Shown: positions 1-64,000 of the stretch, one piece after another | Position numbering within the stretch: the stretch's first letter is position 1 | How the letters are laid out: each line of letters opens with the position of its first letter | Assembly: GCF_900112255.1 (NCBI RefSeq) | Contig: NZ_FOLE01000001.1 | Span: 558,001-622,000, forward strand | Source of the DNA: Flexibacter flexilis DSM 6793 | GTDB taxonomy: Bacteria; Bacteroidota; Bacteroidia; Cytophagales; Flexibacteraceae | Direction: 5' to 3' | DNA length: 64,000 nucleotides | Notes under the pieces: model-generated | What the model saw: only the letters and a program-made list of their open reading frames with translations | Told to the model about the DNA's origin: nothing | The model's database searches: none | Translations under genes and position numbers: made by a program

Positions 1-338
1 AAGAGAATGAATGGTAGTAGCCTTAAAATTGTGGATTTATTCTCTAAAAACCAACGAGGTAAACACATTAGTAATCTGATATTTAAGTGCATTTTGATTG
101 ATATAAAAAAGAATTTATCCAAAAAAACACCAAATACACTACATTGCGAGTATCCACAATTCATTTTATATATAAAGCAACATACGCCAGGCTAAGCAAA
201 GATAAGCTACTGAAAACCAAAGAAATATTCTCTACAAATTTCTTTTTACTTTCTCAATTTGATTACAAATAGTGCAAAATGCGTGGCCCAAAAACGGATT
301 GAAAACTATGTAAGTATTTTTAGTAAGTAAATAAAAAA
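1..338. other. intergenic, no supported gene
   Basis: A+T-rich stretch. The only open frame (7-195, plus strand, 62 codons) has a biased Lys/Ile/Asn composition, no recognisable motif and no partner gene, so I do not call it. No RNA gene or repeat was recognised. Confidence 0.5.
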
Positions 339-375
339 AACCGACTGAAAGGAACTAAAAGCCATTCAATCGGTT
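339..375 (-). terminator. probable terminator of the 505-957 gene
   Basis: Inverted repeat AACCGACTGAA / TTCAATCGGTT (11 bp with one mismatch, 15-base loop). The run of A at 332-340 gives a U tract on the minus strand. It lies about 130 bases beyond the stop of the leftward gene. Confidence 0.55.
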
Positions 376-504
376 CATATTTTTATGAAATAAATAACAC
401 TATTACGATACAAAGACAGCTATTTACTGAATAGCTACTGTATGTGGATTTGAGTTGAGCAGAAAAAAGTAATGGTATCTTCTATAGGATTTTGATCTAA
501 TTGA

Positions 505-957
505 TTAAGAAATAATTTTTCTCCATTCATGATAACGTTCGGTTATTTTGCTCGATATTTTATCGAAATTTTCCCACGAATCCTTTACGTGATAGATCGT
601 TGGGGCTTCGGCATTCACCAAAAGTGTCTCGTAATCCTTACGGAAAATCCCGCCGCCATAGTAATAGTAAGTAAACATATTACCTTCTTCCGTGAAAAGT
701 TCGCTACCCAAGTGGCCGTCCCAAATTTCGCAAAGTACCGTACAAGTCAGTTCGCGGCGTTTGAAACGCATCATTTGTATTTCACATTCCTCCTCAAAAA
801 ATTCGCTATACAATTCGTTCTCGATAATCCAACCCATAAACATACCGATGTGCACGTACGCTTGTTCGATGGGTAGCGAATCAGGAAAATTACCTTTGAA
901 GTGATATTTGGCCTTATCGTAAACAACTACTTGTGGTGAGTTTTTTTCTACGCTCAT
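505..957 (-). CDS. hypothetical protein, DUF7832-like
   Basis: About 150-residue soluble acidic protein. It contains a segment around YHFKGNFPDSLPIEQAYVHI and GMFMGWIIENELYSEFFEEE that I associate with an uncharacterised Bacteroidota family (DUF7832-like). I chose the ATG at 957 (MSVEKNSP) rather than the longer frame to 1083, because the extra 42 residues look like translated intergenic DNA. It has no signal peptide, no membrane segment and no catalytic motif. It is a solitary leftward gene with a hairpin behind it. Members of such families sometimes occur beside polymorphic-toxin loci as immunity proteins, but no toxin is visible here, so the function is unknown. Confidence 0.7.
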   Translation of the reverse strand: MSVEKNSPQVVVYDKAKYHFKGNFPDSLPIEQAYVHIGMFMGWIIENELYSEFFEEECEIQMMRFKRRELTCTVLCEIWDGHLGSELFTEEGNMFTYYYYGGGIFRKDYETLLVNAEAPTIYHVKDSWENFDKISSKITERYHEWRKIIS

Positions 958-1350
958 ATTCGTAAATGTATTTAGTTGTAAGTCCAGCAGCCTATTGGGT
1001 ATTGGTTTTGCGCCCATAATATATTGAGAAGAGAAGGGTTTAAAAATTTCTCTAAAGTTAGAGAATAGGCGAATAAATCGCAAATTCTTTACCCAATATT
1101 ACACTTACAAACATTATCCCAACAAACCAAAGCAGTCCGAAGAAGTGAGATCAAATTGCTTTTGCGTGGCTTAAAATCAGATTTATATTAAATTTTTACT
1201 TAGTTTAATAAACAAATACTTACATTAGATTCTTGCTTATGGAATAATTTATACCACCCCAAGCCTTATTTTTTGTGTCAAATAGTTGGTAATATTATTT
1301 CTTTATTTGCTATTTAACAAATATTATCGTCATTTTTCTATAAAAATTAA
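958..1350. other. intergenic between divergent genes
   Basis: 393 bases of A+T-rich DNA between the divergent 505-957 gene and the Nif3 gene. It presumably holds both promoters, but I could not find a full TTG-N20-TAnnTTTG match. No gene, RNA or repeat was recognised. Confidence 0.4.
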
Positions 1351-2448
1351 ATGTATCAAATTCAGGACATCACTCGTTTCTTGGAAAGCCTCGCCCCTCT
1401 TTCGCTGCAAGAATCTTACGACAATGCAGGACTTATCGTCGGGCAACCCAACCAAACCGTCACGGGCATACTCATTTGCTTGGATTGTACCGAAGAAGTC
1501 GTGCAAGAAGCCATCAAAACAAACTGTAATCTTATTGTGGCGCACCACCCCATCGTTTTCAAGGGGTTAAAACGCTTTAACGGCAACTCGTATGTAGAAC
1601 GTACCGTGATGAAAGCCATCAAAAACGACATTGCTATTTACGCTGCACACACCAATCTGGATAATGTTTATAACGGTGTAAATCAACGTATTGCGCAACA
1701 ACTGGATTTGCAAAATACGCGCATTCTTTCACCCAAAAAACAATTACTTCGCAAACTGACCGTATTTGTGCCAGCAACACACAGCCCTGCCCTACTCGAT
1801 GCGCTACACGCTGCAGGCGCAGGTAACATCGGCAATTATTCGCATTGCAGTTTTGTAAGCGAAGGAACGGGAACGTTTTTGCCCAACGCGCAAGCCAACC
1901 CCAGCATCGGCAAAGTCAATGAACTGGAGCACGTAAGCGAACAAAAAATTGAAGTGATTTTGCCAGCCTTTGCCGAAAGTCGCGTATTGCAGGCCATGCG
2001 CACGGCGCACCCTTACGAAGAAGTAGCCTATTATTTACAATCACTTGAAAATCAGTGGCAAGAAGTTGGGTCGGGAATGGTTGGCGAATTGGCCGAACCA
2101 CTTGCAGAAACAGATTTTTTGGCTTATTTGAAAGAAAAAATGCAGCTGGCCTGCGTGCGTCATACGCCTTTGCGTGGCAAAACGGTGCAGCGTGTGGCCC
2201 TGTGTGGCGGTTCGGGGATTTTCTTGCTGGGAGATGCGCTGCGAGCGCAAGCGGATGTTTTTGTAACTGCCGACGTAAAATATCATGAGTTTTTCGATGC
2301 CGAAGGCCGATTAATTATCGCCGACATTGGTCATTACGAAAGTGAAATTTTTACAAAAGATTTATTTTTGAAGATGTTGTCGGAAAAATTTAGTAATATC
2401 GCGCTCAATTTATCAAAAATTGTTACCAACCCGATAAATTATTATTAG
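1351..2448 (+). CDS. Nif3-like dinuclear metal centre protein
   Basis: Nif3/YbgI-family protein of 365 residues. The family forms toroidal hexamers with a di-metal site in each subunit; it is annotated as GTP cyclohydrolase I type 2 homologue, but its physiological reaction is not settled. Seen: the N-terminal half with ESYDNAGL, the metal-ligand motif AHHPIVFKG (about residues 67-75) and HTNLDN (about 100); then a PII-like insertion domain (about 130-240, including HPYEEVAYY), typical of the long form; then the C-terminal half with GDALRAQADVFVTADVKYH and the final metal ligands around DIGHYESE. Its stop directly abuts the ATG of the zinc-ribbon gene, so the two are almost certainly co-transcribed, a pairing usual in Bacteroidota. 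Confidence 0.95.
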   Translation: MYQIQDITRFLESLAPLSLQESYDNAGLIVGQPNQTVTGILICLDCTEEVVQEAIKTNCNLIVAHHPIVFKGLKRFNGNSYVERTVMKAIKNDIAIYAAHTNLDNVYNGVNQRIAQQLDLQNTRILSPKKQLLRKLTVFVPATHSPALLDALHAAGAGNIGNYSHCSFVSEGTGTFLPNAQANPSIGKVNELEHVSEQKIEVILPAFAESRVLQAMRTAHPYEEVAYYLQSLENQWQEVGSGMVGELAEPLAETDFLAYLKEKMQLACVRHTPLRGKTVQRVALCGGSGIFLLGDALRAQADVFVTADVKYHEFFDAEGRLIIADIGHYESEIFTKDLFLKMLSEKFSNIALNLSKIVTNPINYY

Positions 2449-3225
2449 ATGGAAAGGACCGTAGCCCAAAAACTGGAATCTTTAATGAAGCTGCAAGCCA
2501 TTGATTCGCAGTTAGATGAAATAAAAAAAGTACGTGGTGATTTGCCAGAAGAAGTTCGCGACTTAGAAGACGAAATCGCTGGTTATGAGACACGTATTAG
2601 CAAATTTACTGGCGAAAATGCGGTGTTCCAAGAGGAAATCTCTAAGAACAAAATAGCCATTAAAGATGCCGAGAAACTTATTAAAAAGTATCAGGAGCAA
2701 CAGCAAAATGTTCGCAACAACCGCGAATTTGATGCTATCTCCAAAGAAATAGAAGTTACCAGCCTTGACATTCAGCTTTGTGAGAAGCGTATCCGTGAAG
2801 CTACCTTCAAAATCGAGCGTAAAAACGAAGACATCGAAGGTATCAAACGTCTTTTAGCCGAACGCAAAAAAGATTTGGATGCGAAAAAAGCAGAATTGGA
2901 AGTAATTATCGCAGAAAGCCAAGAAGAAGAAGACAAATTGATGGTTGTGCGCGACGAAGCTGCCACAGAAATCGAAGAACGTTTGTTATATTCTTACAAC
3001 CGCGTGCGCTCAAACGCTCAAAACGGTTTGGCTGTCGTTGCTGTAAAACGTGATGCCTGCGGTGGTTGTTTCAACCGCGTTCCGCCTCAACGCCAAGCAG
3101 ATATTCGCGAGAAAAAGAAAATTATCGTTTGCGAACACTGCGGACGTATTTTGGCCGAAGCCGAACAAGTAGCCGAACAAGAACCAGCACCACGTACACG
3201 CCGCTCTGCTGCGTCTGCTGAATAA
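2449..3225 (+). CDS. zinc-ribbon coiled-coil protein (C4-type, CT398-like)
   Basis: 258 residues: a long coiled coil (about 10-185, rich in Glu/Lys with heptads) followed by a C4 zinc ribbon made of CGGC and CEHC pairs (about 204-230), then a Glu/Ala/Arg tail. The family contains the Chlamydia CT398 and H. pylori HP0958 type proteins; HP0958 binds RpoN and flagellar mRNA, but no such role can be inferred here. The ATG follows the Nif3 stop with no gap, which indicates translational coupling. A strong terminator follows. Confidence 0.9.
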   Translation: MERTVAQKLESLMKLQAIDSQLDEIKKVRGDLPEEVRDLEDEIAGYETRISKFTGENAVFQEEISKNKIAIKDAEKLIKKYQEQQQNVRNNREFDAISKEIEVTSLDIQLCEKRIREATFKIERKNEDIEGIKRLLAERKKDLDAKKAELEVIIAESQEEEDKLMVVRDEAATEIEERLLYSYNRVRSNAQNGLAVVAVKRDACGGCFNRVPPQRQADIREKKKIIVCEHCGRILAEAEQVAEQEPAPRTRRSAASAE

Positions 3226-3253
3226 CAAGTTCAGGCTTTAACACATATTACCT

Positions 3254-3290
3254 AAAAGGTCGCTTAGAAGATTTTTCTAAGCGACCTTTT
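3254..3290 (+). terminator. rho-independent terminator of the Nif3 operon
   Basis: Perfect 16-bp stem (AAAAGGTCGCTTAGAA and its complement) with a 5-base loop, ending in TTTT and followed by ATTTTTT. It lies 28 bases after the zinc-ribbon gene. Confidence 0.93.
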
Positions 3291-3649
3291 ATTTTTTGCA
3301 TTGTTTTTCTCCATTTTTTCAATTCCACCCCTTTTCTTTTGCCAAAGAATTAAGAAGAAGTTCCGCGTTTTAATTGATTTTTAATTACACCTTAATTCCA
3401 TTTTAATTCTTAAAAAGCAAATAGAACCCACCTTTGCTATATCAAATAGCATTTAGACAAAATAGGTATTAAGTACGATGAAAACCACTATGAATTTTCC
3501 GATAAAAATATTTTCAACCATTGTTGTAAGTTAGTTTAGTTTGCTAATTTATCTAACAATGTTCTTATTATTGGTCAGGCAAATAAACCGCTATCGTCCA
3601 TCAAATCAGTAGCATTACCTCAACATCTTATTCATAAAAATTATCAACT
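3291..3649. other. intergenic upstream of efflux operon
   Basis: 359 bases of A+T-rich leader. A CACCTTTG at 3430-3437 is one base from the Bacteroidota -7 element, but a convincing -33 TTG is missing. A tiny frame at 3478 (18 codons, MKTTMNFPIKIFSTIVVS) starts with ATG but has no other support. No regulator gene of the TetR or AraC type accompanies the operon. Confidence 0.4.
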
Positions 3650-4732
3650 ATGAGAAAATTTATTTTGCTTTTGGGTCTATGTGCAACAGTTGGCTCAACA
3701 AGTTGTTCTCATCACCACGAGGAAAAAGAAGCACAAACAAAGTTTTTGGTTACCAGTCCACTTATCAAAGACACTTTGGTAACGAAAGAATATGTATGCC
3801 AAATTAAGGCCATTAGCCACATTGAGTTGAGGGCTTTGGAAAGAGGTTATTTGGAAAAAATTTATGTGGACGAAGGCCAGCACCTCAAAAAAGGGCAGCT
3901 TATGTTTAAAGTAATGCCGATGCTCTACCAAGCCGAGTTGCAAAAGCAAAAAGCCGAAGTAGAATTTGCAGAAATCGAATACAAAAACACTAAACAACTT
4001 GCCGATAACAACGTAGTATCTGCCAATGAGTTGGCTCTTGCAAAAGCCAAACTAGACAAAGCCAGAGCCGAAATGCAATTGGCGCAAGTACACTTAGGTT
4101 TTACGGAAATTCGTGCGCCATTCAACGGCATTATGGACCATTTCCAAGTACGATTGGGTAGCCTCGTATCGGAAGGCGATTTGCTCACAACGCTTTCGGA
4201 CAATAGCAAAATGTGGGTTTACTTCAACGTACCAGAAGCCGAGTATTTGGACTACAAATCACTTATCAAAGACGATAGCCTTTTGCGCGTAAGTTTGGTA
4301 ATGGCCAACAACAAAATGTTTGATTACAAAGGTGTAGTAGAAACCATCGAAGCGGATTTTAACAACGAAACTGGTAATATTGCTTTCAGAGCAACATTCC
4401 CCAATCCGAAAGGTTTGTTGCGTCATGGCGAAACTGGTAATATTCAAGTAGTTACGCCACTTTCAGGCGCAATGATTATTCCACAAAAAGCAACGTTTGA
4501 AATACTGGAAAAACGCTATGTTTTTGTGGTGGATAAAGATAACAAAGTACACTCGCGCGAAATCAACATCGCTGCCGAAATGCCCGACTTGTATGTAATC
4601 AAAAACGGTTTGAACAATGGAGAAAAAATCTTGCTCGAAGGCTTACGCAAAGTAAGAGACAACGACAAGATTGTATTTGAATACGAAGACCCTAAAAAGG
4701 TTATTTCTCACCTCAACGTATATACAGAGTAA
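3650..4732 (+). CDS. RND efflux periplasmic adaptor (MFP), lipoprotein
   Basis: Membrane-fusion adaptor of a tripartite RND pump, 360 residues. The N-terminus is a lipoprotein signal with Cys19 in TSC, followed by a His/Glu-rich stretch (SHHHEEKE). Then come the lipoyl half-motifs (GYLEKIYVDEGQHLKKGQL and IRAPFNGIM), an alpha-hairpin between them (about 90-140), a beta-barrel (about 170-250) and a membrane-proximal domain ending in GLNNGEKILLEGL and KVRDNDKIVFEYED. It links the pump at 4759 to the TolC-like protein at 7958. First gene of a three-gene operon, 26 bases before the pump. The His-rich start is matched by a His-rich pump tail; whether that means metal binding is inference. Confidence 0.93.
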   Translation: MRKFILLLGLCATVGSTSCSHHHEEKEAQTKFLVTSPLIKDTLVTKEYVCQIKAISHIELRALERGYLEKIYVDEGQHLKKGQLMFKVMPMLYQAELQKQKAEVEFAEIEYKNTKQLADNNVVSANELALAKAKLDKARAEMQLAQVHLGFTEIRAPFNGIMDHFQVRLGSLVSEGDLLTTLSDNSKMWVYFNVPEAEYLDYKSLIKDDSLLRVSLVMANNKMFDYKGVVETIEADFNNETGNIAFRATFPNPKGLLRHGETGNIQVVTPLSGAMIIPQKATFEILEKRYVFVVDKDNKVHSREINIAAEMPDLYVIKNGLNNGEKILLEGLRKVRDNDKIVFEYEDPKKVISHLNVYTE

Positions 4733-4758
4733 CTTTAGGGCATTAAACCACACAAGAA

Positions 4759-7700
4759 ATGTTTCAAAAATTCATTCATAGACCAGTGCTTGCGATTGTC
4801 ATTTCGCTGGTCATCATCTTTATGGGAACTTTGGCTATCAACACGTTGCCAAAATCACAGTTCCCCGAAATTGCCCCGCCAATGGTAATGGTGGCCGCTT
4901 CTTACCCTGGTGCCAGTGCCAAAGTACTTACCGAATCGGTACTGATTCCTTTGGAACAAGCCATCAACGGCGTACCAGGCATGAAATACATGGTTTCGAC
5001 GGGTACGAGTGCGGGCGAAGCCAACATTCAAATTATCTTTAATTTAGGTACAGACCCAGACCAAGCCCTTGTACAAGTAAATACGCGTATCGCGCAGGTA
5101 TTGAACCGTTTGCCCGTCCTCGTACAACGTGAAGGGGTAATCGTGAACCGCGTAATGAACAGTATGTTGATGTACGTGAACTTGTACAGTACAGACAAAA
5201 ACTCCGATATGAAGTTCTTGTTCAACTTTGCTGGGGTAAATATTTTGCCTGAATTACAACGTATTAACGGTATCGGTCAGGCGCGTATCTTGGGTAGCCG
5301 CCAGTACGCAATGCGTATTTGGTTAAAACCCGACCGCATGAGAGCTTATAACATTTCTCCAGACGAAATCATGGAAGCCCTCGCCGACCAAAGCGTAATC
5401 GGTTCACCAGGTCGTATTGGCCGAAGCGACGGTAAACGCGCCGAAGCCCTCGAATATGTACTTACTTACGCAGGTCGTTTCAACGACCCCCAACAATACA
5501 ATAACGTAATTATCAAAGCCAATCCGAATGGCGAAATTTTGCGCCTCAAAGATGTAGCAAACGTGGAGTTGGGTAGTGAATATTATGACATTTACTCTAA
5601 CCTAAACGGCAACCCTTCGGCGGCTATCGTGCTGAAACAAACAGACGGCAGTAATGCCAACGACGTAATCAAAGAAGTAAAAGCCAAGTTGGACGAATTG
5701 AAACAATCGTCTTTCCCTCCAGGTATGAACTACGAAATTAGCTACGACGTTTCTAACTTCCTTGATGCCTCTACGGAAAGCGTAATTCACACCCTTCGCG
5801 ATGCCTTTATTTTGGTGGCTTTGGTAGTGTTCTTGTTCTTAGGCGATTGGCGTTCGACGCTTATCCCAACGCTTGCCGTGCCTGTGTCCTTGATTGGTGC
5901 GTTTATCTTTATGCAGATGTTCGGCCTGACTATCAACATGATTACATTGTTCGCGTTGGTGTTGGCTATCGGTATTGTGGTAGATGATGCCATTGTGGTG
6001 GTGGAAGCCGTCCATGCCAAGATGGAAGAAGAACATCTATCCCCATATAAGGCCGTCCAGAAAGTATTAGGAGAAATTAGCGGCGCGGTTATCGCCATTA
6101 CTTTGTTGATGACTGCCGTATTTGTGCCTGTGGCCTTCATGACTGGTCCTGTGGGTGTGTTCTATCGTCAGTTTTCTATTACGATGGCCACTTCGATTGT
6201 ACTTTCGGGTCTTGTGGCTCTTACGCTTACGCCTGTGCTTTGCGCCATGATTTTGAAACACAACCATGGCCAGCCGAAGAAAAAATCGCCAATGGATAAA
6301 TTTTTCGATGCTTTCAACAGAGGTTTCGAGAAAATTACGGGTAAATACACGGACTTCTTGCGTGTGATTGTAGGCCGCCGCGTGGTTACGTTTGGTATCC
6401 TGATAGTGTTCAGTTTTGGGGTGCTGGGTATTGCTAATAAAATTCCGACAGGCTTTATCCCAAGCGAAGACCAAGGCATGATTTATGCCATTATCCAAAC
6501 ACCTCCAGGTTCTACGCTCGAACGTACCAACGACATTACGCGTCAGCTACAAGAAGTGGCAGAGAAAGTAGAAGGCATTCAATCGGTATCTGCTTTGGCT
6601 GGTTATGAGGTACTTACGGAAGGTCGTGGTTCTAACTCAGGTACTTGTCTTATCAACTTGAAGCCTTGGGCAGAACGCAAACACACGGTTTCGGAAGTGA
6701 TTTATGAGCTTGAAGAAAAAGCAAAAGATATACCAGGGGCGACTATCGAATTTTTCGACCCTCCAGCCGTACCGGGTTATGGTGCTGCGGGTGGTTTTGC
6801 CCTCCAATTGCTCGACAAAACTAATACGGGCGATTATAACCAACTCGGCAAAGTAACTACAGACTTTATGAACGAGTTGAAAAAACGCAAAGAATTGTCG
6901 GGTCTGTTCACGTTTTATAGTGCCAATTATCCGCAATACGAATTGGAAATTGACAACCAATTGGCCATGCAAAAAGGCGTTTCGATTGGTAATGCCATGA
7001 ACACACTTTCGATTATGGTGGGTAGTACCTACGAATTAGGTTTTATCAAATACCAACGTTTCTTTAAAGTATTCGTGCAGTCTTCGCCAGAATATCGCCG
7101 TTTGCCTGAAGATATTTTGAATATGTGGGTAAAAAATGACCGTGGCGAAATGGTGCCGTTCTCGGCATTCATGCGCATCAAAAAGACGCAGGGCGCGAAC
7201 GAAATCAACCGTTATAATATGTACACGACCGCTTCAATTAGAGGTTCTGCTGCCAAAGGTTACAGTAGTGGTGAGGCCATCAAGGCCGTACAAGAAGTGG
7301 CACACAAGACTTTGCCTCGTGGTTTTGACATCGACTGGGCAGGTTTGCAAAAAGACGAAGTATCTCGCGGAAACGAAGCTATCTACATCTTTATCATTGT
7401 GTTAGCGTTCGTTTACATGGTACTTGCCGCCCAATACGAAAGTTTCATTTTGCCTTTGGCCGTAATTCTTTCCTTGCCTGTGGGTATTTTCGGTGCATTT
7501 GTGTTCATTGACTTTATGGGTGTGGCCAACGACGTGTACGCACAAGTTGGTTTGGTAATGCTCGTCGGCTTGCTGGGTAAAAATGCCGTACTGATTGTGG
7601 AGTTCGCCATACAGCGACATCAGGAAGGCCTAAGTGTTTATGAGTCGGCTATTGAGGGCGCAAGAGCACGTTTCCGCCCAATCCTGATGACTTCCTTTGC

Positions 7701-7965
7701 CTTTATCGCGGGCTTGATTCCGTTGGTAATTGCCACAGGACCTGGAGCTATTGGTAACCATACGATTGGTGCTTCCGCGCTCGGTGGTATGTTGTTCGGT
7801 ACGATATTCGGCGTAGTGATTGTGCCAGGCTTGTACTATGTATTTGGTACGCTTGCCGATGGCCGCCACCTGATCAGAGACGAACACGAAACACCTCTTA
7901 CAGAAGAAGTTGAAAATCATCACCCTCACCACCACAACGGACATGACCACACAGCACATGAATAA
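4759..7965 (+). CDS. RND efflux pump, inner-membrane permease (HAE1 family)
   Basis: Proton-driven drug exporter of the AcrB/MexB type, 1068 residues. The N-terminus MFQKFIHRPVLAIVISL is the typical first transmembrane helix. A large periplasmic loop follows (about 30-335), then TM2-TM6 with the proton-relay acidic pair in GIVVDDAIVVVE (about residue 408), a second periplasmic loop (about 560-870), and TM8-TM12 with the relay lysine in LLGKNAVLIVEF (about 943). Length and the acidic pair fit HAE1 multidrug pumps rather than CusA-type metal pumps. Unusual feature: the cytoplasmic C-terminus carries about nine histidines (HHPHHHNGHDHTAHE). Its stop overlaps the next gene's start by 8 bases. Confidence 0.96.
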   Translation: MFQKFIHRPVLAIVISLVIIFMGTLAINTLPKSQFPEIAPPMVMVAASYPGASAKVLTESVLIPLEQAINGVPGMKYMVSTGTSAGEANIQIIFNLGTDPDQALVQVNTRIAQVLNRLPVLVQREGVIVNRVMNSMLMYVNLYSTDKNSDMKFLFNFAGVNILPELQRINGIGQARILGSRQYAMRIWLKPDRMRAYNISPDEIMEALADQSVIGSPGRIGRSDGKRAEALEYVLTYAGRFNDPQQYNNVIIKANPNGEILRLKDVANVELGSEYYDIYSNLNGNPSAAIVLKQTDGSNANDVIKEVKAKLDELKQSSFPPGMNYEISYDVSNFLDASTESVIHTLRDAFILVALVVFLFLGDWRSTLIPTLAVPVSLIGAFIFMQMFGLTINMITLFALVLAIGIVVDDAIVVVEAVHAKMEEEHLSPYKAVQKVLGEISGAVIAITLLMTAVFVPVAFMTGPVGVFYRQFSITMATSIVLSGLVALTLTPVLCAMILKHNHGQPKKKSPMDKFFDAFNRGFEKITGKYTDFLRVIVGRRVVTFGILIVFSFGVLGIANKIPTGFIPSEDQGMIYAIIQTPPGSTLERTNDITRQLQEVAEKVEGIQSVSALAGYEVLTEGRGSNSGTCLINLKPWAERKHTVSEVIYELEEKAKDIPGATIEFFDPPAVPGYGAAGGFALQLLDKTNTGDYNQLGKVTTDFMNELKKRKELSGLFTFYSANYPQYELEIDNQLAMQKGVSIGNAMNTLSIMVGSTYELGFIKYQRFFKVFVQSSPEYRRLPEDILNMWVKNDRGEMVPFSAFMRIKKTQGANEINRYNMYTTASIRGSAAKGYSSGEAIKAVQEVAHKTLPRGFDIDWAGLQKDEVSRGNEAIYIFIIVLAFVYMVLAAQYESFILPLAVILSLPVGIFGAFVFIDFMGVANDVYAQVGLVMLVGLLGKNAVLIVEFAIQRHQEGLSVYESAIEGARARFRPILMTSFAFIAGLIPLVIATGPGAIGNHTIGASALGGMLFGTIFGVVIVPGLYYVFGTLADGRHLIRDEHETPLTEEVENHHPHHHNGHDHTAHE

Positions 7966-9379
7966 ATATGCGGGAATCGCTTTTTTCTTGTTGGCCTTTA
8001 CGGCTTGTAAAATGCCCGCTATTATCGAGAAAAAAGAAAATAAAACAGTCTCTGCGAGCTACACCAATGGCTCGCAAGACTCCACCAATACGGCTACACA
8101 GAGTTGGAGACAATTTTTCACTGACCCCAATCTGGTTGCCCTTATTGATACGGCTCTAAGAAATAACCAAGAGCTTAATATTACTTTACAAGAAATAGAA
8201 ATCGCACGCAACGAAGTACGCGCACGCAAAGGGGAATATTTGCCTTTCGTGGGCGTGGGCGTGGGTGCTGGTGTGGACAAATCGGGTCGCTACACAAGCA
8301 AAGGTTCGAGCGAAGCAACTACCGAAATTAAACCAGGGAAAGCTACGCCCGACCCGCTACCAAACTTTGTGTTGGGTGGCTACGCTACTTGGGAAGTGGA
8401 TATTTGGCACAAGTTGCGCAACGCCAAAAAATCGGCGGCCAGCAAGTATTTAGCTTCCGTAGAAGGCAAAAATTTCATGGTAACGAATTTAGTAACAGAA
8501 ATTTCAGGTTCGTATTATGAGCTATTAGCCCTTGATAATCAACTTGCTATCCTGAATCAAAACATACAGATTCAGAGCAATGCCTTAGCCATCGTAAAAC
8601 TGGAAAAAGAAGCAACCAAAGTAACAGAGCTGGCGGTTCGCAAGTTTGAAGCCGAAGTTTTCAAGACCAGAAGCCTACAATTTGCCATACAACAACAAAT
8701 TATTGAAACAGAAAACCGCATCAATTTCTTGGTGGGTCGCTATCCGCAACCTATTACGCGCAATTCGGACAATTTCACGAATATGATTCCGCACACCGTG
8801 CAAGTGGGTTTGCCTTCGCAGCTTTTGGCCAATCGCCCAGACATCAGACGCGCCGAGTTTGAACTCGCCGCCGCCAAACTGGACGTAAAAGTAGCTAAAG
8901 CCCGATTCTATCCGCAATTTAGCATTACGGCTGGTTTGGGTTATAACGCCTTCAATCCGAGTTATTTACTCAAAACACCTGAATCGTTGATGTACAATTT
9001 AGCGGGCGATTTGTTAGCTCCATTGGTCAACAGAAATGGCATTAAAGCTGCTTATATCAGTGCCAACGCCAAGCAGATTCAGGCCGTTTACAACTACGAA
9101 CGTAGCATTCTGAACGCTTACATTGAGGTAGCCAATCAGGTTTCCAAAATCAGTAATTTGCAAAAAAGCTACGACCTCAAATCGCAACAAGTAACGGCAC
9201 TGACGCAGTCCATTGACATTTCGACGGGCTTATTCAAATCTGCCAGAGCTGATTACATGGAAGTGCTAATGACGCAACGCGACGCGCTGGAAGCACGTTT
9301 TGAGCTTATCGAAATAAAAATGCAGCAACTCAATGCCAGCGTAAACGCTTACAGAGCCGTTGGCGGTGGCTGGAGATAG
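7958..9379 (+). CDS. TolC/OprM-type outer-membrane efflux channel (NodT family lipoprotein)
   Basis: Outer-membrane component of the RND pump, 473 residues from the ATG at 7958. That start gives a clean lipoprotein signal (MNKYAGIAFFLLAFTAC, Cys17); the frame also runs upstream inside the pump gene, but that part encodes no signal. Two repeated OEP domains are seen, with NNQELNITLQEIEIARNEVR near the N-terminus and LLANRPDIRRAEFELAAA in the second half, ending in the family-typical AYRAVGGGWR. It is paralogous to 35015-36454, with the same order of motifs. Last gene of the operon, closed by the terminator at 9445. Confidence 0.94.
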   Translation: MNKYAGIAFFLLAFTACKMPAIIEKKENKTVSASYTNGSQDSTNTATQSWRQFFTDPNLVALIDTALRNNQELNITLQEIEIARNEVRARKGEYLPFVGVGVGAGVDKSGRYTSKGSSEATTEIKPGKATPDPLPNFVLGGYATWEVDIWHKLRNAKKSAASKYLASVEGKNFMVTNLVTEISGSYYELLALDNQLAILNQNIQIQSNALAIVKLEKEATKVTELAVRKFEAEVFKTRSLQFAIQQQIIETENRINFLVGRYPQPITRNSDNFTNMIPHTVQVGLPSQLLANRPDIRRAEFELAAAKLDVKVAKARFYPQFSITAGLGYNAFNPSYLLKTPESLMYNLAGDLLAPLVNRNGIKAAYISANAKQIQAVYNYERSILNAYIEVANQVSKISNLQKSYDLKSQQVTALTQSIDISTGLFKSARADYMEVLMTQRDALEARFELIEIKMQQLNASVNAYRAVGGGWR

Positions 9380-9444
9380 ATGATATTTACCCAACAAGAA
9401 AAATGTTTTTCTCATAGGGCATTTTGATTGTCAGTCGTTTAAGC

Positions 9445-9477
9445 AAAAAGGGCTAACTTTTTAGGTTAGCCCTTTTT
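9445..9477. terminator. bidirectional terminator between efflux operon and recO
   Basis: Perfect 13-bp stem AAAAAGGGCTAAC / GTTAGCCCTTTTT with a 7-base loop. The A and T flanks make it active on both strands, which suits the convergent efflux operon and recO. Confidence 0.92.
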
Positions 9478-9500
9478 ATTTGGGTCATAGTATCTTGTTT

Positions 9501-10202
9501 TTACAAACTTCTTAGCACTTCAATCGAACGTAATTTTCGCCAGTTTTGTAAATTATTTTCATAAAAAAGCAAGATTTGGTCAAGCAAATGTCTGCGTATG
9601 TGGTTATTTATTAGCAACTCATCGGTGTATTGCGAGTGAATTAAATGCGCTAAAATAGCCTGTTCTTGTGCGGGAATAATGGTGCGCCACGACTGAAATT
9701 CTGCCTTGTAAATAAGATTATAAATATCGTCGGCGGAAGAAGGCGCAAACCCTAAAAATCGGGTTAATTTGAGCAAAAAACGCAAATGAAAATTCTCAAT
9801 TTCGTGCGTTTGCAAATCAAAAACGCGTAAAGAATTGACCAAAAAATCGAACAACTCTGGGTTGGGGGCTTCTTGCTGTAACACCAAATCCAGCACCTCA
9901 GCCAAAAATAATGCAATTGTTGTTTTTAAAAAATTGGTAGAAATATTAGCCCACACCACTGGGCAACGCGCCTCGCTGATTCGCTGAAGGCTGTCTGTTT
10001 TTTCGGACTGATATACCACCAAATCCAAGACCGTAAGTGGTTGATACAGTGCTATTTTATTGGTTTTTAACTTGGCCGAACGCACGCCATTTACAATGTA
10101 GGCCTGCGTCCCGAACATATCCGTGTAAATCCGCACGACAATGGAGGTTTCGCTATACCGAACGTAGCCCAATACAATGCCGCGCGTTTTTTCTAACTTC
10201 AT
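9501..10202 (-). CDS. recO: DNA repair protein RecO
   Basis: 233-residue recombination mediator that, with RecR, loads RecA on SSB-coated single-stranded DNA. Seen: the N-terminal OB fold (MKLEKTRGIVLGYVRYSETSI, then TDMFGTQAYIVNGVRS), the helical middle (ANISTNFLKTTIALFLAEVLDLVL) and a C-terminal helical region without the four-Cys zinc finger that many RecO proteins have, as is common in Bacteroidota. It starts 4 bases after the stop of the response-regulator gene and is likely co-transcribed with it. Confidence 0.93.
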   Translation of the reverse strand: MKLEKTRGIVLGYVRYSETSIVVRIYTDMFGTQAYIVNGVRSAKLKTNKIALYQPLTVLDLVVYQSEKTDSLQRISEARCPVVWANISTNFLKTTIALFLAEVLDLVLQQEAPNPELFDFLVNSLRVFDLQTHEIENFHLRFLLKLTRFLGFAPSSADDIYNLIYKAEFQSWRTIIPAQEQAILAHLIHSQYTDELLINNHIRRHLLDQILLFYENNLQNWRKLRSIEVLRSL

Positions 10203-10206
10203 AGCA

Positions 10207-10650
10207 TTAGCCTATAAGCCCCAAACTTTCGGTAGGAAAAGAGGCTTGCCACTGACTTAAATTACTGGTTGTGAGTGGTTTAGTAATAAAACCAGTTACA
10301 CATGGATTCTTCATCATGCGTTCGATGTCGGCACGGCTGTCGGAGCTGGAAAGAATAACAATACGCGCACGTCTTGACATTTTGTCGGTCAGCTGTTCAA
10401 AAGCTGTTACAAAATCAAAACCATCAAGCATGGGCATATTTATATCCAAAAAAATCCAATCGGGCATTGCGGCGGCTTGGTCATTGACCACCACACGCAG
10501 CCAATCGATAGCCGCCACGCTCGAATTTTTGACCAGTATATTATTGCTAAATCCTGTTAATTCGAGTATGCGTTTAGAAATAAGATTATCTGTATCGTTA
10601 TCGTCTATTAGTAATACAAATGGAGTTGTCGGTGCAGGATTCATTAGCAA
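10207..10650 (-). CDS. single-domain response regulator (receiver only)
   Basis: 147-residue CheY-like receiver without an output domain. Acidic pocket Asp16/Asp17 (LIDDND), phospho-acceptor Asp69 in WIFLDINMP, switch Ser in VILSSSD, and conserved Lys in FITKPLTT are all present, so it should be phosphorylatable. Proteins of this type in Bacteroidota often lie beside hybrid kinases, but none is found here. Placed directly before recO; that link probably reflects co-transcription only. Either Met1 or Met3 could be the start. Confidence 0.9.
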   Translation of the reverse strand: MLMNPAPTTPFVLLIDDNDTDNLISKRILELTGFSNNILVKNSSVAAIDWLRVVVNDQAAAMPDWIFLDINMPMLDGFDFVTAFEQLTDKMSRRARIVILSSSDSRADIERMMKNPCVTGFITKPLTTSNLSQWQASFPTESLGLIG

Positions 10651-11139
10651 TTTGATTGATCGATTTAGCGTCCTCTTACGAAATATGTCGTTATCATAAA
10701 GGTAGTTACCTATATAATATACTATCTACTAATTTTTGAGGCAATTTACTATCATGTAAGTTTTATACTTATTAAGTCTAATTATTTCTTTTTTTATTAT
10801 TCGATATATTATACAGGATAAGTATAATTCATCTTTAAAATAATTACAACTAAGAGAATAAGGACGCAATATATTCATAGCAGATATTTTAAACAAAATA
10901 TTTTCAATAAAAACATTATTTCTGCCAAATATTAAATTGTTTACAAATAATAATAAGCTTATTTTATCATAAAAAAAATTTATTACATTCTAAAAAGTTA
11001 TTTAAAAAGCTGCTTTTACTATCTCAATCGCCTCATAGGTTGTTTTTACTGAAATAATACCTTTTCTTTCAACAACTAAAAGGTTATTTTTGCGTATTAT
11101 TTTACGATTTTATGGTAAAATCAGCTTTATACTTGCGCT
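10651..11139. other. very A+T-rich intergenic region
   Basis: 489 bases between divergent genes with no supported reading frame, RNA or repeat. A TATTTTTG at 11085-11092 fits the TAnnTTTG -7 element and would serve the peptidase gene, but a clear -33 TTG is lacking, so the promoter call is weak. Confidence 0.4.
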
Positions 11140-12558
11140 TTGTTTAGATATTCTTTCATAAAAAAAATATTTCTATTCTTGTTCTTGCTCAGTGGCCTGA
11201 CGCTGCAAGGCAAGGCCACCCCTACCGATTCGCTGGCGTTATGGCTTAGTCAATATATTTCATTGGCTTCCGAAAGTGGCCATGAGAAACCAGCAGGGCG
11301 TTTTTTGGCGGATTTATGCCAAAAACAAAACCTACACTTACGCATTTTCACCGATTTAGATTCTTCCTTCAATTTCGCCGCATCGCTTTATCCGTTGAGT
11401 GCCGGAAAGCCCAATTTGGTGCTACTCAGCCACATAGACGTAGTTCCCGCCAGTGACAGCAACGAATGGACGCTGCCGCCGTATGCTGGCCAAATCACTG
11501 ATACTGCCGTTTGGGGACGTGGCGCACTGGATGCTAAAGGAATGGCTATCATGCAGTTAGGTGCGATGCTGGAGCTTCGCCACAAATATCCGAATACCGA
11601 ATTTCCGTATAATATTACGCTGTTGGCCGTGTCGGGCGAAGAAACGGGCGGTTTTAATGGCGCAAAAATTATTGTCAATGAATTTTTGAAAGAACTAAAC
11701 GCGGTAGCCGTGTACGGCGAAGGCGGTTCGGGCGTGGACAATGTCGTTCCGTCCAAACCAGAAAAGCACGTTTTCGGGATTTCGGTGGCCGAAAAAAATA
11801 ACTTGTGGCTCAAGCTTGAACTCAAATTCGTAACCTTTGGGCACGGTGCATCTCCGCCGCGCAGCTACGCCAACAAAGCGATGGTTAAAGCCCTGACCAA
11901 ACTCAATAACATTGATACGCGCATTGATTTCAACAAAACCAACAAACGTATGTTCAGGGAGTTGGGCAAGCTGGAAGGCGGATTTAAAGGCTTCTTGATC
12001 AAGCATATAAACTGGTGGGTGATGCGCCCAGTGCTTAACAAAATCATGGAAAATGAGCCCGTTTTCAGGTCGGTGTTGAGCAATACCAGCACGCTCACCA
12101 ATATGTACAATCCGCCTGGCCCGCCCAACCAAATTTCTAATAAAGCAACCGCTTATCTGGATTGTAGGCTACTGCCTGGCGCAAATCGCAAAAAATTTAT
12201 TCGTGATATTAAATACGGTCTCATTGAGCCTCGTTTTAAAATTTCGGTCATCAACGAATCGCCCGAAGCCGAAGAATCTTCGCCAGAAACGCCTTATTAC
12301 GAAGCACTTGACAAAGCGATACAAGAAGTTTTTCCGCAAGCCGCCGTCATGCCGATTCTGTTTCCTGCCTCTTCCGACAACAATTATTTCCGTGAAAAAG
12401 GTGTGCTGGTGTACGGAATTACGCCTATTTTTATGACGCGCGAGCAACTCCAAACGATTCATAATCCAGACGAACGCATCAGTTTGCAACAGCTACGCGA
12501 CGGAAAAAACGTGTATCTTCGTTTTCTGGAAAATATTTCATTGAAGAAAATTAAATAA
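11140..12558 (+). CDS. secreted M20-family zinc peptidase
   Basis: 472-residue M20/M25/M40 metallopeptidase or carboxypeptidase, probably exported through an N-terminal signal peptide (KKIFLFLFLLSGLTLQGKA). Di-zinc site: His in LLSHIDVVP (about 98), bridging Asp in GRGALDAKG (about 131), Glu pair in VSGEETGG (about 166), and the later ligand His in QTIHNPDER. The dimerisation or lid domain lies at about 220-360. The start is a TTG at 11140: the frame is closed by a stop at 11116 and no ATG or GTG occurs before the signal peptide. A convincing substrate cannot be named. gmhA follows 15 bases later. Confidence 0.9.
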   Translation: MFRYSFIKKIFLFLFLLSGLTLQGKATPTDSLALWLSQYISLASESGHEKPAGRFLADLCQKQNLHLRIFTDLDSSFNFAASLYPLSAGKPNLVLLSHIDVVPASDSNEWTLPPYAGQITDTAVWGRGALDAKGMAIMQLGAMLELRHKYPNTEFPYNITLLAVSGEETGGFNGAKIIVNEFLKELNAVAVYGEGGSGVDNVVPSKPEKHVFGISVAEKNNLWLKLELKFVTFGHGASPPRSYANKAMVKALTKLNNIDTRIDFNKTNKRMFRELGKLEGGFKGFLIKHINWWVMRPVLNKIMENEPVFRSVLSNTSTLTNMYNPPGPPNQISNKATAYLDCRLLPGANRKKFIRDIKYGLIEPRFKISVINESPEAEESSPETPYYEALDKAIQEVFPQAAVMPILFPASSDNNYFREKGVLVYGITPIFMTREQLQTIHNPDERISLQQLRDGKNVYLRFLENISLKKIK

Positions 12559-12573
12559 AAATCTTTTTGCTTT

Positions 12574-13164
12574 ATGGCTAATAATCAGGCTATTGCACAA
12601 ATTTATGCCGAATTACAAGAAGCAGCCAACGTATTGGCGGCATTTATGGCCAACGAAAATAACATTGCACAAATCGAAGCGGCGGCTCAGCTCATGGCTG
12701 ATTCTATCAACGCTGGCGGCAAAATTCTTTCGTGCGGAAATGGCGGTTCGCATTGCGATGCGATGCACTTTGCCGAAGAGTTAAGCGGCCGCTACCGCGA
12801 AAATCGTCGTGCCTTGCCTGCCATAGCCATTTCGGACGTAAGTCACATTACTTGCACGGCCAACGACTTTGGTTTTGAATATATTTTCTCGCGCTACGTG
12901 GAAGGACTTGGCCGCGAAGGTGACGTATTGCTCGGCCTAAGCACCAGCGGCAACTCGGCCAACGTGCTACGCGCCGTGGAAGCTGCCCGACAAAAAAACA
13001 TGAAAGTAGTATTGCTTACGGGCAAAGATGGCGGTAAAATGGCGGGGCTTGCCGATGTAGAAATTCGCGTGCCGCATTTTGGCTACGCCGACCGAATCCA
13101 AGAGGTTCACATCAAAGTAATTCATATCCTGATGCTGCTCATCGAGCAAAAAGTATTGGGATAA
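12574..13164 (+). CDS. gmhA: phosphoheptose isomerase (sedoheptulose-7-phosphate isomerase)
   Basis: 196-residue SIS-domain enzyme that converts sedoheptulose 7-phosphate to D-glycero-D-manno-heptose 7-phosphate, the first step of the ADP-heptose route for lipopolysaccharide core. Seen: [20 protein letters not shown] (phosphosugar loop and a zinc-ligand His), [12 protein letters not shown] (second sugar-phosphate loop), and [15 protein letters not shown] (C-terminal helix with catalytic or zinc His). Length is that of E. coli GmhA (about 192). No heptose kinase or adenylyltransferase gene is next to it. Confidence 0.92.
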
Positions 13165-13192
13165 TTTCACAAAAATTAAAACTCATTATCGT

Positions 13193-14176
13193 ATGAATAT
13201 CGGCGACCGCGTGCGCCTACTGCACCACAAAGAAGAAGGCGTAATTACCAAAATAATTGACCCACAGACTGTTGAAGTGGCCATTGATGGCGATTTCCGT
13301 ATCCCTGTGCTGCGTCGCGAAGTGTCTATTATTTCTCAATCCGAAGCCGTTGCTTTTGGCAAAAGGCCAGAAGAAACCAAAAATGCCGTACCCACGCAAC
13401 CCGTTTACGCGACGCAAGGCATTTTCTTGGCTTTCGAAGCTTTCAACGACCGCGAATTACTGTTGCACATCATCAACAACACCGATTTTGATTTGCTAAT
13501 GACGTTTGGCCACGAACAAAGCGGCATTTACAAAGGCGTTTTCACGGGCGTTTTGCGCCAACGCTCTTCGGTCAAAATGCCTGACATCATGTTGGTAAAA
13601 GAATTTGACCGCTGGCCGATTATGGTGTTTCAGTTCATGTATCACCGCGAAGGCGTGCACACGTTCCAGCCGCCCATGTTGCGCCGTATGCGTTTCAAAG
13701 CGGCTACATTTTTCCGTAGCAAAGAAAACGCGCCGATTTTAGGCAAACCTGCACATTTGTTCCAAATAGACCGCGACGACGTGAGCAATGCGCCAGCCAC
13801 TTCCGCACCGATTTCTGTTGATGCTAAAAATCTGAAAGAGAATATTTTAAATCCGAAAGACAAATCTAAAACAGTAATTTCGCCTCCTCAAACGGAAATA
13901 GATTTGCACATCGAAAAGCTCATAACTGATACGCTGCGCCGCGCACGTATGAATGCTAACGAAATGCTCGTATGCCAACTCAAAGCCTTTGAAGCAGCCA
14001 TCGATAATGCTGTAGCCAATGGCGTAACGGAAATTACGTTGATTCATGGGGTAGGGTCGGGCACTTTGCGCGACGAAATACACAAGCGTTTGGGCAAAAA
14101 TATGTTTGTGGAATATTACAAAGATGCCCGCAAAGAAAAATTCGGTTACGGAGCTACAACCGTAAAACTGAAATAA
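13193..14176 (+). CDS. DUF2027 and Smr domain protein
   Basis: 327-residue protein. The N-terminus (about 1-45) resembles the small beta barrel of Bacteroidota DUF2027 proteins (NIGDRVRLLHHKEEGVITKI); the central part (about 70-190) is a beta-rich DUF2027 domain. The C-terminal 90 residues are an Smr domain of the MutS2 type, with EIDLHIEKL and LIHGVGSGTLRDEI carrying the LDxH-like and HGxGxG motifs. Smr domains bind or nick nucleic acids, but the role of this architecture is not known. A bidirectional terminator follows. Confidence 0.87.
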   Translation: MNIGDRVRLLHHKEEGVITKIIDPQTVEVAIDGDFRIPVLRREVSIISQSEAVAFGKRPEETKNAVPTQPVYATQGIFLAFEAFNDRELLLHIINNTDFDLLMTFGHEQSGIYKGVFTGVLRQRSSVKMPDIMLVKEFDRWPIMVFQFMYHREGVHTFQPPMLRRMRFKAATFFRSKENAPILGKPAHLFQIDRDDVSNAPATSAPISVDAKNLKENILNPKDKSKTVISPPQTEIDLHIEKLITDTLRRARMNANEMLVCQLKAFEAAIDNAVANGVTEITLIHGVGSGTLRDEIHKRLGKNMFVEYYKDARKEKFGYGATTVKLK

Positions 14177-14201
14177 AAGCTTATTCTTTAATTATATCAT
14201 A

Positions 14202-14268
14202 AAAAACCTATAAGGCTTTTGAGTTGCTTTTTATTAGAATCGCAAAACTCATTTCCTTATAGGTTTTT
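14202..14268. terminator. bidirectional terminator
   Basis: Outer stem AAAAACCTATAAGG / CCTTATAGGTTTTT (14 bp, perfect) with a weaker inner helix GAGTTGC / GCAAAACTC that contains a two-base bulge. It lies between the convergent Smr and dehydrogenase genes. Confidence 0.85.
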
Positions 14269-14290
14269 AGTTTTAAACACTGAATATCAA

Positions 14291-15526
14291 TTAGTTTACC
14301 AATTGTTTCAACGAAATTTCAAAGGCTGTTTGGGTCAAATTTTTACGCGAAGTATTTTGTGCGTGTATATTTTCCAAAGCCTTAAAAATGGTGTTAGAAA
14401 TATCCGAGAAAATGGCCTCGTCCGTGATATTTCCTCCCTCCTCTCCCATCAGGTACGCGAACACACGCGCCATGCCGCAGTTAGCCACAAAATCAGGAAT
14501 AAGGGCGATTTGTTCGTCCACCAATTGCGCAATTTTGCCGTAGAAAATTTCTGGGTCGGCAAAAGGCACATTTGCGCCACACGAAACCGCTTCCAATCCG
14601 TTCGCTATCAAATCTTTAGCTTGTTGTTCGGTTACCAAACGTGAAGCGGCGGCAGGTATAAAAATTTCTGCGCCCATCGTCCAAACTTGCGCGTTGGCTT
14701 GCTCAAAAGCCACCAAATCAGGACTTACCAGCGTGTTGCTGTCGCGGTCTGCAAAAAGTTGTTTTACTTGGTCGAGCGTCAGGCCTTCGGGGTTAAGAAT
14801 ACCGCCCACGCGGTCAATAATGCCCACGACTTTCGCGCCTTCTTTGGCCAAATACAAGGCCGCAGTTGCGCCCACGTTGCCCCAACCTTGTACGATGACG
14901 CGTTTACCGCTCAGGCTTCCGCCCCAAAGCGTATAAAAATGTTTAAGTGCCTGAGCCACACCGTATCCCGTAATCATGTCGGCGATTACATATTTGCGTT
15001 TGGCTTGGTCTGGAATGTAATTTGCATCTTCGATTACCTTAGAAACACCCTGACGCAATTGACCCACTTTACGGATTTTTTGGGGTTTGGACGGGTTATA
15101 ATGGCCGTTTACGATGCCTTCTTGCGGATGCCAAAGGCCGTATTGTTCCGTAATGGGAATTACTTCATGGATTTCGTCCACGTTCAGGTCACCACCCGTG
15201 CCATAATAATTGCGTAGCAATGGCGAAACGGCTTTGTACCAACGGTTTAGTACTTGTGGTTTGCGTGGGTCTTGTGGGTCAAAATCAATACCCGACTTTG
15301 CGCCACCGATGGCAGGGCCAGACACCGTAAATTTAATTTCCATTGTTTTGGCCAATGATTCCACCTCGCGGCGGTCTAGCCCTTTGCGCATACGCGTACC
15401 GCCACCAGCCGCACCGCCACGCAAGGAATTAATCACTACCCAGCCTTTGGCTTCAGTTTCGGCATCGTGCCACTCAAACACGATTTCGGGGGCTTTTTCT
15501 TCAAATTTCTTTAGTAAATCTTTCAT
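14291..15526 (-). CDS. Glu/Leu/Phe/Val dehydrogenase (probable glutamate dehydrogenase)
   Basis: 411-residue NAD(P)-dependent amino-acid dehydrogenase that interconverts an amino acid with its 2-oxo acid and ammonia. Seen: GGAAGGGTRMRKGL, the substrate-binding and catalytic Lys motifs MEIKFTV and GGAKSGIDFDP, the Asp in YYGTGGDLNVDE, and a Rossmann fold with VIVQGWGNVGATAA followed by IIDRVGG. Length and GGAKSGI favour glutamate dehydrogenase, but the ELFV family cannot be split safely from these motifs. Single gene with a terminator behind it. Confidence 0.88.
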   Translation of the reverse strand: MKDLLKKFEEKAPEIVFEWHDAETEAKGWVVINSLRGGAAGGGTRMRKGLDRREVESLAKTMEIKFTVSGPAIGGAKSGIDFDPQDPRKPQVLNRWYKAVSPLLRNYYGTGGDLNVDEIHEVIPITEQYGLWHPQEGIVNGHYNPSKPQKIRKVGQLRQGVSKVIEDANYIPDQAKRKYVIADMITGYGVAQALKHFYTLWGGSLSGKRVIVQGWGNVGATAALYLAKEGAKVVGIIDRVGGILNPEGLTLDQVKQLFADRDSNTLVSPDLVAFEQANAQVWTMGAEIFIPAAASRLVTEQQAKDLIANGLEAVSCGANVPFADPEIFYGKIAQLVDEQIALIPDFVANCGMARVFAYLMGEEGGNITDEAIFSDISNTIFKALENIHAQNTSRKNLTQTAFEISLKQLVN

Positions 15527-15653
15527 GGAAGGTGTATTATTGGAGGAAAAATGCTGATTTCAGATTAAAGAAAACACCTGAATTTGGGCGCAAAACTACG
15601 TTTATTTCCTGCACCTGCAAGTAAATACAAACGATTCCTGCAAATAACTTTCA

Positions 15654-16553
15654 TTAACCCAACACAGGCGCGGGGTTAATGAGTATGGGCAAAGATTCTG
15701 GGCGAATATAGATGTCTAAAAAATCAGGTGAATGTTTTTGCGTTTCGCCATCTATCTGAAAATCAGCATTATCCACATTCACAATTCGGGCATGGCTACA
15801 CGAAATCACGTGCGCATACGAAGAGTCCGTGATTCCATCGTCAAAAAGTTGATACAATATATTTACGCCCGTCGTCTTGGGAAACTCTTCCAAAATGCAA
15901 AGTTCGAACAGGCCGTCATTGGGTTTACCGTAAGGATTGATGCGCAAATTGCTGCCAAACGCATTGCCGTTGGCGATAGTTACCATAAACGCACGCAGCC
16001 CAAAAGAGGCTTCATTTTCGACCATAATCGTGTAGCGAGCCGCCTCGTAGGTCATGTATTCGCGCAACAAATGCCACGCATAACCCGACGTACCGCGCAG
16101 CGTTTCCGACTCATGGAAACGGCTTACAATCAGGGCATTAAATCCCAAATCGGCCAAATGTAAAACGGGCGCATCGTTCACTGATAGCGTATCTACACGC
16201 TGTACGTTATACTTGGAAATGATTTCTAAGGCTTCGGCGGGGTCTTGCGGTAAACCCAAATCTTTGGAAAGGCCATTGCCCGAACCAACAGGCACGATGG
16301 CCAACGGAATTTTTTTACCAATCAATTGTTTGCCCACCAAATTCACTGTACCATCGCCCCCAACGGCAACAATGGCATCGTAAGTGTTGGACCAAATACG
16401 GCGATTGACCTCAAATTTGTCTTGTTCCGTTCCTTCGGTAAAATAAAAATCCGCGTTATAAATTTTTTGCAGGCAAAAAGTACGGATTTTGTCCACAATA
16501 TCCGCTTTGGCAATGCCTCCAGAAATAGGATTGACTACAAACAATAGACGCAT
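15654..16553 (-). CDS. diacylglycerol/lipid kinase (YegS/DgkB type)
   Basis: 299-residue lipid kinase that phosphorylates diacylglycerol or a related lipid using ATP. Family motifs: FVVNPISGG at the start, AVGGDGTVNLV (nucleotide loop), and PVGSGNGLSKDLGLP. The C-terminal beta-sandwich includes LADLGFNALIVSRFHE and ends in DIYIRPESLPI. I chose the ATG at 16553, so that the protein begins MRLLFVVNP; the frame is open to 16616 but the 21 extra residues are not family-like. Single gene on the minus strand. Confidence 0.9.
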   Translation of the reverse strand: MRLLFVVNPISGGIAKADIVDKIRTFCLQKIYNADFYFTEGTEQDKFEVNRRIWSNTYDAIVAVGGDGTVNLVGKQLIGKKIPLAIVPVGSGNGLSKDLGLPQDPAEALEIISKYNVQRVDTLSVNDAPVLHLADLGFNALIVSRFHESETLRGTSGYAWHLLREYMTYEAARYTIMVENEASFGLRAFMVTIANGNAFGSNLRINPYGKPNDGLFELCILEEFPKTTGVNILYQLFDDGITDSSYAHVISCSHARIVNVDNADFQIDGETQKHSPDFLDIYIRPESLPILINPAPVLG

Positions 16554-17092
16554 AGAGAAAGGCTTAAAATGTATTGAACAAAGATGTAAAATGTTCGGAC
16601 ACGGCGCAACAGGCAAAAAAAAAGGTCAGACCAAGAGCCTAACCATTTCCACTTCCTTTTCTTAACTAAACCTTTTCAAAATTATGTTATACTCTATTCA
16701 AAATACAACACAACTACCTTATGATGAACAATTTACTACCTTCCATTGTAGCTGTCCAAGTTGCTCCGTAATCACGCAAAAGAAGTCTTTTGCGCTTCAT
16801 ATTATTTATAAACTTGAAACAGAATGCAACTTTTGAAGATTGGCCAAACAACATTTTGTTGTTCGACGCTGCAAAGATGCAACCTCTTTTTTAAAAACCA
16901 AAATTTATTTTATTTTTTTTTAATTTTATTTAAAGAAAGTTTGTATTTGCGAAAATACTTCTATAATATTTCGTTAATCCAGATTTTACATAGCATTAAC
17001 CTTGGAGCTTACTGAACTAAATAATATAAAATTTTCAGTTTTAACAGGAAAAAAGAATATTATTTTTTGTACTATTTTTTCAAAAAAATAAA
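16554..17092. other. intergenic, no supported gene
   Basis: About 540 bases upstream of the lipid kinase and downstream of the leftward deaminase gene. A 63-codon frame on the plus strand (16824-17015) is Phe/Leu/Asn-rich and unsupported. No tRNA fold, hairpin with T tract, or repeat was recognised. Confidence 0.4.
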
Positions 17093-18025
17093 CTATCTCA
17101 ACCCTCCTGTATGTATAATTACTACTTTTTGTCCTTTTCTGATGTATTCTTTCTTAATAAGGTCGTAAATGCCAAATAAAATTTTGCCAGTATAAACAAA
17201 CTCAATCGGAACATCATGTTTCGCCTGAAACCATACTATAAATTTATCTAAATCCTGATTTCGCTTAGCATAGCCGCCAAAATGATAATCTAGAAATAAC
17301 TCAAAACGCGCGGCGGCTGCTTGGGGCAAATTGTAATCAATGTTATAAACTTGCTGATAATCCGCTAAGAGCTTGGCAATATCCTGATACAAAAAATCTG
17401 CACCTTTCAGTACAGGCACGCCCAAAACATTGGCTTTTTTATTTTGCTGCAAAAGCCCAACCACCAAACCCGCCAATGTGCCACCCGTTCCGCAAGCACA
17501 CGCAACATAATCAAATTCTTGTTCTAACTCGCTGATTATCTGTTCACAACCTCGCACCGCAAACGCATTACTTCCGCCTTCAGGAACAAGATAAAAATCC
17601 CCAAATTCGTGCCGTAATTTTTCGATAAACTCTGCCTCCGTTTTGTGCCGATACGCCTCGCGCGAGGCGTAATGCAATCGCATTCCTGCCGCTTGCGCAA
17701 ACGCCAACGTTTCGTTGAGTGGCTCGGTAGCTTCGCCCCGAATAACGCCAATCGTCTGAAAACCATGCAAATAACCCGCCGCAGCCGTCGCGTAAATGTG
17801 GTTGGAATATGCCCCGCCAAACGTGAGCAATGTTTGTTTGCCCTCCGCGCGTGCCTGATGCAGATTATAAAAAAGTTTACGATACTTGTTGCCCGAAATT
17901 TGTTGATGTATGAGGTCTTCGCGCTTGAGATACAACGCTACGCCTGCCGCCGACGTGTACTCATCTTCGAGTCGCACAAGCGGAGAAGGCAACAGAAATT
18001 CATCAGAAATAATACTAAAAGGCAT
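17093..18025 (-). CDS. ACC deaminase / D-cysteine desulfhydrase family PLP enzyme
   Basis: 310-residue fold-type II PLP enzyme. Seen: the PLP lysine in GNKYRKLFYNL (about residue 50), LLTFGGAYSNHIYA (substrate loop), and the phosphate-binding glycine loop CACGTGGTLAGLV. Known members deaminate 1-aminocyclopropane-1-carboxylate or desulfhydrate D-cysteine; the motifs do not decide between them, and true ACC deaminase is the less likely choice in a non-plant-associated bacterium. The ATG at 18025 (MPFSIISDEF) was preferred to an upstream start at 18106, whose 27 extra residues look like leader DNA. Confidence 0.86.
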   Translation of the reverse strand: MPFSIISDEFLLPSPLVRLEDEYTSAAGVALYLKREDLIHQQISGNKYRKLFYNLHQARAEGKQTLLTFGGAYSNHIYATAAAGYLHGFQTIGVIRGEATEPLNETLAFAQAAGMRLHYASREAYRHKTEAEFIEKLRHEFGDFYLVPEGGSNAFAVRGCEQIISELEQEFDYVACACGTGGTLAGLVVGLLQQNKKANVLGVPVLKGADFLYQDIAKLLADYQQVYNIDYNLPQAAAARFELFLDYHFGGYAKRNQDLDKFIVWFQAKHDVPIEFVYTGKILFGIYDLIKKEYIRKGQKVVIIHTGGLR

Positions 18026-18413
18026 TTGGTGTATGAAACTGTCCGCGAATATGCACGTTTTTTTATTGGCAGCAAAAACAATGTTATAAATTCTAACAAA
18101 TACCACATTTTAGATTAAAAGATAAAGTAATATTTTTAGCTCATGGCACGATTCAACCCCAAAGCCCATATATTTATCTAACTTTAATTTGAATCTCAAT
18201 AAAAATAATCTATTATTTATCAATTAATTAGTTCAAAAACACTACATTAGCCTATCCATAGAAAAAGACAAATTTTAGTTGTTAGGCTAGCCCCTGACAT
18301 GATTTTATCCGAAAAAGAACAATTAATTACGCCCAATTCCAATGTATGAAAATTACGAGAAAAGCCCTCTATATATACAATATTTAATATACAACAATAT
18401 CGAGTAAACAAAA
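18026..18413. other. intergenic, no supported gene
   Basis: 388 A+T-rich bases holding the upstream region of the deaminase gene and the downstream region of gatA. No frame, RNA or repeat could be supported apart from the terminator that follows. Confidence 0.4.
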
Positions 18414-18447
18414 AAAACTCGCACAGTTGGTAAGCCGTGCGAGTTTT
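18414..18447 (-). terminator. terminator of the tatA-gatA operon
   Basis: Perfect 11-bp stem AAAACTCGCAC / GTGCGAGTTTT with a 12-base loop, 25 bases beyond the gatA stop. The run of A at 18411-18417 gives the U tract on the minus strand. Confidence 0.9.
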
Positions 18448-18472
18448 CTATTTTTTTCTAAATAAATGCTGC

Positions 18473-19921
18473 TTAGAAAGTTTGTTGCTCCAAGTAATTA
18501 GAGAAAGCCAACAAATCTGTTTCGCGGAAAGCATTTGCCATAATTTGCAAACCGATAGGCAAGTTTTGTTCGTCGTTGCCTGCTGGAATCGAAATGCCCG
18601 TAACGCCTGCCACGTTGGCCTGAACCGAATAAATATCCGCCAAAAACATCGCCAATGGGTCTGATTCTGCGGAGTTTTCACCGATTTTGAAAGCCGTAGT
18701 CGGAGAAGTTGGCATCAACAAAAAGTCGTACTCTGTAAGCAAACTTTCTGTTTTTTCCTTGATGAGGCGGCGAACGCGTTGCGCTTTCGTAAAATACGCA
18801 TCGTAGTAGCTGGCACTCAACACGAATGTTCCGAGCATGATGCGGCGTTTTACTTCACGTCCGAAACCTTCGGCGCGTGTGCGTTTGTACATCGTCTCCA
18901 AATCTGGCGCGTTTTCGGTGCGGTGGCCGTAGCGTACACCATCGTAGCGCGACAAATTGGCACTGGCTTCGGCCATCGTCAGGATATAATAGGTTGGCAA
19001 AATATATTCCAATAACGGAAATTCTACGCCTTCCACCGTGTAGCCTTGTTGTTTCAAAAACTCCACGCGTTTTTTCATGCTTTCGCGGATAGCTGGTGCA
19101 ATCGCTTCACTTTCAAGGCTTTCGCGCAAATAAGCTATTTTTTTGCCTGCGCCATTCCACGCCAACTGCTGCGAATAAGCAGGCACTGGTTTTTGGGAAA
19201 CGGTGCTGTCAAAATCGTCTGCTCCTGCCATTACTTCCAACAACAAAGCCGCATCAGGCACGTTGCGCGTGATAGGGCCGATACAGTCGAAAGAAGAAGC
19301 ATAAGCAATAAGGCCGTAGCGCGAAATGCGCGAGTACGTTGGCTTTAAGCCCACCAAACCGCAAAAAGAAGCTGGTTGGCGCACCGAACCGCCTGTGTCT
19401 GAGCCAATAGAAGCCCAACACATATCGGCTTGTACGGCTACTGCCGAGCCACCCGACGAACCACCCGGCACGCGTGTAGTGTCGGCGGCGTTGCGAACTA
19501 CGCCAAATGCTGAATTTTCGTTGGAAGAACCCATCGCAAATTCGTCACAGTTTTGGCGACCAATGATAATGGCATCTTCGTCGAGCAAACGTTGTATGGC
19601 TGTACCCGTAAACTGCGATTTGAATTTGTCCAAAATCTTGCTCGAACCCTGCAACCCAAAATCTTTGAGGCAAAGCACATCTTTGATGCCAATCACCATA
19701 CCAGCCAAGCGGCCAACAGGCTCGCCCGCCTTGATACGAGCGTCTAAGGCTTGGGCTTGCGCCAAAGCAAAATCTGTATATACCTCAACAAAGGCGTTGA
19801 GTGTCTTGTTTTTCTCTTCGATATTGCGCAGGTAATGCCCTACGATTTCTTCACAAGAAACCACACCCGACTGCACGTCGGCTTGTAATTCGCGGAAAGA
19901 GTGATATGTCTTCAAAGCCAA
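18473..19921 (-). CDS. gatA: Asp-tRNA(Asn)/Glu-tRNA(Gln) amidotransferase subunit A
   Basis: 482-residue amidase subunit of GatCAB, which releases ammonia from glutamine to amidate misacylated Glu-tRNA(Gln) or Asp-tRNA(Asn). Amidase-signature triad: Lys in GIKDVLCL (about 76), and the cis-Ser and nucleophile Ser within PGGSSGGSAVAV and GSDTGGSVRQPASF (about 150-180). The ending GLQIMANAF is family-typical. gatB and gatC are not nearby, as is usual for dispersed gat genes. tatA precedes it by 6 bases and is probably co-transcribed. Confidence 0.95.
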   Translation of the reverse strand: MALKTYHSFRELQADVQSGVVSCEEIVGHYLRNIEEKNKTLNAFVEVYTDFALAQAQALDARIKAGEPVGRLAGMVIGIKDVLCLKDFGLQGSSKILDKFKSQFTGTAIQRLLDEDAIIIGRQNCDEFAMGSSNENSAFGVVRNAADTTRVPGGSSGGSAVAVQADMCWASIGSDTGGSVRQPASFCGLVGLKPTYSRISRYGLIAYASSFDCIGPITRNVPDAALLLEVMAGADDFDSTVSQKPVPAYSQQLAWNGAGKKIAYLRESLESEAIAPAIRESMKKRVEFLKQQGYTVEGVEFPLLEYILPTYYILTMAEASANLSRYDGVRYGHRTENAPDLETMYKRTRAEGFGREVKRRIMLGTFVLSASYYDAYFTKAQRVRRLIKEKTESLLTEYDFLLMPTSPTTAFKIGENSAESDPLAMFLADIYSVQANVAGVTGISIPAGNDEQNLPIGLQIMANAFRETDLLAFSNYLEQQTF

Positions 19922-19927
19922 GTTGCC

Positions 19928-20140
19928 TTACTTTTTAGGTTCGTCTTTAATGCCTTCTTCTATTTCGCTTTTGATTTCGCGTGTTGCGTCTTTGAACTCG
20001 CGAATGCCTTTACCCAAACCTCTTGCCAGTTCAGGAATTTTTTTAGCACCAAAGAAAATAAGTACCAAAAGCAATACAAGGACGATTTCGCCTGTACCCA
20101 AGCCTCCCAAAAAGCCGAATATAAAATTAGTTTGTGTCAT
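19928..20140 (-). CDS. tatA: Sec-independent translocase subunit TatA/TatE
   Basis: 70-residue pore-forming subunit of the twin-arginine translocase. Seen: a single transmembrane helix (GTGEIVLVLLLVLIFFG, about 14-30), the FGAKKIPELARGLGKGI hinge and amphipathic helix with the conserved FG, and an acidic/Lys tail. TatA and TatE cannot be told apart here. tatC is not in the window. Upstream of gatA on the same strand. Confidence 0.93.
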   Translation of the reverse strand: MTQTNFIFGFLGGLGTGEIVLVLLLVLIFFGAKKIPELARGLGKGIREFKDATREIKSEIEEGIKDEPKK

Positions 20141-20324
20141 CGTTTGGAAATGTTTATGTAAAAAACCGCCGCAAAGATAGGCAGTAAATTGTAATTTTGG
20201 GTTTTTATTAAGAATATTTTAACAGCTAAAAGCCGCCTAATCCTAATAGCACGTTGGCGATATGCGCGGCAATAGGTTCTTTATTTTGCTCAAAAACAAA
20301 GAAAAAACATTGTTTACGCCAAAG

Positions 20325-20364
20325 AAAATCCCTTCGCCTGTAAGCCACACGACGAAGGGATTTT
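20325..20364 (-). terminator. terminator of the transketolase gene
   Basis: Perfect 12-bp stem AAAATCCCTTCG / CGAAGGGATTTT with a 16-base loop, 24 bases beyond the leftward transketolase stop; A/T tracts flank both sides. Confidence 0.87.
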
Positions 20365-20388
20365 ATTAAAAAGAAGAATATCAAAGGC

Positions 20389-21234
20389 TTAATAGTCGCC
20401 AAGTGTGCATTCTAACTGCGAAAGTGCGTTAGAAAGTTGCTCGTCGTTTGGTGCAACGCCGTGCCATTTGTGGCTGCCCATCATGAAATCTACGCCGTAG
20501 CCCATTTCCGTATGCAACAAAATCATTACGGGTTTGCCTTTGCCGCTCAATTGTTTGGCAGTTTCCAAAGCCGCTACCACGCTGGCCATGTTGTTGCCTT
20601 CGGCCACCTCCAACACGTCCCAGCCGAACGCTTCCCATTTGGCAGCCAAATTGCCCAACGAATTTACTTTAGCCACAGGGCCATCAATTTGCTGACCGTT
20701 GTAATCCACGATACCGATAAGGTTATCAATCTGGTTGTGCGCCGCGTACATGGCCGCTTCCCACACTTGTCCTTCTTGCAACTCGCCGTCGCCCATCAAC
20801 ACGTACACGTTTTTGTCGTCTTTGTTGAGCTTTTTGGCTTGCGCTGCACCAGATGCCACCGACAAGCCTTGTCCCAACGAACCTGACGCGATGCGTACAC
20901 CTTCCAAATGTTCGTGTGTGGTTGGGTGGCCTTGTAGGCGCGAGTCGATGCGGCGGAACGTAGCCAATTCACTCACAGGGAAATAACCCGCACGTGCCAA
21001 CACACTGTAAAACATCGGCGAGGTGTGTCCGTTGGACAAAAAGAAAAGGTCTTCGCCTACGCCGTCCATGCTGAATTGGTTGTTGTGGTGCATTTGACGG
21101 AAATAAAGAGCCACCAGCAAATCCGTGCAACCCAAAGAGCCGCCAGGGTGTCCAGATTGGCAAGCGTGTACCATGCGCAAAATATCGCGGCGCACTTGTG
21201 AAGCTATACTGCTAAGTTGCTGAATATCTTTCAT
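20389..21234 (-). CDS. transketolase, N-terminal subunit (split enzyme)
   Basis: 281-residue thiamine-diphosphate domain of a two-polypeptide transketolase, which moves a two-carbon unit between sugar phosphates. Seen: CQSGHPGGSLGCTDLL, FLSNGHTSPM (with the ThDP-contact His), and the ThDP/Mg motif MGDGELQEGQVWEA followed by VDYNGQQ. It stops before the pyrimidine-binding (C-terminal) half, which in split enzymes is normally the next gene. Here the next genes are tatA downstream and bcp upstream, so the partner must be elsewhere in the genome. Confidence 0.92.
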   Translation of the reverse strand: MKDIQQLSSIASQVRRDILRMVHACQSGHPGGSLGCTDLLVALYFRQMHHNNQFSMDGVGEDLFFLSNGHTSPMFYSVLARAGYFPVSELATFRRIDSRLQGHPTTHEHLEGVRIASGSLGQGLSVASGAAQAKKLNKDDKNVYVLMGDGELQEGQVWEAAMYAAHNQIDNLIGIVDYNGQQIDGPVAKVNSLGNLAAKWEAFGWDVLEVAEGNNMASVVAALETAKQLSGKGKPVMILLHTEMGYGVDFMMGSHKWHGVAPNDEQLSNALSQLECTLGDY

Positions 21235-21255
21235 TTGTGTAATTAATAAGTTGAT

Positions 21256-21702
21256 TTATTTTAAGATTTGGGCGGCGTGTGCCGACGTTTTTACTTTGTC
21301 AATAATCTGCGCAATCTGGCCGTTTTCGTCTATAACAAACGTGGTGCGAACCGTGCCCATGTATTTGCGTCCGTACATAGATTTTTCTTTCCAAACCCCG
21401 TACAAATTCACGACTTTTTGGTCGGTGTCGGAGATGAGCGGAAAGTTTAGGCTATATTTTTCAATAAATTTCAGGTGCGACTTTTCGTTGTCGATGCTTA
21501 CGCCGATCGTATGATAACCAGCTTGTTGCAAAGGCTCTTGGTGGTCGCGGAGGTTGCAGGCTTGTGCCGTGCAGCCGCTTGTATCATCTTTTGGATAAAA
21601 ATAAAGAATTACCTTTTTGCCCAAAAAATCAGAGAGACGAATGGTTTGGCCGTTTTGGTCTTTTGCCTCAAAATCAGGGGCTTTGTCGCCGATTTGTAAC
21701 AT
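21256..21702 (-). CDS. bcp: thioredoxin-dependent thiol peroxidase (Bcp/PrxQ)
   Basis: 148-residue atypical 2-Cys peroxiredoxin that reduces organic peroxides. Peroxidatic and resolving cysteines lie five apart in DDTSGCTAQACNLRD (about 46 and 51), preceded by VILYFYPKD. The start MLQIGDKAPDFEAKD is family-typical. It lies 21 bases upstream of the transketolase start on the same strand, so the two may share a transcript. Confidence 0.93.
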   Translation of the reverse strand: MLQIGDKAPDFEAKDQNGQTIRLSDFLGKKVILYFYPKDDTSGCTAQACNLRDHQEPLQQAGYHTIGVSIDNEKSHLKFIEKYSLNFPLISDTDQKVVNLYGVWKEKSMYGRKYMGTVRTTFVIDENGQIAQIIDKVKTSAHAAQILK

Positions 21703-21772
21703 AAAACGAAAGGAAAAAGAATGATGTTGAATTAGATGGCGGCAAAGCTACATAAAATCTGCGTGGAGGGAA

Positions 21773-22195
21773 CTATCTTTTACTAATAAAATGCACCAAA
21801 GCCAGCGTATAACTTTCCATACCGAAACCCGAAATCACGCCCACACAATTTTTACTCAACATACTTTTGTGGCGATAGTCTTCGCGCGAATGCACATTGG
21901 AAATATGTACTTCTATCACGGGCGTTTTGATGGCCGAAATCGCGTCGGCAATGGCCACAGACGTATGCGTATAGCCGCCAGCGTTCAGGATAATGCCATT
22001 GTGCGAAAAGCCCGCCGCGTGCAGTGCGTTAATGATTTCCCCTTCCACATTGGACTGGAAATACTCTAACTGTACGTCCGAAAATTGTTGTTGCAAGTTG
22101 GTCAGGTAGTATTCAAAAGACATACTTCCGTAAACGGAAGGTTCGCGCACGCCCAACAAATTGAGGTTAGGGCCATTGATTATCAGTATTCTCAT
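21773..22195 (-). CDS. aroQ: 3-dehydroquinate dehydratase, type II
   Basis: 140-residue shikimate-pathway enzyme that dehydrates 3-dehydroquinate. Seen: INGPNLNLLGVREPSVYG with the catalytic Asn and Tyr, QSNVEGEIINALH, the NAGGYTHTSVAIADAI loop, and the catalytic His in EVHISNVHSRED. Full length for the family. Single gene or head of the leftward bcp cluster (gap 70 bases). Confidence 0.95.
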   Translation of the reverse strand: MRILIINGPNLNLLGVREPSVYGSMSFEYYLTNLQQQFSDVQLEYFQSNVEGEIINALHAAGFSHNGIILNAGGYTHTSVAIADAISAIKTPVIEVHISNVHSREDYRHKSMLSKNCVGVISGFGMESYTLALVHFISKR

Positions 22196-22258
22196 GTACC
22201 AAAACGGATTTGAGTCTTGAATAAATTTTGAAGAATTAATAGCGGCAATATATAGTTT

Positions 22259-22291
22259 TTTGGTAAAAGCGAAAACCTTTAGATACCTTTG
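22259..22291 (+). promoter_or_regulatory. predicted promoter of the Fur-family gene
   Basis: TTTG at 22259-22262 and TACCTTTG at 22284-22291 with a 21-base spacer match the Bacteroidota housekeeping consensus (TTTG, TAnnTTTG). The expected transcription start would leave a leader of about 27 bases before the ATG at 22321. Confidence 0.65.
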
Positions 22292-22320
22292 TTCTGTAAT
22301 TTAATGATAGCCTTACCGCT

Positions 22321-22749
22321 ATGAACATCAGTATAAAATCCATACTCAAAGCACACGATTTGCGCCTCACAGAGCCGCGTGAACATATTTTACAATTATT
22401 TTTGGACAAAGCCTACGCGCTTTCGCAGCCTTACATCGAAAGTTCCGTGAACGCTGCCATAGACCGCGTAACAGTGTATCGCACGCTCAAAACTTTTGTA
22501 GAAAAAGGCATTATCCATAAAGTGCCCGACGATACCGAAACGGCACATTACGCCCTGTGTAGTCCCGCGTGCGAAGGCGGACACGGCCATCACCACCACG
22601 ACCACGTACATTTCAAATGCGTGTCGTGCAACCTTACGCAATGTATTGACAATGTGCATATTCCGAAAATAACATTACCTACGGGTTATCAGTTTTTGGA
22701 AGCAAATTTGCTGGTACAAGGCGTTTGCGACAAATGCCATAGTGCGTAA
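22321..22749 (+). CDS. Fur-family metalloregulator (possibly Zur- or PerR-like)
   Basis: 142-residue Fur-superfamily repressor. It has an N-terminal winged helix (LRLTEPREHIL and DRVTVYRTLKTFVEKGIIH) and a C-terminal dimerisation domain with a His-rich metal stretch (CEGGHGHHHHDHVH, about 81-96) followed by two CxxC-type pairs (CVSC and CDKC) that would bind structural zinc. The His-rich segment fits metal sensing but does not settle iron, zinc or peroxide specificity. Single gene with a good promoter. The sterol-desaturase-like gene follows after about 125 bases. Confidence 0.87.
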   Translation: MNISIKSILKAHDLRLTEPREHILQLFLDKAYALSQPYIESSVNAAIDRVTVYRTLKTFVEKGIIHKVPDDTETAHYALCSPACEGGHGHHHHDHVHFKCVSCNLTQCIDNVHIPKITLPTGYQFLEANLLVQGVCDKCHSA

Positions 22750-22875
22750 TTAAGTCATTAAAAAGGCGTAAGTCTTGGACTTGCGTGTATATTTGCACCA
22801 AATCAAACGATTAAATCAGCTTCCATTTTTCAACAAAAACAAAACAATTAAACTTTGTTATTGCTTTTCAAAGCC

Positions 22876-23766
22876 ATGACCGAACAACAATTATTAATGT
22901 TTACCTCTCCGATGATGGCGTTTTTTATTGCGCTGGAAATCGTGCTGAGTTGGTATTTCAATCGCCCGACCTATAACACAAAAGACACGGCCATCAACCT
23001 GACTTGTACAGCCCTCAACGGCGGTTTGGACTTGCTTACACGCGGATTTACGTTTGCCATTTTGGTATTTTGTTCGCAGTACAGTTTCTTTCATTTTACA
23101 GAAAAAAGTTATTTCTACTGGATAAGTCTTTTTATTATCCATGATTTGCTGTACTACTTGCTGCATTTGACCGACCATTACAGCCGATTTTTTTGGGCAG
23201 TTCACGTAACACATCACTCTTCCCAAAAATTCAATTTATCGGTTGCGATTCGTTCGTCGGTGTTTCAGCCGCTGTATCGCTTTGTTTTTTACATTCCGCT
23301 GATGTTTTTGGGCTACGACCCACTGGATTTGGCTTTTATTTTTGCGGTAAGTCAGACCTACGGTTTTTTTGTACACACCGAGTCGGTCGGCAAGCTGGGT
23401 TTCTTGGAATGGTTCATGGTAACGCCCTCGCACCACCGCGTGCACCATGCTTCTAATGTTCGGTATTTGGACAAAAATATGGGCATGGTACTCATTATTT
23501 GGGATAAAATATTTGGTACTTTTGCCGAAGAGACCGAAAAGCCGCGCTACGGCCTGACCAGCAACCAAGAAAGCTACAATCCCATAAACATTGTGTTTTA
23601 TGAATGGCGCAATATTTGGCACGACCTGAAAGAGAAAAAAGCCACTTTTTGGCAAAAAATGATGTATGTGTTTGGCCCTCCAGGGTGGAGCCACGACGGA
23701 AGTACGCTTACCTCCAGTCAGTTGCGGGCGCAAGAAGCCGCCACAGAAAATGCAACTAAACAATAG
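22876..23766 (+). CDS. sterol desaturase / fatty-acid hydroxylase superfamily membrane protein
   Basis: 296-residue integral membrane di-iron oxygenase. Histidine boxes: HDLLYYLLHLTDH, HVTHHSS and HHRVHHA, spaced as in the family (ERG3 / fatty-acid hydroxylase); four or so transmembrane segments lie in the first 190 residues. The substrate cannot be told; lipid or carotenoid hydroxylation are possibilities. I chose the ATG at 22876 (MTEQQLLMF); a TTG at 22855 would add seven residues. Confidence 0.88.
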   Translation: MTEQQLLMFTSPMMAFFIALEIVLSWYFNRPTYNTKDTAINLTCTALNGGLDLLTRGFTFAILVFCSQYSFFHFTEKSYFYWISLFIIHDLLYYLLHLTDHYSRFFWAVHVTHHSSQKFNLSVAIRSSVFQPLYRFVFYIPLMFLGYDPLDLAFIFAVSQTYGFFVHTESVGKLGFLEWFMVTPSHHRVHHASNVRYLDKNMGMVLIIWDKIFGTFAEETEKPRYGLTSNQESYNPINIVFYEWRNIWHDLKEKKATFWQKMMYVFGPPGWSHDGSTLTSSQLRAQEAATENATKQ

Positions 23767-23819
23767 TTTTCAGTGTTATAGAATCAATAAAATTTCAAAT
23801 ATTTAACTAAAAAAATAAT

Positions 23820-24449
23820 ATGTCATTAGTTCTTAAAAAAGCCCCAATTTTCCGCGCTCCTGCGGTCGTAAACGGCAACCAAATCGTAGAAGATTTCTCT
23901 TTGGAGCAATTCATCGGCAAAAAAGAGGTTGTATTTTTCTTTTACCCAAAAGATTTCACTTTCGTTTGCCCAACTGAAATTTTGGCTTTCCAAAGCAAAT
24001 TGGCCGAATTTGAAAAACGCAATGTAGCCGTAGTAGGTTGCTCAACCGATACAGAAGAAACGCACTTAGCGTGGCTTTCTACACCTAAAAAACAAGGCGG
24101 TATCGAAGGCGTAACTTATCCGATTGTAGCTGACACAGCAAAAACCATCGCTACAAACTTTGGCGTTTTAGCTGGCGACTACACTTACAACGAAGAAGGC
24201 GAAATGGAGTTTGTGGGTGCACCAATCGCACTGCGCGGCACATTTTTGATTGATAAAAAAGGCGTTGTACGTCACTGCGTAATCAATGACTTCCCATTGG
24301 GTCGTAACATTGATGATGCTTTGCGTATGGTGGACGCGCTTCAGTTCACGGAAGAGCACGGCGAAGTTTGTCCTGCTAACTGGGAACAAGGCAAAGACGC
24401 AATGCAAGCAACACGCGAAGGCGTAGCGTCGTATTTGGCAGCTCACTAA
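23820..24449 (+). CDS. 2-Cys peroxiredoxin (AhpC/Prx1 type)
   Basis: 209-residue typical 2-Cys peroxiredoxin that reduces hydrogen peroxide and alkyl hydroperoxides. Peroxidatic Cys in FTFVCPTEI (about 50), resolving Cys in GEVCPANWEQG (about 184), and an Arg/Glu active-site environment. It would act with thioredoxin or AhpF; neither gene is in the window. Single gene with a very strong terminator. Confidence 0.95.
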   Translation: MSLVLKKAPIFRAPAVVNGNQIVEDFSLEQFIGKKEVVFFFYPKDFTFVCPTEILAFQSKLAEFEKRNVAVVGCSTDTEETHLAWLSTPKKQGGIEGVTYPIVADTAKTIATNFGVLAGDYTYNEEGEMEFVGAPIALRGTFLIDKKGVVRHCVINDFPLGRNIDDALRMVDALQFTEEHGEVCPANWEQGKDAMQATREGVASYLAAH

Positions 24450-24468
24450 GCCGAGCCGTTCGGATACC

Positions 24469-24517
24469 AAAATGATTGCGGGGCGCAAACCTTTGGTTTG
24501 CGCCCCGCAATCATTTT
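24469..24517. terminator. strong bidirectional terminator
   Basis: Perfect 22-bp inverted repeat (begins AAAATGATTGCGGGGCGC) with a 5-base loop CTTTG, between the convergent peroxiredoxin and FG-GAP-like genes. T tracts on both strands are short (TTTT). Confidence 0.92.
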
Positions 24518-24531
24518 AAGCTTATAGACAA

Positions 24532-25074
24532 TTAGTTAACTTTAATTTTGCGGGTTTTGATGCCGATTTCTTCGCCCATCGTGCTTTCGCGTATTTCGAT
24601 GGTTTTGGGTGCGACACTGCGCACTACGTCGGGGTTGTCGGCCAAATGGCTGCAATACACCGAAAACGGCTTGATGAGTTCGCGCCAACGGCCATTGGTC
24701 TGAAACGTATAAACGTGGCAAGCTTGCCAACAACTCGTCCACCACGACGGCACTAAAGACAGTTCGTCGCGGCCATCGCCGTTCAAATCGCCTTCGTTCT
24801 GGAGCGCGTCCGAGCCGATACACTGCGGCACAATAATGCCTCGTATTTTGGGATTAGAAAAACGAATAATGCACTGACAATCACCGCCGTTGCATTGCCC
24901 AAAGTCGTCTTCTGTTTTTTGTTCTTTCATGTTGGACGTAATCCAAGCAAATTCGGGTTTGCCATCGCCGTCAAAATCGCCTTTGAGCGCGTCAGCAGGA
25001 ATTTTTTGTGCAAAACCCGTTAGATTTATTCCCCAACAAAAAAACAATATAGCACTGATTTTCAGTATTTTCAT
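24532..25074 (-). CDS. secreted protein with FG-GAP/VCBS-like calcium loops
   Basis: 180-residue protein with a signal peptide (ISAILFFCWGINLTGFA) and two calcium-binding loops of the DxDxDG type: GDFDGDGKPEFAW (about 33) and GDLNGDGRDELSL (about 93). These are the spacing and sequence of FG-GAP/VCBS repeat proteins. Four or more Cys in the middle could form disulfides. No enzymatic motif. It follows the membrane-anchored receiver gene by 17 bases on the same strand, so they are likely co-transcribed, though no functional link is evident. Confidence 0.75.
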   Translation of the reverse strand: MKILKISAILFFCWGINLTGFAQKIPADALKGDFDGDGKPEFAWITSNMKEQKTEDDFGQCNGGDCQCIIRFSNPKIRGIIVPQCIGSDALQNEGDLNGDGRDELSLVPSWWTSCWQACHVYTFQTNGRWRELIKPFSVYCSHLADNPDVVRSVAPKTIEIRESTMGEEIGIKTRKIKVN

Positions 25075-25091
25075 TTGACTAAACTAAAAGA

Positions 25092-25628
25092 TTATGGCTC
25101 AATAAATACGCCACTTTTCGACTCCCAGCGGCCTGTGGCAAACATTACAATTGTGAGCAAAGTCCAAGCCACAATCGCGCCAATTACACTGTAAGTGAAC
25201 ACTTTATATTTGAAAGTTTCGCGTTTGGCTTCCAAATAGTCCACCACGTTGTTAAGCACTTTTTCTAAGCGCACAAAGCGGGCATCGTTAATCACCACAT
25301 AATCGTAAGCACCGTACTTGACCATCTCAGTAGCTACTTTTGCATTGTCGTGGGTAGAGAAAAATATTACTTCCGTGTGATGTTCGAGTTTTTTTATCTC
25401 TTTCAAAATTTTTGCGCCATCGCGCTCGGTTTCGTCCATTGTATTAAGGTCATAATCCACAACAACAGCCATCGGATGTTGGTCTAAAGCAGCCAAACAA
25501 CTAGCACTATTAGCAAAATACACAAATTCAAAGTCATGGGATTTGGAAAAGCTATCGGCCATAAGTCGTGTGTTCAGCCCGTCATTTTCTATGATAAATA
25601 CAACTTTTTTTTTAGGTACTTTTTTCAT
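25092..25628 (-). CDS. degenerate receiver domain with C-terminal membrane anchor
   Basis: 178-residue protein. Residues 8-130 look like a response-regulator receiver: acidic IIENDG, putative phospho-Asp58 in AVVVDYDL, and Ser91/Thr92 in FFSTHD. The conserved Lys of the beta5 loop is replaced (YDYVVINDARF has Ile/Asn), so it may not respond to phosphorylation in the usual way. A single transmembrane helix (about 144-165) is followed by a short periplasmic tail. Receivers with a C-terminal anchor and no output are unusual. Probably first gene of an operon with the FG-GAP-like protein. Confidence 0.72.
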   Translation of the reverse strand: MKKVPKKKVVFIIENDGLNTRLMADSFSKSHDFEFVYFANSASCLAALDQHPMAVVVDYDLNTMDETERDGAKILKEIKKLEHHTEVIFFSTHDNAKVATEMVKYGAYDYVVINDARFVRLEKVLNNVVDYLEAKRETFKYKVFTYSVIGAIVAWTLLTIVMFATGRWESKSGVFIEP

Positions 25629-25922
25629 TGTCGTTTTATTTTGAGATGATTGTCTTGCAAATATGTATTTTTATATCATTTAAAATATGATGTTTGTCAG
25701 TATCGCACTATACCGTTTTGAAATATCAATTTACCTGACAAGAGGCATTGTTAGTCGAAAAATCATTGCAATACACAATGTTATGTAGTATCATTACTCG
25801 CATAAATCACATAAATGTTGTTACCTCCCTGCCTGTTCCAATAATCTACGATGAATTCCGTTTTAAAATAGAAAATTCACTATCTTTCTTCACCAAAATT
25901 GGCGACAAACAAAATCTAATCT

Positions 25923-27005
25923 ATGGAACTGGTACATATTCTTCAGGCAACAACAATGTCCTGTTATGATGCGCTGAGCCAATCTGTGATGAACTTGGCA
26001 GCCAAACAAGCCAAAGCAGGCCTGCACACCAAAGTTTGGTTTGTTACAGACAATCCGCACCTAGACTATGCCCTTGCCAACTACGAAATAAGCCTTTTTC
26101 CGCGACTGCTTAACCCTTGGGCTATTGATACCCAACTCACAGAAGCCATACAATGTACCAAACCCAATACTGTTTTTCATCTTCACGGCGAATTTTCGGC
26201 TTTTAATTATGTAGTGGCCAAAACATTACACGCTGCTAACAAACCTTTTATTTTTACGTTTTTTCCGCAGTGCACCTCTTCACAAATTGATAAAGCAAAT
26301 AAAATATTGCAGAAAACATTATTTCAGAAAAAAATTATAAAATTAGCCTCTGTAATTCATGGTTTTGCGGCAAACCAGATGCCTTCTGCAATCAACAAAA
26401 GCAAAATTATTCCGCATGGCTTTGAGGTGAGCCAAACCATGCAATCAATGCGCAGTAATGATAAGTTTATTTGTTCTTATAACCTAACGAACTGTTCCAA
26501 TCCTCATTTGCTCAATATAATAGCAAAATCCTTTAACTATTTTTTACTCCAAAATCCCAATACAGAATTATGGATACTGGACAAATCCAAACAAATACGC
26601 GCCTTTGAAAAGATAATTAAAACACATAACATCCAAAATAATGTCATTTTCTGGAATGAGCAAGCGGCTTCCGAACGGAGTAAATTACTATCTTACAGCC
26701 ATTTGTATTTAGCATTATCAGAACTGGCATGGCCGAGCATCGCCATAGAAGCTGCCGCTTTGGGCGTGCCTGTCGTTGTCCCCAACAATACCCTTCTGCA
26801 ACAACCCGTACAAGACTATGAGGCGGGCTGGGTTTTGTCTTCAATCAATGAAGCTAGCTTGTTAGAAGCCCTTAGTATGTTGCACAAACAAATCCAGCGG
26901 CAAGGCGTGGCCATCATGGGCGCACAAGCGCAACTTATGGTTCGGGAAGCCTACGATTGGAACAAAATTTTACCACTATACTATCAGATTTATAGCACTA
27001 TTTAA
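25923..27005 (+). CDS. glycosyltransferase, GT4-like
   Basis: 360-residue GT-B-fold transferase. The N-terminal domain begins MELVHILQATTMSCYDAL and includes TVFHLHGEFSAFN; the C-terminal nucleotide-sugar half has LYLALSELAWPSIAIEAAALG, which matches the EX7E pattern of GT4 enzymes, then VPVVVPNN and an AGWVL strand. It is likely to act on surface polysaccharide or lipid, but the acceptor and donor cannot be told. The PAP2 phosphatase gene follows 29 bases later. Confidence 0.83.
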   Translation: MELVHILQATTMSCYDALSQSVMNLAAKQAKAGLHTKVWFVTDNPHLDYALANYEISLFPRLLNPWAIDTQLTEAIQCTKPNTVFHLHGEFSAFNYVVAKTLHAANKPFIFTFFPQCTSSQIDKANKILQKTLFQKKIIKLASVIHGFAANQMPSAINKSKIIPHGFEVSQTMQSMRSNDKFICSYNLTNCSNPHLLNIIAKSFNYFLLQNPNTELWILDKSKQIRAFEKIIKTHNIQNNVIFWNEQAASERSKLLSYSHLYLALSELAWPSIAIEAAALGVPVVVPNNTLLQQPVQDYEAGWVLSSINEASLLEALSMLHKQIQRQGVAIMGAQAQLMVREAYDWNKILPLYYQIYSTI

Positions 27006-27034
27006 AAAATACATTACTTCACACCAACTCCTTT

Positions 27035-27745
27035 ATGAAAAAAACATTTTGCTTTTTGATTTTGCTACCCATGCTTTCCGTAGCTCAACCAGCTGATACA
27101 CTAAAAGTTTACGAGCCATCTACTAATTTTTCTGACAAATTGTCGTCGCTATACCGACACAAACATTTTTGCACATATGTAGTACCGACCTCGCTGATAG
27201 GTGCAGGTTTGGCAATGGCAGGCAAAAGCCCTGAATCTGGCAAAAATGAATTGAAAGAAGCTCGCGATAAATTCTTTCCTGCGTTTCATTCTCACATAGA
27301 CGACCAATTACAATTTGCGCCGATTGCAGTGGCTTACGGGTTGGATGCATTAGGCTTGCACTCCAAAACCGACTTTTTGAACAAAAGTATTATTCTGATG
27401 AAAAGCGAATTGGCCATGACCGCCATCGTTACAGGACTAAAATATACGGTCAGGGAAACACGCCCCGACAAAAGTGCTAAAAACTCCTTCCCTTCTGGCC
27501 ATACGGCGCAGGCCTTTGTCGCAGCTACTTTTCTCGACCAAGAATACGGCCAGCGTTACCCGTGGCTTTCGTGTGTGGGGTATGTATTGGCCTCGTCGGT
27601 GGGAGCTATGCGCGTACTGAACAACAAACATTACATGAGCGATGTGCTGGCTGGTGCAGGTATTGGGTATCTGTCTGTAAAACTAGCCTATGCTACTCAC
27701 CAATACCGATTCCAACACAAACGAAAAAAAGCAATTAAATTTTAA
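27035..27745 (+). CDS. PAP2-superfamily phosphatase
   Basis: 236-residue acid-phosphatase-type enzyme, probably periplasmic or outer-membrane, with a cleavable signal (LILLPMLSVAQ). The three motifs are seen: KYTVRETRPDK (KX6RP), NSFPSGHTAQ (PSGH), and RVLNNKHYMSDVLAG (the His-containing third motif). Members hydrolyse lipid or undecaprenyl pyrophosphates. Likely co-transcribed with the glycosyltransferase, which would suit a role in surface glycan or lipid metabolism (inference). Confidence 0.86.
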   Translation: MKKTFCFLILLPMLSVAQPADTLKVYEPSTNFSDKLSSLYRHKHFCTYVVPTSLIGAGLAMAGKSPESGKNELKEARDKFFPAFHSHIDDQLQFAPIAVAYGLDALGLHSKTDFLNKSIILMKSELAMTAIVTGLKYTVRETRPDKSAKNSFPSGHTAQAFVAATFLDQEYGQRYPWLSCVGYVLASSVGAMRVLNNKHYMSDVLAGAGIGYLSVKLAYATHQYRFQHKRKKAIKF

Positions 27746-27756
27746 TTACAATCCCA

Positions 27757-28380
27757 TTACAAAAGTAATCCTAATTCGGTAATGCGTTTAGGTTTGGCCA
27801 AATGAATCGTGTGCAATCCCAAACGCGCTGCCGTGTCTGTATGCAATGAAGTATCATCAATAAAAAGCGTTTCGGTGGGGTTGAGGTTATTTTCGTCCAA
27901 TACTAATTCAAAAATATTGGCGTTGGGTTTGCGCATTCCCACCAAATGCGAATAATAGGCTTTATCGAAAATTTCGGCTAGTTCCGAGCCGCCAAATGTT
28001 TTTCTATACAAGGCATCAAAAGCCTGTTGGTGTAGTAAGTTGGTGTTGCTCAACACGAAAACTTTTTTATCTTGATTGCGCAACTCTCGTATAAGTTTCA
28101 GATTGTCTGGCGGATAGTTCAAAATAATAGCATTCCAAGCCGCATCAAAAGCTTCTGGCGTAGCCCTAAAGCCCATTAGGCGTTCGAGCTGTGGCCGAAA
28201 CTCGGCAGGCATAACCAAACCCATTTCAAAAGCATCAAAAAGCGGGTGTTGTTTATATTGGCTGTATAATTTATCGAAATCAGCGGCCCCCAAATCCGTG
28301 AAGGCTTTGGAAAATATGCCGTAATCAATATCCAAAACAACGCCCCCTAAATCGAAAATGATATTTTTGAACGTCCCCAT
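27757..28380 (-). CDS. HAD-superfamily hydrolase (YihX-like)
   Basis: 207-residue subfamily IA HAD phosphatase. Motif I FDLGGVVLDIDY (the nucleophile Asp, with Gly at the usual +2 Asp position region and a second acidic residue later), motif II LSNTNLLH, motif III Lys in GMRKPNANIF, and motif IV FIDDTSLHTD are present. The substrate is unknown; YihX-type members act on sugar phosphates such as glucose-1-phosphate. Single gene, convergent with the PAP2 gene. Confidence 0.86.
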   Translation of the reverse strand: MGTFKNIIFDLGGVVLDIDYGIFSKAFTDLGAADFDKLYSQYKQHPLFDAFEMGLVMPAEFRPQLERLMGFRATPEAFDAAWNAIILNYPPDNLKLIRELRNQDKKVFVLSNTNLLHQQAFDALYRKTFGGSELAEIFDKAYYSHLVGMRKPNANIFELVLDENNLNPTETLFIDDTSLHTDTAARLGLHTIHLAKPKRITELGLLL

Positions 28381-28611
28381 TTGTGTTTGTCTGTCTGTAA
28401 ATAATTAGAAATAAGGAAAGGTAAATCTGTAGTTTAACCGCGAATATCGCAAAAATTATCAATAATCTAAGTTTTTGTTAGAAAACATAGCACAAAAAAA
28501 GCATAATTTCCTTATTTGACTTAAAAATTGAATCTTATTGAGTTTATTTTGTTGTGTTATTTTTTTAATATAATATTTTTTGACACTAATACGTTAATTT
28601 TGTTCTGATTG

Positions 28612-28642
28612 TTGCGGTATTTTATAGCATCTTTTACCTTTG
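28612..28642 (+). promoter_or_regulatory. predicted promoter of pbpC
   Basis: TTG at 28612-28614, 20-base spacer, TACCTTTG at 28635-28642. The ATG of pbpC is at 28647, only four bases beyond the -7 element, so this promoter would give a leaderless or nearly leaderless transcript. Confidence 0.5.
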
Positions 28643-28646
28643 GGTT

Positions 28647-30971
28647 ATGTTTTTTTATGAAAAAATAAAGCGATTTTCTCGTCGTCGTTGGTTACGTTGG
28701 ATTGCAGGCGTACTCGGCTGCCTGCTTTTGGGGCTCTGGATTGCCGACAAAGTTTGTCCGTTGCCAACTTTGCCGCAATACTCGCCGCTGGTGATGGCAC
28801 AAGATAGTACGATTTTGCACGCTGCTCTAAGCCCCGACGACAAATGGCGTATGCAAACCGAACTCCACGAAATTACGCCCGATTTGCGCCGTGTGATTTT
28901 GCATAAAGAAGACCGCTATTTTTATTATCACTTTGGCATAAATCCATTTGCTATCGGCAAAGCCTTCATTAACAATATAGTACATGGTCGCACGCTTTCG
29001 GGAGCTTCTACGATTACGATGCAGGTAGCGCGACTTTTGCAACCCAAATCCCGTACGTATTCGCATAAACTACTGGAAGTGTTGCGTGCACTGCAACTGG
29101 AATGGCATTATAGCAAAGACGAAATCCTACAGCTTTACTTAAATCTGGTGTCTTACGGCGGCAATGTGGAAGGCGTAAAAGCGGCTTCTTTGTTGTATTT
29201 TGGTCAAAAACCCGACAAATTAAGTTTGGCGCAAGTGGTAGCTTTGTCCATTATTCCGAATCGGCCTACTTCTTTACGGCTGGGTCGCAACAATCAATTG
29301 CTTTTAGCGGAGCGAAATAAATGGCTTCAAAAACTTAAAAGTGCGAATCTCTTTGACAGTGCCACCATTGCCGATGCCATCGACGAGCCGCTTACGCCTA
29401 AGCGCGTTCCTGCGCCTACGCAAGCCCCACATTTGGCCAGACTTTTACAACAACGCTTTTCCAATCAAGCACTTATCTACACGTCAGTTCGGACGCTGAC
29501 CCAACAAAAAACGCAACAATTGGCATATAATTATGTGCAAAGGCTGCATTTTCGGAATATTCATAATGCGGCGGTGTTGGTGGTGAACAACCAAACGCAT
29601 CAGATAGAAGCCTATGTCGGGTCTTCGGATTACACGGACGAAGCCAATGGCGGCCAAGTAAACGGCATTCGTGCCGTGCGTTCGCCAGGTAGTACGCTTA
29701 AGCCGCTGGTTTATGGTTTGGCATTTGATAAAGGGCTGATTACGCCAAAAACCAGCCTCAACGACGTACCTACGAATTTCGATGGTTATTCTCCCGACAA
29801 TTTTGACCACAAATTTAATGGCCGCGTAACGGTGGAAACGGCCTTAGCTTATTCGCTAAATGTGCCAGCCGTCAAGACGTTAGAAATATTGGGCGTGCCT
29901 GCGCTTACCGCTTCGCTCAAGCAGGCGGGTTTTGCACAAATTGCCGCCGACCAATACAAATTGGGGCTTTCGGCTGCGCTGGGCGGTTGTGGTGTAACCT
30001 TAGAGGAGCTTTGCGGCTTGTACTCGGCTTTTGCCAATGGCGGAAACTGCTACATGCTTTCGGCTGTGCCGCAAGAAAAACCTGTGTTGCGTTCGCGCTT
30101 GGTGTCGGGCGAAGCCGCTTTTATGCTTACCGAGATTTTAAGCCAAATTTCCAGACCAGATTTGCCGCATAATTTTGCCAGCAGTGCGCACATCCCGAAA
30201 GTAGCTTGGAAAACGGGCACATCGTATGGCCGTCGCGACGCGTGGAGTATTGGTTATAATCATCGCTACACGGTGGGCGTGTGGGTCGGCAATTTTTCGG
30301 GCGAAGGCGTGCCCGAACTCACGGGTGCGGACATTGCCACTCCGCTCATGTTCGAGGTGTTCAATAGCATTGATTATAATTCTACAAATAACTGGTTTGC
30401 TCGCCCCAACGGCCTGAAAGACAGATTAGTTTGCGCCCAAACGGGACTTTTGCCTAACTTTTTTTGTAAGGAATTAATGACGGATTATTATTTACCTTTG
30501 GTTTCGTCGGGGCAACGTTGCCAGCATTTGCGGGAAGTGCTGGTGTCGGCTGACGAAAGTTGCTCGTATTGTAGTGCTTGCGTGCCTGAGTCGGGTTACA
30601 AACGTAAAATGTATCCATATTTTGCCCCCGAATTGTTGGCTTTTTATAAAGAAACGCACAGCCATCGCGCCGAACAAATCCCGCCACATTATGCACTTTG
30701 CAGGCGTATTTTGGGTAATGAACCGCCGCGCATTGTGTCGCCCGCCAATTTGCACGAATATTTTTGGGAGAAAGGCGAAGAAACAAAACTCATGTTGGCC
30801 TGCCAAGCTGCCGCCGACGTACAAACGGTGTATTGGTACATCAATGACCATTTTTTGGCGGAAGCCCAAAGCATGGAGCATTTATTTTTTGAACCCGAAC
30901 GCGGAAACATCAAAATTTCCTGTACCGACGACAAAGGCCGTACTTCGCACATCGAAATTTTGGTGAAATAA
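28647..30971 (+). CDS. pbpC: penicillin-binding protein 1C
   Basis: 774-residue bifunctional peptidoglycan synthase in the inner membrane. One N-terminal membrane helix (about 17-37). Glycosyltransferase GT51 domain (about 60-235) with the catalytic Glu in KEDRYFYYHFG and GASTITMQVARLL. Transpeptidase domain with SPGSTLKPL (active Ser about 349), SLN in YSLNVPAVK (about 401), and KTGTSYGRRDAW (about 522). The C-terminal about 90 residues are the BiPBP_C domain typical of PBP1C. The usual partner alpha2-macroglobulin-like gene is not adjacent. Confidence 0.95.
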   Translation: MFFYEKIKRFSRRRWLRWIAGVLGCLLLGLWIADKVCPLPTLPQYSPLVMAQDSTILHAALSPDDKWRMQTELHEITPDLRRVILHKEDRYFYYHFGINPFAIGKAFINNIVHGRTLSGASTITMQVARLLQPKSRTYSHKLLEVLRALQLEWHYSKDEILQLYLNLVSYGGNVEGVKAASLLYFGQKPDKLSLAQVVALSIIPNRPTSLRLGRNNQLLLAERNKWLQKLKSANLFDSATIADAIDEPLTPKRVPAPTQAPHLARLLQQRFSNQALIYTSVRTLTQQKTQQLAYNYVQRLHFRNIHNAAVLVVNNQTHQIEAYVGSSDYTDEANGGQVNGIRAVRSPGSTLKPLVYGLAFDKGLITPKTSLNDVPTNFDGYSPDNFDHKFNGRVTVETALAYSLNVPAVKTLEILGVPALTASLKQAGFAQIAADQYKLGLSAALGGCGVTLEELCGLYSAFANGGNCYMLSAVPQEKPVLRSRLVSGEAAFMLTEILSQISRPDLPHNFASSAHIPKVAWKTGTSYGRRDAWSIGYNHRYTVGVWVGNFSGEGVPELTGADIATPLMFEVFNSIDYNSTNNWFARPNGLKDRLVCAQTGLLPNFFCKELMTDYYLPLVSSGQRCQHLREVLVSADESCSYCSACVPESGYKRKMYPYFAPELLAFYKETHSHRAEQIPPHYALCRRILGNEPPRIVSPANLHEYFWEKGEETKLMLACQAAADVQTVYWYINDHFLAEAQSMEHLFFEPERGNIKISCTDDKGRTSHIEILVK

Positions 30972-30978
30972 ATACAAC

Positions 30979-32109
30979 CTATTTCAAGGCCTCTGCTTCT
31001 TTGTTGATGGCCACGTAATAGGCTTGGTCTTTGGAGGCACTGTATAATTTTTTGGCTAAAGTTTTATTGCCTGCTCGCTTAGCGATGCGTGCCAACCCAG
31101 CGTAAGCCAATGCCTTGTGAAAATCACTTTGGCGGCGCAATGTTTTGGTAGTGGCCAGTGCTTTATCGTACCAAATTTTGGCTTTGGCATCGTCGCGGTC
31201 GTGGCGTTCGGCAATGATTCCTCTAAAGACTTGGGCTGCACCCACGTACACGGGTTTTCCGTTGGCTTCGAGGCGGTCGGCGATGGTTTCGGCTGCCGCA
31301 AAATTGTTGTTGGCTAGTTCCACTTCTGCCGTAAGCATTCCAAATACTAAATTTTGTGGGTGTTCGACGTAAAGCGGTCGGGCAAACTGCAAGGCTTTGG
31401 CGGGTTGGTTTTCATAGTGCAAATAAATGTGCGACAAAAACGTAAGAGCTTCCGTACGCATAAACACCGATTTCCCTGCCGAAATCTCAATGTCTCGTAG
31501 GCCTGCCATTTTATTCCCCGAAACAAAAAAAGCCATAAATGGTTTATACACAGGATTTACTTCGGGATAAAATTCGCGATAGTAGAAATACAGCCCAGTC
31601 GAAAAATAAAATTCGTCGTATTTTTCTTTGAGGCCAAAGCCGCGTTTCATGTAGATATAGGCTTTGCGAGCGTGCGAAAGTGCTTTCATGTAATCGCCTG
31701 CTTCCGAGTCTTGGCGTGCGAGCATTCCGTAAGCCATCGTCACAAAAAAAGTAGCTTCTAAGTTTTCTGATTCTTGGTCGAGCATCGCATCCGAGTAAGT
31801 AACAGCATCGTATAAATGCTTGCGATACGCGGCGTTTTCTTTGGCATCGTAGGGCTGGCCTAGTACTTTCCACCAATACCGATGCAATCCCAAAAACACG
31901 TGATAAGCAGGGTGTTGCGCGTACTTCACACTGACTTTACGCACGGTTTGAGCCGAACGCTCAAACTCCAAACTATACATTTGCGTTAAAGCCTGCTCAA
32001 ACACGAGCATCGCGGGTTTGTCGGCAAGCAGCACTGGTGGCATCGCCGCCAACCCAACCCGCCAACCCACTACGGCCAGCAGCGTCAGTAAAATATATTT
32101 CAAATTCAT
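30979..32109 (-). CDS. exported TPR-like protein of unknown function
   Basis: 376 residues with an N-terminal signal peptide (ILLTLLAVVGWRVGLAAM) and an otherwise helical sequence. Imperfect tetratricopeptide repeats are visible in the last third (around KALQFARPLYVEHPQNLVFG, AAAETIADRLEANGKP and AKIWYDKALATTKTL). The middle part is rich in Tyr/Phe (YFYYREFYPEVNPVYKPF). No catalytic motif. Convergent with pbpC, 7 bases apart. Confidence 0.75.
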   Translation of the reverse strand: MNLKYILLTLLAVVGWRVGLAAMPPVLLADKPAMLVFEQALTQMYSLEFERSAQTVRKVSVKYAQHPAYHVFLGLHRYWWKVLGQPYDAKENAAYRKHLYDAVTYSDAMLDQESENLEATFFVTMAYGMLARQDSEAGDYMKALSHARKAYIYMKRGFGLKEKYDEFYFSTGLYFYYREFYPEVNPVYKPFMAFFVSGNKMAGLRDIEISAGKSVFMRTEALTFLSHIYLHYENQPAKALQFARPLYVEHPQNLVFGMLTAEVELANNNFAAAETIADRLEANGKPVYVGAAQVFRGIIAERHDRDDAKAKIWYDKALATTKTLRRQSDFHKALAYAGLARIAKRAGNKTLAKKLYSASKDQAYYVAINKEAEALK

Positions 32110-32461
32110 ACAAACAGTAAACTCAACAGATATAAAACTTCGATTAAATGTATAACAAATAAATGCTACGATACATTATGAAGCCACTAATATTTTTTTG
32201 AAACATATTCTCTATATTTCGAAAAACATGACAAGAATCATACAATAGATTGATATATAACAATTTAAAGCAAATCATAGCTTTTGGGCAAACTAACGCA
32301 CAAAACACTCATAGTCAACGGATAATTCAAGAAAAAATATTACAAAAAACGTCAGAATAACCCAACTATCATACATCCTCTAACCTATCTTTCACTTCTC
32401 CGAAATATTATTTCTCAAAATAATTATTAAACTTTATTTCAAAACTCTACTATTACTTCAG
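32110..32461. other. intergenic upstream of 32462 gene
   Basis: 352 A+T-rich bases between divergent genes. No frame, RNA gene, repeat or clear -33/-7 promoter could be supported. Confidence 0.4.
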
Positions 32462-33403
32462 ATGAAACGAATAACATTAAACACGCTCATGGTTGGTATA
32501 TTGGTGCTTGGGTCGCACGTAGGCTGGGCGCAAACCGACACGACGATTAATATTAGCAAACGGGCTTGGCAACTGTATTTTGAAAACAGTTCGCAGCCGA
32601 ACCACTCCCCCGCCGACGATCATCGCGCCTATCACCAAATGGTAATTGCCACTGACCGTCCCGACCAAACCGAAACCCCGTTTTTAGTCCCTCAAGGCCG
32701 CCTACAAATGGAAATGGGAGCTTGGTACGAAAAAGGTCACGAATTAGATACGGATTTGGGCTACGAGGTAAAATATTTACACAATACTTATAACACTACG
32801 CTCTGGAAATATGGTATTTCCGAGCACATAGAAGCGCGACTTATTACCGAATATTTGGGCGAAAAGATTTGGAAAAAATCAAACGACAGCCTCATTTCGG
32901 ATATTAAAGGCTTGAACGGCGTTTCGGTCGGTACAAAGATTTTTGTTTGCGAAGAAAATGGTTTTATTCCCAAAACCTCGTTTATTGGTCATGTGGGGCT
33001 ACCTTATTTAGGTAGCAAGAAATTTAGGCCTGCGTTTTTGGCATCGCGTTTTCGATTTACCATGCAACACACACTTTCCGACATTTTTACGTTTTCTTAT
33101 AACTTAGGGTTGGAGTATGGCGGCAAGCAAGAAAATACCGCTTATATATACACCACGACCGTTGGCGCAAATCTATTTACGAATTGTTCGGCTTTTGTAG
33201 AACTTTACGGTTTTGTAAGTGAAAAATCCAACCAACAAGACCAATTTGCAGGCAATTTTTTGCACGACCACCGCTTTGATGGTGGTATTTCGTATGTACT
33301 CCAAAGTAATTTGCAGGCCGACATTTCGGCTGGTTTCGGCATTTCTAAAGCCTCGCCCGACTACTTTTTGAGTTGTGGCCTCTCCTACCGTTTACCTAAG
33401 TAA
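32462..33403 (+). CDS. outer-membrane transporter-like protein (MetA-pathway type)
   Basis: 313-residue protein with a signal peptide (LMVGILVLGSHVGWAQ) and amphipathic beta strands throughout. The start of the mature part has IATDRPDQTETPFLVPQGRL, the signature of the putative MetA-pathway or phenol-degradation transporter family (PF13557), which Bacteroidota carry in many copies with unknown substrates. Ends in an aromatic-rich beta strand (LSCGLSYRLPK), as do outer-membrane barrels. 29 bases before the GAF sensor gene. Confidence 0.78.
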   Translation: MKRITLNTLMVGILVLGSHVGWAQTDTTINISKRAWQLYFENSSQPNHSPADDHRAYHQMVIATDRPDQTETPFLVPQGRLQMEMGAWYEKGHELDTDLGYEVKYLHNTYNTTLWKYGISEHIEARLITEYLGEKIWKKSNDSLISDIKGLNGVSVGTKIFVCEENGFIPKTSFIGHVGLPYLGSKKFRPAFLASRFRFTMQHTLSDIFTFSYNLGLEYGGKQENTAYIYTTTVGANLFTNCSAFVELYGFVSEKSNQQDQFAGNFLHDHRFDGGISYVLQSNLQADISAGFGISKASPDYFLSCGLSYRLPK

Positions 33404-33432
33404 AATAATACACACATAAATCAATTAAAGCC

Positions 33433-34935
33433 ATGAAAACCATTCAATTATCTATCCGACTTCCTTTTTATGTAGGTATTTCGTGTGCCATAATCGTGAG
33501 CATTATTGCATTGTTACAACTCAAAATCACGAATACTTACGACGACAATTTGCCACTAATGGCCATGAGCGACAACCTCAAAAACAAGATTACGAAAGGC
33601 CATCTTTGGTTTGAGGAATATGTAGCTGGCGACAAGTCCATTAACCCAGAAAAAGATGTGATAGCACTGTTTTTAAACTCTCAAAAAATATTGCAAATAG
33701 CACAGAAAGGCGGTCAATCCGAACTGGGCTATCTTAACAAGATCACAGACCCTAATTTAGAACACCTGATTGCCATTTCTGAAAATCAAATAGAAGAGTT
33801 TGTAAACATTACGCGCACACGCCAAACACACACCGACGCGTTGCGTTCGGACGGCGAAGCAGCCAATGCGGGAAGCCAACTCGACCAACAATTTGATGCC
33901 AAATACGACGAGATTCAAGAAAGTTTGAGCAAACTCGGTGTGGCCATCAACGAAAAAATTCGCCGCGATGCCATGCACATCGAAACGTGGTTTGTGGTGG
34001 CTTTGGGGATGATTGTGGGGATTTTTATGGGTATCGGCTGGCTTATTTTTGTGATTCAGCGCAAAAGCGAAATATCCAAAGATAAACAGGAAAAAAAAAT
34101 GGCCGAAGATGAGGCTTATATCGAACAAATGACTGCTTTTGCCGATACTATCGGGCAAGGGAATTATGACGCGGATTTTAGCATTTCCGAGCATGATAAG
34201 CTGGCCAATTCGCTACACACCATGCGCCAAAAACTCAAAACCGTAGCCGACGAAGACCGCAAACAAAATTGGGCAAATATCGGGCTGGCGCAAATGAATG
34301 ATTTGTTGCGCCAAGACAGTTCCGATGAAATTGGTTTTTATCGGAGTTTTCTCACTCAATTTGTAAAATATACGAAAGCTAACCAAGCAGGCTTGTTTTT
34401 GATACGCGAAGCCGAACATACCGACCCTTATTTAGAATTGGTGGCTTGTGTGGCTTACGACCGCCAAAAATATTTGAAGAAAAAAATGGATTTGCGTGAC
34501 GGACTTATTGGGCAGGCTATTTTTGAAAAAGAAATGCTTTACATGACCGAAATTCCACAAAACTATATTCGGATTACTTCGGGTCTGGGCGATGCACCAC
34601 CCTCGCATTTACTCATTATTCCGTTGATTTACAACGATCAGACGTATGGAGCAATCGAAATGGCTTCGTTTTTTGCTTTTGAAAAACATCATCGCGATTT
34701 TATACAAAAAATAGCCGAAAATTTAGCTTCGACCGTTGGCATTCTCAACACCAACGTACAAACCAAAAAGCTACTGGAATCCGTACAAGCCCAAACACAA
34801 AAAATGCGCGTGCAAGAAGAAGAAATGCGCCAAAATCTGGAAGAGTTGAGTGCCACACAAGAAGAGCTTATTCGCAAAGAAAAGCACTATTTGGAGCAAC
34901 TCGAACAATACCGAGACCAACGCATCAGCGCGTAA
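33433..34935 (+). CDS. membrane sensor with GAF domain and coiled coil
   Basis: 500 residues. First membrane helix at about 9-29, an extracytoplasmic helical sensor (about 30-180), second helix at about 187-209, then a HAMP-like linker with IGQGNYDADFSISEHDKL, a GAF domain (about 300-430, including LRDGLIGQAIFEKEMLYMTE) and a terminal coiled coil (about 440-495, EEMRQNLEELSATQEELIRK). The length and coiled-coil end fit a Cytophagales group of GAF sensors. There is no histidine kinase, cyclase, EAL or MCP output domain, so signalling must pass to a partner protein. A terminator follows. Confidence 0.8.
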   Translation: MKTIQLSIRLPFYVGISCAIIVSIIALLQLKITNTYDDNLPLMAMSDNLKNKITKGHLWFEEYVAGDKSINPEKDVIALFLNSQKILQIAQKGGQSELGYLNKITDPNLEHLIAISENQIEEFVNITRTRQTHTDALRSDGEAANAGSQLDQQFDAKYDEIQESLSKLGVAINEKIRRDAMHIETWFVVALGMIVGIFMGIGWLIFVIQRKSEISKDKQEKKMAEDEAYIEQMTAFADTIGQGNYDADFSISEHDKLANSLHTMRQKLKTVADEDRKQNWANIGLAQMNDLLRQDSSDEIGFYRSFLTQFVKYTKANQAGLFLIREAEHTDPYLELVACVAYDRQKYLKKKMDLRDGLIGQAIFEKEMLYMTEIPQNYIRITSGLGDAPPSHLLIIPLIYNDQTYGAIEMASFFAFEKHHRDFIQKIAENLASTVGILNTNVQTKKLLESVQAQTQKMRVQEEEMRQNLEELSATQEELIRKEKHYLEQLEQYRDQRISA

Positions 34936-34945
34936 AGTGATCAAT

Positions 34946-34995
34946 AAATGAAAAAGGTCTGCTTTTCGGTTCAGAAAAGCAGGCCTTTTTCATTT
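34946..34995. terminator. bidirectional terminator
   Basis: 22-bp stem with one G-U pair (core AAAAAGGTCTGCTTTTC / GAAAAGCAGGCCTTTTT), 6-base loop, between the convergent GAF sensor and second TolC-like gene. Confidence 0.92.
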
Positions 34996-35014
34996 ATTTT
35001 ATAATCAAAGGAAT

Positions 35015-36454
35015 CTATCGCCAGCCGCCGCCCAACGTCCTGTAAATATTGACAGTGGCCATTTGTTTACGTTTGGCAATGCCAACCAATTCGAGTTGTG
35101 CTTGCAACGAATTTTGTTGGGCAAATAATATTTCCAAATAATTGGCTTTGGCGGTTCGGTACAGCTCCGTAGAAGTTTCCACGGCACTGGCCAAAATATC
35201 AGTTTGTTGCTTTTTGAGCCAGTAAACTTGATGTATATTTTCAAGATTAGATACCTGATTGGCCACTTCCACATAAGCATTCAGAATTGTTTTTTGGTAC
35301 GCGTACATGGCCGCCAATTGGCTGGCTTTGGCCGTGCTGAATTGCGCTTTGAGTGCGTTACGGTTAATCAGTGGCGCGGCCAAACTTCCCAGTGCCGAGT
35401 AAGCCAAAGACGCAGGTGTCCAAAACAAATATTTGGGATTAAAAGCCTGAAAACCTAAGCCCGCCGTAATGTTGAGGCTCGGCAAAAAGGCCATTTTGGC
35501 GGCTTGCAAATCGAATTTGGTTGCTTGCAGCGCAAAAGTTGCTTCGCGAATGTCGGGGCGATGCGTGAGCAACTGCGAAGGCACTCCCGTCGCAATTTGG
35601 GCAGGTGTTTCCCGAAACAAACCCGTTTTGTTGCGTTTGATGGCTTGCGGGTAGCGTCCGAGCAGAAAATTAATAAAATTCTGTGTCTGGATAATCTGTT
35701 GTTTGGTTTCGGTTTCCATTGCTTGTGCACTAAGCAATTGTGCTTCAAATTGTTGCACGGCCAACTGATTGGCGCGACCTACATTTTTTTGCGTCTGAAT
35801 TACGTCCAAAGCCTCTTTTTGTTTTTCAACAAAACGGTTCAAAATATCCAATTCGTTATCCAATGCCACCAGTTCATAATACGCGCTGGCAATGTCGGTT
35901 ACCAAGCACGATGCCACAAAATTACGTCCTTCGAGACTTGCCAAATAGTTGGCGACAGCGGCCTTGCGTTGGGTATGCAATTTGCCCCAAATATCCACTT
36001 CCCACGAAGCCTGCAAACCTACATACATATCGGGCAGATTTTCGGGAATGAGTTTACCTGGTGTAATTTCGGTGGTGGCATTGCCTGCGCCGTCCATTGT
36101 ATAAAGCCCAAATTTGCGAAGCCCACCGCCTACATTGGCTTCCACTTGTGGCAATATTGCGCCCCAAGTGCCTTGTTTGGTGGCGCGTGCCATTTCGATG
36201 CGTTGCAACGCGATTTGCAAATCCAAATTATTGACCAAAGCCGTATCTATCAGCCCGATGAGCAACGAATCGGCAAAATATGTGCGCCAATTCAGGTCGG
36301 CAATAGTGGCCGTATCAGCAGAAGCCGCAGGGCTACCAAAATGCTGCGGAATAGGCTTTTGGGAAATGCTAAGATTGGTGTTAAATTTCTGACAACCAAC
36401 AAAAACAAAGCCTAACACAAGGCTGTATATTGCAAAAAAAACTTTCTGTTTCAT
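35015..36454 (-). CDS. TolC/OprM-type outer-membrane efflux channel, second copy
   Basis: 479-residue NodT-family outer-membrane lipoprotein with the lipobox Cys21 (GFVFVGC). Two OEP domains: NNLDLQIALQRIEMARATKQ near the start and LLTHRPDIREATFALQATKF in the second half, ending NIYRTLGGGWR. Paralogue of 7958-9379. It follows the second RND pump gene by 2 bases, so the two form an operon. Confidence 0.94.
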   Translation of the reverse strand: MKQKVFFAIYSLVLGFVFVGCQKFNTNLSISQKPIPQHFGSPAASADTATIADLNWRTYFADSLLIGLIDTALVNNLDLQIALQRIEMARATKQGTWGAILPQVEANVGGGLRKFGLYTMDGAGNATTEITPGKLIPENLPDMYVGLQASWEVDIWGKLHTQRKAAVANYLASLEGRNFVASCLVTDIASAYYELVALDNELDILNRFVEKQKEALDVIQTQKNVGRANQLAVQQFEAQLLSAQAMETETKQQIIQTQNFINFLLGRYPQAIKRNKTGLFRETPAQIATGVPSQLLTHRPDIREATFALQATKFDLQAAKMAFLPSLNITAGLGFQAFNPKYLFWTPASLAYSALGSLAAPLINRNALKAQFSTAKASQLAAMYAYQKTILNAYVEVANQVSNLENIHQVYWLKKQQTDILASAVETSTELYRTAKANYLEILFAQQNSLQAQLELVGIAKRKQMATVNIYRTLGGGWR

Positions 36455-36456
36455 GA

Positions 36457-39400
36457 TTAAACGTTTGAGTTGGAAATAGTGGGTTGTGTTGTTTTTTTGC
36501 GGGCAAGCGAAGCGAAAACCACATACAAACCCGGTATCACGATTACGCCAAAAACCGTCCCGAAGAGCATTCCGCCCAGTGCCGCCGAGCCTATGGTTCG
36601 GTTGCCGACAGCACCCGCCCCCGTAGCCACCACCAACGGCAACAAACCAGCCATAAAAGCAAAAGAAGTCATCAGGATTGGGCGCAAACGCAACGTAGCC
36701 CCTTCGATGGCCGCTTGCAAAGGCGTGTGCCCCTCTTCTTGTTTTTGGGCGGCAAACTCCACTATCAGAATGGCATTTTTACCCAACAAACCGATAAGCA
36801 TGACCATCGCGATTTGGGCATAAATATTATTTTCCAGACCCAAAACACTCAGCAAAAAGAAAGCCCCAAAAATGCCCGTAGGCAGCGACAGAATCACGGA
36901 CAAAGGCAGCAAAAAACTTTCGTATTGTGCCGCCAAAAGCAAATACACAAAGGCCAGACAGATAATGAAAATAAACACGCCTTCGTTGCCTGCACCCGCT
37001 TCGTCTCTGGAAATACCCGCCCAGTCGATGTCATAGCCGCGCGGCAGTTTTTCTCTGGCTGTTTCTTGCACGGCTTTGAGCACGTCGCCACTACTTACGC
37101 CTTGTTTGCCTTCGCCGTTTAGCTCCGCCGACGGGAACATATTGTAACGCGTGATTTGGTCGGGGCCATAGGTTTTCTCCAACGTTACAAAAGCCGAAAG
37201 CGGCACCATTTCTTCGCGGTCATTCTTGACGTACAGTTTGAGCAAATCTTCAGGTTTGGCGCGATATTCGGGCAAAGCCTGCACCATTACTTTATACATT
37301 TGCCCGAAACGAATAAAATTGGTGGCGTATTCGCTGCCCAGCATCGTTTGGAGCGAACCCATTGCATTACTGACGGTTACGCCTTTTTGCGCGGCTTTAT
37401 CCAAATCCAAAAGCAAGGTATATTGCGGGAAACTCACATCGAAAATGGTAAAAGCACTCGCAATTTCGGGGCGTGCTTTGAGGTCTTGGATAAATTGTTT
37501 TACGACTTCTTCCATTTTTTTCAAATCACCATCACCCGTTTTGTTGAGCAATCGCAACTCAAAACCACTGGCATTTCCGTAACCCGGCACGGCGGGCGGC
37601 GGGAAAAACTCAATCGCCGCATCTTTGATATGAGCCGTTTTTTCTGTCAGCGTTTCCATTACATCATCTACCGATACGTTGCGTTCATGCCATGTTTTGA
37701 GGTTAATCAAAGCGGTGCCATAGGTCGCGCCCGTTCCATCAGAAAGAATATTTGTACCCGAAAGTGTGGACACACTCGCCACGCCTTCGGTTTGTTGGGC
37801 AACGCGCTGAATTTCGTTTACCACTTCTTTGGTTCGCTCCAGCGTAGCCCCCGAAGGCGTAGTAATACTGGCGTAAAAAGTGCCTTGGTCTTCGTTGGGA
37901 ATAAAACCAGACGGCAAGGTTTTGCCCAAAATGCCAGTACCCAAACAGAACAGCAACAAAATCCCGAAAGTAATCGTCCTGCGGTGCAAAATCAGTTCCA
38001 AAACCTTGCGGTATCGGCCTTCGATGCGTTCATAACCACGATTAAAACCCGCCAACAAGCGTGTAAAAACATTGTGTTTGCGGTTGGCATCGTGTGCGTG
38101 TTTGCGGAGAATAAGGGTAGAAAGTGCAGGTGTAAGCGTAAGTGCCACCACGCCCGAAAGCACAATCGAAATGGCCATCGTAAGCGAAAATTGTCGGTAA
38201 AAAATACCTGAAGGGCCGCTCATAAAAGCCACTGGCACGAACACGGCAGACATCACCAACGTAATGGCCATAATCGCGCCGCTAATTTCTTTCATGGCTT
38301 GTTCTGTGGCTTCCGTTACGGTCATGTCGGGCGACTGCTCCAGTTTGGCGTGAATGGCTTCCACCACCACAATCGAGTCATCAATTACAACGCCAATGGC
38401 CAAAACCATCGCAAACAGCGTAATCATATTCAGCGAAAAGCCTAACAGACTGATAAAGAACATTGTCCCAATCAGAGCCACAGGAACCGTAAATGTCGGG
38501 ATAAGCGTGGAACGCCAATCTTGCAAGAAAATAAACACCACGAAAGCCACCAGAATAAAGGCTTCTATCAGCGTTTTGATTACCTCGTGTACGGACGCGT
38601 CCAGAAACTGGCTAATGTCGTAGTTGAGCGAATAATCCATTCCCTTCAAAAAAGATTTTTGTTTAAGTTCTGCCAATCGGGTTTTTACGTTGGCAATTAC
38701 CTCGCTGGCATTAGACCCCGGCAACTGCTTGAGCATAATGGCGGCGCAGGGTTTGCCGTTGAGTTTGCTTTCCACATCAAAATAAATCGTTCCGAACTCT
38801 ACATCAGCCACATCTCGAATCCTAAGGATTTTGCCCGAAGCCTCCGCCCGCAACGGAATGTTTCCGTATTGTTCGGGAGTCGTAAACTTGCCTGTATAAC
38901 GGACGGTGTATTGTAACGACTGGCTTTTCTTGTCGCTACTTTCACCAATTTTACCGGGGGCGGCTTCTACGTTTTCTTCTTGTAAAGCGTTGGTTACATC
39001 TTCCGTAGAAATGTTGTAAGCCAGCATTTTATCAGGTTTTAACCAAACACGCATCGCGTATTCTTTTACCCCCAACATACTACAATAGCCTACGCCTTTG
39101 ATGCGGCGCAACTCAGGAATAATATTGATGTCGGCGAAATTGAATACAAATTTTTCGTCCATCGTCGTATCCGTGCTAAAAATATTCAGATACATGAGCA
39201 TGGCGTTTTCTTCTTTGGCAATTTTTACCCCGCTTTTAATTACTTCTTCGGGCAGCTCGCCCATCACGGCATTGACGCGGTTTTGGACATTTACGCCCGC
39301 CACGTCGGGGTCTGTGCCTATGTCAAACAATATTTGCACCACACCAACGCCATCGTTGCCCGCATCGCTACTCATGTATTTCATGCCAGGCACGCCATTA

Positions 39401-39606
39401 ATGGCGCGTTCGAGTGGCACAATGGCGGCTTTGGTTACGGTTTCGGCGTTAGCTCCCGTATATTCTACGGTTACGTTTACTTCGGGCGGCGCAATGCTCG
39501 GAAAGAGCGTCATGGGAAGTTTGAACAAGGCAATTCCTCCCAGCATACAAATAATAATGGAAATAACGATGGCCAGCACAGGGCGATGTATAAATTTTTC
39601 TATCAT
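36457..39606 (-). CDS. RND efflux pump, inner-membrane permease, second copy (HAE1)
   Basis: 1049-residue AcrB-type proton-driven exporter. Starts MIEKFIHRPVLAIVIS. Relay acidic pair in GVVIDDSIVVVEAIH (about 405) and relay Lys in LIGLLGKNAILIVEF (about 935). It lacks the His-rich tail of the first pump and ends in a short Thr/Ser tail. The start is 15 bases after a stop that closes a small adaptor remnant (39622-39684); the adaptor gene itself is absent because the prophage begins there. The pump may therefore have lost both its promoter and its partner, unless it is expressed from the prophage or borrows the adaptor of the first operon. Confidence 0.95.
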   Translation of the reverse strand: MIEKFIHRPVLAIVISIIICMLGGIALFKLPMTLFPSIAPPEVNVTVEYTGANAETVTKAAIVPLERAINGVPGMKYMSSDAGNDGVGVVQILFDIGTDPDVAGVNVQNRVNAVMGELPEEVIKSGVKIAKEENAMLMYLNIFSTDTTMDEKFVFNFADINIIPELRRIKGVGYCSMLGVKEYAMRVWLKPDKMLAYNISTEDVTNALQEENVEAAPGKIGESSDKKSQSLQYTVRYTGKFTTPEQYGNIPLRAEASGKILRIRDVADVEFGTIYFDVESKLNGKPCAAIMLKQLPGSNASEVIANVKTRLAELKQKSFLKGMDYSLNYDISQFLDASVHEVIKTLIEAFILVAFVVFIFLQDWRSTLIPTFTVPVALIGTMFFISLLGFSLNMITLFAMVLAIGVVIDDSIVVVEAIHAKLEQSPDMTVTEATEQAMKEISGAIMAITLVMSAVFVPVAFMSGPSGIFYRQFSLTMAISIVLSGVVALTLTPALSTLILRKHAHDANRKHNVFTRLLAGFNRGYERIEGRYRKVLELILHRRTITFGILLLFCLGTGILGKTLPSGFIPNEDQGTFYASITTPSGATLERTKEVVNEIQRVAQQTEGVASVSTLSGTNILSDGTGATYGTALINLKTWHERNVSVDDVMETLTEKTAHIKDAAIEFFPPPAVPGYGNASGFELRLLNKTGDGDLKKMEEVVKQFIQDLKARPEIASAFTIFDVSFPQYTLLLDLDKAAQKGVTVSNAMGSLQTMLGSEYATNFIRFGQMYKVMVQALPEYRAKPEDLLKLYVKNDREEMVPLSAFVTLEKTYGPDQITRYNMFPSAELNGEGKQGVSSGDVLKAVQETAREKLPRGYDIDWAGISRDEAGAGNEGVFIFIICLAFVYLLLAAQYESFLLPLSVILSLPTGIFGAFFLLSVLGLENNIYAQIAMVMLIGLLGKNAILIVEFAAQKQEEGHTPLQAAIEGATLRLRPILMTSFAFMAGLLPLVVATGAGAVGNRTIGSAALGGMLFGTVFGVIVIPGLYVVFASLARKKTTQPTISNSNV

Positions 39607-39621
39607 CTAATTATCAGTGGT

Positions 39622-39684
39622 TTATAGGTTAATAATTTGAGATAACAGCACCGCTTCAGGCACAATTTTTTCGCCTTCTAAAAT
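39622..39684 (-). pseudogene. 3' remnant of the second RND adaptor (MFP) gene
   Basis: Directly upstream of the pump, an in-frame stretch reads ILEGEKIVPEAVLLSQIINL and then a stop. ILEGEKIVPE aligns with the end of the intact adaptor of the first operon (VRDNDKIVFEYED; the EKIVPE and DKIVFE parts share four of six residues), and the distance to the pump ATG (15 bases) is like that of the intact operon (26). The frame is broken by a TAG at 39685-39687, next to the A+T-rich repeats that I take as the prophage end. The assignment rests on about 20 codons and is inference. Confidence 0.55.
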
Positions 39685-39686
39685 CT

Positions 39687-39720
39687 AAAAAATCAAATTT
39701 CCAAAAATCAAAAATCAAAT
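39687..39720. repeat. A+T-rich direct repeats at the prophage end
   Basis: Three partly overlapping AAAAATCAAA-type copies at 39688-39697, 39703-39712 and 39710-39719. They lie just inside the presumed prophage end and could be transposase-binding sites. Similar low-complexity A+T repeats also occur in ordinary Bacteroidota intergenic DNA, so this is only a candidate. Confidence 0.4.
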
Positions 39721-39729
39721 GTCCAAAAA

Positions 39730-39757
39730 AAAGCGATACAATTACTCGTATCGCTTT
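39730..39757 (-). terminator. terminator of the left-end methyltransferase
   Basis: 10-bp stem AAAGCGATAC / GTATCGCTTT with an 8-base loop, 4 bases after the gene. The A run at 39725-39732 gives a U tract on the minus strand. Confidence 0.82.
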
Positions 39758-39761
39758 AAAA

Positions 39762-40629
39762 TCACAACGCTGATATTCGCCTAACGGCAGCATTGTAGTA
39801 CTCCTCATCAATCTCAGATCCAACAAATTGCGCACCAATCTCATCGGCGGCAACGGCCACGCCTGACGAGCCTGCGAATGGGTCAAATACAACAGAATTG
39901 CTACCAGCTCCTACAAGTGCTAATAATCTTACTAACAATCGTACAGGCTTCTGCGTTGGGTGTATGACTACCGAACCACGCTCGGCAGCTACTTCAATGA
40001 TACTCTGCTCCTTCATCCCCTCAACAATCGACTTAAGCGTTGTCACTTGCCTGTCTGGAGTAGCTATCGCAGCCCCAATCGTAAGGCTTTCTTTGCCGCG
40101 TTTTTGGCTGTAAACGACTGTATTTTTTTCTAAATACGCGATTACATTATCAAGCTTCTTCGTCTTGAGTAAGCCCTTCAGCGATTTCAAATCGCGCAAT
40201 ATACCCGCCTCATCATATCGTTTCATTTCAAGATAAGGCACTTTACACGCCTTAATCTTACCCTTACCCTTAGTACTTATACTAATCGTCTCATGTCGGC
40301 GACCCAGTGCCATAAGCGGCGAAGATATGCGCTTCTTGTCCCAGATAATCTCTTCCTTAAAGGCGAATCCAAGTTCCGCAAGTCTTGTATTCCATCGATA
40401 GAACGATGCGCCACGTCCAAAAATGACAACAAAACCATCAGGCTTTACTATGCGCTGAATCTCTGAAAAAAAAGTAGCCTCGTCGAATGGCCTATCAAGT
40501 TTATGCTTGAGATAAAGGTAAGGAGGGTCTGTAAGAACAACATCTACGCTGTTCTCTGGCATTGTCTTCATCACTGCTATACAATCTGCGTTGTATAGCT
40601 TGTGATTTTTGTAATCAAAAAAAAATCAT
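39762..40629 (-). CDS. DNA (adenine-type) methyltransferase, beta class; start out of frame by one base
   Basis: Phage DNA modification enzyme using S-adenosylmethionine. Order of motifs is that of the beta class: catalytic TDPPYLYLKHKL near the N-terminus, target-recognition part in the middle, and AdoMet motif I DPFAGSSGVAVAADEIG near the C-terminus, ending VGSEIDEEYYN. The frame opened at GTG 40574 lacks the first strand; in-frame upstream codons read HKLYNADCIA, matching the paralogue at 61016, but no start codon is in that frame. An ATG at 40629 (MIFF...) reaches it only if the A9 tract at 40617-40625 loses one base. As it stands the gene is off, truncated, or slips. About 280 residues if restored. 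Confidence 0.85.
40617..40625 (-). repeat. poly(A)9 homopolymer at the methyltransferase start (possible phase-variation tract)
   Basis: Nine A on the plus strand (nine T in the mRNA sense) directly after the ATG ATT of 40629. Eight T would put ATG in frame with DYKNHKLYNADC and the whole enzyme; nine T gives a TGA after four codons. This is the layout of a slipped-strand ON/OFF tract, but a sequencing or assembly error would look the same. Confidence 0.6.
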
Positions 40630-40664
40630 TAAAAAAATAAAAAAGTAAAAAAATATAAAAAAAT

Positions 40665-40694
40665 AGTATTTCACCGACTAATCGGTGAAATACT
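40665..40694 (-). terminator. terminator of the leftward tail operon, overlapping the last stop codon
   Basis: Perfect 13-bp stem AGTATTTCACCGA / TCGGTGAAATACT with a 4-base loop CTAA. The loop contains the TAG stop (40678-40680) of the last tail-fibre-like gene. A-rich DNA at 40631-40663 supplies the U tract on the minus strand. Confidence 0.87.
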
Positions 40695-41529
40695 CAATAC
40701 CATCAAAGACAACGCGATGCCCTACCGCCCAAGTGACTGGCGAGGTATTTGCCCATTGCACGTCGCCATTCGGCTTAATGATCAACGGTACATTTTCATC
40801 CGTTCTTCTATAATCAGAAATATATATGTTAGAAGGCAGTACAATGGTTCTGGATGGCAGAGCATTAGTTGGCAACGTTAATAGTTTGAAATTGCCGTTA
40901 TCAACAGTCTTGACGGCGACACCACACATAGCTATCTTATTGACCGCCACACGTCGCCAGCCTACTGGATTATCGTATTCGGGATCGTCTGACCAGTCGG
41001 TATTAAAGCCGCCACCAGGCATATCTCTGATTAAATTCCAAGCGGTCAATCCATTTAGCTGATCTATCTGCGCTTGCAACGCCGCCACTTGTGCTTGAGT
41101 AGCTTTATCCGCGTAATTTATCTTTGCCTGCAATTTTTGCCAAAAATCAACACGACTTATATTCGACAATGCAATCCCTGTGCCTGATGGCTGCACAGAA
41201 GCGGTGTAGCTTCGTGTTACAGCACGCTCAATGCCGCTTGGCATATAAGGTTTGACAACCTCAACGACAGCATTGGCAACAATTACTGATGGCATCTCGA
41301 CGGCTACAACAGCCTCTACAGGCATGATTCGGCCAGCCAGCCACACCAAGCCAGCAGATACGTCAAACATTCCTACAGTGGCTGACGCTGTAACATTACA
41401 GCCTGACAGTATGCAATCATCTACATCTCGCAGAACAGCCGTAGCAGCTATACGCGCCTGTTCGTCGATCTCAATGAAATCATCGCCCAAAAAGCCGCGT
41501 TTTTCAAATTCTTGTACTTGCTCTATCAT
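40678..41529 (-). CDS. putative tail fibre / receptor-binding protein
   Basis: 283 residues, last gene of the leftward tail operon. N-terminal part (about 1-120) is Val/Ala-rich with IAATAVLRDVDDCILSGCNV; a short coiled coil follows (TQAQVAALQAQIDQLNGLT, about 143-161), and the C-terminal part is beta-rich with Trp and Gly (DMPGGGFNTDWSDD). Similar segmented proteins end Mu-type tail operons and act as fibres. No exact family recognised; host binding is inference from position and architecture. Confidence 0.6.
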   Translation of the reverse strand: MIEQVQEFEKRGFLGDDFIEIDEQARIAATAVLRDVDDCILSGCNVTASATVGMFDVSAGLVWLAGRIMPVEAVVAVEMPSVIVANAVVEVVKPYMPSGIERAVTRSYTASVQPSGTGIALSNISRVDFWQKLQAKINYADKATQAQVAALQAQIDQLNGLTAWNLIRDMPGGGFNTDWSDDPEYDNPVGWRRVAVNKIAMCGVAVKTVDNGNFKLLTLPTNALPSRTIVLPSNIYISDYRRTDENVPLIIKPNGDVQWANTSPVTWAVGHRVVFDGIEYFTD

Positions 41530-41534
41530 GCTAA

Positions 41535-42005
41535 TTAGTAGTAAGTTATTATATATTTTACAGACGCAATTAGATAGCGATTTAATTGCGATTTAATCGC
41601 TAATTCATTACCGTTTAATTCAATGGGAACAATGACCTCAAGGCCTGTCGCATTAAGATAATCAGCGTATAAGCCAATATACATAGGCTCAGTATCCTTA
41701 TCAATATACACAGGCTCACCCGCTAACTCGTTTTTTGGAAAAAAAACAGGCTCAATTTCATTGGCGATGTTATTAAGCGTAATGCGACGTAGCATCGGGT
41801 CAAACACGTCGTTAAGAATACTCTCAAGCACAATCGTCTGGCCATTGTACAGTGCTTGCTTTTGCGCATTGGCCAAAAACACAAGCCAAGTCGCATACAT
41901 TGTCGCTAATGGCGATAACATCACGCCAAGCATTGCCAGTCGCTTAGATTTTCGCAATATCGATGGCAACAAGTCTTGAGCCAGCTTATTGAAGTCTATC
42001 GTCAT
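41535..42005 (-). CDS. baseplate/tail protein of unknown family (Mu gp48 position)
   Basis: 156 residues. Basic helical N-terminus, a hydrophobic central segment (LGVMLSPLATMYATWLVFLA, about 26-45) and a C-terminal beta part (PIELNGNELAIKSQLNRYLI). It overlaps the baseplate J gene by an ATGA junction, and takes the place that gp48 has after gp47 in Mu. Only its position supports a tail-tip role. Confidence 0.62.
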   Translation of the reverse strand: MTIDFNKLAQDLLPSILRKSKRLAMLGVMLSPLATMYATWLVFLANAQKQALYNGQTIVLESILNDVFDPMLRRITLNNIANEIEPVFFPKNELAGEPVYIDKDTEPMYIGLYADYLNATGLEVIVPIELNGNELAIKSQLNRYLIASVKYIITYY

Positions 42006-42802
42006 GCGGGTATCATGGTTATTGTTGATTCGATTGGAGTCGCCGAATTGAGCTTAATGTAACCCGCACGAGCTTCGTAATATTGCCCGATTGCCACTAT
42101 CTCACCGCCCGCGATTGACTGTAATCCAGTCAATTCAACATCCACTATACCTGTAACAGATTGCATTGAATCTCGTAATTTTTCGCGCCAAAACAAGCCG
42201 TCTTCTGGCAGGGCTGCCAAAAAATTATTAATTGCGGCAATTACATTCTGCTTAACAGTAGCAGCATCGTAAATCGCATTGTATCGCACGTTAGCTCCAA
42301 TAGTCAATAAATCAGCACTAATACTAATGGCTTTGATTCGAGTGCCTGCAAATTGTATCCGATTAAGATACGCAGAGAATTGTAACAATTCTTCGCTGCT
42401 AAGTGCTTGTAAATCTGTGATACTACCTTTAGCCACTTTAACAATACATATACCCTCGCTACTATTCTTAGCCACGACACGAGTAATAATCTTACTACCA
42501 CTCGCACCTGACGGATAAGTTGGAACACCATTAATTATCTCAATAGAATCGCCGAGTTGAAACAGTCTTGCTTGCTCAGCAAGCCACGCAGGTGTGCCGA
42601 TTTTCACACTGCTTACCGTCGAGGTTATAAGTGAGTAATACAGCTCAAGAACCTGCTCGAAAAACGACATTGCTACGGCAATCACGAAGTATATGAGTTT
42701 CCACCGTGCCGTTTCCGAAGGCGAATTAACCGCCGACAACTCAGGTACTGCCTGATGCGTTGCAATCATTTCCGCCTGATATTCTTGCCAAGTCTTTGCC
42801 AT
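42002..42802 (-). CDS. baseplate J-like protein (Mu gp47 type)
   Basis: 266-residue baseplate wedge component. The N-terminal half MAKTWQEYQAEMI then KIGTPAWLAEQARLFQ and the second half with ADLLTIGANVRYNAIYDAATV are like the baseplate J family, followed by a conserved LREKLRDSMQSVTGIVDVEL stretch. I chose the ATG at 42802 (MAKTW); the frame is open to 42850 but the extra 16 residues are not family-like. Shorter than Mu gp47 (about 360). Confidence 0.8.
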   Translation of the reverse strand: MAKTWQEYQAEMIATHQAVPELSAVNSPSETARWKLIYFVIAVAMSFFEQVLELYYSLITSTVSSVKIGTPAWLAEQARLFQLGDSIEIINGVPTYPSGASGSKIITRVVAKNSSEGICIVKVAKGSITDLQALSSEELLQFSAYLNRIQFAGTRIKAISISADLLTIGANVRYNAIYDAATVKQNVIAAINNFLAALPEDGLFWREKLRDSMQSVTGIVDVELTGLQSIAGGEIVAIGQYYEARAGYIKLNSATPIESTITMIPA

Positions 42803-42856
42803 TTTTTTAAAAAAAAGTTTAGCCAGCACCAGTGTTAGTGATGCTGGCATAATTAA

Positions 42857-43210
42857 TTACATTGATTGGCTTTCGCCAGCAGGGTTGGCCGCCGCTTGCG
42901 GCAAGCCAGACTCGTTGTCCAACCACGCTTGAAAATCCGCGTAAGTAACAGTGGTTAGCTCGGCTATATCAGCTGGTTCAAACAACGCTGGCTCTTCATT
43001 CAATAGGTCGGCTACATTGAAGTAGTACACCTTAGGAGATACTTTGTACTTTTCCCAGACTGGCGAATACCCGAATTGATACGGACAACCTACTCTGTTC
43101 GCGAATATTAATTCTTTCGCACAAGCAGCAGTATACGCGGCTGCCTCACTTGGGTAATTGGCTGAATCAAAGACATATAGCTTTAAGTCAGGGTATTGGC
43201 GTTGTTGCAT
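42857..43210 (-). CDS. hypothetical phage protein (tail region)
   Basis: 117 residues, Tyr- and Ala-rich, no recognised family, no signal or membrane segment. Includes VGCPYQFGYSPVWEKYKV and acidic C-terminal helices. It sits between the LamG-like and J-like genes with a 1-base gap to the LamG-like stop, so it is probably a real member of the operon (fibre-associated or chaperone). Confidence 0.58.
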   Translation of the reverse strand: MQQRQYPDLKLYVFDSANYPSEAAAYTAACAKELIFANRVGCPYQFGYSPVWEKYKVSPKVYYFNVADLLNEEPALFEPADIAELTTVTYADFQAWLDNESGLPQAAANPAGESQSM

Positions 43211-43211
43211 T

Positions 43212-43925
43212 TTATAAATATTTAGTTATCAATTCACTTTCAATCAGTGCTTTATATTCGTTCATACCGCCGTGCATCAGCACCATGTACGCAATGTATC
43301 CGTTGAATTTGAGCGTCAGATTCGCAGGCATATTACCTATGTAATTGATGAACGCCTTTATCATAACATCGGTATTAATTCGCATAGCCTCAACTCCATT
43401 AATTCGTATCGCATTGTTAGTCATTGTAATTACACATTTATTCGTGCCAATAAATGCTGCCGTTGCGGATACTAATTCCACTCCAGCATTGCTGTCGCTG
43501 TTGCCAACAGTTGCATTGATTATCGTCGCGTCGCTGAAGAATCCGCCCTGCTCCATCCCCGCAACGTACGACACGGGCTGCGTACCGTAGCCATTTTGTT
43601 GCACAACAAACATCGCGGTGAAGTCGCCTATAATTGTAGCCCACGTAGCGGCAGTTAAGTAGTTCGTTCCCGTGCCTATGGCCGTCCCTAGCCCTATACA
43701 GTGATGCTCATACCAGTGTGATGTTATGAGTTTTGGCCTATTCGAATAACTTGGCTGGGCCCATACGTTACCAACTCTATCCGTATATGTTGCTATTCTA
43801 CTTCCGTCCGATGCGACAATGTCATCAGGGACTACCCAGACCACTGGCAGTTGGCTGGCAATAAGCTCATCAAGCGTTTGTGTGTTTTTTCCAATTCTAC
43901 GCCACAAGTATCTACTATTCAGCAT
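43212..43925 (-). CDS. LamG/concanavalin-A-like tail protein
   Basis: 237 residues, beta-rich. The segment WYEHHCIGLGTAIGTGTNYL, the strand ATWATIIGDFTAMFVVQQNG and the ending MNEYKALIESELITKYL are like LamG/ConA-lectin modules found in phage fibres, in which the last helix often reads as ...LIEAELATKYG. Probable carbohydrate-binding tail appendage. Overlaps the next upstream gene by 11 bases. Family assignment is by eye. Confidence 0.6.
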   Translation of the reverse strand: MLNSRYLWRRIGKNTQTLDELIASQLPVVWVVPDDIVASDGSRIATYTDRVGNVWAQPSYSNRPKLITSHWYEHHCIGLGTAIGTGTNYLTAATWATIIGDFTAMFVVQQNGYGTQPVSYVAGMEQGGFFSDATIINATVGNSDSNAGVELVSATAAFIGTNKCVITMTNNAIRINGVEAMRINTDVMIKAFINYIGNMPANLTLKFNGYIAYMVLMHGGMNEYKALIESELITKYL

Positions 43926-44472
43926 CTGATTTCCATAATCCTATTGTTCCAATGTAACTCACGCATAAGACTGCATACTTGCCCGATGGAACAGCCACCG
44001 TATGCGATGCTATACCGATGCCCGTATCACCTGAAGGAATCTTCACATCTCGACTTATACTATCGTTGTTTTTAACGACAATTGTCATGGCCGAGCCATT
44101 GGCACTTCCTATTACGGCAATTGTTACATCACCTGTTGAGTCGCTCGTTAGTGTTAATTGATTTTGCTGGTCGATTTTTCCGCCAAAATCATAAGTAACC
44201 GTAGGCGCCGTACCCGTCGGGGTAACGGCTGCGTTATAAGGTACTTGCACGTCTGTAATATTTCCCGTCGTGTGGCCGTGCGCAGACGGCGGGAATGTGG
44301 ACGGCTTGCCCGACAAGCTCTCCCACGTAACCCCTGCTTGAGCGAATAGCGTTTCCACAAAATTCACAAATAAGCTGCGCAGGTTTTGCGCCGTAGTAAG
44401 CGAGGGGTTACCTCCCGACTTCACGTAAGCCACGATGTCTTCCAGCAGCTGTGTCTTAGTTCTTATTGCCAT
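43915..44472 (-). CDS. tail fibre protein with SxKPxxFPPxxHxH motif
   Basis: 185 residues. Helical N-terminus (LLEDIVAYVKSGGNPSLTTAQNLR) and then LSGKPSTFPPSAHGHTTGNI, the metal-binding HxH motif found in long phage tail fibres; the rest is beta-rich with GTAPTVTYDFGGKI. Most likely part of a tail fibre or adaptor. The LamG-like gene overlaps its 3' end. Confidence 0.7.
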   Translation of the reverse strand: MAIRTKTQLLEDIVAYVKSGGNPSLTTAQNLRSLFVNFVETLFAQAGVTWESLSGKPSTFPPSAHGHTTGNITDVQVPYNAAVTPTGTAPTVTYDFGGKIDQQNQLTLTSDSTGDVTIAVIGSANGSAMTIVVKNNDSISRDVKIPSGDTGIGIASHTVAVPSGKYAVLCVSYIGTIGLWKSDAE

Positions 44473-44477
44473 CTTTT

Positions 44478-44759
44478 TTAATAAAAATCTTGTGAATCAA
44501 AATCTTGCGAATCAAAGTCATTCATTGGCTCAATGACCGATTGCATTGCACTGCCACTGTTTACGCGAAAGGTGCGTGCCGCATAATAATCAGTAACACT
44601 ACTATCTTCTACGCTTTCAAGCGGTTGTAGCACCTGCCCAGCCAATAGTAATGATGTTGGGGTGATGCCATTATTCGCACAAAACTGCACGACGGTATTT
44701 AGGTCGCCATGTGTTTGCAAATGCGCATCAATTACAGATTGTCCTTCTGTTACTATCAT
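44478..44759 (-). CDS. LysM-like small tail protein (gpX type)
   Basis: 93 residues. The first 50 look like a phage tail LysM (MIVTEGQSVIDAHLQTHGDL, NNGITPTSLLLAGQVLQP), the fold of tail protein X that binds at the baseplate hub. The C-terminus carries a duplicated DSQDF (DFDSQDFDSQDFY). It overlaps the W-like gene at an ATGA junction. Family call is tentative. Confidence 0.58.
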   Translation of the reverse strand: MIVTEGQSVIDAHLQTHGDLNTVVQFCANNGITPTSLLLAGQVLQPLESVEDSSVTDYYAARTFRVNSGSAMQSVIEPMNDFDSQDFDSQDFY

Positions 44760-45046
44760 CTTTCAGCCCTCGTTATCACTGGCTTACCTTCTACAATTGC
44801 TACTTTATAATCTATAAAATTATCCGCTTCCAACTGCGTTTCAATCGCGCGAATCAATTCATTGGCAGTAATATTAGATTTGCTTTTTGCCAGCAAATTA
44901 AGTCCAGTCAAAGGCGAATTGCGCCAATTCCCTTGATTAGTCATCATAATCGAATACACTTCTTGAGCATTCGAATTTCCTATCTTCATATCTCCATTGG
45001 CATCTGCGCCAATATCATCGTCATCGTCGTCCAGAAAATCAGCCAT
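44756..45046 (-). CDS. baseplate W/gp25-like protein (Mu gp46 position)
   Basis: 96 residues. Six Asp in a row near the start, then DMKIGNSNAQEVYSIMMTNQ and GNWRNSPLTGLNLLAKSKS, and a C-terminal alpha/beta part (RAIETQLEADNFIDYKV). The middle fits Mu gp46/gp25 small baseplate proteins (IRNSPLVGLGL-like). Positioned after the V-like gene as in Mu. Overlaps it by 8 bases. Confidence 0.65.
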   Translation of the reverse strand: MADFLDDDDDDIGADANGDMKIGNSNAQEVYSIMMTNQGNWRNSPLTGLNLLAKSKSNITANELIRAIETQLEADNFIDYKVAIVEGKPVITRAER

Positions 45047-45587
45047 GTTTTATCTTCGTATTTTCAATTTGAGAAAAATCCCCTACCTGTTTGCCTGTTA
45101 TTGCGGCTTTAAGAGCGGCCTGTAACGCAGATGCCGTACCGTTTCCAGTTTCTGGAATTGCCCCACCGTTAATTACCGATAGTATCGCCGCCAGCAATTC
45201 ATTGTTTTTTTGCAATTGCTTTTTCAGCTCATCAGCGCGAACAAACCCACCAAAACCATCGCCGTTAAATGTCATTGAATCGGCATTTAAAGCGATTTTA
45301 ACAACTTTCGAAATCGCCACAATTTGCATCACGGCATCTTGGCCATCAACAGGTGCAATAATCACGTCACTGTCTTTAGCAGGAATAAGCAACATGCCAG
45401 ATTCTTGCAGGGAAAGCAATACATCAGGATAAGTCAAATCCTCCTCTTCCACGTACACCTCGCAAGTATTGGCCGATTCATTTACACTCACAACAGTGCC
45501 GCTAATCCAAGCGGTAGGTGGTGCATTACGCTTAATGGCGGCAAGTATCGCCTCTCTAATTTGTTGAGTCGCTGCGCTCATAATCAC
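45039..45587 (-). CDS. baseplate assembly protein V-like (Mu gp45 type)
   Basis: 182 residues. N-terminal helix IREAILAAIKRNAP, then an OB-like barrel (TVVSVNESANTCEVYV through MLLIPAKDSDVIIAPVDGQDAVMQIVAIS), then a beta-helix-like segment (ALNADSMTFNGDGFGG) and a helical tail. This is the plan of gpV-type spikes, which pierce the host envelope. Start is Met1 or Met3. Confidence 0.75.
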   Translation of the reverse strand: MIMSAATQQIREAILAAIKRNAPPTAWISGTVVSVNESANTCEVYVEEEDLTYPDVLLSLQESGMLLIPAKDSDVIIAPVDGQDAVMQIVAISKVVKIALNADSMTFNGDGFGGFVRADELKKQLQKNNELLAAILSVINGGAIPETGNGTASALQAALKAAITGKQVGDFSQIENTKIKHG

Positions 45588-45738
45588 ATGATTTTACAAA
45601 AACCTTCTGCACTTGATAAACGCCCGTCGGCATTATTTCGATAGCCAAAACAGCTTCATTATAAGAGGCATATTCTTGCATTAGCAATCTCAATTTACCT
45701 TGCGAATCAAATTCCGCTACTTTAAATACCTCTCTCAT
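45556..45738 (-). CDS. hypothetical small phage protein
   Basis: 60 residues, no known family: beta-rich (REVFKVAEFDSQGKLRLLMQ) with a Cys/basic end. Its start overlaps the hub gene's stop at an ATGA junction and its end overlaps the V-like gene by 32 bases, which supports that it is translated. Confidence 0.55.
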   Translation of the reverse strand: MREVFKVAEFDSQGKLRLLMQEYASYNEAVLAIEIMPTGVYQVQKVFVKSCDYERSDSTN

Positions 45739-46697
45739 TTTGTTGCTGCTCCAATTTCTAATGTTCGCACAATTCCACCGCTATCCCATGCAAAATTTAC
45801 TGCATCGACATAGTAATTACCTTTCTTATCAGGATAATCCCTGTCGATAATCGTTACAATTTCGCCATGTTCGATATACGGCAGTCCCCACAAGTCCACT
45901 GAGCCTTTAAACCCAGCGACTTTTACTTTTTTAAGCCGCTCATTTGCGTACCGCTCGGCTTCCGATTGCGTAATCTTAGGGATTCGCATACTAATCGTTT
46001 CGCCGCCTTCGTCACCTACTACCGCTTTCACGCCTTTGCCCGATGTGACTGTTACTTTCACTTTCACATCATCAACTGCCTTAAATTCAAGGCTATGCTT
46101 ACGCACGCCCTGCGGAATATTGACTGTATATATAGGTGTCAAGTTCTGTTCAACACGTGCCAGATGCACCAGTCCGACGTACAGTTTTTTTCCGATAAAA
46201 TAAGCACTCAAACCATGCGATTCCTTGAGCTTGGCCAAACAAGATGCCACGTTCGTATTAGTGGCCTTAAACGCCCCAAGACTAATGCTGGCCGCACTAT
46301 ACGCAATGCCTTTGGGAATAATCTTAGCCAATAGCTGAGCAAGTGTACAACTTGAGAATATGCAATGCGCTGCCGTATGCTTGAGCTTGTACATGTAATC
46401 TTCGAGCAGAATCTCAATTGGTATAGTAGGCTTTACGGTAGCTACAAATCCGATAAACTCTTGCACCAGCTCATTGTCATAACCAGCATACACAGTAACA
46501 GGGTCGCCGACTTTAATTAAATCCTTAAGGTCATAGTCTTGGTCGTGAAAGTAACTTCGTGAAGCTATCTTCAGCGTGCCAGTACCGACTAAATCTTTCC
46601 ACGATTTTTTGCAAGAAAAATGGTTAATCGTGCGCAGCTCAAACTCATTACGAGTTGAGGTTTCACCGAATACCACTCTTATTTGCATCGCCAGCAT
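45735..46697 (-). CDS. tail hub protein (Mu gp44 / late control D-like)
   Basis: 320 residues. It has the feature order of tail hubs: VGTGTLKIASRSYF, a beta-barrel VGDPVTVYAGYDNELVQEFI, a central domain with IPIEILLEDYMYKLK, and a C-terminal barrel with EHGEIVTIIDRDYPDKKG and YYVDAVNFAWDSGG. Would sit between the tape measure and the V spike. Start overlaps the preceding gene's stop by one base. Confidence 0.72.
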   Translation of the reverse strand: MLAMQIRVVFGETSTRNEFELRTINHFSCKKSWKDLVGTGTLKIASRSYFHDQDYDLKDLIKVGDPVTVYAGYDNELVQEFIGFVATVKPTIPIEILLEDYMYKLKHTAAHCIFSSCTLAQLLAKIIPKGIAYSAASISLGAFKATNTNVASCLAKLKESHGLSAYFIGKKLYVGLVHLARVEQNLTPIYTVNIPQGVRKHSLEFKAVDDVKVKVTVTSGKGVKAVVGDEGGETISMRIPKITQSEAERYANERLKKVKVAGFKGSVDLWGLPYIEHGEIVTIIDRDYPDKKGNYYVDAVNFAWDSGGIVRTLEIGAATK

Positions 46698-46987
46698 TAC
46701 TTGTTGTTGATTATAATTTGCTTTTCAATTTCATAGACGCGTGTCGAGAGCGCATCTTGTTTGAGAATCACATTGTTGAGTTTTTCCGAGTAATTGAGTA
46801 TCACCTGTTCTCGAACTGCATCATTTTGCAGCAGCGTATTAGTGCGTTGGTTTAGGCTTTCTAAGTTGGCCGTGATTTCGTTGAGCGTGCGAACCAAGAA
46901 AAAGTTTGCCACTGCCATCAGTACGACTATCAGCGATTTGCCATAGCCCCAAATATCTTCAGTTAATTGTCTTGCGTTTGCCGTCAT
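46697..46987 (-). CDS. small membrane protein with coiled coil
   Basis: 96 residues. One transmembrane helix (SLIVVLMAVANFFLV, about 18-33) and then a long amphipathic coil (about 36-90, ITANLESLNQRTNTLLQND). Function unknown; between DUF6046 and hub genes in the tail operon, with overlapping ends on both sides. Confidence 0.55.
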   Translation of the reverse strand: MTANARQLTEDIWGYGKSLIVVLMAVANFFLVRTLNEITANLESLNQRTNTLLQNDAVREQVILNYSEKLNNVILKQDALSTRVYEIEKQIIINNK

Positions 46988-47736
46988 TTTCGCTTGAATA
47001 GTTTATTCGTTTTTACATACAACTCCTGTGCTTGCGCAGAAGCTGCCGAAATTTGAAAAGGGATAACATTCGGTGCATCTTCTATTACCCCAATGGTGAT
47101 TTTCTTGATGTCAATGCTTCTGATTTTAAGTATGTTAAACATCAATCCTGAGACATCAACACTGGCAGCAATATTCTCCCATGCCTGCAAATTTCTGATT
47201 TCGTCTTCGGGGAATACATCACAAGCCATCATGCCACTTTGTTTAGTTTCCGTGATAAGCAGGCCGCGAATCGTAATTTCCCAATCCGAGAAGCCGTACA
47301 GCTCTCTTATCGAACCTACGCCGCCATTGATAGGTGTTTCGGCGATACGTTTATCCCGCGAAAACTCGCAGAATGTTGTCGCGGGCAATTGGTATGTTTT
47401 ATAATCCACTGACTTCAGCGAACCGTCGGGCGCGAATACATTGTACTTTTTACCCCCAAATGATACAGGCATCATAATCGGTGTGCCGTACAATGTTCGG
47501 GGCAAATCACCCGAAACCACTTGTGGCGCAACATCACCGAGTTCGAAAACAATCGGCTGGCGCGTGTCTTCATTGGGCGGTATTTCATAGACATTACCCA
47601 AGAGCTTGTCCAGCCTATCGGCTGCCGCATCACGTACACCTTCGATTTTATAAACCACCGCATTTGCCAGCGATGGGAATACTTGCCCTACTACCTTATC
47701 GACCGTATAATTTTTGATTACTACTTTATCATCCAT
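46984..47736 (-). CDS. DUF6046-type phage tail protein
   Basis: 250 residues. I recognise the Bacteroidota phage family DUF6046 from LPRTLYGTPIMMPVSFGGKKY and the GFSDWEITIRGLLI segment. It lies directly after the tape measure gene, as does Mu gene 43 (DNA circulation/gpN type), so it may be the equivalent distal tail part. Function inferred from position. Confidence 0.68.
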   Translation of the reverse strand: MDDKVVIKNYTVDKVVGQVFPSLANAVVYKIEGVRDAAADRLDKLLGNVYEIPPNEDTRQPIVFELGDVAPQVVSGDLPRTLYGTPIMMPVSFGGKKYNVFAPDGSLKSVDYKTYQLPATTFCEFSRDKRIAETPINGGVGSIRELYGFSDWEITIRGLLITETKQSGMMACDVFPEDEIRNLQAWENIAASVDVSGLMFNILKIRSIDIKKITIGVIEDAPNVIPFQISAASAQAQELYVKTNKLFKRK

Positions 47737-49762
47737 TGCTCATAATGATTTCAGCGTCATTCAGTGCCGCCACTACAACTCGTGCGATTTTGTTTTCCAA
47801 ATCATCCAGTCCTTGCGTAATAGTGCTTGATACGTGATTAGATACTTCTATCTTATCAATTCGCAGATTCACAATTCTTGCTTTTGTATCGCCACCAACT
47901 TCTGTCTTTTTCGGAGCCTTGGTATCAATTTTTTTGGCATTAGCATCAACTTCAGGCTTTGCGATTGGGTTTTGAATCCCAGTCGGATAGGCTGTCAGTG
48001 CCTGCGGAGTAAGCAATTGACCCGCAACCCCAACAGCCACAGGAGCAGATGTTCCAGTCGCTGGATTCTCAATCACTGGCGCGGCGATAGTAACGGGGTT
48101 ACTGAACAAGCCCTTGACATTCTGCCAAACCTCCACAATCTTTCCCCATAGCTTGCCAAACCAGTCAATAATGCCGCCAAATACATCTGAGGCCCAAGTC
48201 TTAAGCGAAGGGAATAAGTAATCAACAACTTGCCAAAGAATTCCGAATGGTGATAGCTTAATCACCCAGACCGTAAAATTTTTGATAAATCCCCATATCT
48301 CATCCCAATAAGTGTATAGCAAAGCCAATGCACCCACAACCGCCACGATTCCAAGCACAACCAGCCCCAACGGATTCGCATTCATTGCGATGTTTAGGCC
48401 CCACTGTGCAGCCGTAGCCGTAATAAGTGAGGCCACGTAAGAACCGATACCAGTCAGAGCAGTCAAGACGTATTGCCCACCCGCTTTTAATGCGTTTAAG
48501 CCTGATGTCCAAGTGCTTAATGCAAATGCTTTGACTGACACAGCAGCCGTAGCATATTTGGCCTTCGCAAAATCAACCATCGTATTGGCGGCGGCCATCG
48601 CTGGCGCAAATTGGCTTAGGAATAACAACGAGCTTGAACCAACCTGAACAAATGGCAGCATGCCCGATGTAGCATTAAAGATGGAGATTCCCCAGTCTTT
48701 AAATTGCGCATTAATCCGAGCCATTCGGCCTTCGTGCGTATTCAAGTTAGCATTCGCTGTCACTACTGCTTGATTAGTCCCTGTAATTTGCTTTTGCAGG
48801 TCTTCTTGATATTGAATAGTACTCAGCAATGTAGTTGCCGCAGCTGAATTTTCAGTACCAAAAAAATGAGTAACCAAAGCTGAATCCTTCTGAATTTTTG
48901 TTAGCTCTTTCAGTCGCTCGGTAAATGGCAGTGCTTTATTCGACAACTTATCAATATTAACACCTGCTGCAATAAGGCTTTCTTGCGTATCCTTGGGCAA
49001 GAATCGACCTTTTCCCATCGTTGCTATCACATTGCGCAACGCTGTACCAGCCTCTGCGCCAAATTTACTTTTAGTACCTAATGCTTGAATAGCAGCATTC
49101 GTTTCAATAAATGATACATTAGCGTTATATGCCTCAGAACCTGCGACTTTCAATGAAGCACTAATAGCTGTAACATCAGCAGAGCCAGCATTTGTAGCAG
49201 CCGCCATGATGTTCATATATTCGGTCATGGTTTTCGCTGCTTGCGTAGGATTATTCAAATCTGCACCAAATTGCAATAATGCTGTATTAAGCGCATCAGT
49301 AGCTCCTATTGCATCACCTTTCATATTAAGAGACAGTATCTGCACATTTTCGCCCATCGCTTGTAGAGCTACGTCGTTCTGTGCGATTTGCGGCCCAAGT
49401 TGCGAAAGAATAGATGTATAAGATTCAACAGCCCGAGACGCATCACCGCCAAACTTAAGCGCAGTTTCGCGTGCTTTTTGTCCTATATTATCAAGCCCAG
49501 CACCTGTTTGACCTGTCATACCTGACAGTTCAGCTAATTGGCTTTGAAATGCGACACCTGGTGCCGTCATGCTATCTAATGCACCTGCTGTACTGGTAAT
49601 CGCATCGCGCATCTGGTTGAATAGAAATGCTTTGCCAGCAGCTTTCTCCAGTGCCGAGCCAAACGAGTTACTCGCTTTTTCAGCACCAGCCAAACCAGCC
49701 GTAACGCCACCCAAAGGCTTTGTTACCTGGTCCACTAATCGGAGAATGAATTCTGCTACCAT
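47729..49762 (-). CDS. tail tape measure protein
   Basis: 677-residue tape measure (TP901 family), which sets tail length and is ejected with DNA. Helical N-terminal part with AELSGMTGQTGAGLDNIG, QKARETALKFGGDASRA and GTALRNVIATMGKG, then two or three hydrophobic segments (about 370-500, e.g. NPLGLVVLGIVAVVGALALL) and a low-complexity Pro/Ala region (about 570-640). The start overlaps nothing; it lies 7 bases after the stop of the frameshifted chaperone extension. Confidence 0.9.
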   Translation of the reverse strand: MVAEFILRLVDQVTKPLGGVTAGLAGAEKASNSFGSALEKAAGKAFLFNQMRDAITSTAGALDSMTAPGVAFQSQLAELSGMTGQTGAGLDNIGQKARETALKFGGDASRAVESYTSILSQLGPQIAQNDVALQAMGENVQILSLNMKGDAIGATDALNTALLQFGADLNNPTQAAKTMTEYMNIMAAATNAGSADVTAISASLKVAGSEAYNANVSFIETNAAIQALGTKSKFGAEAGTALRNVIATMGKGRFLPKDTQESLIAAGVNIDKLSNKALPFTERLKELTKIQKDSALVTHFFGTENSAAATTLLSTIQYQEDLQKQITGTNQAVVTANANLNTHEGRMARINAQFKDWGISIFNATSGMLPFVQVGSSSLLFLSQFAPAMAAANTMVDFAKAKYATAAVSVKAFALSTWTSGLNALKAGGQYVLTALTGIGSYVASLITATAAQWGLNIAMNANPLGLVVLGIVAVVGALALLYTYWDEIWGFIKNFTVWVIKLSPFGILWQVVDYLFPSLKTWASDVFGGIIDWFGKLWGKIVEVWQNVKGLFSNPVTIAAPVIENPATGTSAPVAVGVAGQLLTPQALTAYPTGIQNPIAKPEVDANAKKIDTKAPKKTEVGGDTKARIVNLRIDKIEVSNHVSSTITQGLDDLENKIARVVVAALNDAEIIMSNG

Positions 49763-49769
49763 TGCTTAT

Positions 49770-50003
49770 TTAATCTTTTTTACCAAACGCCTCTGCTATT
49801 ACTTCATGCAATAGGTTCTTGTAGTACTGCCGCTGATAGGTGAGCATAAAGCTCAATTCAGCCCATTTTTGAGCCAGCTCTTCATCTGTATAGTCTTCTG
49901 GCTGGCCCCCGTAATGATAACGCAGCAGTGCGTACATTCGTCGCCAGCTATCGTTTTCACTATCACTACTGATAGCAGCCCACTCAAAGACTTCTGCTAT
50001 AGC
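49770..50003 (-). CDS. GT extension of the tail assembly chaperone (by -1 frameshift)
   Basis: A 77-codon frame without its own start, continuous with the -1 frame after the slippery site at 50003-50009. It reads AIAEVFEWAAISSDSENDSW, then a middle part with MYALLRYHYGGQPEDYTDEE and AQKWAELSFMLTYQRQYY, and ends ...VIAEAFGKKD with TAA at 49772-49770. The acidic/aromatic content and position before the tape measure are those of the T part of G-T tail chaperones. The fusion is 191 residues (114 + 77). It fills a stretch otherwise without a gene. Confidence 0.82.
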   Translation of the reverse strand, partial: AIAEVFEWAAISSDSENDSWRRMYALLRYHYGGQPEDYTDEELAQKWAELSFMLTYQRQYYKNLLHEVIAEAFGKKD

Positions 50004-50009
50004 TTTTTT
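49972..50009 (-). promoter_or_regulatory. programmed -1 ribosomal frameshift site with stem-loop
   Basis: Slippery heptamer A AAA AAG at 50009-50003 (minus strand), the same as in E. coli dnaX, within the codons ACG AAA AAA AAG. Two codons later the zero frame ends (CTA TAG). A 7-bp stem ATAGCAG / CTGCTAT (50000-49994 with 49978-49972) could stimulate, though its two-base spacer is shorter than usual. Confidence 0.8.
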
Positions 50010-50344
50010 TTCGTCTCAAAAAGCAATTGGCATTGTTCGTTGAGCGCGAAATACACACTATCATCTTGTTCTGCGATATCTAAGTCGCCAGCAAGCACAC
50101 ATGAATTGATAGCCAGCTCTTGAATCTTAGTCACCCAACCAGCCTTACGTTCCGCCGCAATCTCTGCGATTGCATTGACTTGCTCTTTCGTCGGAGCGTG
50201 AATAAAAAATTCAACATAACCTGATTCGCTAAACTCAGATTCAAATTTTACAACTCCAATTTTGCGGCGTTGCTTATCTTTTGACTGCCAATCTTCAATA
50301 TCAGATGGCAATATTGATTTTGGTTTTTTCGTATTTAAAGCCAT
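49997..50344 (-). CDS. tail assembly chaperone, short form (gpG/Mu gp41-like)
   Basis: 115-residue zero-frame product, ending ...ETKKKL. Seen: an N-terminal lysine-rich start (NTKKPKSILPSDIEDWQ), a beta-rich part (VVKFESEFSESGYVEFFIHA), and helices with EQVNAIAEIAAERKAGW. Together with the frameshifted form it should coat the tape measure during tail assembly, as in lambda G/GT and Mu 41. The gene order tube, chaperone, tape measure fits. Confidence 0.82.
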   Translation of the reverse strand: MALNTKKPKSILPSDIEDWQSKDKQRRKIGVVKFESEFSESGYVEFFIHAPTKEQVNAIAEIAAERKAGWVTKIQELAINSCVLAGDLDIAEQDDSVYFALNEQCQLLFETKKKL

Positions 50345-50363
50345 TATATAGGGGGATTAATTG

Positions 50364-50792
50364 TTATTTAACATTCCAATCAACAGAGATGCAAGTGATG
50401 GGCATTTTACACCATATCTCGCCTTCTCCTTGTTTCAAGTCGCGAACGGACTCATTAAAGTTACAGTTGCGAACAATGTCTTTGTAAAATTCGCTTCCAT
50501 ACTCGTATTGTACGATTACATCAAATTGAAGCTGCTGAATCCTCAAACCGCCTGCTAATGCACTTTGAATTGCTTGTACCTCTTCCCAGAGTAATTCAAT
50601 TTCACACTTCGCTTTATAATTTTTCCGAGCCTTGCCAACTGGCATTGCGCCAGCACCATAGGCCACCTCAGTCGGCCACTCGTCGGAGTACGACAGTGAT
50701 TTTATCCCCACGACATCGCGGCCAAGAATGTTGATTGTGATTTGATTCCAGCCTGTCAGTTCACCAAAACGGTTATTGTTAATCGTTGCCAT
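50364..50792 (-). CDS. phage tail tube protein
   Basis: 142 residues, beta-sandwich character: WNQITINILGRDVVGIKSLS, then NYKAKCEIELLWEEVQAIQ and ITCISVDWNVK at the end. Position directly after the sheath identifies it as the inner tail tube (Mu gpM equivalent). The sheath stop and this start share one base (TAATG). Confidence 0.78.
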   Translation of the reverse strand: MATINNNRFGELTGWNQITINILGRDVVGIKSLSYSDEWPTEVAYGAGAMPVGKARKNYKAKCEIELLWEEVQAIQSALAGGLRIQQLQFDVIVQYEYGSEFYKDIVRNCNFNESVRDLKQGEGEIWCKMPITCISVDWNVK

Positions 50793-52072
50793 TAGCTGAT
50801 TTTTTTGACCGCACCAATAGTGCCTGTTAAAGTTCTTAGAATTCCATTGCGCACATATTGGATGCTCATGGTGATACCATTTTGCGCCAACACGTCCTGC
50901 TCCACAGGTATAGTTAAAACGGGATTACCGCTTAACTCATTGGCTAATGCCATCACGCTCAAAGCCTTTTCGCCTTTATTTTTCAAGTAAGTAACCCATG
51001 TACTCAATAGGTTACCTGTAGTAGCATCGACTTCTACATTGCCTTTCATATTCGGCAACAACGCAGCGCGAGCGATACGGGCTGCTTTATTCCATACGCG
51101 ATTATCTTCGATGTAGGCATAATCACTGGTTACAGATGCGGCGGTATGGGAGTCCGAGAAATAGACACCATCATACCCTTCATAAACGCCTGCATAGATA
51201 TAGCCTTTGCTGTCCAATGCCGTTTTTTGAGCATTAGACAAAGCAGAATAAGCCGTACCATTGGTAAGTGATGCCGTCAGCCACCATTCCCGCGAAATAC
51301 GGGTAAGTGGATAGCTCTCCACGCCCAGCCACGCCGATGGTTTATTCTCAATGGCTACCGAGCCAACACACTCAGATACTTTGCGGACGGCCACCATCCC
51401 CAAAAATGAGCCTACTTCGGCGTATCCAGCGTAAGCCGAATCTAAGGCAGCGATAACGGGGTCTTGAGCTACGAGTGCAGAGCAGTATTCTGTGCCAATG
51501 TCGCGCCAAGAGGCAGCATCAGCAATCGGTTCACCTGGCTCTAATCGCGTTTCAAAAACGATGTTGTCCACATAAATTTTATCATCAAACAAATCTTTGC
51601 ATAACAAATCAGCTTTCAAAGCAGCCGCCTGAACATCGGCATCGACACCATTGTCGTATGCGTGACCATAGCCAACAATGGCATTTCTGAGAATCCCAAC
51701 GCACTTGAGCTTACGGCCGTGCACATCAGAACGCAAGAGCTTCTTCAGATAATCATTGGCCAAATCGCACATGTTTTCAAACGTAACAGAGCGCGATACG
51801 CCCATAATGAAAAGTGTTCCGTTGGGTGCATATTCAAAAAAACGTTCGATGTGATGGTGCAACAATAGATGATTATTCGCATCGTACGAAGCGGTCAAGC
51901 CAAGCGTATCTTCAGCGTAAGCAAGTGAATCTACCTTATAAACTGTGCCAAGCTCAAATCCTGATACAGCGACTGCGCCACACAGTAAACCCATGTAGCC
52001 CTCATCGCTTACACCAGTTCTACCTAAACCGCCTTGCGATTTGGTGAACGAAGGTCCTGAAAATGAGTGCAT
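50792..52072 (-). CDS. contractile tail sheath protein, DUF2586 family
   Basis: 426 residues. Seen: MHSFSGPSFTKSQGGLGRTG at the start, DEGYMGLLCGAVAVSG, the central VGYGHAYDNGVDADVQAAAL region, GVYEGYDGVYFSDSHTA, and the beta-rich end VRNGILRTLTGTIGAVK. I recognise this as the DUF2586 sheath family found in Bacteroidota phages. Together with the tube it shows the phage is a myovirus. Confidence 0.82.
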   Translation of the reverse strand: MHSFSGPSFTKSQGGLGRTGVSDEGYMGLLCGAVAVSGFELGTVYKVDSLAYAEDTLGLTASYDANNHLLLHHHIERFFEYAPNGTLFIMGVSRSVTFENMCDLANDYLKKLLRSDVHGRKLKCVGILRNAIVGYGHAYDNGVDADVQAAALKADLLCKDLFDDKIYVDNIVFETRLEPGEPIADAASWRDIGTEYCSALVAQDPVIAALDSAYAGYAEVGSFLGMVAVRKVSECVGSVAIENKPSAWLGVESYPLTRISREWWLTASLTNGTAYSALSNAQKTALDSKGYIYAGVYEGYDGVYFSDSHTAASVTSDYAYIEDNRVWNKAARIARAALLPNMKGNVEVDATTGNLLSTWVTYLKNKGEKALSVMALANELSGNPVLTIPVEQDVLAQNGITMSIQYVRNGILRTLTGTIGAVKKIS

Positions 52073-52386
52073 TATTTCTTAGTTTTATTAGATTTGTGTT
52101 CTTCAGCAGGCACTTCAGCAGATACATCAGCAGGTACACTGGTGTCAATGATTGCTAATGGGTCAGCATCGGGCGCAAGCTCTATTGCCTCTTGCGCGGC
52201 ATAAGACTCATTAATAATAGTGTACAGCTCAAGTTTGCTTTGGCGCGCATGCAATTGCGCAGCATTCAAGGCCGACGGTTCGAACAGATTGCCGTCAATT
52301 GTGCCATAGCATTTTTCAAGATTTGGATTCCTTGCAAAAACCTCATCTATGGCTTTTTGCTTCAGTTGATTTACAGAAATGTCCAT
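52072..52386 (-). CDS. hypothetical phage protein upstream of sheath
   Basis: 104 residues from the ATG at 52386 (MDISVNQLKQ); the frame is open to 52464 but that part overlaps the spanin-like gene's end more deeply and lacks sense. Helical, with an Ala/Pro/Lys-rich tail (ADVSAEVPAEEHKSNKTKK). It could be a head-tail joining or scaffolding protein; no family recognised. The stop shares one base with the sheath start. Confidence 0.55.
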   Translation of the reverse strand: MDISVNQLKQKAIDEVFARNPNLEKCYGTIDGNLFEPSALNAAQLHARQSKLELYTIINESYAAQEAIELAPDADPLAIIDTSVPADVSAEVPAEEHKSNKTKK

Positions 52387-52901
52387 CGTTTTTTTATCAA
52401 TAAGTATATGATAATCAAGATAATCAATATAAGAAAAGCCCAACGTAAGGCTTTGTCGTACCAATAAGCGTGATAGACAATCACAGGTACTTTTTCACGC
52501 CGAATTACCTCCCTAACCGTTGCCGAATCCGATGTATGTAGCTTGAGCTTTTCGATAAGTTTGTCACGCACGAACAACTCTCGTTTTAACGAATCAGATT
52601 TACAATCAACTGAAATTCTACCGCTTGTATCAATGGATACACTCAGCTTACCAGCCGTTGCTTGTACGGTTTGGCCGTAATTACGTGGCGGTTTATAAGG
52701 CAATTGCCCAACGTACTGAAGGCTTTGGCCTGGAGTCCAGACCGTTATAGGTCGCAACAAATCCGTCTCCCTCACCGATAGCGAATCAACATTCGCGCTG
52801 GTAATTGATTGTTGCTGGCGGCGGCAAGCAAGCCCACCAACCGCCAACAAAATCACCCCTACTACTACGAAACTAATCCTACTTACACGTATTGTCTTCA
52901 T
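52371..52901 (-). CDS. candidate unimolecular spanin (lipoprotein with C-terminal membrane helix)
   Basis: 176 residues from the ATG at 52901. N-terminal signal-like segment (ISFVVVGVILLAVGGLAC) with a Cys that could be lipidated, although the -3 residue is not the usual Leu; then a periplasmic part with beta strands and a helix (SDSLKRELFVRDKLIEKLKL); and a C-terminal hydrophobic helix (AFLILIILIIIYLLIKKR, about 154-171). Lipid anchor at one end plus membrane helix at the other is the plan of u-spanins such as phage T1 gp11. It lies directly after the endolysin (ATGA overlap) in a lysis cassette. Confidence 0.6.
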   Translation of the reverse strand: MKTIRVSRISFVVVGVILLAVGGLACRRQQQSITSANVDSLSVRETDLLRPITVWTPGQSLQYVGQLPYKPPRNYGQTVQATAGKLSVSIDTSGRISVDCKSDSLKRELFVRDKLIEKLKLHTSDSATVREVIRREKVPVIVYHAYWYDKALRWAFLILIILIIIYLLIKKRWTFL

Positions 52902-53431
52902 CGGACACCTCCAGTCCAGCGAGATACCGCAGCGATGACACCAATAGGGCGGCGACGGCAATACACGCCATCACCTTCGCGAGAGCCAGCCATGTTCGTG
53001 TTACCTTCCACCGTAACAACAGACTTGCGACCCCACTCATGCACGAATCCTATATGGCTGATTCGCTGTGATTTGCCAAATCTGAACCCGACACAATCGC
53101 CAGTGCGTGGCTGACCTATTGGTTTGGTCGGTGTCCATATTATTTTTTGGTCGGGAAACCAAGCGGCTGCCCAAGCGTTATTATTCGTTTTAAAATCGCA
53201 ACTCGTTAGGCAGTAATTGACAAACGCGGCGCACCACGAATAGCCAGTGCCAAGCCCGCACGTTCGCAGGTATTGGGCTACTGCTTTGCCGTCATTGCGG
53301 CCAGTCGCTTCTCTTACGCCGACTTGAGAGAGATACGTTTTTTCTACACAAGCTAAATCGCCAGCAGATTGGCAATGACTGTTAGTATGTACAAGGAGAG
53401 CAAGCCAAGCGAGAATAATTGCCTTTGCCAT
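52898..53431 (-). CDS. endolysin, CHAP-type cysteine amidase/peptidase
   Basis: 177 residues. N-terminal hydrophobic signal (AKAIILAWLALLVHTNSHCQ), then VGVREATGRNDGKAVAQYL, the catalytic Cys in GYSWCAAFVNYCL (about 67), and the catalytic His in RISHIGFVHEWG (about 124), followed by VVTVEGNT. This is the CHAP plan of peptidoglycan hydrolases, here exported through a signal peptide. Start codon overlaps the holin-like gene by about 79 bases; stop overlaps the spanin-like start (ATGA). Confidence 0.82.
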   Translation of the reverse strand: MAKAIILAWLALLVHTNSHCQSAGDLACVEKTYLSQVGVREATGRNDGKAVAQYLRTCGLGTGYSWCAAFVNYCLTSCDFKTNNNAWAAAWFPDQKIIWTPTKPIGQPRTGDCVGFRFGKSQRISHIGFVHEWGRKSVVTVEGNTNMAGSREGDGVYCRRRPIGVIAAVSRWTGGVR

Positions 53432-53796
53432 ATTTTTTTATTGTCGTTCGTTTTTGTATGCGGATTCAAAATGTCGAGTAACAACTCGTTTTCCATACGC
53501 CTATATATATAAGCGTGTAGGGTTGGGAATGATAGGTATATGAGCAGGTTGACTACGCCAAACTCTACGGCAGTGGCCAAGCAAGCATAAACCAGCTTTA
53601 ACAGGTAGCTGTCATCATAACAGACGATGCGTGCATCGAAATGTCTGAGAATGGCGGGTAAAAATTCCCACACCAAAAGCAATACAGGGACGACGATTAG
53701 CAACTCATTCCATTGGCGAACAAATCGCTTAATTCTCAATTTGAGCAATTGACCATTGGTCAATTTATTTTCTTGTGGTTGGATAGACTGTTTCAT
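53353..53796 (-). CDS. holin-like membrane protein
   Basis: 147 residues with three hydrophobic segments (about 33-52 LLIVVPVLLLVWEFLPAIL; about 64-92 LLKLVYACLATAVEFGVVNL; about 127-147 FSLGLLSLYILTVIANLLAI) and a basic N-terminus. First gene of the lysis cassette, with a long overlap into the endolysin gene. Holin function is inferred from position and topology; no family recognised. Confidence 0.55.
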   Translation of the reverse strand: MKQSIQPQENKLTNGQLLKLRIKRFVRQWNELLIVVPVLLLVWEFLPAILRHFDARIVCYDDSYLLKLVYACLATAVEFGVVNLLIYLSFPTLHAYIYRRMENELLLDILNPHTKTNDNKKIWQRQLFSLGLLSLYILTVIANLLAI

Positions 53797-53819
53797 TTTT
53801 AGGAGGGAATGTTTTTAGG

Positions 53820-53858
53820 AAAAAGAGGCTGTTACTTAATACAACACAGCCTCTTTTT
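53820..53858 (-). terminator. terminator after the capsid gene
   Basis: 13-bp stem AAAAAGAGGCTGT / ACAGCCTCTTTTT with a 13-base loop, 37 bases beyond the capsid stop. It would limit read-through from the strongly expressed capsid gene into the lysis cassette. Confidence 0.85.
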
Positions 53859-53895
53859 ATGTATCTATTATCGTTTTATTGTTATCAGGAAAACG

Positions 53896-54891
53896 TTAGG
53901 CTCGTTTCGAGACAATCGCACCAAACCCTTCTGATTTTACAGGCAATACGAGTCCGTATTGTCTAAAACCAACTCTTGTTTCACGATTATCAGGGTCAGT
54001 GGCCGCCTCTTTGTAATACATCGCTGTTTCTCCTAAAGCCCTGCGAGCGCGAGACTTGACAATAAATGTACTGGCATTACGGTCAGTACTTGGTGCAGCT
54101 GCTGCGCCGAATGCTTTTTTCACATTCAGAGCTGTATAGACAGGGTTATAGGTATTTTCATACATTTTGAACGAAAGCATAGGTAATACCTTACCAGTCT
54201 CTGTTTGAAAATATCTATCTCTGAACGTTTGAGCCGCTGTATCCATCAGTAAGTCATTCACATGCTCATTACATAGCACTAAGAGCCTATCGAATAATGG
54301 GACCTTAAGCGTATCCAATGCCGATTTAAAATTTACCAAATCCGCCCAAATCAATCTGTTACGACCATCTACCACAGGCCCAGATGTTTCAATGATTGGT
54401 GTGCTGGCAGATGCAGAGTTTGTGGCGAGAGAGTGCAATCCGTGCATACCATAGTTATCTTGTAATACAGCTGAATGGCGGTCTAACACAGAACCAATTT
54501 TGTCATAAGAAGCGGTGTATAACTCATCATCACTAATCTTGGTATTTTGCGTATCATACTTATGCAATGCAATGATAACATCTTGGTCGTCGCGGTAGAC
54601 TGACGAAATAGGATAAGTAGTGTTGTCAATCAAGACTTGAGGGTCTGCACCAATGTCCACGAGATGAATTGCATTATGTTTCACATAATTATTCGCCGTC
54701 GGAATTTCAGAGAGCCAGTCATGCACGCGGTCAAATCGTTTAATTATCTCACCAGTGAACAGCTCAGTGTATGGTGTTACGCCGACAAATAATGCACCCG
54801 CGCCAATTCGCTGGTTTTTATTAATGGCCTGTGCGAAGGCGGAGGCCAGCATCATTGCGATGATGCTCAAAAAAGCAATAATAGTTTGCAT
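53896..54891 (-). CDS. major capsid protein
   Basis: 331 residues. Position directly after the head protease, length, and a HK97-like mix of helices and strands identify the capsid: FDRVHDWLSEIPTANNYVKH, ISSVYRDDQDVIIALHKYDT, LYTASYDKIGSVLDRHSAVL, a middle VPLFDRLLVLCNEHVNDLLM segment, and MYYKEAATDPDNRETRVGFR near the end. Unusual: the N-terminus is hydrophobic (TIIAFLSIIAMMLASAFA) and resembles a signal peptide, which may be removed by the prohead protease. A terminator follows. Confidence 0.82.
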   Translation of the reverse strand: MQTIIAFLSIIAMMLASAFAQAINKNQRIGAGALFVGVTPYTELFTGEIIKRFDRVHDWLSEIPTANNYVKHNAIHLVDIGADPQVLIDNTTYPISSVYRDDQDVIIALHKYDTQNTKISDDELYTASYDKIGSVLDRHSAVLQDNYGMHGLHSLATNSASASTPIIETSGPVVDGRNRLIWADLVNFKSALDTLKVPLFDRLLVLCNEHVNDLLMDTAAQTFRDRYFQTETGKVLPMLSFKMYENTYNPVYTALNVKKAFGAAAAPSTDRNASTFIVKSRARRALGETAMYYKEAATDPDNRETRVGFRQYGLVLPVKSEGFGAIVSKRA

Positions 54892-54912
54892 ATTTATATT
54901 TGTGATTTACGA

Positions 54913-56067
54913 TTAAAACTTCGGCTCAAACCCATAATGGGCTTTGTACAAGCTCATGTACAATTGCGTTTTGCCATTACGCTCGCGGTCAAACGCCTCT
55001 CCGTCAGCCATTAACTCAATCAGCGTTTTATATTCTTTTTCATCGGCAGGCGGCGTACCTCCTGAAGGTGTAATAGTTCGAGACGCACTCATTCGAGCAG
55101 TTAGCTTCTCGGCAGTCGATTGTAATAGGGTCATGCTCGCATTTCCAAGCGATTCCCAATGTTGGCGTTCGGCTTCGGTGGCTTTGCCCGATGCAATCAT
55201 CGAAGTAACGTATTGCTTAACCTGCTCACGCTGCATTGTTGCAAAATTCTCATTCTGCGACTTCATGCCAGCAATGGCCGCCATAATCGCATTTTCGTCG
55301 GCTGTTTCGGCCAACCCAAGGGCAACGGCTATTTTCTTGCCTTCCATATTATTATTATTGTCTGTTGTGATAGTTACTTGATTGTTCACCGAATACATCG
55401 TTACCGATGCAGTTAGCTTTGATTGCATACTGGTAAGCTGTTCTTTTATCGCCTCCGAATAAGGCTTATACAACTCCTCCAGTATTGCTGCGGGGTCTTC
55501 CGATACCCCAAACGGAATCGCGTCGATTATGTCAGTTATCCAGCCATATTCTTTGGCTGACTTCGCCGAAAACCAAGTTTCAGCATCCATCATCGCAATA
55601 ATCTGATTCAGTGGCTTGCCTGTTTTTTTTGCATATAGCTCAGCGGCATTATCCTTGGTTATCTGCCACAGTTGTTTGGCCGATTCAAATTCTTTTAGGC
55701 CGCCATAAGCCATTAAGCATGGGTTATGGACCATATACAGCGTGTTAGGCATTGCATAAACTTCGTCCATTGTACATGCCAGCAACGTCGCTGCGCTGGC
55801 ACACAATGCGCCGATATACCCTATTTTTTTCCCCTTAAATCGGGTCAATTGATTACACATTTCATTCGCCTGATGTGTGTCACCGCCGCCGCTATTGATA
55901 TACAGGTTTACGTTCACGCAACCTGCCGTGATTGCCTCATCAATTTTTCGCGTAAACGCATCCGAGTTGTTCATCTCGGACCACCACGATATATCGCCTT
56001 GTATCACGATATACGCAGTACGGCTATCCGTCGCCTGCATTACTACGTATGGTATATTCTTCGCCAT
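54913..56067 (-). CDS. head maturation protease (ClpP-type) fused to scaffold
   Basis: 384 residues. N-terminal 210 residues are a ClpP-like serine protease: INSGGGDTHQANEMCNQL, nucleophile Ser91 in GALCASAATLLAC, and His114 in MVHNP. Then a linker (TITTDNNNN) and a C-terminal 144 residues that are helical and acidic (about 241-384) with an internal Met241 (MEGKKIAVALGL), typical of a prohead scaffold that can also be made from an internal start. Related to Mu gpI/gpZ and lambda C/Nu3. First gene of the leftward late block. Confidence 0.86.
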   Translation of the reverse strand: MAKNIPYVVMQATDSRTAYIVIQGDISWWSEMNNSDAFTRKIDEAITAGCVNVNLYINSGGGDTHQANEMCNQLTRFKGKKIGYIGALCASAATLLACTMDEVYAMPNTLYMVHNPCLMAYGGLKEFESAKQLWQITKDNAAELYAKKTGKPLNQIIAMMDAETWFSAKSAKEYGWITDIIDAIPFGVSEDPAAILEELYKPYSEAIKEQLTSMQSKLTASVTMYSVNNQVTITTDNNNNMEGKKIAVALGLAETADENAIMAAIAGMKSQNENFATMQREQVKQYVTSMIASGKATEAERQHWESLGNASMTLLQSTAEKLTARMSASRTITPSGGTPPADEKEYKTLIELMADGEAFDRERNGKTQLYMSLYKAHYGFEPKF

Positions 56068-56261
56068 TACATCGCTTATCTATTTAGTTTGGTTACGATT
56101 TCTGCTTTTAGTGAAACAAAGTTGGCAGGGTTTTTTTTGGCGAAAAAATTGGCATTCGATGATACGTGTTATAATCACGCATCACACGTAATAGTATGCC
56201 GCACAATGGATTACAAAAAAGTATAGCCGCTTTTAATGTGTTTTTTTTGTAGAAAAAAGAC
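56068..56261. promoter_or_regulatory. divergent late promoter region with inverted repeat
   Basis: 194 bases between the leftward head protease and the rightward terminase. TTGGCA at 56149-56154 and TATAAT at 56170-56175 are close to the sigma-70 consensus but only 15 bases apart. ACGTGT (56164-56169) and ACACGT (56184-56189) form an inverted repeat flanking it, a possible activator or repressor site. Two T-rich stretches lie on either side. Confidence 0.5.
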
Positions 56262-56729
56262 ATGGGCAGAACCAAAACAGATGCACAAGCTACTGCATTC
56301 GAGCTATACGTTCATACCGAGAAAACGCAGAAAGAAATAGCCGTACTCGTGGGTGTTGCTGAGAAAACAATAGGGACATGGTCAGCCGCTGGACAATGGG
56401 AATCCGTGCGTTTAGCGAAGCGTACAACCACTCATGCAATCGTTGCGCAATTGGAAGATATATTGAAAAATCAGCTTGCGAAAACAGCCGATAAAGCGGC
56501 CAAAGAGGGGTTGGCCAAAGCTGACGCAGACATTATCACGCAGCTTACTAATTCGATTGACCAGATGCGACAAGGTGTACCAATTCGCTACATAGTGCAG
56601 GTACTCGAAGAATTCACCGACTACATTCGAAGCAATTGCGATAAGCGTATCACCGAGGAAGTAATCGGGCAACAGACAGGTTTTTTGGCGCGTATAAAAG
56701 ACAGATTGAATAATGTTAGCAAGCGATAA
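56262..56729 (+). CDS. terminase small subunit (HTH)
   Basis: 155 residues. N-terminal helix-turn-helix (KTQKEIAVLVGVAEKTIGTW, about 20-39) and WSAAGQWESVRLAK, followed by helices for oligomerisation (LEDILKNQLAKTADKAA, about 66-82). This is the layout of the DUF1804/Mu gp27-type TerS that selects the DNA for packaging. The next gene overlaps its end by 17 bases. Confidence 0.83.
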   Translation: MGRTKTDAQATAFELYVHTEKTQKEIAVLVGVAEKTIGTWSAAGQWESVRLAKRTTTHAIVAQLEDILKNQLAKTADKAAKEGLAKADADIITQLTNSIDQMRQGVPIRYIVQVLEEFTDYIRSNCDKRITEEVIGQQTGFLARIKDRLNNVSKR

Positions 56730-58233
56730 GCTCATTGAGCAGTATCTTGAAAAGCTGCAACGCATCAAGAGCGGCACAGACACACATGGCCGCGATAAAG
56801 AGTGCGAAAAAGACAAGCAAGCGCGATTCAATCGTGCGAAGAAAGACTATGCGTTTTTTGTCTCGGAATTTTTCCCACACTATGCCGAGTATCCATGTGC
56901 TCCGTTTCAAATTGCGGCGGCCAATGACATATTGCGCAATAAAGATATTAGCACAGTAGAGGAATGGGCACGCGGACACGCTAAATCAACGCACTTTGAC
57001 ATCTTTATCCCAATATGGCTGCACTTATTTCACAACCAACTTGATTGTATGCTGTTGGTGGGCAAGAATGAAGATGCTGCAATTCAGCTACTTTCAGACC
57101 TTCAAGGCGAGCTTGAAGGCAATGAAATGCTAAAGCACCATTTCGGAAAACTGGTGCTGTCTGGGTCGTGGGCTGAAGGAAATTTTATCACAAAAACAGG
57201 GGCAGCGTTTTTTGCGCTCGGCAAAGGCCAATCTCCACGTGGTCGACGCAATGGTGCTAATCGGCCCGACTACATTGTTTGCGACGACATAGACGATGAC
57301 AAAGCATGTCGCAATCCTGAACGTGTAGATGAAGAGGTCAAGTGGGTACTCACGGCCTTAATTCCTACCATGGGTACGAATCGCACGCGATTTGTGATGG
57401 CCAACAACCGAATCGGCAATAATACGATTCTTACAAACTTGGTCAAATTACCACGATTCAGGCATCGGGTGGTGAACGCTATCAATGCAGAAGGGAAACC
57501 CTCTTGGCCCGGCAAATTCACCATGGAGTTTTTAAACAGCCGCAAAGAAACGCTTGGTATCATATACTTTAATCAAGAATACCAGAACACGCCACATACG
57601 GCGGGCAAGATATTCAAGCCCGAATACTTTCAGTGGTGTAATCGTTTGCCGCTCAATCAATATGACCGAATCGTATTAGCGTGGGACGTGGCCTATTCAG
57701 AAGCCGCAACAGCCGACTTTAACGCCATGGTGATGGTCGGTTTAAAAGGAACGCAAAAACATGTGCTCAAAGCATTTGTTGACCGCTGCACCATGGAAAC
57801 GGCTTTACGATGGTTATTCCAGCTCCATAATATTTTGCCAAAAACAGTGACCGTGGAATATTACATGGAACAGCAATTCTGGACACAGGCGGTACAGCTT
57901 GCCATTGCGACTGTTCAGCAAGAATTTCAGGGGAAAAAATGGCCAAATCTTATCAAGATTGACAGACCAGGGCGCGGCCAGAACAAGTATAGCCGTATCG
58001 TTCAGATGTTGCCTGAATTTCAGCGTTATGAGATGTCTTTTGCAGAGCAAGAACGCTACAATACTGGCATGCAATTACTTGTCTCGCAGACGCAAGGAAT
58101 CGAACCAAATTACAAGACCAAAGATGATGGCCCTGATGCGCTTGAGCAATGCAATAATCAATTGCAACAAACCATCATAACAGGCGACTCAATACCCACG
58201 CTCGGAGGTTTCACAGAATCAAAAAAATACTAA
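56713..58233 (+). CDS. terminase large subunit (Mu gp28-like)
   Basis: 506-residue packaging motor with ATPase and nuclease. Walker A-like ARGHAKSTH (about 86-94), Walker B YIVCDDIDDD (about 187-196), nuclease acidic residues in VLAWDVAYSE (about 320) and KDDGPDALEQ (about 468). Family-typical FQIAAANDILRNKDISTVEE before Walker A. Would package headful from the integrated phage, as in Mu. Confidence 0.93.
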   Translation: MLASDKLIEQYLEKLQRIKSGTDTHGRDKECEKDKQARFNRAKKDYAFFVSEFFPHYAEYPCAPFQIAAANDILRNKDISTVEEWARGHAKSTHFDIFIPIWLHLFHNQLDCMLLVGKNEDAAIQLLSDLQGELEGNEMLKHHFGKLVLSGSWAEGNFITKTGAAFFALGKGQSPRGRRNGANRPDYIVCDDIDDDKACRNPERVDEEVKWVLTALIPTMGTNRTRFVMANNRIGNNTILTNLVKLPRFRHRVVNAINAEGKPSWPGKFTMEFLNSRKETLGIIYFNQEYQNTPHTAGKIFKPEYFQWCNRLPLNQYDRIVLAWDVAYSEAATADFNAMVMVGLKGTQKHVLKAFVDRCTMETALRWLFQLHNILPKTVTVEYYMEQQFWTQAVQLAIATVQQEFQGKKWPNLIKIDRPGRGQNKYSRIVQMLPEFQRYEMSFAEQERYNTGMQLLVSQTQGIEPNYKTKDDGPDALEQCNNQLQQTIITGDSIPTLGGFTESKKY

Positions 58234-58234
58234 A

Positions 58235-58828
58235 ATGCTATACTACTTCCTTACCACCAGCGACTTACAGGCCGCACTCAAGCAGGACCAATTCGACAGT
58301 ATTCGTGGCGATGATGATAATAATATAATCATTGCCGATACACAGGCTACTACGTTTGCCATTGATTACCTACGCGAACGCTTTGCCGCGGAGGACTGCT
58401 TCCCGATTATTTCAGATTATGACGCGCTTTCAGAATACAAAGCTGCGCCAGCCGATTATGATAGAACGATATACAGGCTTAATAATCAGATTGTTAATTA
58501 TGTATATTTTGAAGAAAAATTCTACAAATGCAAACAAGACTGTAGTGGCATCGACCCAACCAATAGTACTTATTGGGCCGAACACGACCCCCGACCAGCA
58601 CGCATAGTAGATTGCGTTACGGCCATTGCGATATACAAGCTACATACTCGAATTAATCCGCGAAAAATACCGCAGCTTCGCCGAGACAGATACGACGAAG
58701 AACGCGAATGGCTTGCTCAGGTGCTGGGCAAGGAAATAACGCCAGACCTGCCGCGCCCAGTGGTGATTAACGACTCAATTGATTATCCAATTTGGGGCAG
58801 CAACACCCCCCAACAAACCCTATACTAA
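58235..58828 (+). CDS. Gp36-like (DUF1320) head-tail protein
   Basis: 197 residues. Seen: YFLTTSDLQAALKQDQFDSI at the start, a helical region with AIDYLRERFAAEDCFPIISD, and VDCVTAIAIYKLHTRINPRK with YDEEREWLAQV, which match the Mu Gp36/DUF1320 family of neck proteins. In Mu gp36 follows the capsid; here it lies between terminase and portal. Starts right after the terminase stop. Confidence 0.8.
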   Translation: MLYYFLTTSDLQAALKQDQFDSIRGDDDNNIIIADTQATTFAIDYLRERFAAEDCFPIISDYDALSEYKAAPADYDRTIYRLNNQIVNYVYFEEKFYKCKQDCSGIDPTNSTYWAEHDPRPARIVDCVTAIAIYKLHTRINPRKIPQLRRDRYDEEREWLAQVLGKEITPDLPRPVVINDSIDYPIWGSNTPQQTLY

Positions 58829-58829
58829 T

Positions 58830-61019
58830 ATGTGGGATATTTTTAAGAAAAAGCCAAAAGCAATAGGTGATAATGAGCTGATGCAATTGGCATTCGATAG
58901 ATTAGATACGACTTCATTGCAGATGTTGGCCGCCGCGAAAGGTCATAAATCTGCAAGTGAGGGGATTGTTCCATATTTCCACAGTGAGCGAGCAGCCTCA
59001 TTGTTGGAGTGGTCGCAAGGCATCGAATTTGCCAAAAACCCACACATGTACAATCGCAAGCAATTGTATCGGACGTATGATAATGCGTACCGCGACTTGC
59101 ATTTGACAGGCATTATTGGCACTCGAATCACGTCTTTGCAGAATTCAAAATTCAAAGTAACGCGCGAACTTCGGCAAGATACAGGCGCAGAGGATTTGTT
59201 CAAAAATATGTGGTTCAGGGGCTATATTCGGGATATGGCCATGAGCATATTTGATGGCTACACACTGGCCGAAATAACGGAATTTAATGACCAATTAACT
59301 ACCGTTTCAATTGGCAATAAAAATTTACAAATACGCGAAATTTCAGAGATTTCGCGCGTGAACAAATCGCACGTAAGACCAGAGCTTAACAAGTGGTTTG
59401 CCTATGATTATGACACCGCATCGGCAGGATTTGACTACACTGCCGCACCCGATAATCTCTATTATATAGGAATCGGCGAGCGCAAAGACTTAGGTCTGAT
59501 GGAGCGAATTACGCCTATTGCGCTGGCCAAACGATACGCTCAAGCGACTTGGGGAAGTTTCAATGACAAATTGGCCGTACCGTTCAGGACTGTCACTATG
59601 AATGGGCAAGATGTCAAGCGAGAGCGTAAATTGGCAGAGATTCTTGACAAGATGGGTGCAGCGGGCTGGGGTATTTTACACCCTGGTGAAGAGCTAAAAT
59701 TTATTGAGGTGAGCAAGAGCGATGTACATAAGTGCTTCGCGGAATTGATGGCATATTGCGACAGCCAAATGTCTATTTCTGTATTACACCAGACTGGCAC
59801 AACGAACGAAAAATCCTATGCAGGTTCGGCGGCGGTGCATCAATCTGTGGCCGAAGAAGTACACGCTGCCGACCGTGCGTTTTTGGAATACAACGTCAAT
59901 ACGCAGCTCATGCCGCGATTGCTGGCACACGGCTATCCATTGCATGGCTTCAAATTCGAGCGAGACGACAAGACACAGATTCCTTTACTTGACCAAATCA
60001 AGATTGATGATACGCTGATGCGGCACTACCATGTAAGCCCTGAGTATGTGGCCAATAAGTACGATGTACCGATTGAATTTATCACGGAAAAATCAAGCAC
60101 TGGCGGCGGCGAGGCGGTATTAAAACCAGTCAATAATATTACCGACGTAGTCGAGCAAGTGGCGGCCAAGAAAACGGGAAAAATGTATTACGCTATGCCA
60201 GCAATGTATTCGCAAAAGCCGATGTCCGCGATTATGCGCACGGAATACCCTGTAACAATGGCCAGCGATAACACGCCTGAATTTAAAGGACTTGGCGGCC
60301 TGATTCAAAAAATATTTGATGGCAAAGCGCAGAAGATTGACCCAGACTTATGGCAATATATCAATGACGCGCTTATCGAAGTAGCCAATGAGGGCGTGGG
60401 TGTTGATTTACTTTCAGTAGATTATACGAAGCCCGATAATCAATTACTACAATTCATGCGCGACAATATATTTCTGTTTTCGTCCGCCAAGACGTGGCAG
60501 CAGATGCGCGAGATGTCGCAGCTATTATACGACGAAAACGGGCAAGTGCGTAGTGAATCTGAGTTCAAGCGATTAGCGAAAGGTACACATAACATGTACG
60601 TGCAGTATCTGAGCGTTGAACGCAACACCGCACTCGCGTCTGGGCAAATGTTTCAGATGTGGCAGGATTTTGCCGCCAATACGGATGCCTATCCTAACCT
60701 ACGCTATGAGACCGCAGGCGACAAGCGTGTACGTCCTTCGCATCAAGAATTGGAAGGCATTGTGCTACCGTTCAACGATTCGTTTTGGGATACTTATTGG
60801 CCACAAAATGATTGGGGTTGTCGCTGCCGCGTAACGCAAACACGTGATAAGGCCACGGATAAGGCTACGATTGTACAGCCTACCATTAGCCCAATATTCG
60901 CCAATAACGTGGGCAAGTCGGGCATCATATTTAAAGAAGACGCGCACCCATACTTCGACGTAACGCGCTCACAAATGAATGACATCAAGGCATTTACAAA
61001 CGACAAACTCAAAATATGA
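58830..61019 (+). CDS. portal protein (DUF935) fused to MuF-like minor head protein
   Basis: 729 residues from the ATG at 58830 (MWDIFKKKPKA). N-terminal about 1-430 is a Mu gp29/DUF935 portal: YDNAYRDLHLTGIIGTRITS, FDGYTLAEITEFND, MERITPIALAKRYAQATWGS and ADRAFLEYNVNTQLMPRL. C-terminal about 500-729 is a gp30/SPP1 gp7-like domain with the MuF signature YETAGDKRVRPSHQEL and WGCRCRVTQTRD. In Mu these are separate genes. The frame is open upstream to 58779 but that part overlaps the previous gene. The methyltransferase starts in its last codons (ATGA overlap). Confidence 0.87.
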   Translation: MWDIFKKKPKAIGDNELMQLAFDRLDTTSLQMLAAAKGHKSASEGIVPYFHSERAASLLEWSQGIEFAKNPHMYNRKQLYRTYDNAYRDLHLTGIIGTRITSLQNSKFKVTRELRQDTGAEDLFKNMWFRGYIRDMAMSIFDGYTLAEITEFNDQLTTVSIGNKNLQIREISEISRVNKSHVRPELNKWFAYDYDTASAGFDYTAAPDNLYYIGIGERKDLGLMERITPIALAKRYAQATWGSFNDKLAVPFRTVTMNGQDVKRERKLAEILDKMGAAGWGILHPGEELKFIEVSKSDVHKCFAELMAYCDSQMSISVLHQTGTTNEKSYAGSAAVHQSVAEEVHAADRAFLEYNVNTQLMPRLLAHGYPLHGFKFERDDKTQIPLLDQIKIDDTLMRHYHVSPEYVANKYDVPIEFITEKSSTGGGEAVLKPVNNITDVVEQVAAKKTGKMYYAMPAMYSQKPMSAIMRTEYPVTMASDNTPEFKGLGGLIQKIFDGKAQKIDPDLWQYINDALIEVANEGVGVDLLSVDYTKPDNQLLQFMRDNIFLFSSAKTWQQMREMSQLLYDENGQVRSESEFKRLAKGTHNMYVQYLSVERNTALASGQMFQMWQDFAANTDAYPNLRYETAGDKRVRPSHQELEGIVLPFNDSFWDTYWPQNDWGCRCRVTQTRDKATDKATIVQPTISPIFANNVGKSGIIFKEDAHPYFDVTRSQMNDIKAFTNDKLKI

Positions 61020-62146
61020 TAACATTACTTAATACTGATTTCGCAAATCACATTAACAATATTCCTGACAAGTCAGTGGATATTGTATGTATAGACCCTC
61101 CGTATCTTTATTTAAAACATAAACTTGATATACCTTTTAACGAAAAGGCGTTGTTTGATGGCATCGCAAGGATTATTAAGCCTGAAGGATTTGTTATCTT
61201 ATTCGGGCGTGGTACTTCGTTTTATCGTTGGAATACAATGCTTGCCGAACTTGGGTTTAATTTCAAGGAGGAAATAATTTGGGATAAATCCCAATGTTCA
61301 AGCCCCTTGATGGCTATTAGTAGAGTACATGAAACCGTTTCGTTGTGGTCTATCATAGGTAAGATTCACAAAGTGAAAGTGCCTTATTTGGAGATGAAAA
61401 AACATGACATAGGTAGTATTGTGCAGGATATTAAGCGTATGCGTTCAATCTTTAAGGACACTAAGTCTATGCAGGCGGTGCTTGACTTCTTGGAAAACAA
61501 TACAGTAGCGTATCACGAAGCTACTTATAAGCATCGCCACGCAGATAATGGCGAGCATGGTACAATGGATAGATGTGTAGCGGTAGAGCGCTCTACGCAA
61601 GAGGGGTTAAACGAAAAATCTATAATCAGAAGCGACTTTTCGGGAGATTTCAAAAAAAACGTACCGACAACTCTTTGCGGCACAAAAGCTAAGGACGGAT
61701 TAAAGGTAGTTACTGTTGCTCAATCTATGGCATGTGGCTGTAACGAAAAATCCATTATACGAAGTGATTATGAATCACATGATAAATTTACAAAACACTA
61801 TGTAAATGCAGACAAAAGATGCTCTGGAAATAGATGTACAGACGTTGCTCAATCTATAACCTTTGGACTAAACGAGAAAAGTATTATCAAACAGGTTCGC
61901 GACCATTATTCAGCCATACATCCAACGCAAAAGCCTGTTAAACTACTAAAGCGAATCATGGCTTTGTGTTTCAATAAAAAAACAGAAAGTATATCAGTTG
62001 TGGACTTTTTCGCAGGTAGTGGCTCTACCTTAATAGCTACTCTTGAGTTGTCACAAGAATACCCTAATATTCAATTTAATGGCTTAGGGTGTGAGATTGA
62101 TAAAGGCTACTATGAAGATGCTAAGCAAAGAATAGATGGGATTTGA
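61016..62146 (+). CDS. DNA methyltransferase, beta class, with tripled recognition module
   Basis: 376 residues, paralogue of 39762-40629. Catalytic CIDPPYLYLKHKLD (about 28), FGRGTSFYRWNT, and AdoMet motif FFAGSGSTLIATLELS (about 335) followed by LGCEIDKGYYED. The target-recognition part (about 165-305) has three copies of a module spaced 43-44 residues (around V190, V234 and V277: VAQS-x4-G-x-NEKSII), while the other methyltransferase has a single related copy (TLKSIVEGMKEQSII). It interrupts the head operon between portal-MuF and gpG-like genes and overlaps both. Confidence 0.87.
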   Translation: MITLLNTDFANHINNIPDKSVDIVCIDPPYLYLKHKLDIPFNEKALFDGIARIIKPEGFVILFGRGTSFYRWNTMLAELGFNFKEEIIWDKSQCSSPLMAISRVHETVSLWSIIGKIHKVKVPYLEMKKHDIGSIVQDIKRMRSIFKDTKSMQAVLDFLENNTVAYHEATYKHRHADNGEHGTMDRCVAVERSTQEGLNEKSIIRSDFSGDFKKNVPTTLCGTKAKDGLKVVTVAQSMACGCNEKSIIRSDYESHDKFTKHYVNADKRCSGNRCTDVAQSITFGLNEKSIIKQVRDHYSAIHPTQKPVKLLKRIMALCFNKKTESISVVDFFAGSGSTLIATLELSQEYPNIQFNGLGCEIDKGYYEDAKQRIDGI

Positions 62147-62684
62147 TAAGAATTTAAAACAATTGGCCACGCAATTAGTACGTGATTGCGTGGCAATTAC
62201 CAGAGTAGAGCTGCTGAATGAGAGTGTTGGATCTTTTAAAAAACAAGGCTGGGATGGGAAACCGTGGGCTAAACGAAAAAATGACAAAGATGCAGGTCGC
62301 GGCATATTGATTGGTAAAGGCTCTGGCCAGTTATGGCGCAGCCTTCGCACCGATTCGCGCGGACTGGATATTCGCGCATTTTCTGACAAGCCTTACGCAC
62401 AAGCACACAATAAAGGCTTTGTCGGGCAAGTAGTACAGAATGTACCTGAGCACCAACGGCACAATATCAAGTCTATGCGAGTATCGCAAACCAGCCTTAA
62501 GTCTCGTAAAACTTATACGATAAAAAAGAAAGTCGTCGGAAGTATTAGTACAGTTCGGGCGCATCAGCGCAAGCAGAACATCAAGCTCCCGAAACGCCAA
62601 TTTTTAGGCTATACGGTCAATCTTGGCAATCGCATGAAAACACAAATGGAAGCACGATTTAACGAACTTTTCAACAATGTTTAA
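62136..62684 (+). CDS. phage virion morphogenesis protein (Mu gpG-like)
   Basis: 182 residues. Basic; family hallmarks SFKKQGWDGKPWAKRKND, then ILIGKGSGQLWRSLRTDS and YAQAHNKGF, and IKLPKRQFLGYT near the C-terminus, as in Mu gpG/phage virion morphogenesis (tail completion) proteins. It completes the neck before tail joining. Overlaps the methyltransferase by 11 bases and the next gene by 8. Confidence 0.84.
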   Translation: MGFDKNLKQLATQLVRDCVAITRVELLNESVGSFKKQGWDGKPWAKRKNDKDAGRGILIGKGSGQLWRSLRTDSRGLDIRAFSDKPYAQAHNKGFVGQVVQNVPEHQRHNIKSMRVSQTSLKSRKTYTIKKKVVGSISTVRAHQRKQNIKLPKRQFLGYTVNLGNRMKTQMEARFNELFNNV

Positions 62685-63255
62685 ACATATTGTAAATCTA
62701 TACAAAGCACTTGGCGCATACATTCTTAGCGAGTGCAAGGACGAAGACGGCAATTTGATTATCAAATACTTTGATGAATATCAAGGCCAAGATGATTGGG
62801 AAGAAGACGAGTCGCCAGTTGATTACCCAGCCGTATTTTTCGAGCCATTGATTACGCCGAATGATATTGGCCGACTTCACCAAATCATGAATATAGACTT
62901 CTCCCTGTACGTGGCGAATACGACACTGGAGGATACAAACATAGGAGCAAGCAATGTGGACGAAGCCTTAAAAGTGTACGACTATGCACAGGCTGTTTTG
63001 GCGTATGTAAATGGCTGGAAAAGTGATGAAGTCGGCAGCATTACGCTCAAGGAAATCAAGAAAAAAACGAGCCGTAGTAATGTGAATGTACTAATACTCA
63101 CATTTACTACTAAGCTCGTTGTGGCTGACAGCGAAACAATACATAAGCCTCGCACAACCATTACACTCGATGGCAATGTAACTATCTCGAAGACGGGCGG
63201 CTCGCCACCAGCACCATCTACGCCGCCGTTAGGCAGCTTGTACGATTTGTCGTGA
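62677..63255 (+). CDS. tail terminator-like protein (Mu gp37 position)
   Basis: 192 residues. Alpha/beta N-terminal region (VNLYKALGAYILSECKDEDG, acidic loop DDWEEDESP) and a beta-rich core (IMNIDFSLYVANTTLE, NVLILTFTTKLVV); Pro/Ser-rich end. The fold and position after gpG are those of Mu gp37-type terminators. Convergent with the 63229-63426 gene, whose end overlaps by 27 bases. Confidence 0.62.
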   Translation: MFKHIVNLYKALGAYILSECKDEDGNLIIKYFDEYQGQDDWEEDESPVDYPAVFFEPLITPNDIGRLHQIMNIDFSLYVANTTLEDTNIGASNVDEALKVYDYAQAVLAYVNGWKSDEVGSITLKEIKKKTSRSNVNVLILTFTTKLVVADSETIHKPRTTITLDGNVTISKTGGSPPAPSTPPLGSLYDLS

Positions 63256-63426
63256 AAATAGTATGTCGTACACTGTACGATATGCCAAAAAAAAAGTATC
63301 AGCAATAAGCCCTACGATATACTCGGTAGTGTACATTTTGCGGCCATTATATTTTTTAGCCGAATACTCATCGTACATTTTTCGCAATTTCTGGTTTCTT
63401 TTAGCTAATTGTTCTTTGTTTCGCAT
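63229..63426 (-). CDS. small basic HTH-like phage protein
   Basis: 65 residues, Lys/Arg-rich: KEQLAKRNQKLRKMYDEYSA, then YTTEYIVGLIADTFFLAYRT and VYDILFS. The second half has the pattern of a helix-turn-helix seen in small Bacteroidota phage proteins (eyiv..la..FflS.rTv..Il). Likely a DNA-binding accessory protein. Stop overlaps the convergent terminator gene. Confidence 0.6.
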   Translation of the reverse strand: MRNKEQLAKRNQKLRKMYDEYSAKKYNGRKMYTTEYIVGLIADTFFLAYRTVYDILFSRQIVQAA

Positions 63427-63484
63427 ATTTCGTGGAAGATTTTTCTACAAAAATAGCAGATTGTCAGTTTTTTGTCAATAAAAA

Positions 63485-63506
63485 AAGAGAGCTAAAAAGC
63501 TCTCTT
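63485..63506 (-). terminator. terminator of the leftward early genes
   Basis: 9-bp stem AAGAGAGCT / AGCTCTCTT with a 4-base loop, 16 bases beyond the 63522-63725 stop; the A run at 63478-63486 gives the U tract on the minus strand. Confidence 0.85.
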
Positions 63507-63521
63507 AGTTAAAAAAGTATG

Positions 63522-63725
63522 CTATTCCTTTTGTTCTGGCTTTTGAGATTCTTTAACCGCATCCCGAAGCAACCATAAAAATTCAAATAAGTCTGATTTA
63601 ATTGGCTTTTCTGCTTCCAAACTCACCAGTGTGTAGTGCATTACTATTTCGTCGATATATTGTTCGGCAACTTCTGGGTCAAAATTGCGCGTGAACACGT
63701 CTATTATTGGTTGCGGATTTAGCAT
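63522..63725 (-). CDS. hypothetical small phage protein
   Basis: 67 residues, acidic and helical (EQYIDEIVMHYTLVSLEAEK, then FEFLWLLRDAVKES). No family recognised. The start overlaps the stop of the next upstream gene by 7 bases, so it is probably the last gene of an early operon ending at the 63485 terminator. Confidence 0.62.
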   Translation of the reverse strand: MLNPQPIIDVFTRNFDPEVAEQYIDEIVMHYTLVSLEAEKPIKSDLFEFLWLLRDAVKESQKPEQKE

Positions 63726-64000
63726 GATACACCTCCTTCTTCCTGAAATGGAATATCTAATTGCATTTTACTTGCTTCTAACATTAGTTGTTTAGTTGCA
63801 TCGAGATGATTGGCGTAGTCTGCCGTAATAAACGTGCGGCCAAATACCTTGAAAAAATGCGTACCAAACTTTTTGCGGCGGCCATAAACCGAGCCGCTAC
63901 GTGTGCTAAACCCAACGGCTCTAAGCACGTCTATGTAGCAAAAGCATTTTACGCCCGTATGCACCACTGGTTGCAAACCTGCAAACTTACCTTGCTGCTC
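63719..64000 (-). CDS. hypothetical phage protein, 5' part outside the window
   Basis: Frame is open to the edge, so the start lies beyond 64000. At least 93 residues: basic region with FSTRSGSVYGRRKKFGTHFF and KVFGRTFITADYANHLDAT, and an acidic end. Looks like a DNA- or RNA-binding early protein, but no family recognised. Confidence 0.6.
   Translation of the reverse strand, partial: EQQGKFAGLQPVVHTGVKCFCYIDVLRAVGFSTRSGSVYGRRKKFGTHFFKVFGRTFITADYANHLDATKQLMLEASKMQLDIPFQEEGGVSC

Follow-up and report, generated by a model that had tools for sequence, protein, structure and literature searches.

How does a DNA methyltransferase gene come to lie one base out of frame with the only ATG in front of it, and is such a gene a sequencing artefact, a switch, a shortened working gene or a real allele? 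The case lies on the minus strand of the window (the whole stretch of 64,000 nt analysed here, from Flexibacter flexilis), where a run of nine T separates the ATG from an otherwise intact frame. We favor, with a probability of roughly 0.55, a real out-of-frame allele of an accessory methyltransferase at the end of a Mu-like prophage, whose expression would be low, leaky and potentially reversible.

The reading frame and its natural start

From position 40629 the minus strand of the assembly reads ATG (40629-40627), ATT (40626-40624), TTT, TTT and TGA (40617-40615), just as an earlier note on this DNA had it, where the ATG, ATT and nine T were said to end in a stop after four codons. This ATG is the sole one from the upstream hairpin to the conserved D-C motif of the enzyme, and the four-codon frame (40615-40629) likely holds the ancestral start, now out of frame. 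The T run has exactly nine residues in the assembly (40617-40625; A9 on the plus strand) and stands between the ATG and the conserved frame, which is one base off that of the ATG. The conserved frame (39762-40625, minus strand; 287 codons plus stop) begins after a TGA that immediately precedes the T run, reads FFFDYKNHKLYNADCIAVMKTMPENSVDVVLTDPPYLYLKHKL, and is open down to the stop at 39762. Every invariant residue of the family is kept in it, with no stop in 287 codons. No ATG, GTG or TTG occurs in this frame 5' of a GTG at 40572-40574, which is the first standard in-frame start.

The homologues used for comparison were viral contigs and phage records (35-53% identity in the main alignment), and their sequence was read 5' of the match. 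An in-frame start is present in 42 of 42, nearly always 7-18 codons before the D-C motif; the 42 include a few entries that repeat a contig, and one (L150) whose odd frame context means that it should be discounted. Many of them have M-I as their N-terminus, which matches the ATG-ATT at 40629. The separation of start and conserved frame by T9, unlike the arrangement in all 42 homologues, is thus the non-trivial part of the locus as judged by sequence comparison. Whether relatives start at the internal GTG had been proposed as a check, and none of the 42 has a start at its position.

The fold bears on the same point. An AlphaFold (AF2) model was built on the natural 287-residue frame, and has a mean pLDDT of 78, with residues 1-30 at 88-97. 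Residues 2-5 and 8-11 are strands in it and residues 15-21 a helix, within which the GTG at 40574 codes for Val18. Solved beta-class methyltransferases align from model residue 4-7 onward, M1.HpyAVI having its residue 1 opposite model residue 7. Translation from the GTG would, according to the model, drop a core strand and begin in mid-helix, in keeping with the earlier suggestion that it falls inside the fold. On one rival reading, translation begins at this GTG, or at an ATG at 40571, and gives a shortened working enzyme, the upstream homology being a relic; the 270-codon frame from the GTG does hold all of the catalytic motifs. Nevertheless, because the predicted fold and the solved relatives begin 5' of it, and the strand covered by their alignments would be lost, the GTG is an unlikely natural start; it is used by no homologue, and a 9-bp inverted repeat (GCTATACAA/TTGTATAGC; 40576-40599, minus strand) ends one base 5' of it and could mask it. 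We therefore regard the shortened enzyme as quite improbable, and the natural start as most likely lying upstream of the tract, out of frame. The inverted repeat was also considered as an operator, and this was dropped when a second copy proved absent elsewhere on the contig.

The enzyme and the prophage that carries it

The product of the conserved frame matches the PF01555 profile (E 2.7e-27; 96.6 bits vs a curated cut-off of 26.7) and phrog_67 (E 9.5e-46). The beta order of motifs is kept, with DPPY (alignment positions 33-36) preceding the SAM-binding DPFAGSSG (248-255; motif DPFxGS). The best PDB matches of the AF2 model are beta-class methyltransferases with Z scores of 20-23, and the nearest solved relatives are CcrM, M.BceJIV, MboIIA and M.RsrI. 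The gene is thus assigned to the beta-class N6/N4 DNA methyltransferases, with its activity predicted from sequence and model. A paralogue behind the portal gene (61016-62146, plus strand) has an intact start, MITLLN; the match to it that had been noticed earlier is genuine, at 48-49% identity over its length. One viral contig, IMGVR_UViG_2851072688_000002 (L141, L149), likewise holds two members of this methyltransferase family.

The surrounding element encodes Mu-type proteins (Portal_Mu, E 1e-60; Phage_Mu_F or gpF, E 6e-13) and a Clp-type protease, and from these genes and a 5-bp target duplication at its ends we consider it a Mu-like transposable prophage. It extends from window position 39680 to position 634587 of the contig, approximately 36.9 kb. 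These limits are set by the host gene: joining the flanks restores the C-terminus of an HlyD-type membrane-fusion protein (...YEGIQRVKEGEKIVPEAVLLSQIINL), as in relatives, with a 5-bp target duplication, AGAAG (CTTCT on the plus strand at 39675-39679; repeated beyond the window at contig 634588-634592). Phage ends of the TG...CA type with another 5-bp duplication were a candidate, and were dropped in favor of AGAAG, which the restored host gene backs. Two copies of TTGGAMATTTGATTTTT lie at the right phage end (39688-39726, minus strand) and two similar copies at the left; these TTGGACATTTSATTTT-like repeats, two per phage end (39688-39726; contig C1:634485-634578), are probable transposase binding sites by their sequence and placement. 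A 677-aa protein in the place of MuA (contig C1:630253-632286, L067:12253-14286) has no Pfam match and adjoins an AAA ATPase. The prophage interrupts an RND efflux operon (window 36457-39606, contig C1:634571-635638): inserted close to the 3' terminus of the HlyD-type gene, it replaces the last residues of the HlyD-type protein and parts its gene from the pump gene.

Within this element the methyltransferase is the last gene at the right end, which is the place of mom in Mu. The parallel with mom drawn in the earlier note thus stands as far as position is concerned; its description of the gene as "left-end" is correct for the window and wrong for the phage, where that end is the right one. The gene upstream is a tail gene (40678-41529, minus strand; 283 aa), and its counterpart is the last gene of a related prophage (portal approximately 46% and terminase 47% identical), which ends after it and in which no methyltransferase match was found. 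Since this relative lacks the gene, the methyltransferase is best seen, on comparative grounds, as accessory (moron) cargo.

Origin of the nine-T run

The tail gene ends in an intrinsic terminator with a perfect 13-bp stem (40665-40694, minus strand; dG -18.4 kcal/mol, z -6.45), and the TAG stop of the tail gene sits in the loop. The T-rich tail of this terminator continues straight into the start of the methyltransferase gene, so that the T run lies within the tail. T accounts for 76% of the 50-nt stretch that follows the hairpin, and T9 was present in 71% of random shuffles, a generous figure, as the stretch includes T9 itself. With such a composition T9 is unsurprising in its setting, is expected from composition alone and needs no special explanation; the phage methyltransferase is an ordinary one, and what is unusual is its out-of-frame allele, with the T9 coming from a terminator tail. 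A second terminator (39730-39757, minus strand; 12-bp stem and T run) lies just 3' of the methyltransferase stop. Between the first terminator and the methyltransferase we recognized no convincing promoter of Bacteroidota or sigma-70 type, so the gene may hardly be transcribed, whatever its frame. A ribosome finishing at the TAG in the loop could impede the hairpin and let transcription into the methyltransferase.

If the assembly were wrong by one base, the true tract would have an in-frame length and the gene would be ordinary, an alternative that the earlier note had raised. One-base homopolymer errors are a common sequencing artefact, and the homologues are all in frame. The other homopolymers of the 913-kb contig argue against it. 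The contig has 628 A/T runs of length 7, 199 of length 8, 19 of length 9 and one of length 10; runs of at least nine are therefore rare (20, vs 199 of length eight), and nine such runs other than ours fall within long open frames. The drop at nine is a sharp one, with earlier length steps only about threefold each. A coding-potential scan for frame switches covered the 847 runs of at least seven on the contig. Its power, judged from simulated one-base changes, was 55% with 150-nt flanks and 62-76% with 240-nt flanks, and it made no false calls within intact genes. Depending on the setting it listed 6 to 20 switches. Those free of stops at A/T runs (199711, 362541, 371894 and 616221, and also a T6 at 800586) proved to be junctions of neighboring genes and were set aside, and each of the others is flanked by a stop on one side or both, as happens where genes end. 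At this power of 55-76% the scan yielded no clear homopolymer frameshift elsewhere on the contig. Homopolymer errors thus seem uncommon in this assembly, and because frames are intact at its other homopolymers, with no visible gene breaks, we consider a sequencing error rather unlikely.

Phase variation was the other explanation in the earlier note; in its adaptive form, replication slippage in the T tract would toggle the methyltransferase on and off between cells, with the tract kept by selection. The classical contingency locus has a homopolymer where its gene begins, as does this DNA methyltransferase gene, intact in all other respects, and here too the length of the tract sets the frame; nine is, in addition, the length at which A/T runs turn rare in this genome. 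Such a tract should be common to orthologues, and a run of at least nine occurs near the gene start in none of the 42 homologues, with T8 in two, a comparison that the earlier note had called for. Moreover, T9 is expected in a leader so rich in T, and long homopolymer tracts of the contingency kind are missing from the 913-kb contig (the longest A/T run is 10 and the longest G/C run 7). Since no homologue has a comparable tract, the sequences give no evidence for a conserved contingency locus or a dedicated on/off switch, and the proposal of a phase-variable gene in the adaptive sense is unsupported and, in our judgment, doubtful. Our literature search on phase-variable phage methyltransferases found no direct precedent.

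Close relatives of the tract were sought in the genus (represented only by this genome), in 11 genomes of the family, 390 of the order and 395 of the phylum, and none was found. A 23-base probe adjoining the tract had no match among the viral contigs, and queries with terminase and baseplate likewise brought up no relatives among viruses. No in-frame version beside the same leader appeared among the relatives, the best homologue being approximately 53% identical.

Predicted expression and known systems

The reading that we favor, a real out-of-frame allele, would work as follows. The methyltransferase gene would have its beginning in the T-rich tail of the terminator that precedes it. This tail is slip-prone, and a difference of one base in its length would have put the ATG at 40629 out of register with the conserved frame. 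Complete enzyme could then have three sources: RNA polymerase may slip on U9 by minus one or plus two, the ribosome may now and then shift +1 at UUU-UGA, and replication may alter the tract length in some cells. Slippage by RNA polymerase and by the ribosome is absent from the earlier note, and either would let some enzyme through. The outcome would be low, leaky and potentially reversible expression of the methyltransferase. Position, frame, anatomy, fold and the lack of the tract in homologues come from the analysis itself; that the tail changed in length, and that expression leaks and can revert, we infer from the tract and its setting.

Slippage by RNA polymerase is well suited to a tract of this kind. 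The E. coli enzyme (E. coli being of another phylum) restores the frame by deletion in approximately 10% of cases on T8, with a preference for poly(T) (PMC6260861), and nine A/T allow efficient slippage in vivo (PMC5009743). Because T9 is long enough for such slippage, the allele is likely to be dimmed but not off, and full silence would be unlikely, provided that the gene is transcribed. For the ribosomal route, the UGA after UUU resembles the +1 shift site of RF2, but the next base is U and not the C that favors slippage of the RF2 type; a minority of RF2 genes, and of species, use UUU_U for the shift (PMC5009743). A stop of the UUU-UGA type in any case arises in any misframed T run before GA. 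Reversion through replication slippage is possible in principle.

One may go further and suppose that the recoding is maintained, T9 being kept so that enzyme comes only via transcription slippage, at a selected low level. In purpose this would resemble the way in which Mu tightly regulates mom. Bacterial RNA polymerase is prone to strong slippage on nine T, rescue of this kind has been studied in E. coli with a frameshifted methyltransferase gene, mboIIM2 (PMC6260861), and the terminator in front would be a second restriction. The tract, however, is not conserved and is expected from composition, and we consider maintained recoding the most improbable of the readings discussed here. Scarcely more credible is a double gate, in which the terminator with the upstream stop in its loop and the slippery T9 would together form a sequence-encoded dimmer in the place of mom, with enzyme arising only from slipped transcripts or from variants in tract length.

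Whether the DNA of a phage escapes restriction in its next host can depend on a phage methyltransferase. If the tract of the out-of-frame allele truly varies or leaks, the modification would be carried by only part of the phage population. As it stands, the case is a good example of how the T-rich tail of a terminator can create an accidental slippery start.

Among known systems, the phase-variable methyltransferases of the Mod family and the homopolymer genes of Helicobacter and Campylobacter share with this gene a repeat tract in the 5' part and a frame out by one. In those methyltransferases the length of the tract varies between clones; the present case differs in that the tract is not common to homologues. 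Mu mom is similar in being a modification gene that closes the right end of a phage of this type, and it is not known to have homopolymer control of its frame. Mom itself is a member of the acyltransferase superfamily and not a methyltransferase, according to a reference cited in PMC7761591, whereas the gene at 40 kb is predicted to encode a methyltransferase. The transposable phages of the fF4 type in Bacteroidetes have a Mu-like gene content and, as a rule, a DNA modification gene (a methyltransferase, for example) among their last open reading frames; this likeness is one of gene content and placement, and no frameshift or homopolymer at the methyltransferase start is described in that paper's passages on these phages (PMC7761591). 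A further parallel, in mechanism, is mboIIM2, a DNA methyltransferase gene that is likewise frameshifted and has T runs, and in which slippage restores a fraction of full-length enzyme (PMC6260861); there the deletion was engineered and tested experimentally in E. coli, whereas here the comparison is drawn from the gene sequence.

Follow-up and report, generated by a model that had tools for sequence, protein, structure and literature searches.

A putative programmed -1 frameshift in the tail assembly chaperone gene of a Mu-like Bacteroidota prophage

The DNA analyzed here, referred to as the window, is a stretch of 64 kb from the 4.25 Mb genome of Flexibacter flexilis DSM 6793, the right part of which carries a Mu-like prophage encoding a Mu-type portal, an F-like protein, a gp36-like protein, a Clp-type protease, and a capsid protein. 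The tail genes lie on the minus strand in the order sheath, tube, chaperone, and tape measure, with the chaperone ORFs placed between the tube and tape measure genes and with DUF6046 and hub genes following beyond the tape measure (Table 1). In the region 56262-63255, the genes for the Mu-type portal, the F-like protein, the gp36-like protein, and an N6/N4 DNA methylase are on the plus strand and thus have the reverse orientation to the tail genes. A first-pass annotation, made from the letters of the window, had claimed that the 115-codon frame ends in ACG AAA AAA AAG CTA TAG with an A AAA AAG heptamer, and both readings are exact on the minus strand, where the heptamer is in phase and the frame opens with the ATG at 50344. 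The -1 frame begins with GCT at 50003-50001, remains open to 49773, and is closed by the stop at 49772-49770, which agrees with the 77-codon stretch reported there to end 7 bases short of the tape measure ATG (49762). In the window locus, ATG, GTG, and TTG are all absent ahead of the conserved core of this extension. By arithmetic, the predicted fusion would have 114 + 77 = 191 aa, and its junction should read ETKKKA (...ETKKK-AIAEVF...) instead of the ETKKA given previously, since slippage on either AAA leaves three lysines in the product.

Table 1. Features of the putative frameshift locus and the adjacent tail genes (positions in the window)
Feature	Position	Strand	Basis
Frame-0 ORF, 115 aa, likely short form of the tail assembly chaperone (G-like)	49997..50344	-	ORF call; phrog_19076; fold alignment
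Candidate slippery heptamer A AAA AAG	50003..50009	-	Sequence, in phase; 3' part of the A8 tract 50004-50011
Frame-0 stop TAG	49997..49999	-	Single codon (CTA) between heptamer and TAG
-1 frame extension (putative T-like part), 77 codons + stop TAA	49770..50003	-	Homologues in 156 sequences; codon-position pattern
Possible stem-loop past the slip site, 7 bp, 15-nt loop	49972..50000	-	Sequence
Tail tape measure protein, 677 aa	47729..49762	-	PF10145 E 4.6e-16; phrog_28 E 3.2e-40
Tail tube protein, 142 aa	50364..50792	-	phrog_4579 tail protein E 1.2e-17; placed after sheath
Tail sheath DUF2586, 426 aa	50792..52072	-	PF10758 E 3.6e-70; phrog_907 tail sheath

Taken by itself, the window provides modest evidence, with an open stretch of 77 codons occurring in 237 of 20,000 first-order Markov sequences and with AAAAAAAAG found 7 times in the window when both strands are counted. 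The question of chance is settled by the relatives. A direct search with the 115-aa protein yielded no relatives in viral contigs and phages only at E 3 or worse, and of the 11 genomes of the family the single one that matched was the window itself; because almost nothing was obtained in this way, the sheath (DUF2586) was adopted as the anchor for locating relatives. Loci were drawn from phages, viral contigs, and GTDB genomes and by searching genomes, the viral loci being the best 80 of 273, and the resulting 189 sequences (188 loci and the window) were scanned in six frames with iterated profiles of both chaperone parts. Two further alignments comprised 43 hand-picked relatives and the window. 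The two parts occur in tandem in 156 of the 189 sequences, a few of which are copies of the window; among these 156, the extension is in the -1 frame in all but one, which has it in the +1 frame, and no in-frame fusion occurs. Related phages do keep both frames (155 of the 156 show the -1 arrangement), a point on which the first-pass annotation had made its proposal depend, and the proposal itself, a short form together with a 191-residue fusion, is supported by them as the best reading. The 33 sequences without an extension match consist of 9 without a chaperone match, 8 truncated near a contig end, two of which (L040 and L150) show AAAAAAG and the start of the extension, and 16 from one clade that truly lack it. 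De-duplication reduced the 156 sequences to 128 (identical sequence) and then to 119 (90% positional identity, ungapped, a crude measure), removing 37 rows in total, and the set of 118 loci used below is made up of the 119, with the window included as one locus, minus the +1 case.

Several members of the collection deviate from the common arrangement. The +1 case (L011:6986-7589, from a metagenome) is the sole locus where the extension is in the +1 (or -2) frame, and its run of nine A may point to slippage of the polymerase, to a -2 shift like that of Mu, or to an error in the assembly. In the Flavobacterium phages pippi8-1 (L189:6640-7182) and FPSV-S1 (L190:6220-6747), the frame-0 chaperone is tandemly duplicated, with the profile matching twice per ORF. 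The same arrangement is found in the 111-kb Bacteroides phage BS-TP1 (L191:6085-6650), with the extension in the -1 frame; there, an A run is absent near the stop, and an in-phase A AAT TTA is seen by eye in the overlap.

The candidate slip site, AAAAAAN, stands exactly one codon before the frame-0 stop, starting 10 nt ahead of it, in 82 of the 118 loci, against a background of 21 occurrences among 8496 positions of the same phase located over 31 nt ahead of the stop. The overlap includes a heptamer of the XXXYYYZ type in 104 of the 119 loci, the last one being AAAAAAG in 61, AAAAAAC in 19, AAAAAAA in 15, AAAAAAT in 5, AAATTTT in 3, and GGGAAAG in 1, and the 15 loci without such a heptamer mostly hold, by eye, A AAG GAR, G GGG GAR, G GAA AAG, or G GAG GAG at the same spacing. 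The frame-0 stop is TAG in 74, TAA in 40, and TGA in 4 of the 118 loci, while the preceding long ORF ends with TAA in 95, TAG in 16, and TGA in 7; the excess of TAG may merely reflect the codon required in the -1 frame.

The reading we prefer, with a probability of roughly 0.9, is that this gene of a Bacteroidota prophage, which is Mu-like and has a contractile tail, specifies the tail assembly chaperone, and that the chaperone would be produced as a short form and, through a -1 frameshift, as the 191-aa fusion. Most ribosomes would halt at TAG to give the short form of 115 aa, and a minority would slip, with lysine tRNA on AAA in the P site and AAG in the A site moving one base back onto AAA AAA, and would then continue through the 77 codons to complete the fusion. 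By analogy with lambda G/GT, the common part might coat the tape measure protein, while the rare extension might recruit tube subunits. The arrangement, its conservation, the selection on the extension as protein, the downstream structure enriched in the family, and the likeness of the frame-0 model to known chaperones are observed here, and from them we infer the slippage, its rate, and the T-like role of the extension. Ribosomal -1 slippage at A AAA AAG fits the host, because the only tRNA-Lys found there has the anticodon TTT, with no CTT among 46 tRNA matches, one of which (L250) ARAGORN did not call; the rescan covered all but three further copies. In E. coli, it is the lack of a CUU lysine tRNA that lets AAG slip easily. 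The idea that phages of hosts with tRNA-Lys-CUU avoid A AAA AAG gave no clear rule: a fixed anticodon-arm pattern matched 13 of 39 genomes and pointed to 19 loci, of which ARAGORN confirmed 12 as carrying a tRNA-Lys (CTT), but phages of such hosts include those with AAAAAAG (L058, L068, and L092) besides others with AAAAAAC (L074, L080, and L091), AAAAAAA (L049 and L095), or no heptamer (L093 and L094). The absence of the pattern means little, because it misses the window host's own tRNA-Lys.

A fusion could also be made if RNA polymerase, not the ribosome, slipped on the A8 tract and added one A (or dropped two), so that part of the mRNA would encode the fusion in frame, but we regard this as improbable. 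Polymerase slippage has been linked to runs longer than 7 (PMC3711429), a length reached by the eight A of the window and by 24 of the 118 loci, which have runs of 8 to 10; the longest run is, however, only six A in 70 loci and five or fewer in 18. In addition, the site is in a fixed phase with the frame-0 codons and is followed by stem-loops 5-8 nt downstream, an arrangement that suits ribosomes.

The extension evolves as a protein and is under selection. In 26 close pairs, which overlap in their members, 195, 120, and 503 substitutions are found at positions 1, 2, and 3 of the -1 frame codons, respectively, and 363 of the 655 changed codons are synonymous. The conserved core can be written approximately as NALIRxHFxIDPxxLxDxxW, and the AlphaFold model of the extension is helical and confident, with a pLDDT of 91.2. 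Profiles of PHROGs matched 0 of 44 members, the Foldseek search of the model against the PDB gave nothing below E 4.4, and no relation to lambda T was detectable. Pfam matches of single members (best E 0.002, sucrose synthase) were taken as chance, as was AcrIE3, to which 31 positions matched at E 0.062 when PDB sequences were searched with a profile. Judged by these searches, the extension is a new conserved family that is absent from Pfam and PHROGs and has no PDB relative found.

The extension might instead be a gene of its own, on which ribosomes reinitiate once they have passed the frame-0 stop. The record of pippi8-1 annotates the end of the extension as a separate hypothetical gene, and 23 of the 118 loci have ATG, GTG, or TTG in the stretch that runs from where the -1 frame opens to 8 codons beyond the stop. 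This explanation is very unlikely, because the other 95 loci, among them the window by inspection, have no start codon in that stretch and because the heptamer is held at one spacing. The notion that sequencing error or gene decay split one ORF into two, for which it can be said that homopolymer runs are error-prone and that the single +1 case, with its nine A, may be such an error, is already refuted for the family by the complete lack of in-frame fusions in the 189 sequences and by the selection acting on the extension as a protein.

The downstream region from +3 to +53 past the site folds more stably than its dinucleotide shuffles, with a mean z of -1.62 (sem 0.15), and 41% of the 118 loci are below -2, against mean z values of -0.50 to -0.10 in four control windows. 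Of the 108 loci with a local stem at -4 kcal/mol or better, 60 have the best one beginning 5 to 8 nt past the heptamer; a stem of that stability is also found in 88 of 118 control windows, and one of -8 kcal/mol or better is found in 85 loci versus 42 controls. The 7-bp stem indicated by the first-pass annotation does exist, with the arms ATAGCAG (50000-49994) and CTGCTAT (49978-49972) and a start 2 nt after the heptamer, but local folding there is not significant (z of -0.91, -0.18, and -1.53 for three lengths); the stem-loop enrichment is family-wide only and is not significant in the window alone.

Upstream of the site, pairing with the anti-Shine-Dalgarno (anti-SD) sequence at -20 to -6 averages -3.675, compared with -3.060 in synonymous-codon permutations of the same genes, none of 100 being as low, while the z values of four control windows range from -0.6 to +1.2. 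The pairing peaks within -16 to 0, and the excess remains in 32 loci with less than 35% identity (0 of 300 permutations). Among 26 oligos compared, the anti-SD gave the most extreme value, a z of -4.09 versus -3.89 to +0.54 for the 25 permuted decoys, most of which were shifted too, so part of the SD-like signal is general G/purine richness. The window locus has little SD-like sequence (energy -1.5) and no strong element, and the 16S rRNA of its host ends with CACCTCCTTT, which is the canonical anti-SD. Ribosomes of Bacteroidia are reported not to recognize SD sequences (PMC9976891; PMC8710568), and, as described in the latter source, 523 of 726 genomes retain the +1 site of prfB and its SD, whereas Weeksellaceae, which have an altered anti-SD, do not possess it. 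Our five Weeksellaceae loci, which are not independent, all have no anti-SD pairing and none has AAAAAAG, whereas the 37 other named loci have a mean pairing of -4.5, with 15 of them at -5 or lower. This contrast is weak because several of the five loci share one lineage and because look-alike loci elsewhere, labelled Pedobacter, Capnocytophaga, and Flavobacteriaceae, also score 0. One tentative possibility, which we would sooner doubt than adopt, is that Bacteroidota phages drive the -1 shift by pairing between mRNA and an anti-SD that is reportedly hidden at initiation and would be freed in the elongating ribosome, that phages of Weeksellaceae, with their reportedly altered anti-SD, have lost the element and use other heptamers, and that the phage in the window relies on its longer A run and stem.

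The frame-0 part matches phrog_19076, a family of unknown function, with an E-value of 5.6e-5 for the window ORF, and 43 of 44 members do so as well. Its model (pLDDT 85.9) aligns with 3klu, that is, YqbN, which we take to be a chaperone, at Z 7.7 (rmsd 3.0 over 81), with 5ir0 at Z 7.1, with 3fgx at Z 6.9, and with 2ob9, the HK97 tail assembly chaperone, at Z 5.8 (rmsd 3.3 over 75); all of these Z scores are below 8, and the next structure, an unrelated one, has Z 3.4. Foldseek ranked 2ob9 first of 350,542 chains, with an E-value of 1.4 that is not significant alone. The model thus suggests that the frame-0 part likely has the HK97/YqbN chaperone fold.

The 16 loci that truly lack the extension, mostly from Flavobacterium, keep the sheath, the tube, and the short chaperone and have no slip site either. 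PF10145 was found in none of the eight such genomes or records searched, a result that would miss tape measures belonging to other families. Five islands were read across 19 kb, and in these variable ORFs are situated at the tape measure position, one of them with a nuclease domain. Against the absence of a tape measure, this ORF weakly matches tape measure proteins in PHROGs (E 7.8e-4 over about 92 residues). Should the islands indeed be without a tape measure, the loss of the extension together with it would fit a T-like role. These five Flavobacterium-type islands (L251-L255, each of 19 kb and surrounding the sheath loci L077, L081, L071, L076, and L079) contain an S24-type regulator, the sheath, the tube, the short chaperone, and baseplate-like genes, with no head genes or tape measure recognized and with variable cargo ORFs, one having a PF13930 nuclease domain, and are possibly a domesticated contractile injection system. 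In two of them (L253:9210-9698 and L255:14796-15248), a second protein before the hub genes resembles another tail chaperone by eye; for that of L253, Pfam and PHROG gave no match.

The slip site of lambda is G GGA AAG. The loci described here differ from lambda G/GT in their A AAA AAG-type site, in the lack of a detectable sequence relation, in belonging to contractile-tailed, Mu-like Bacteroidota phages, and in having an extension outside Pfam and PHROGs, but share with it the location between the tube and tape measure genes, the two overlapping ORFs, and a -1 shift shortly before the first of these ends, which gives, here by prediction, a short form plus a fusion. The locus can, on these grounds, be regarded as a well-supported new member of the class represented by lambda G/GT (Xu, Hendrix and Duda 2004, as cited in PMC5009743). 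The first-pass annotation had named both lambda and Mu as precedents for -1 shifts in tail chaperones; that of lambda holds, but Mu is reported to use a -2 frameshift (PMC5009743). The prophage resembles Mu in its general gene neighborhood, whereas the extension is in the -1 frame in all but one of the 156 sequences, only L011 having it in a frame reachable by -2. The same heptamer is used in E. coli dnaX, where it is described along with an upstream SD-like element and a downstream stem-loop (PMC3711429), both seen here at the family level; the dnaX shift, however, yields a shorter product and not a longer one, the window has little SD-like sequence, and the hosts are reported to hide the anti-SD. 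With prfB of Bacteroidia (PMC8710568), the loci have in common that a recoding site is accompanied by an SD-like element although the hosts do not initiate with SD sequences; the gene, the direction (+1 in prfB), and the spacing are different. Frameshifts in HK97-type chaperones have been predicted and tested in the GeneTack work, with an efficiency of 7% (PMC3711429), and the tail chaperone frameshift class is also predicted by PRFect (PMC10885494).

A search of the open-licence literature for a tail chaperone frameshift in Bacteroidota, Flavobacterium, Peternella, Hankyphage, or Winoviridae found no prior description, and the main text of the paper describing Peternella contains neither "frameshift" nor "chaperone". 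The extension is left unannotated in the records of Peternella_1, FPSV-S1, and BS-TP1. To judge from the comparative evidence, the programmed -1 frameshift is very probably genuine; its kind is known, but for this group of phages no earlier description was found. A likely function is thereby given to phrog_19076, a phage protein family listed as unknown, and a conserved second half is uncovered that is joined to the chaperone in none of the four annotated phage records. The collection also amounts to roughly one hundred natural versions of a single frameshift signal from a phylum whose ribosomes are unusual, so that pairing between mRNA and rRNA during elongation becomes testable in Bacteroidota.
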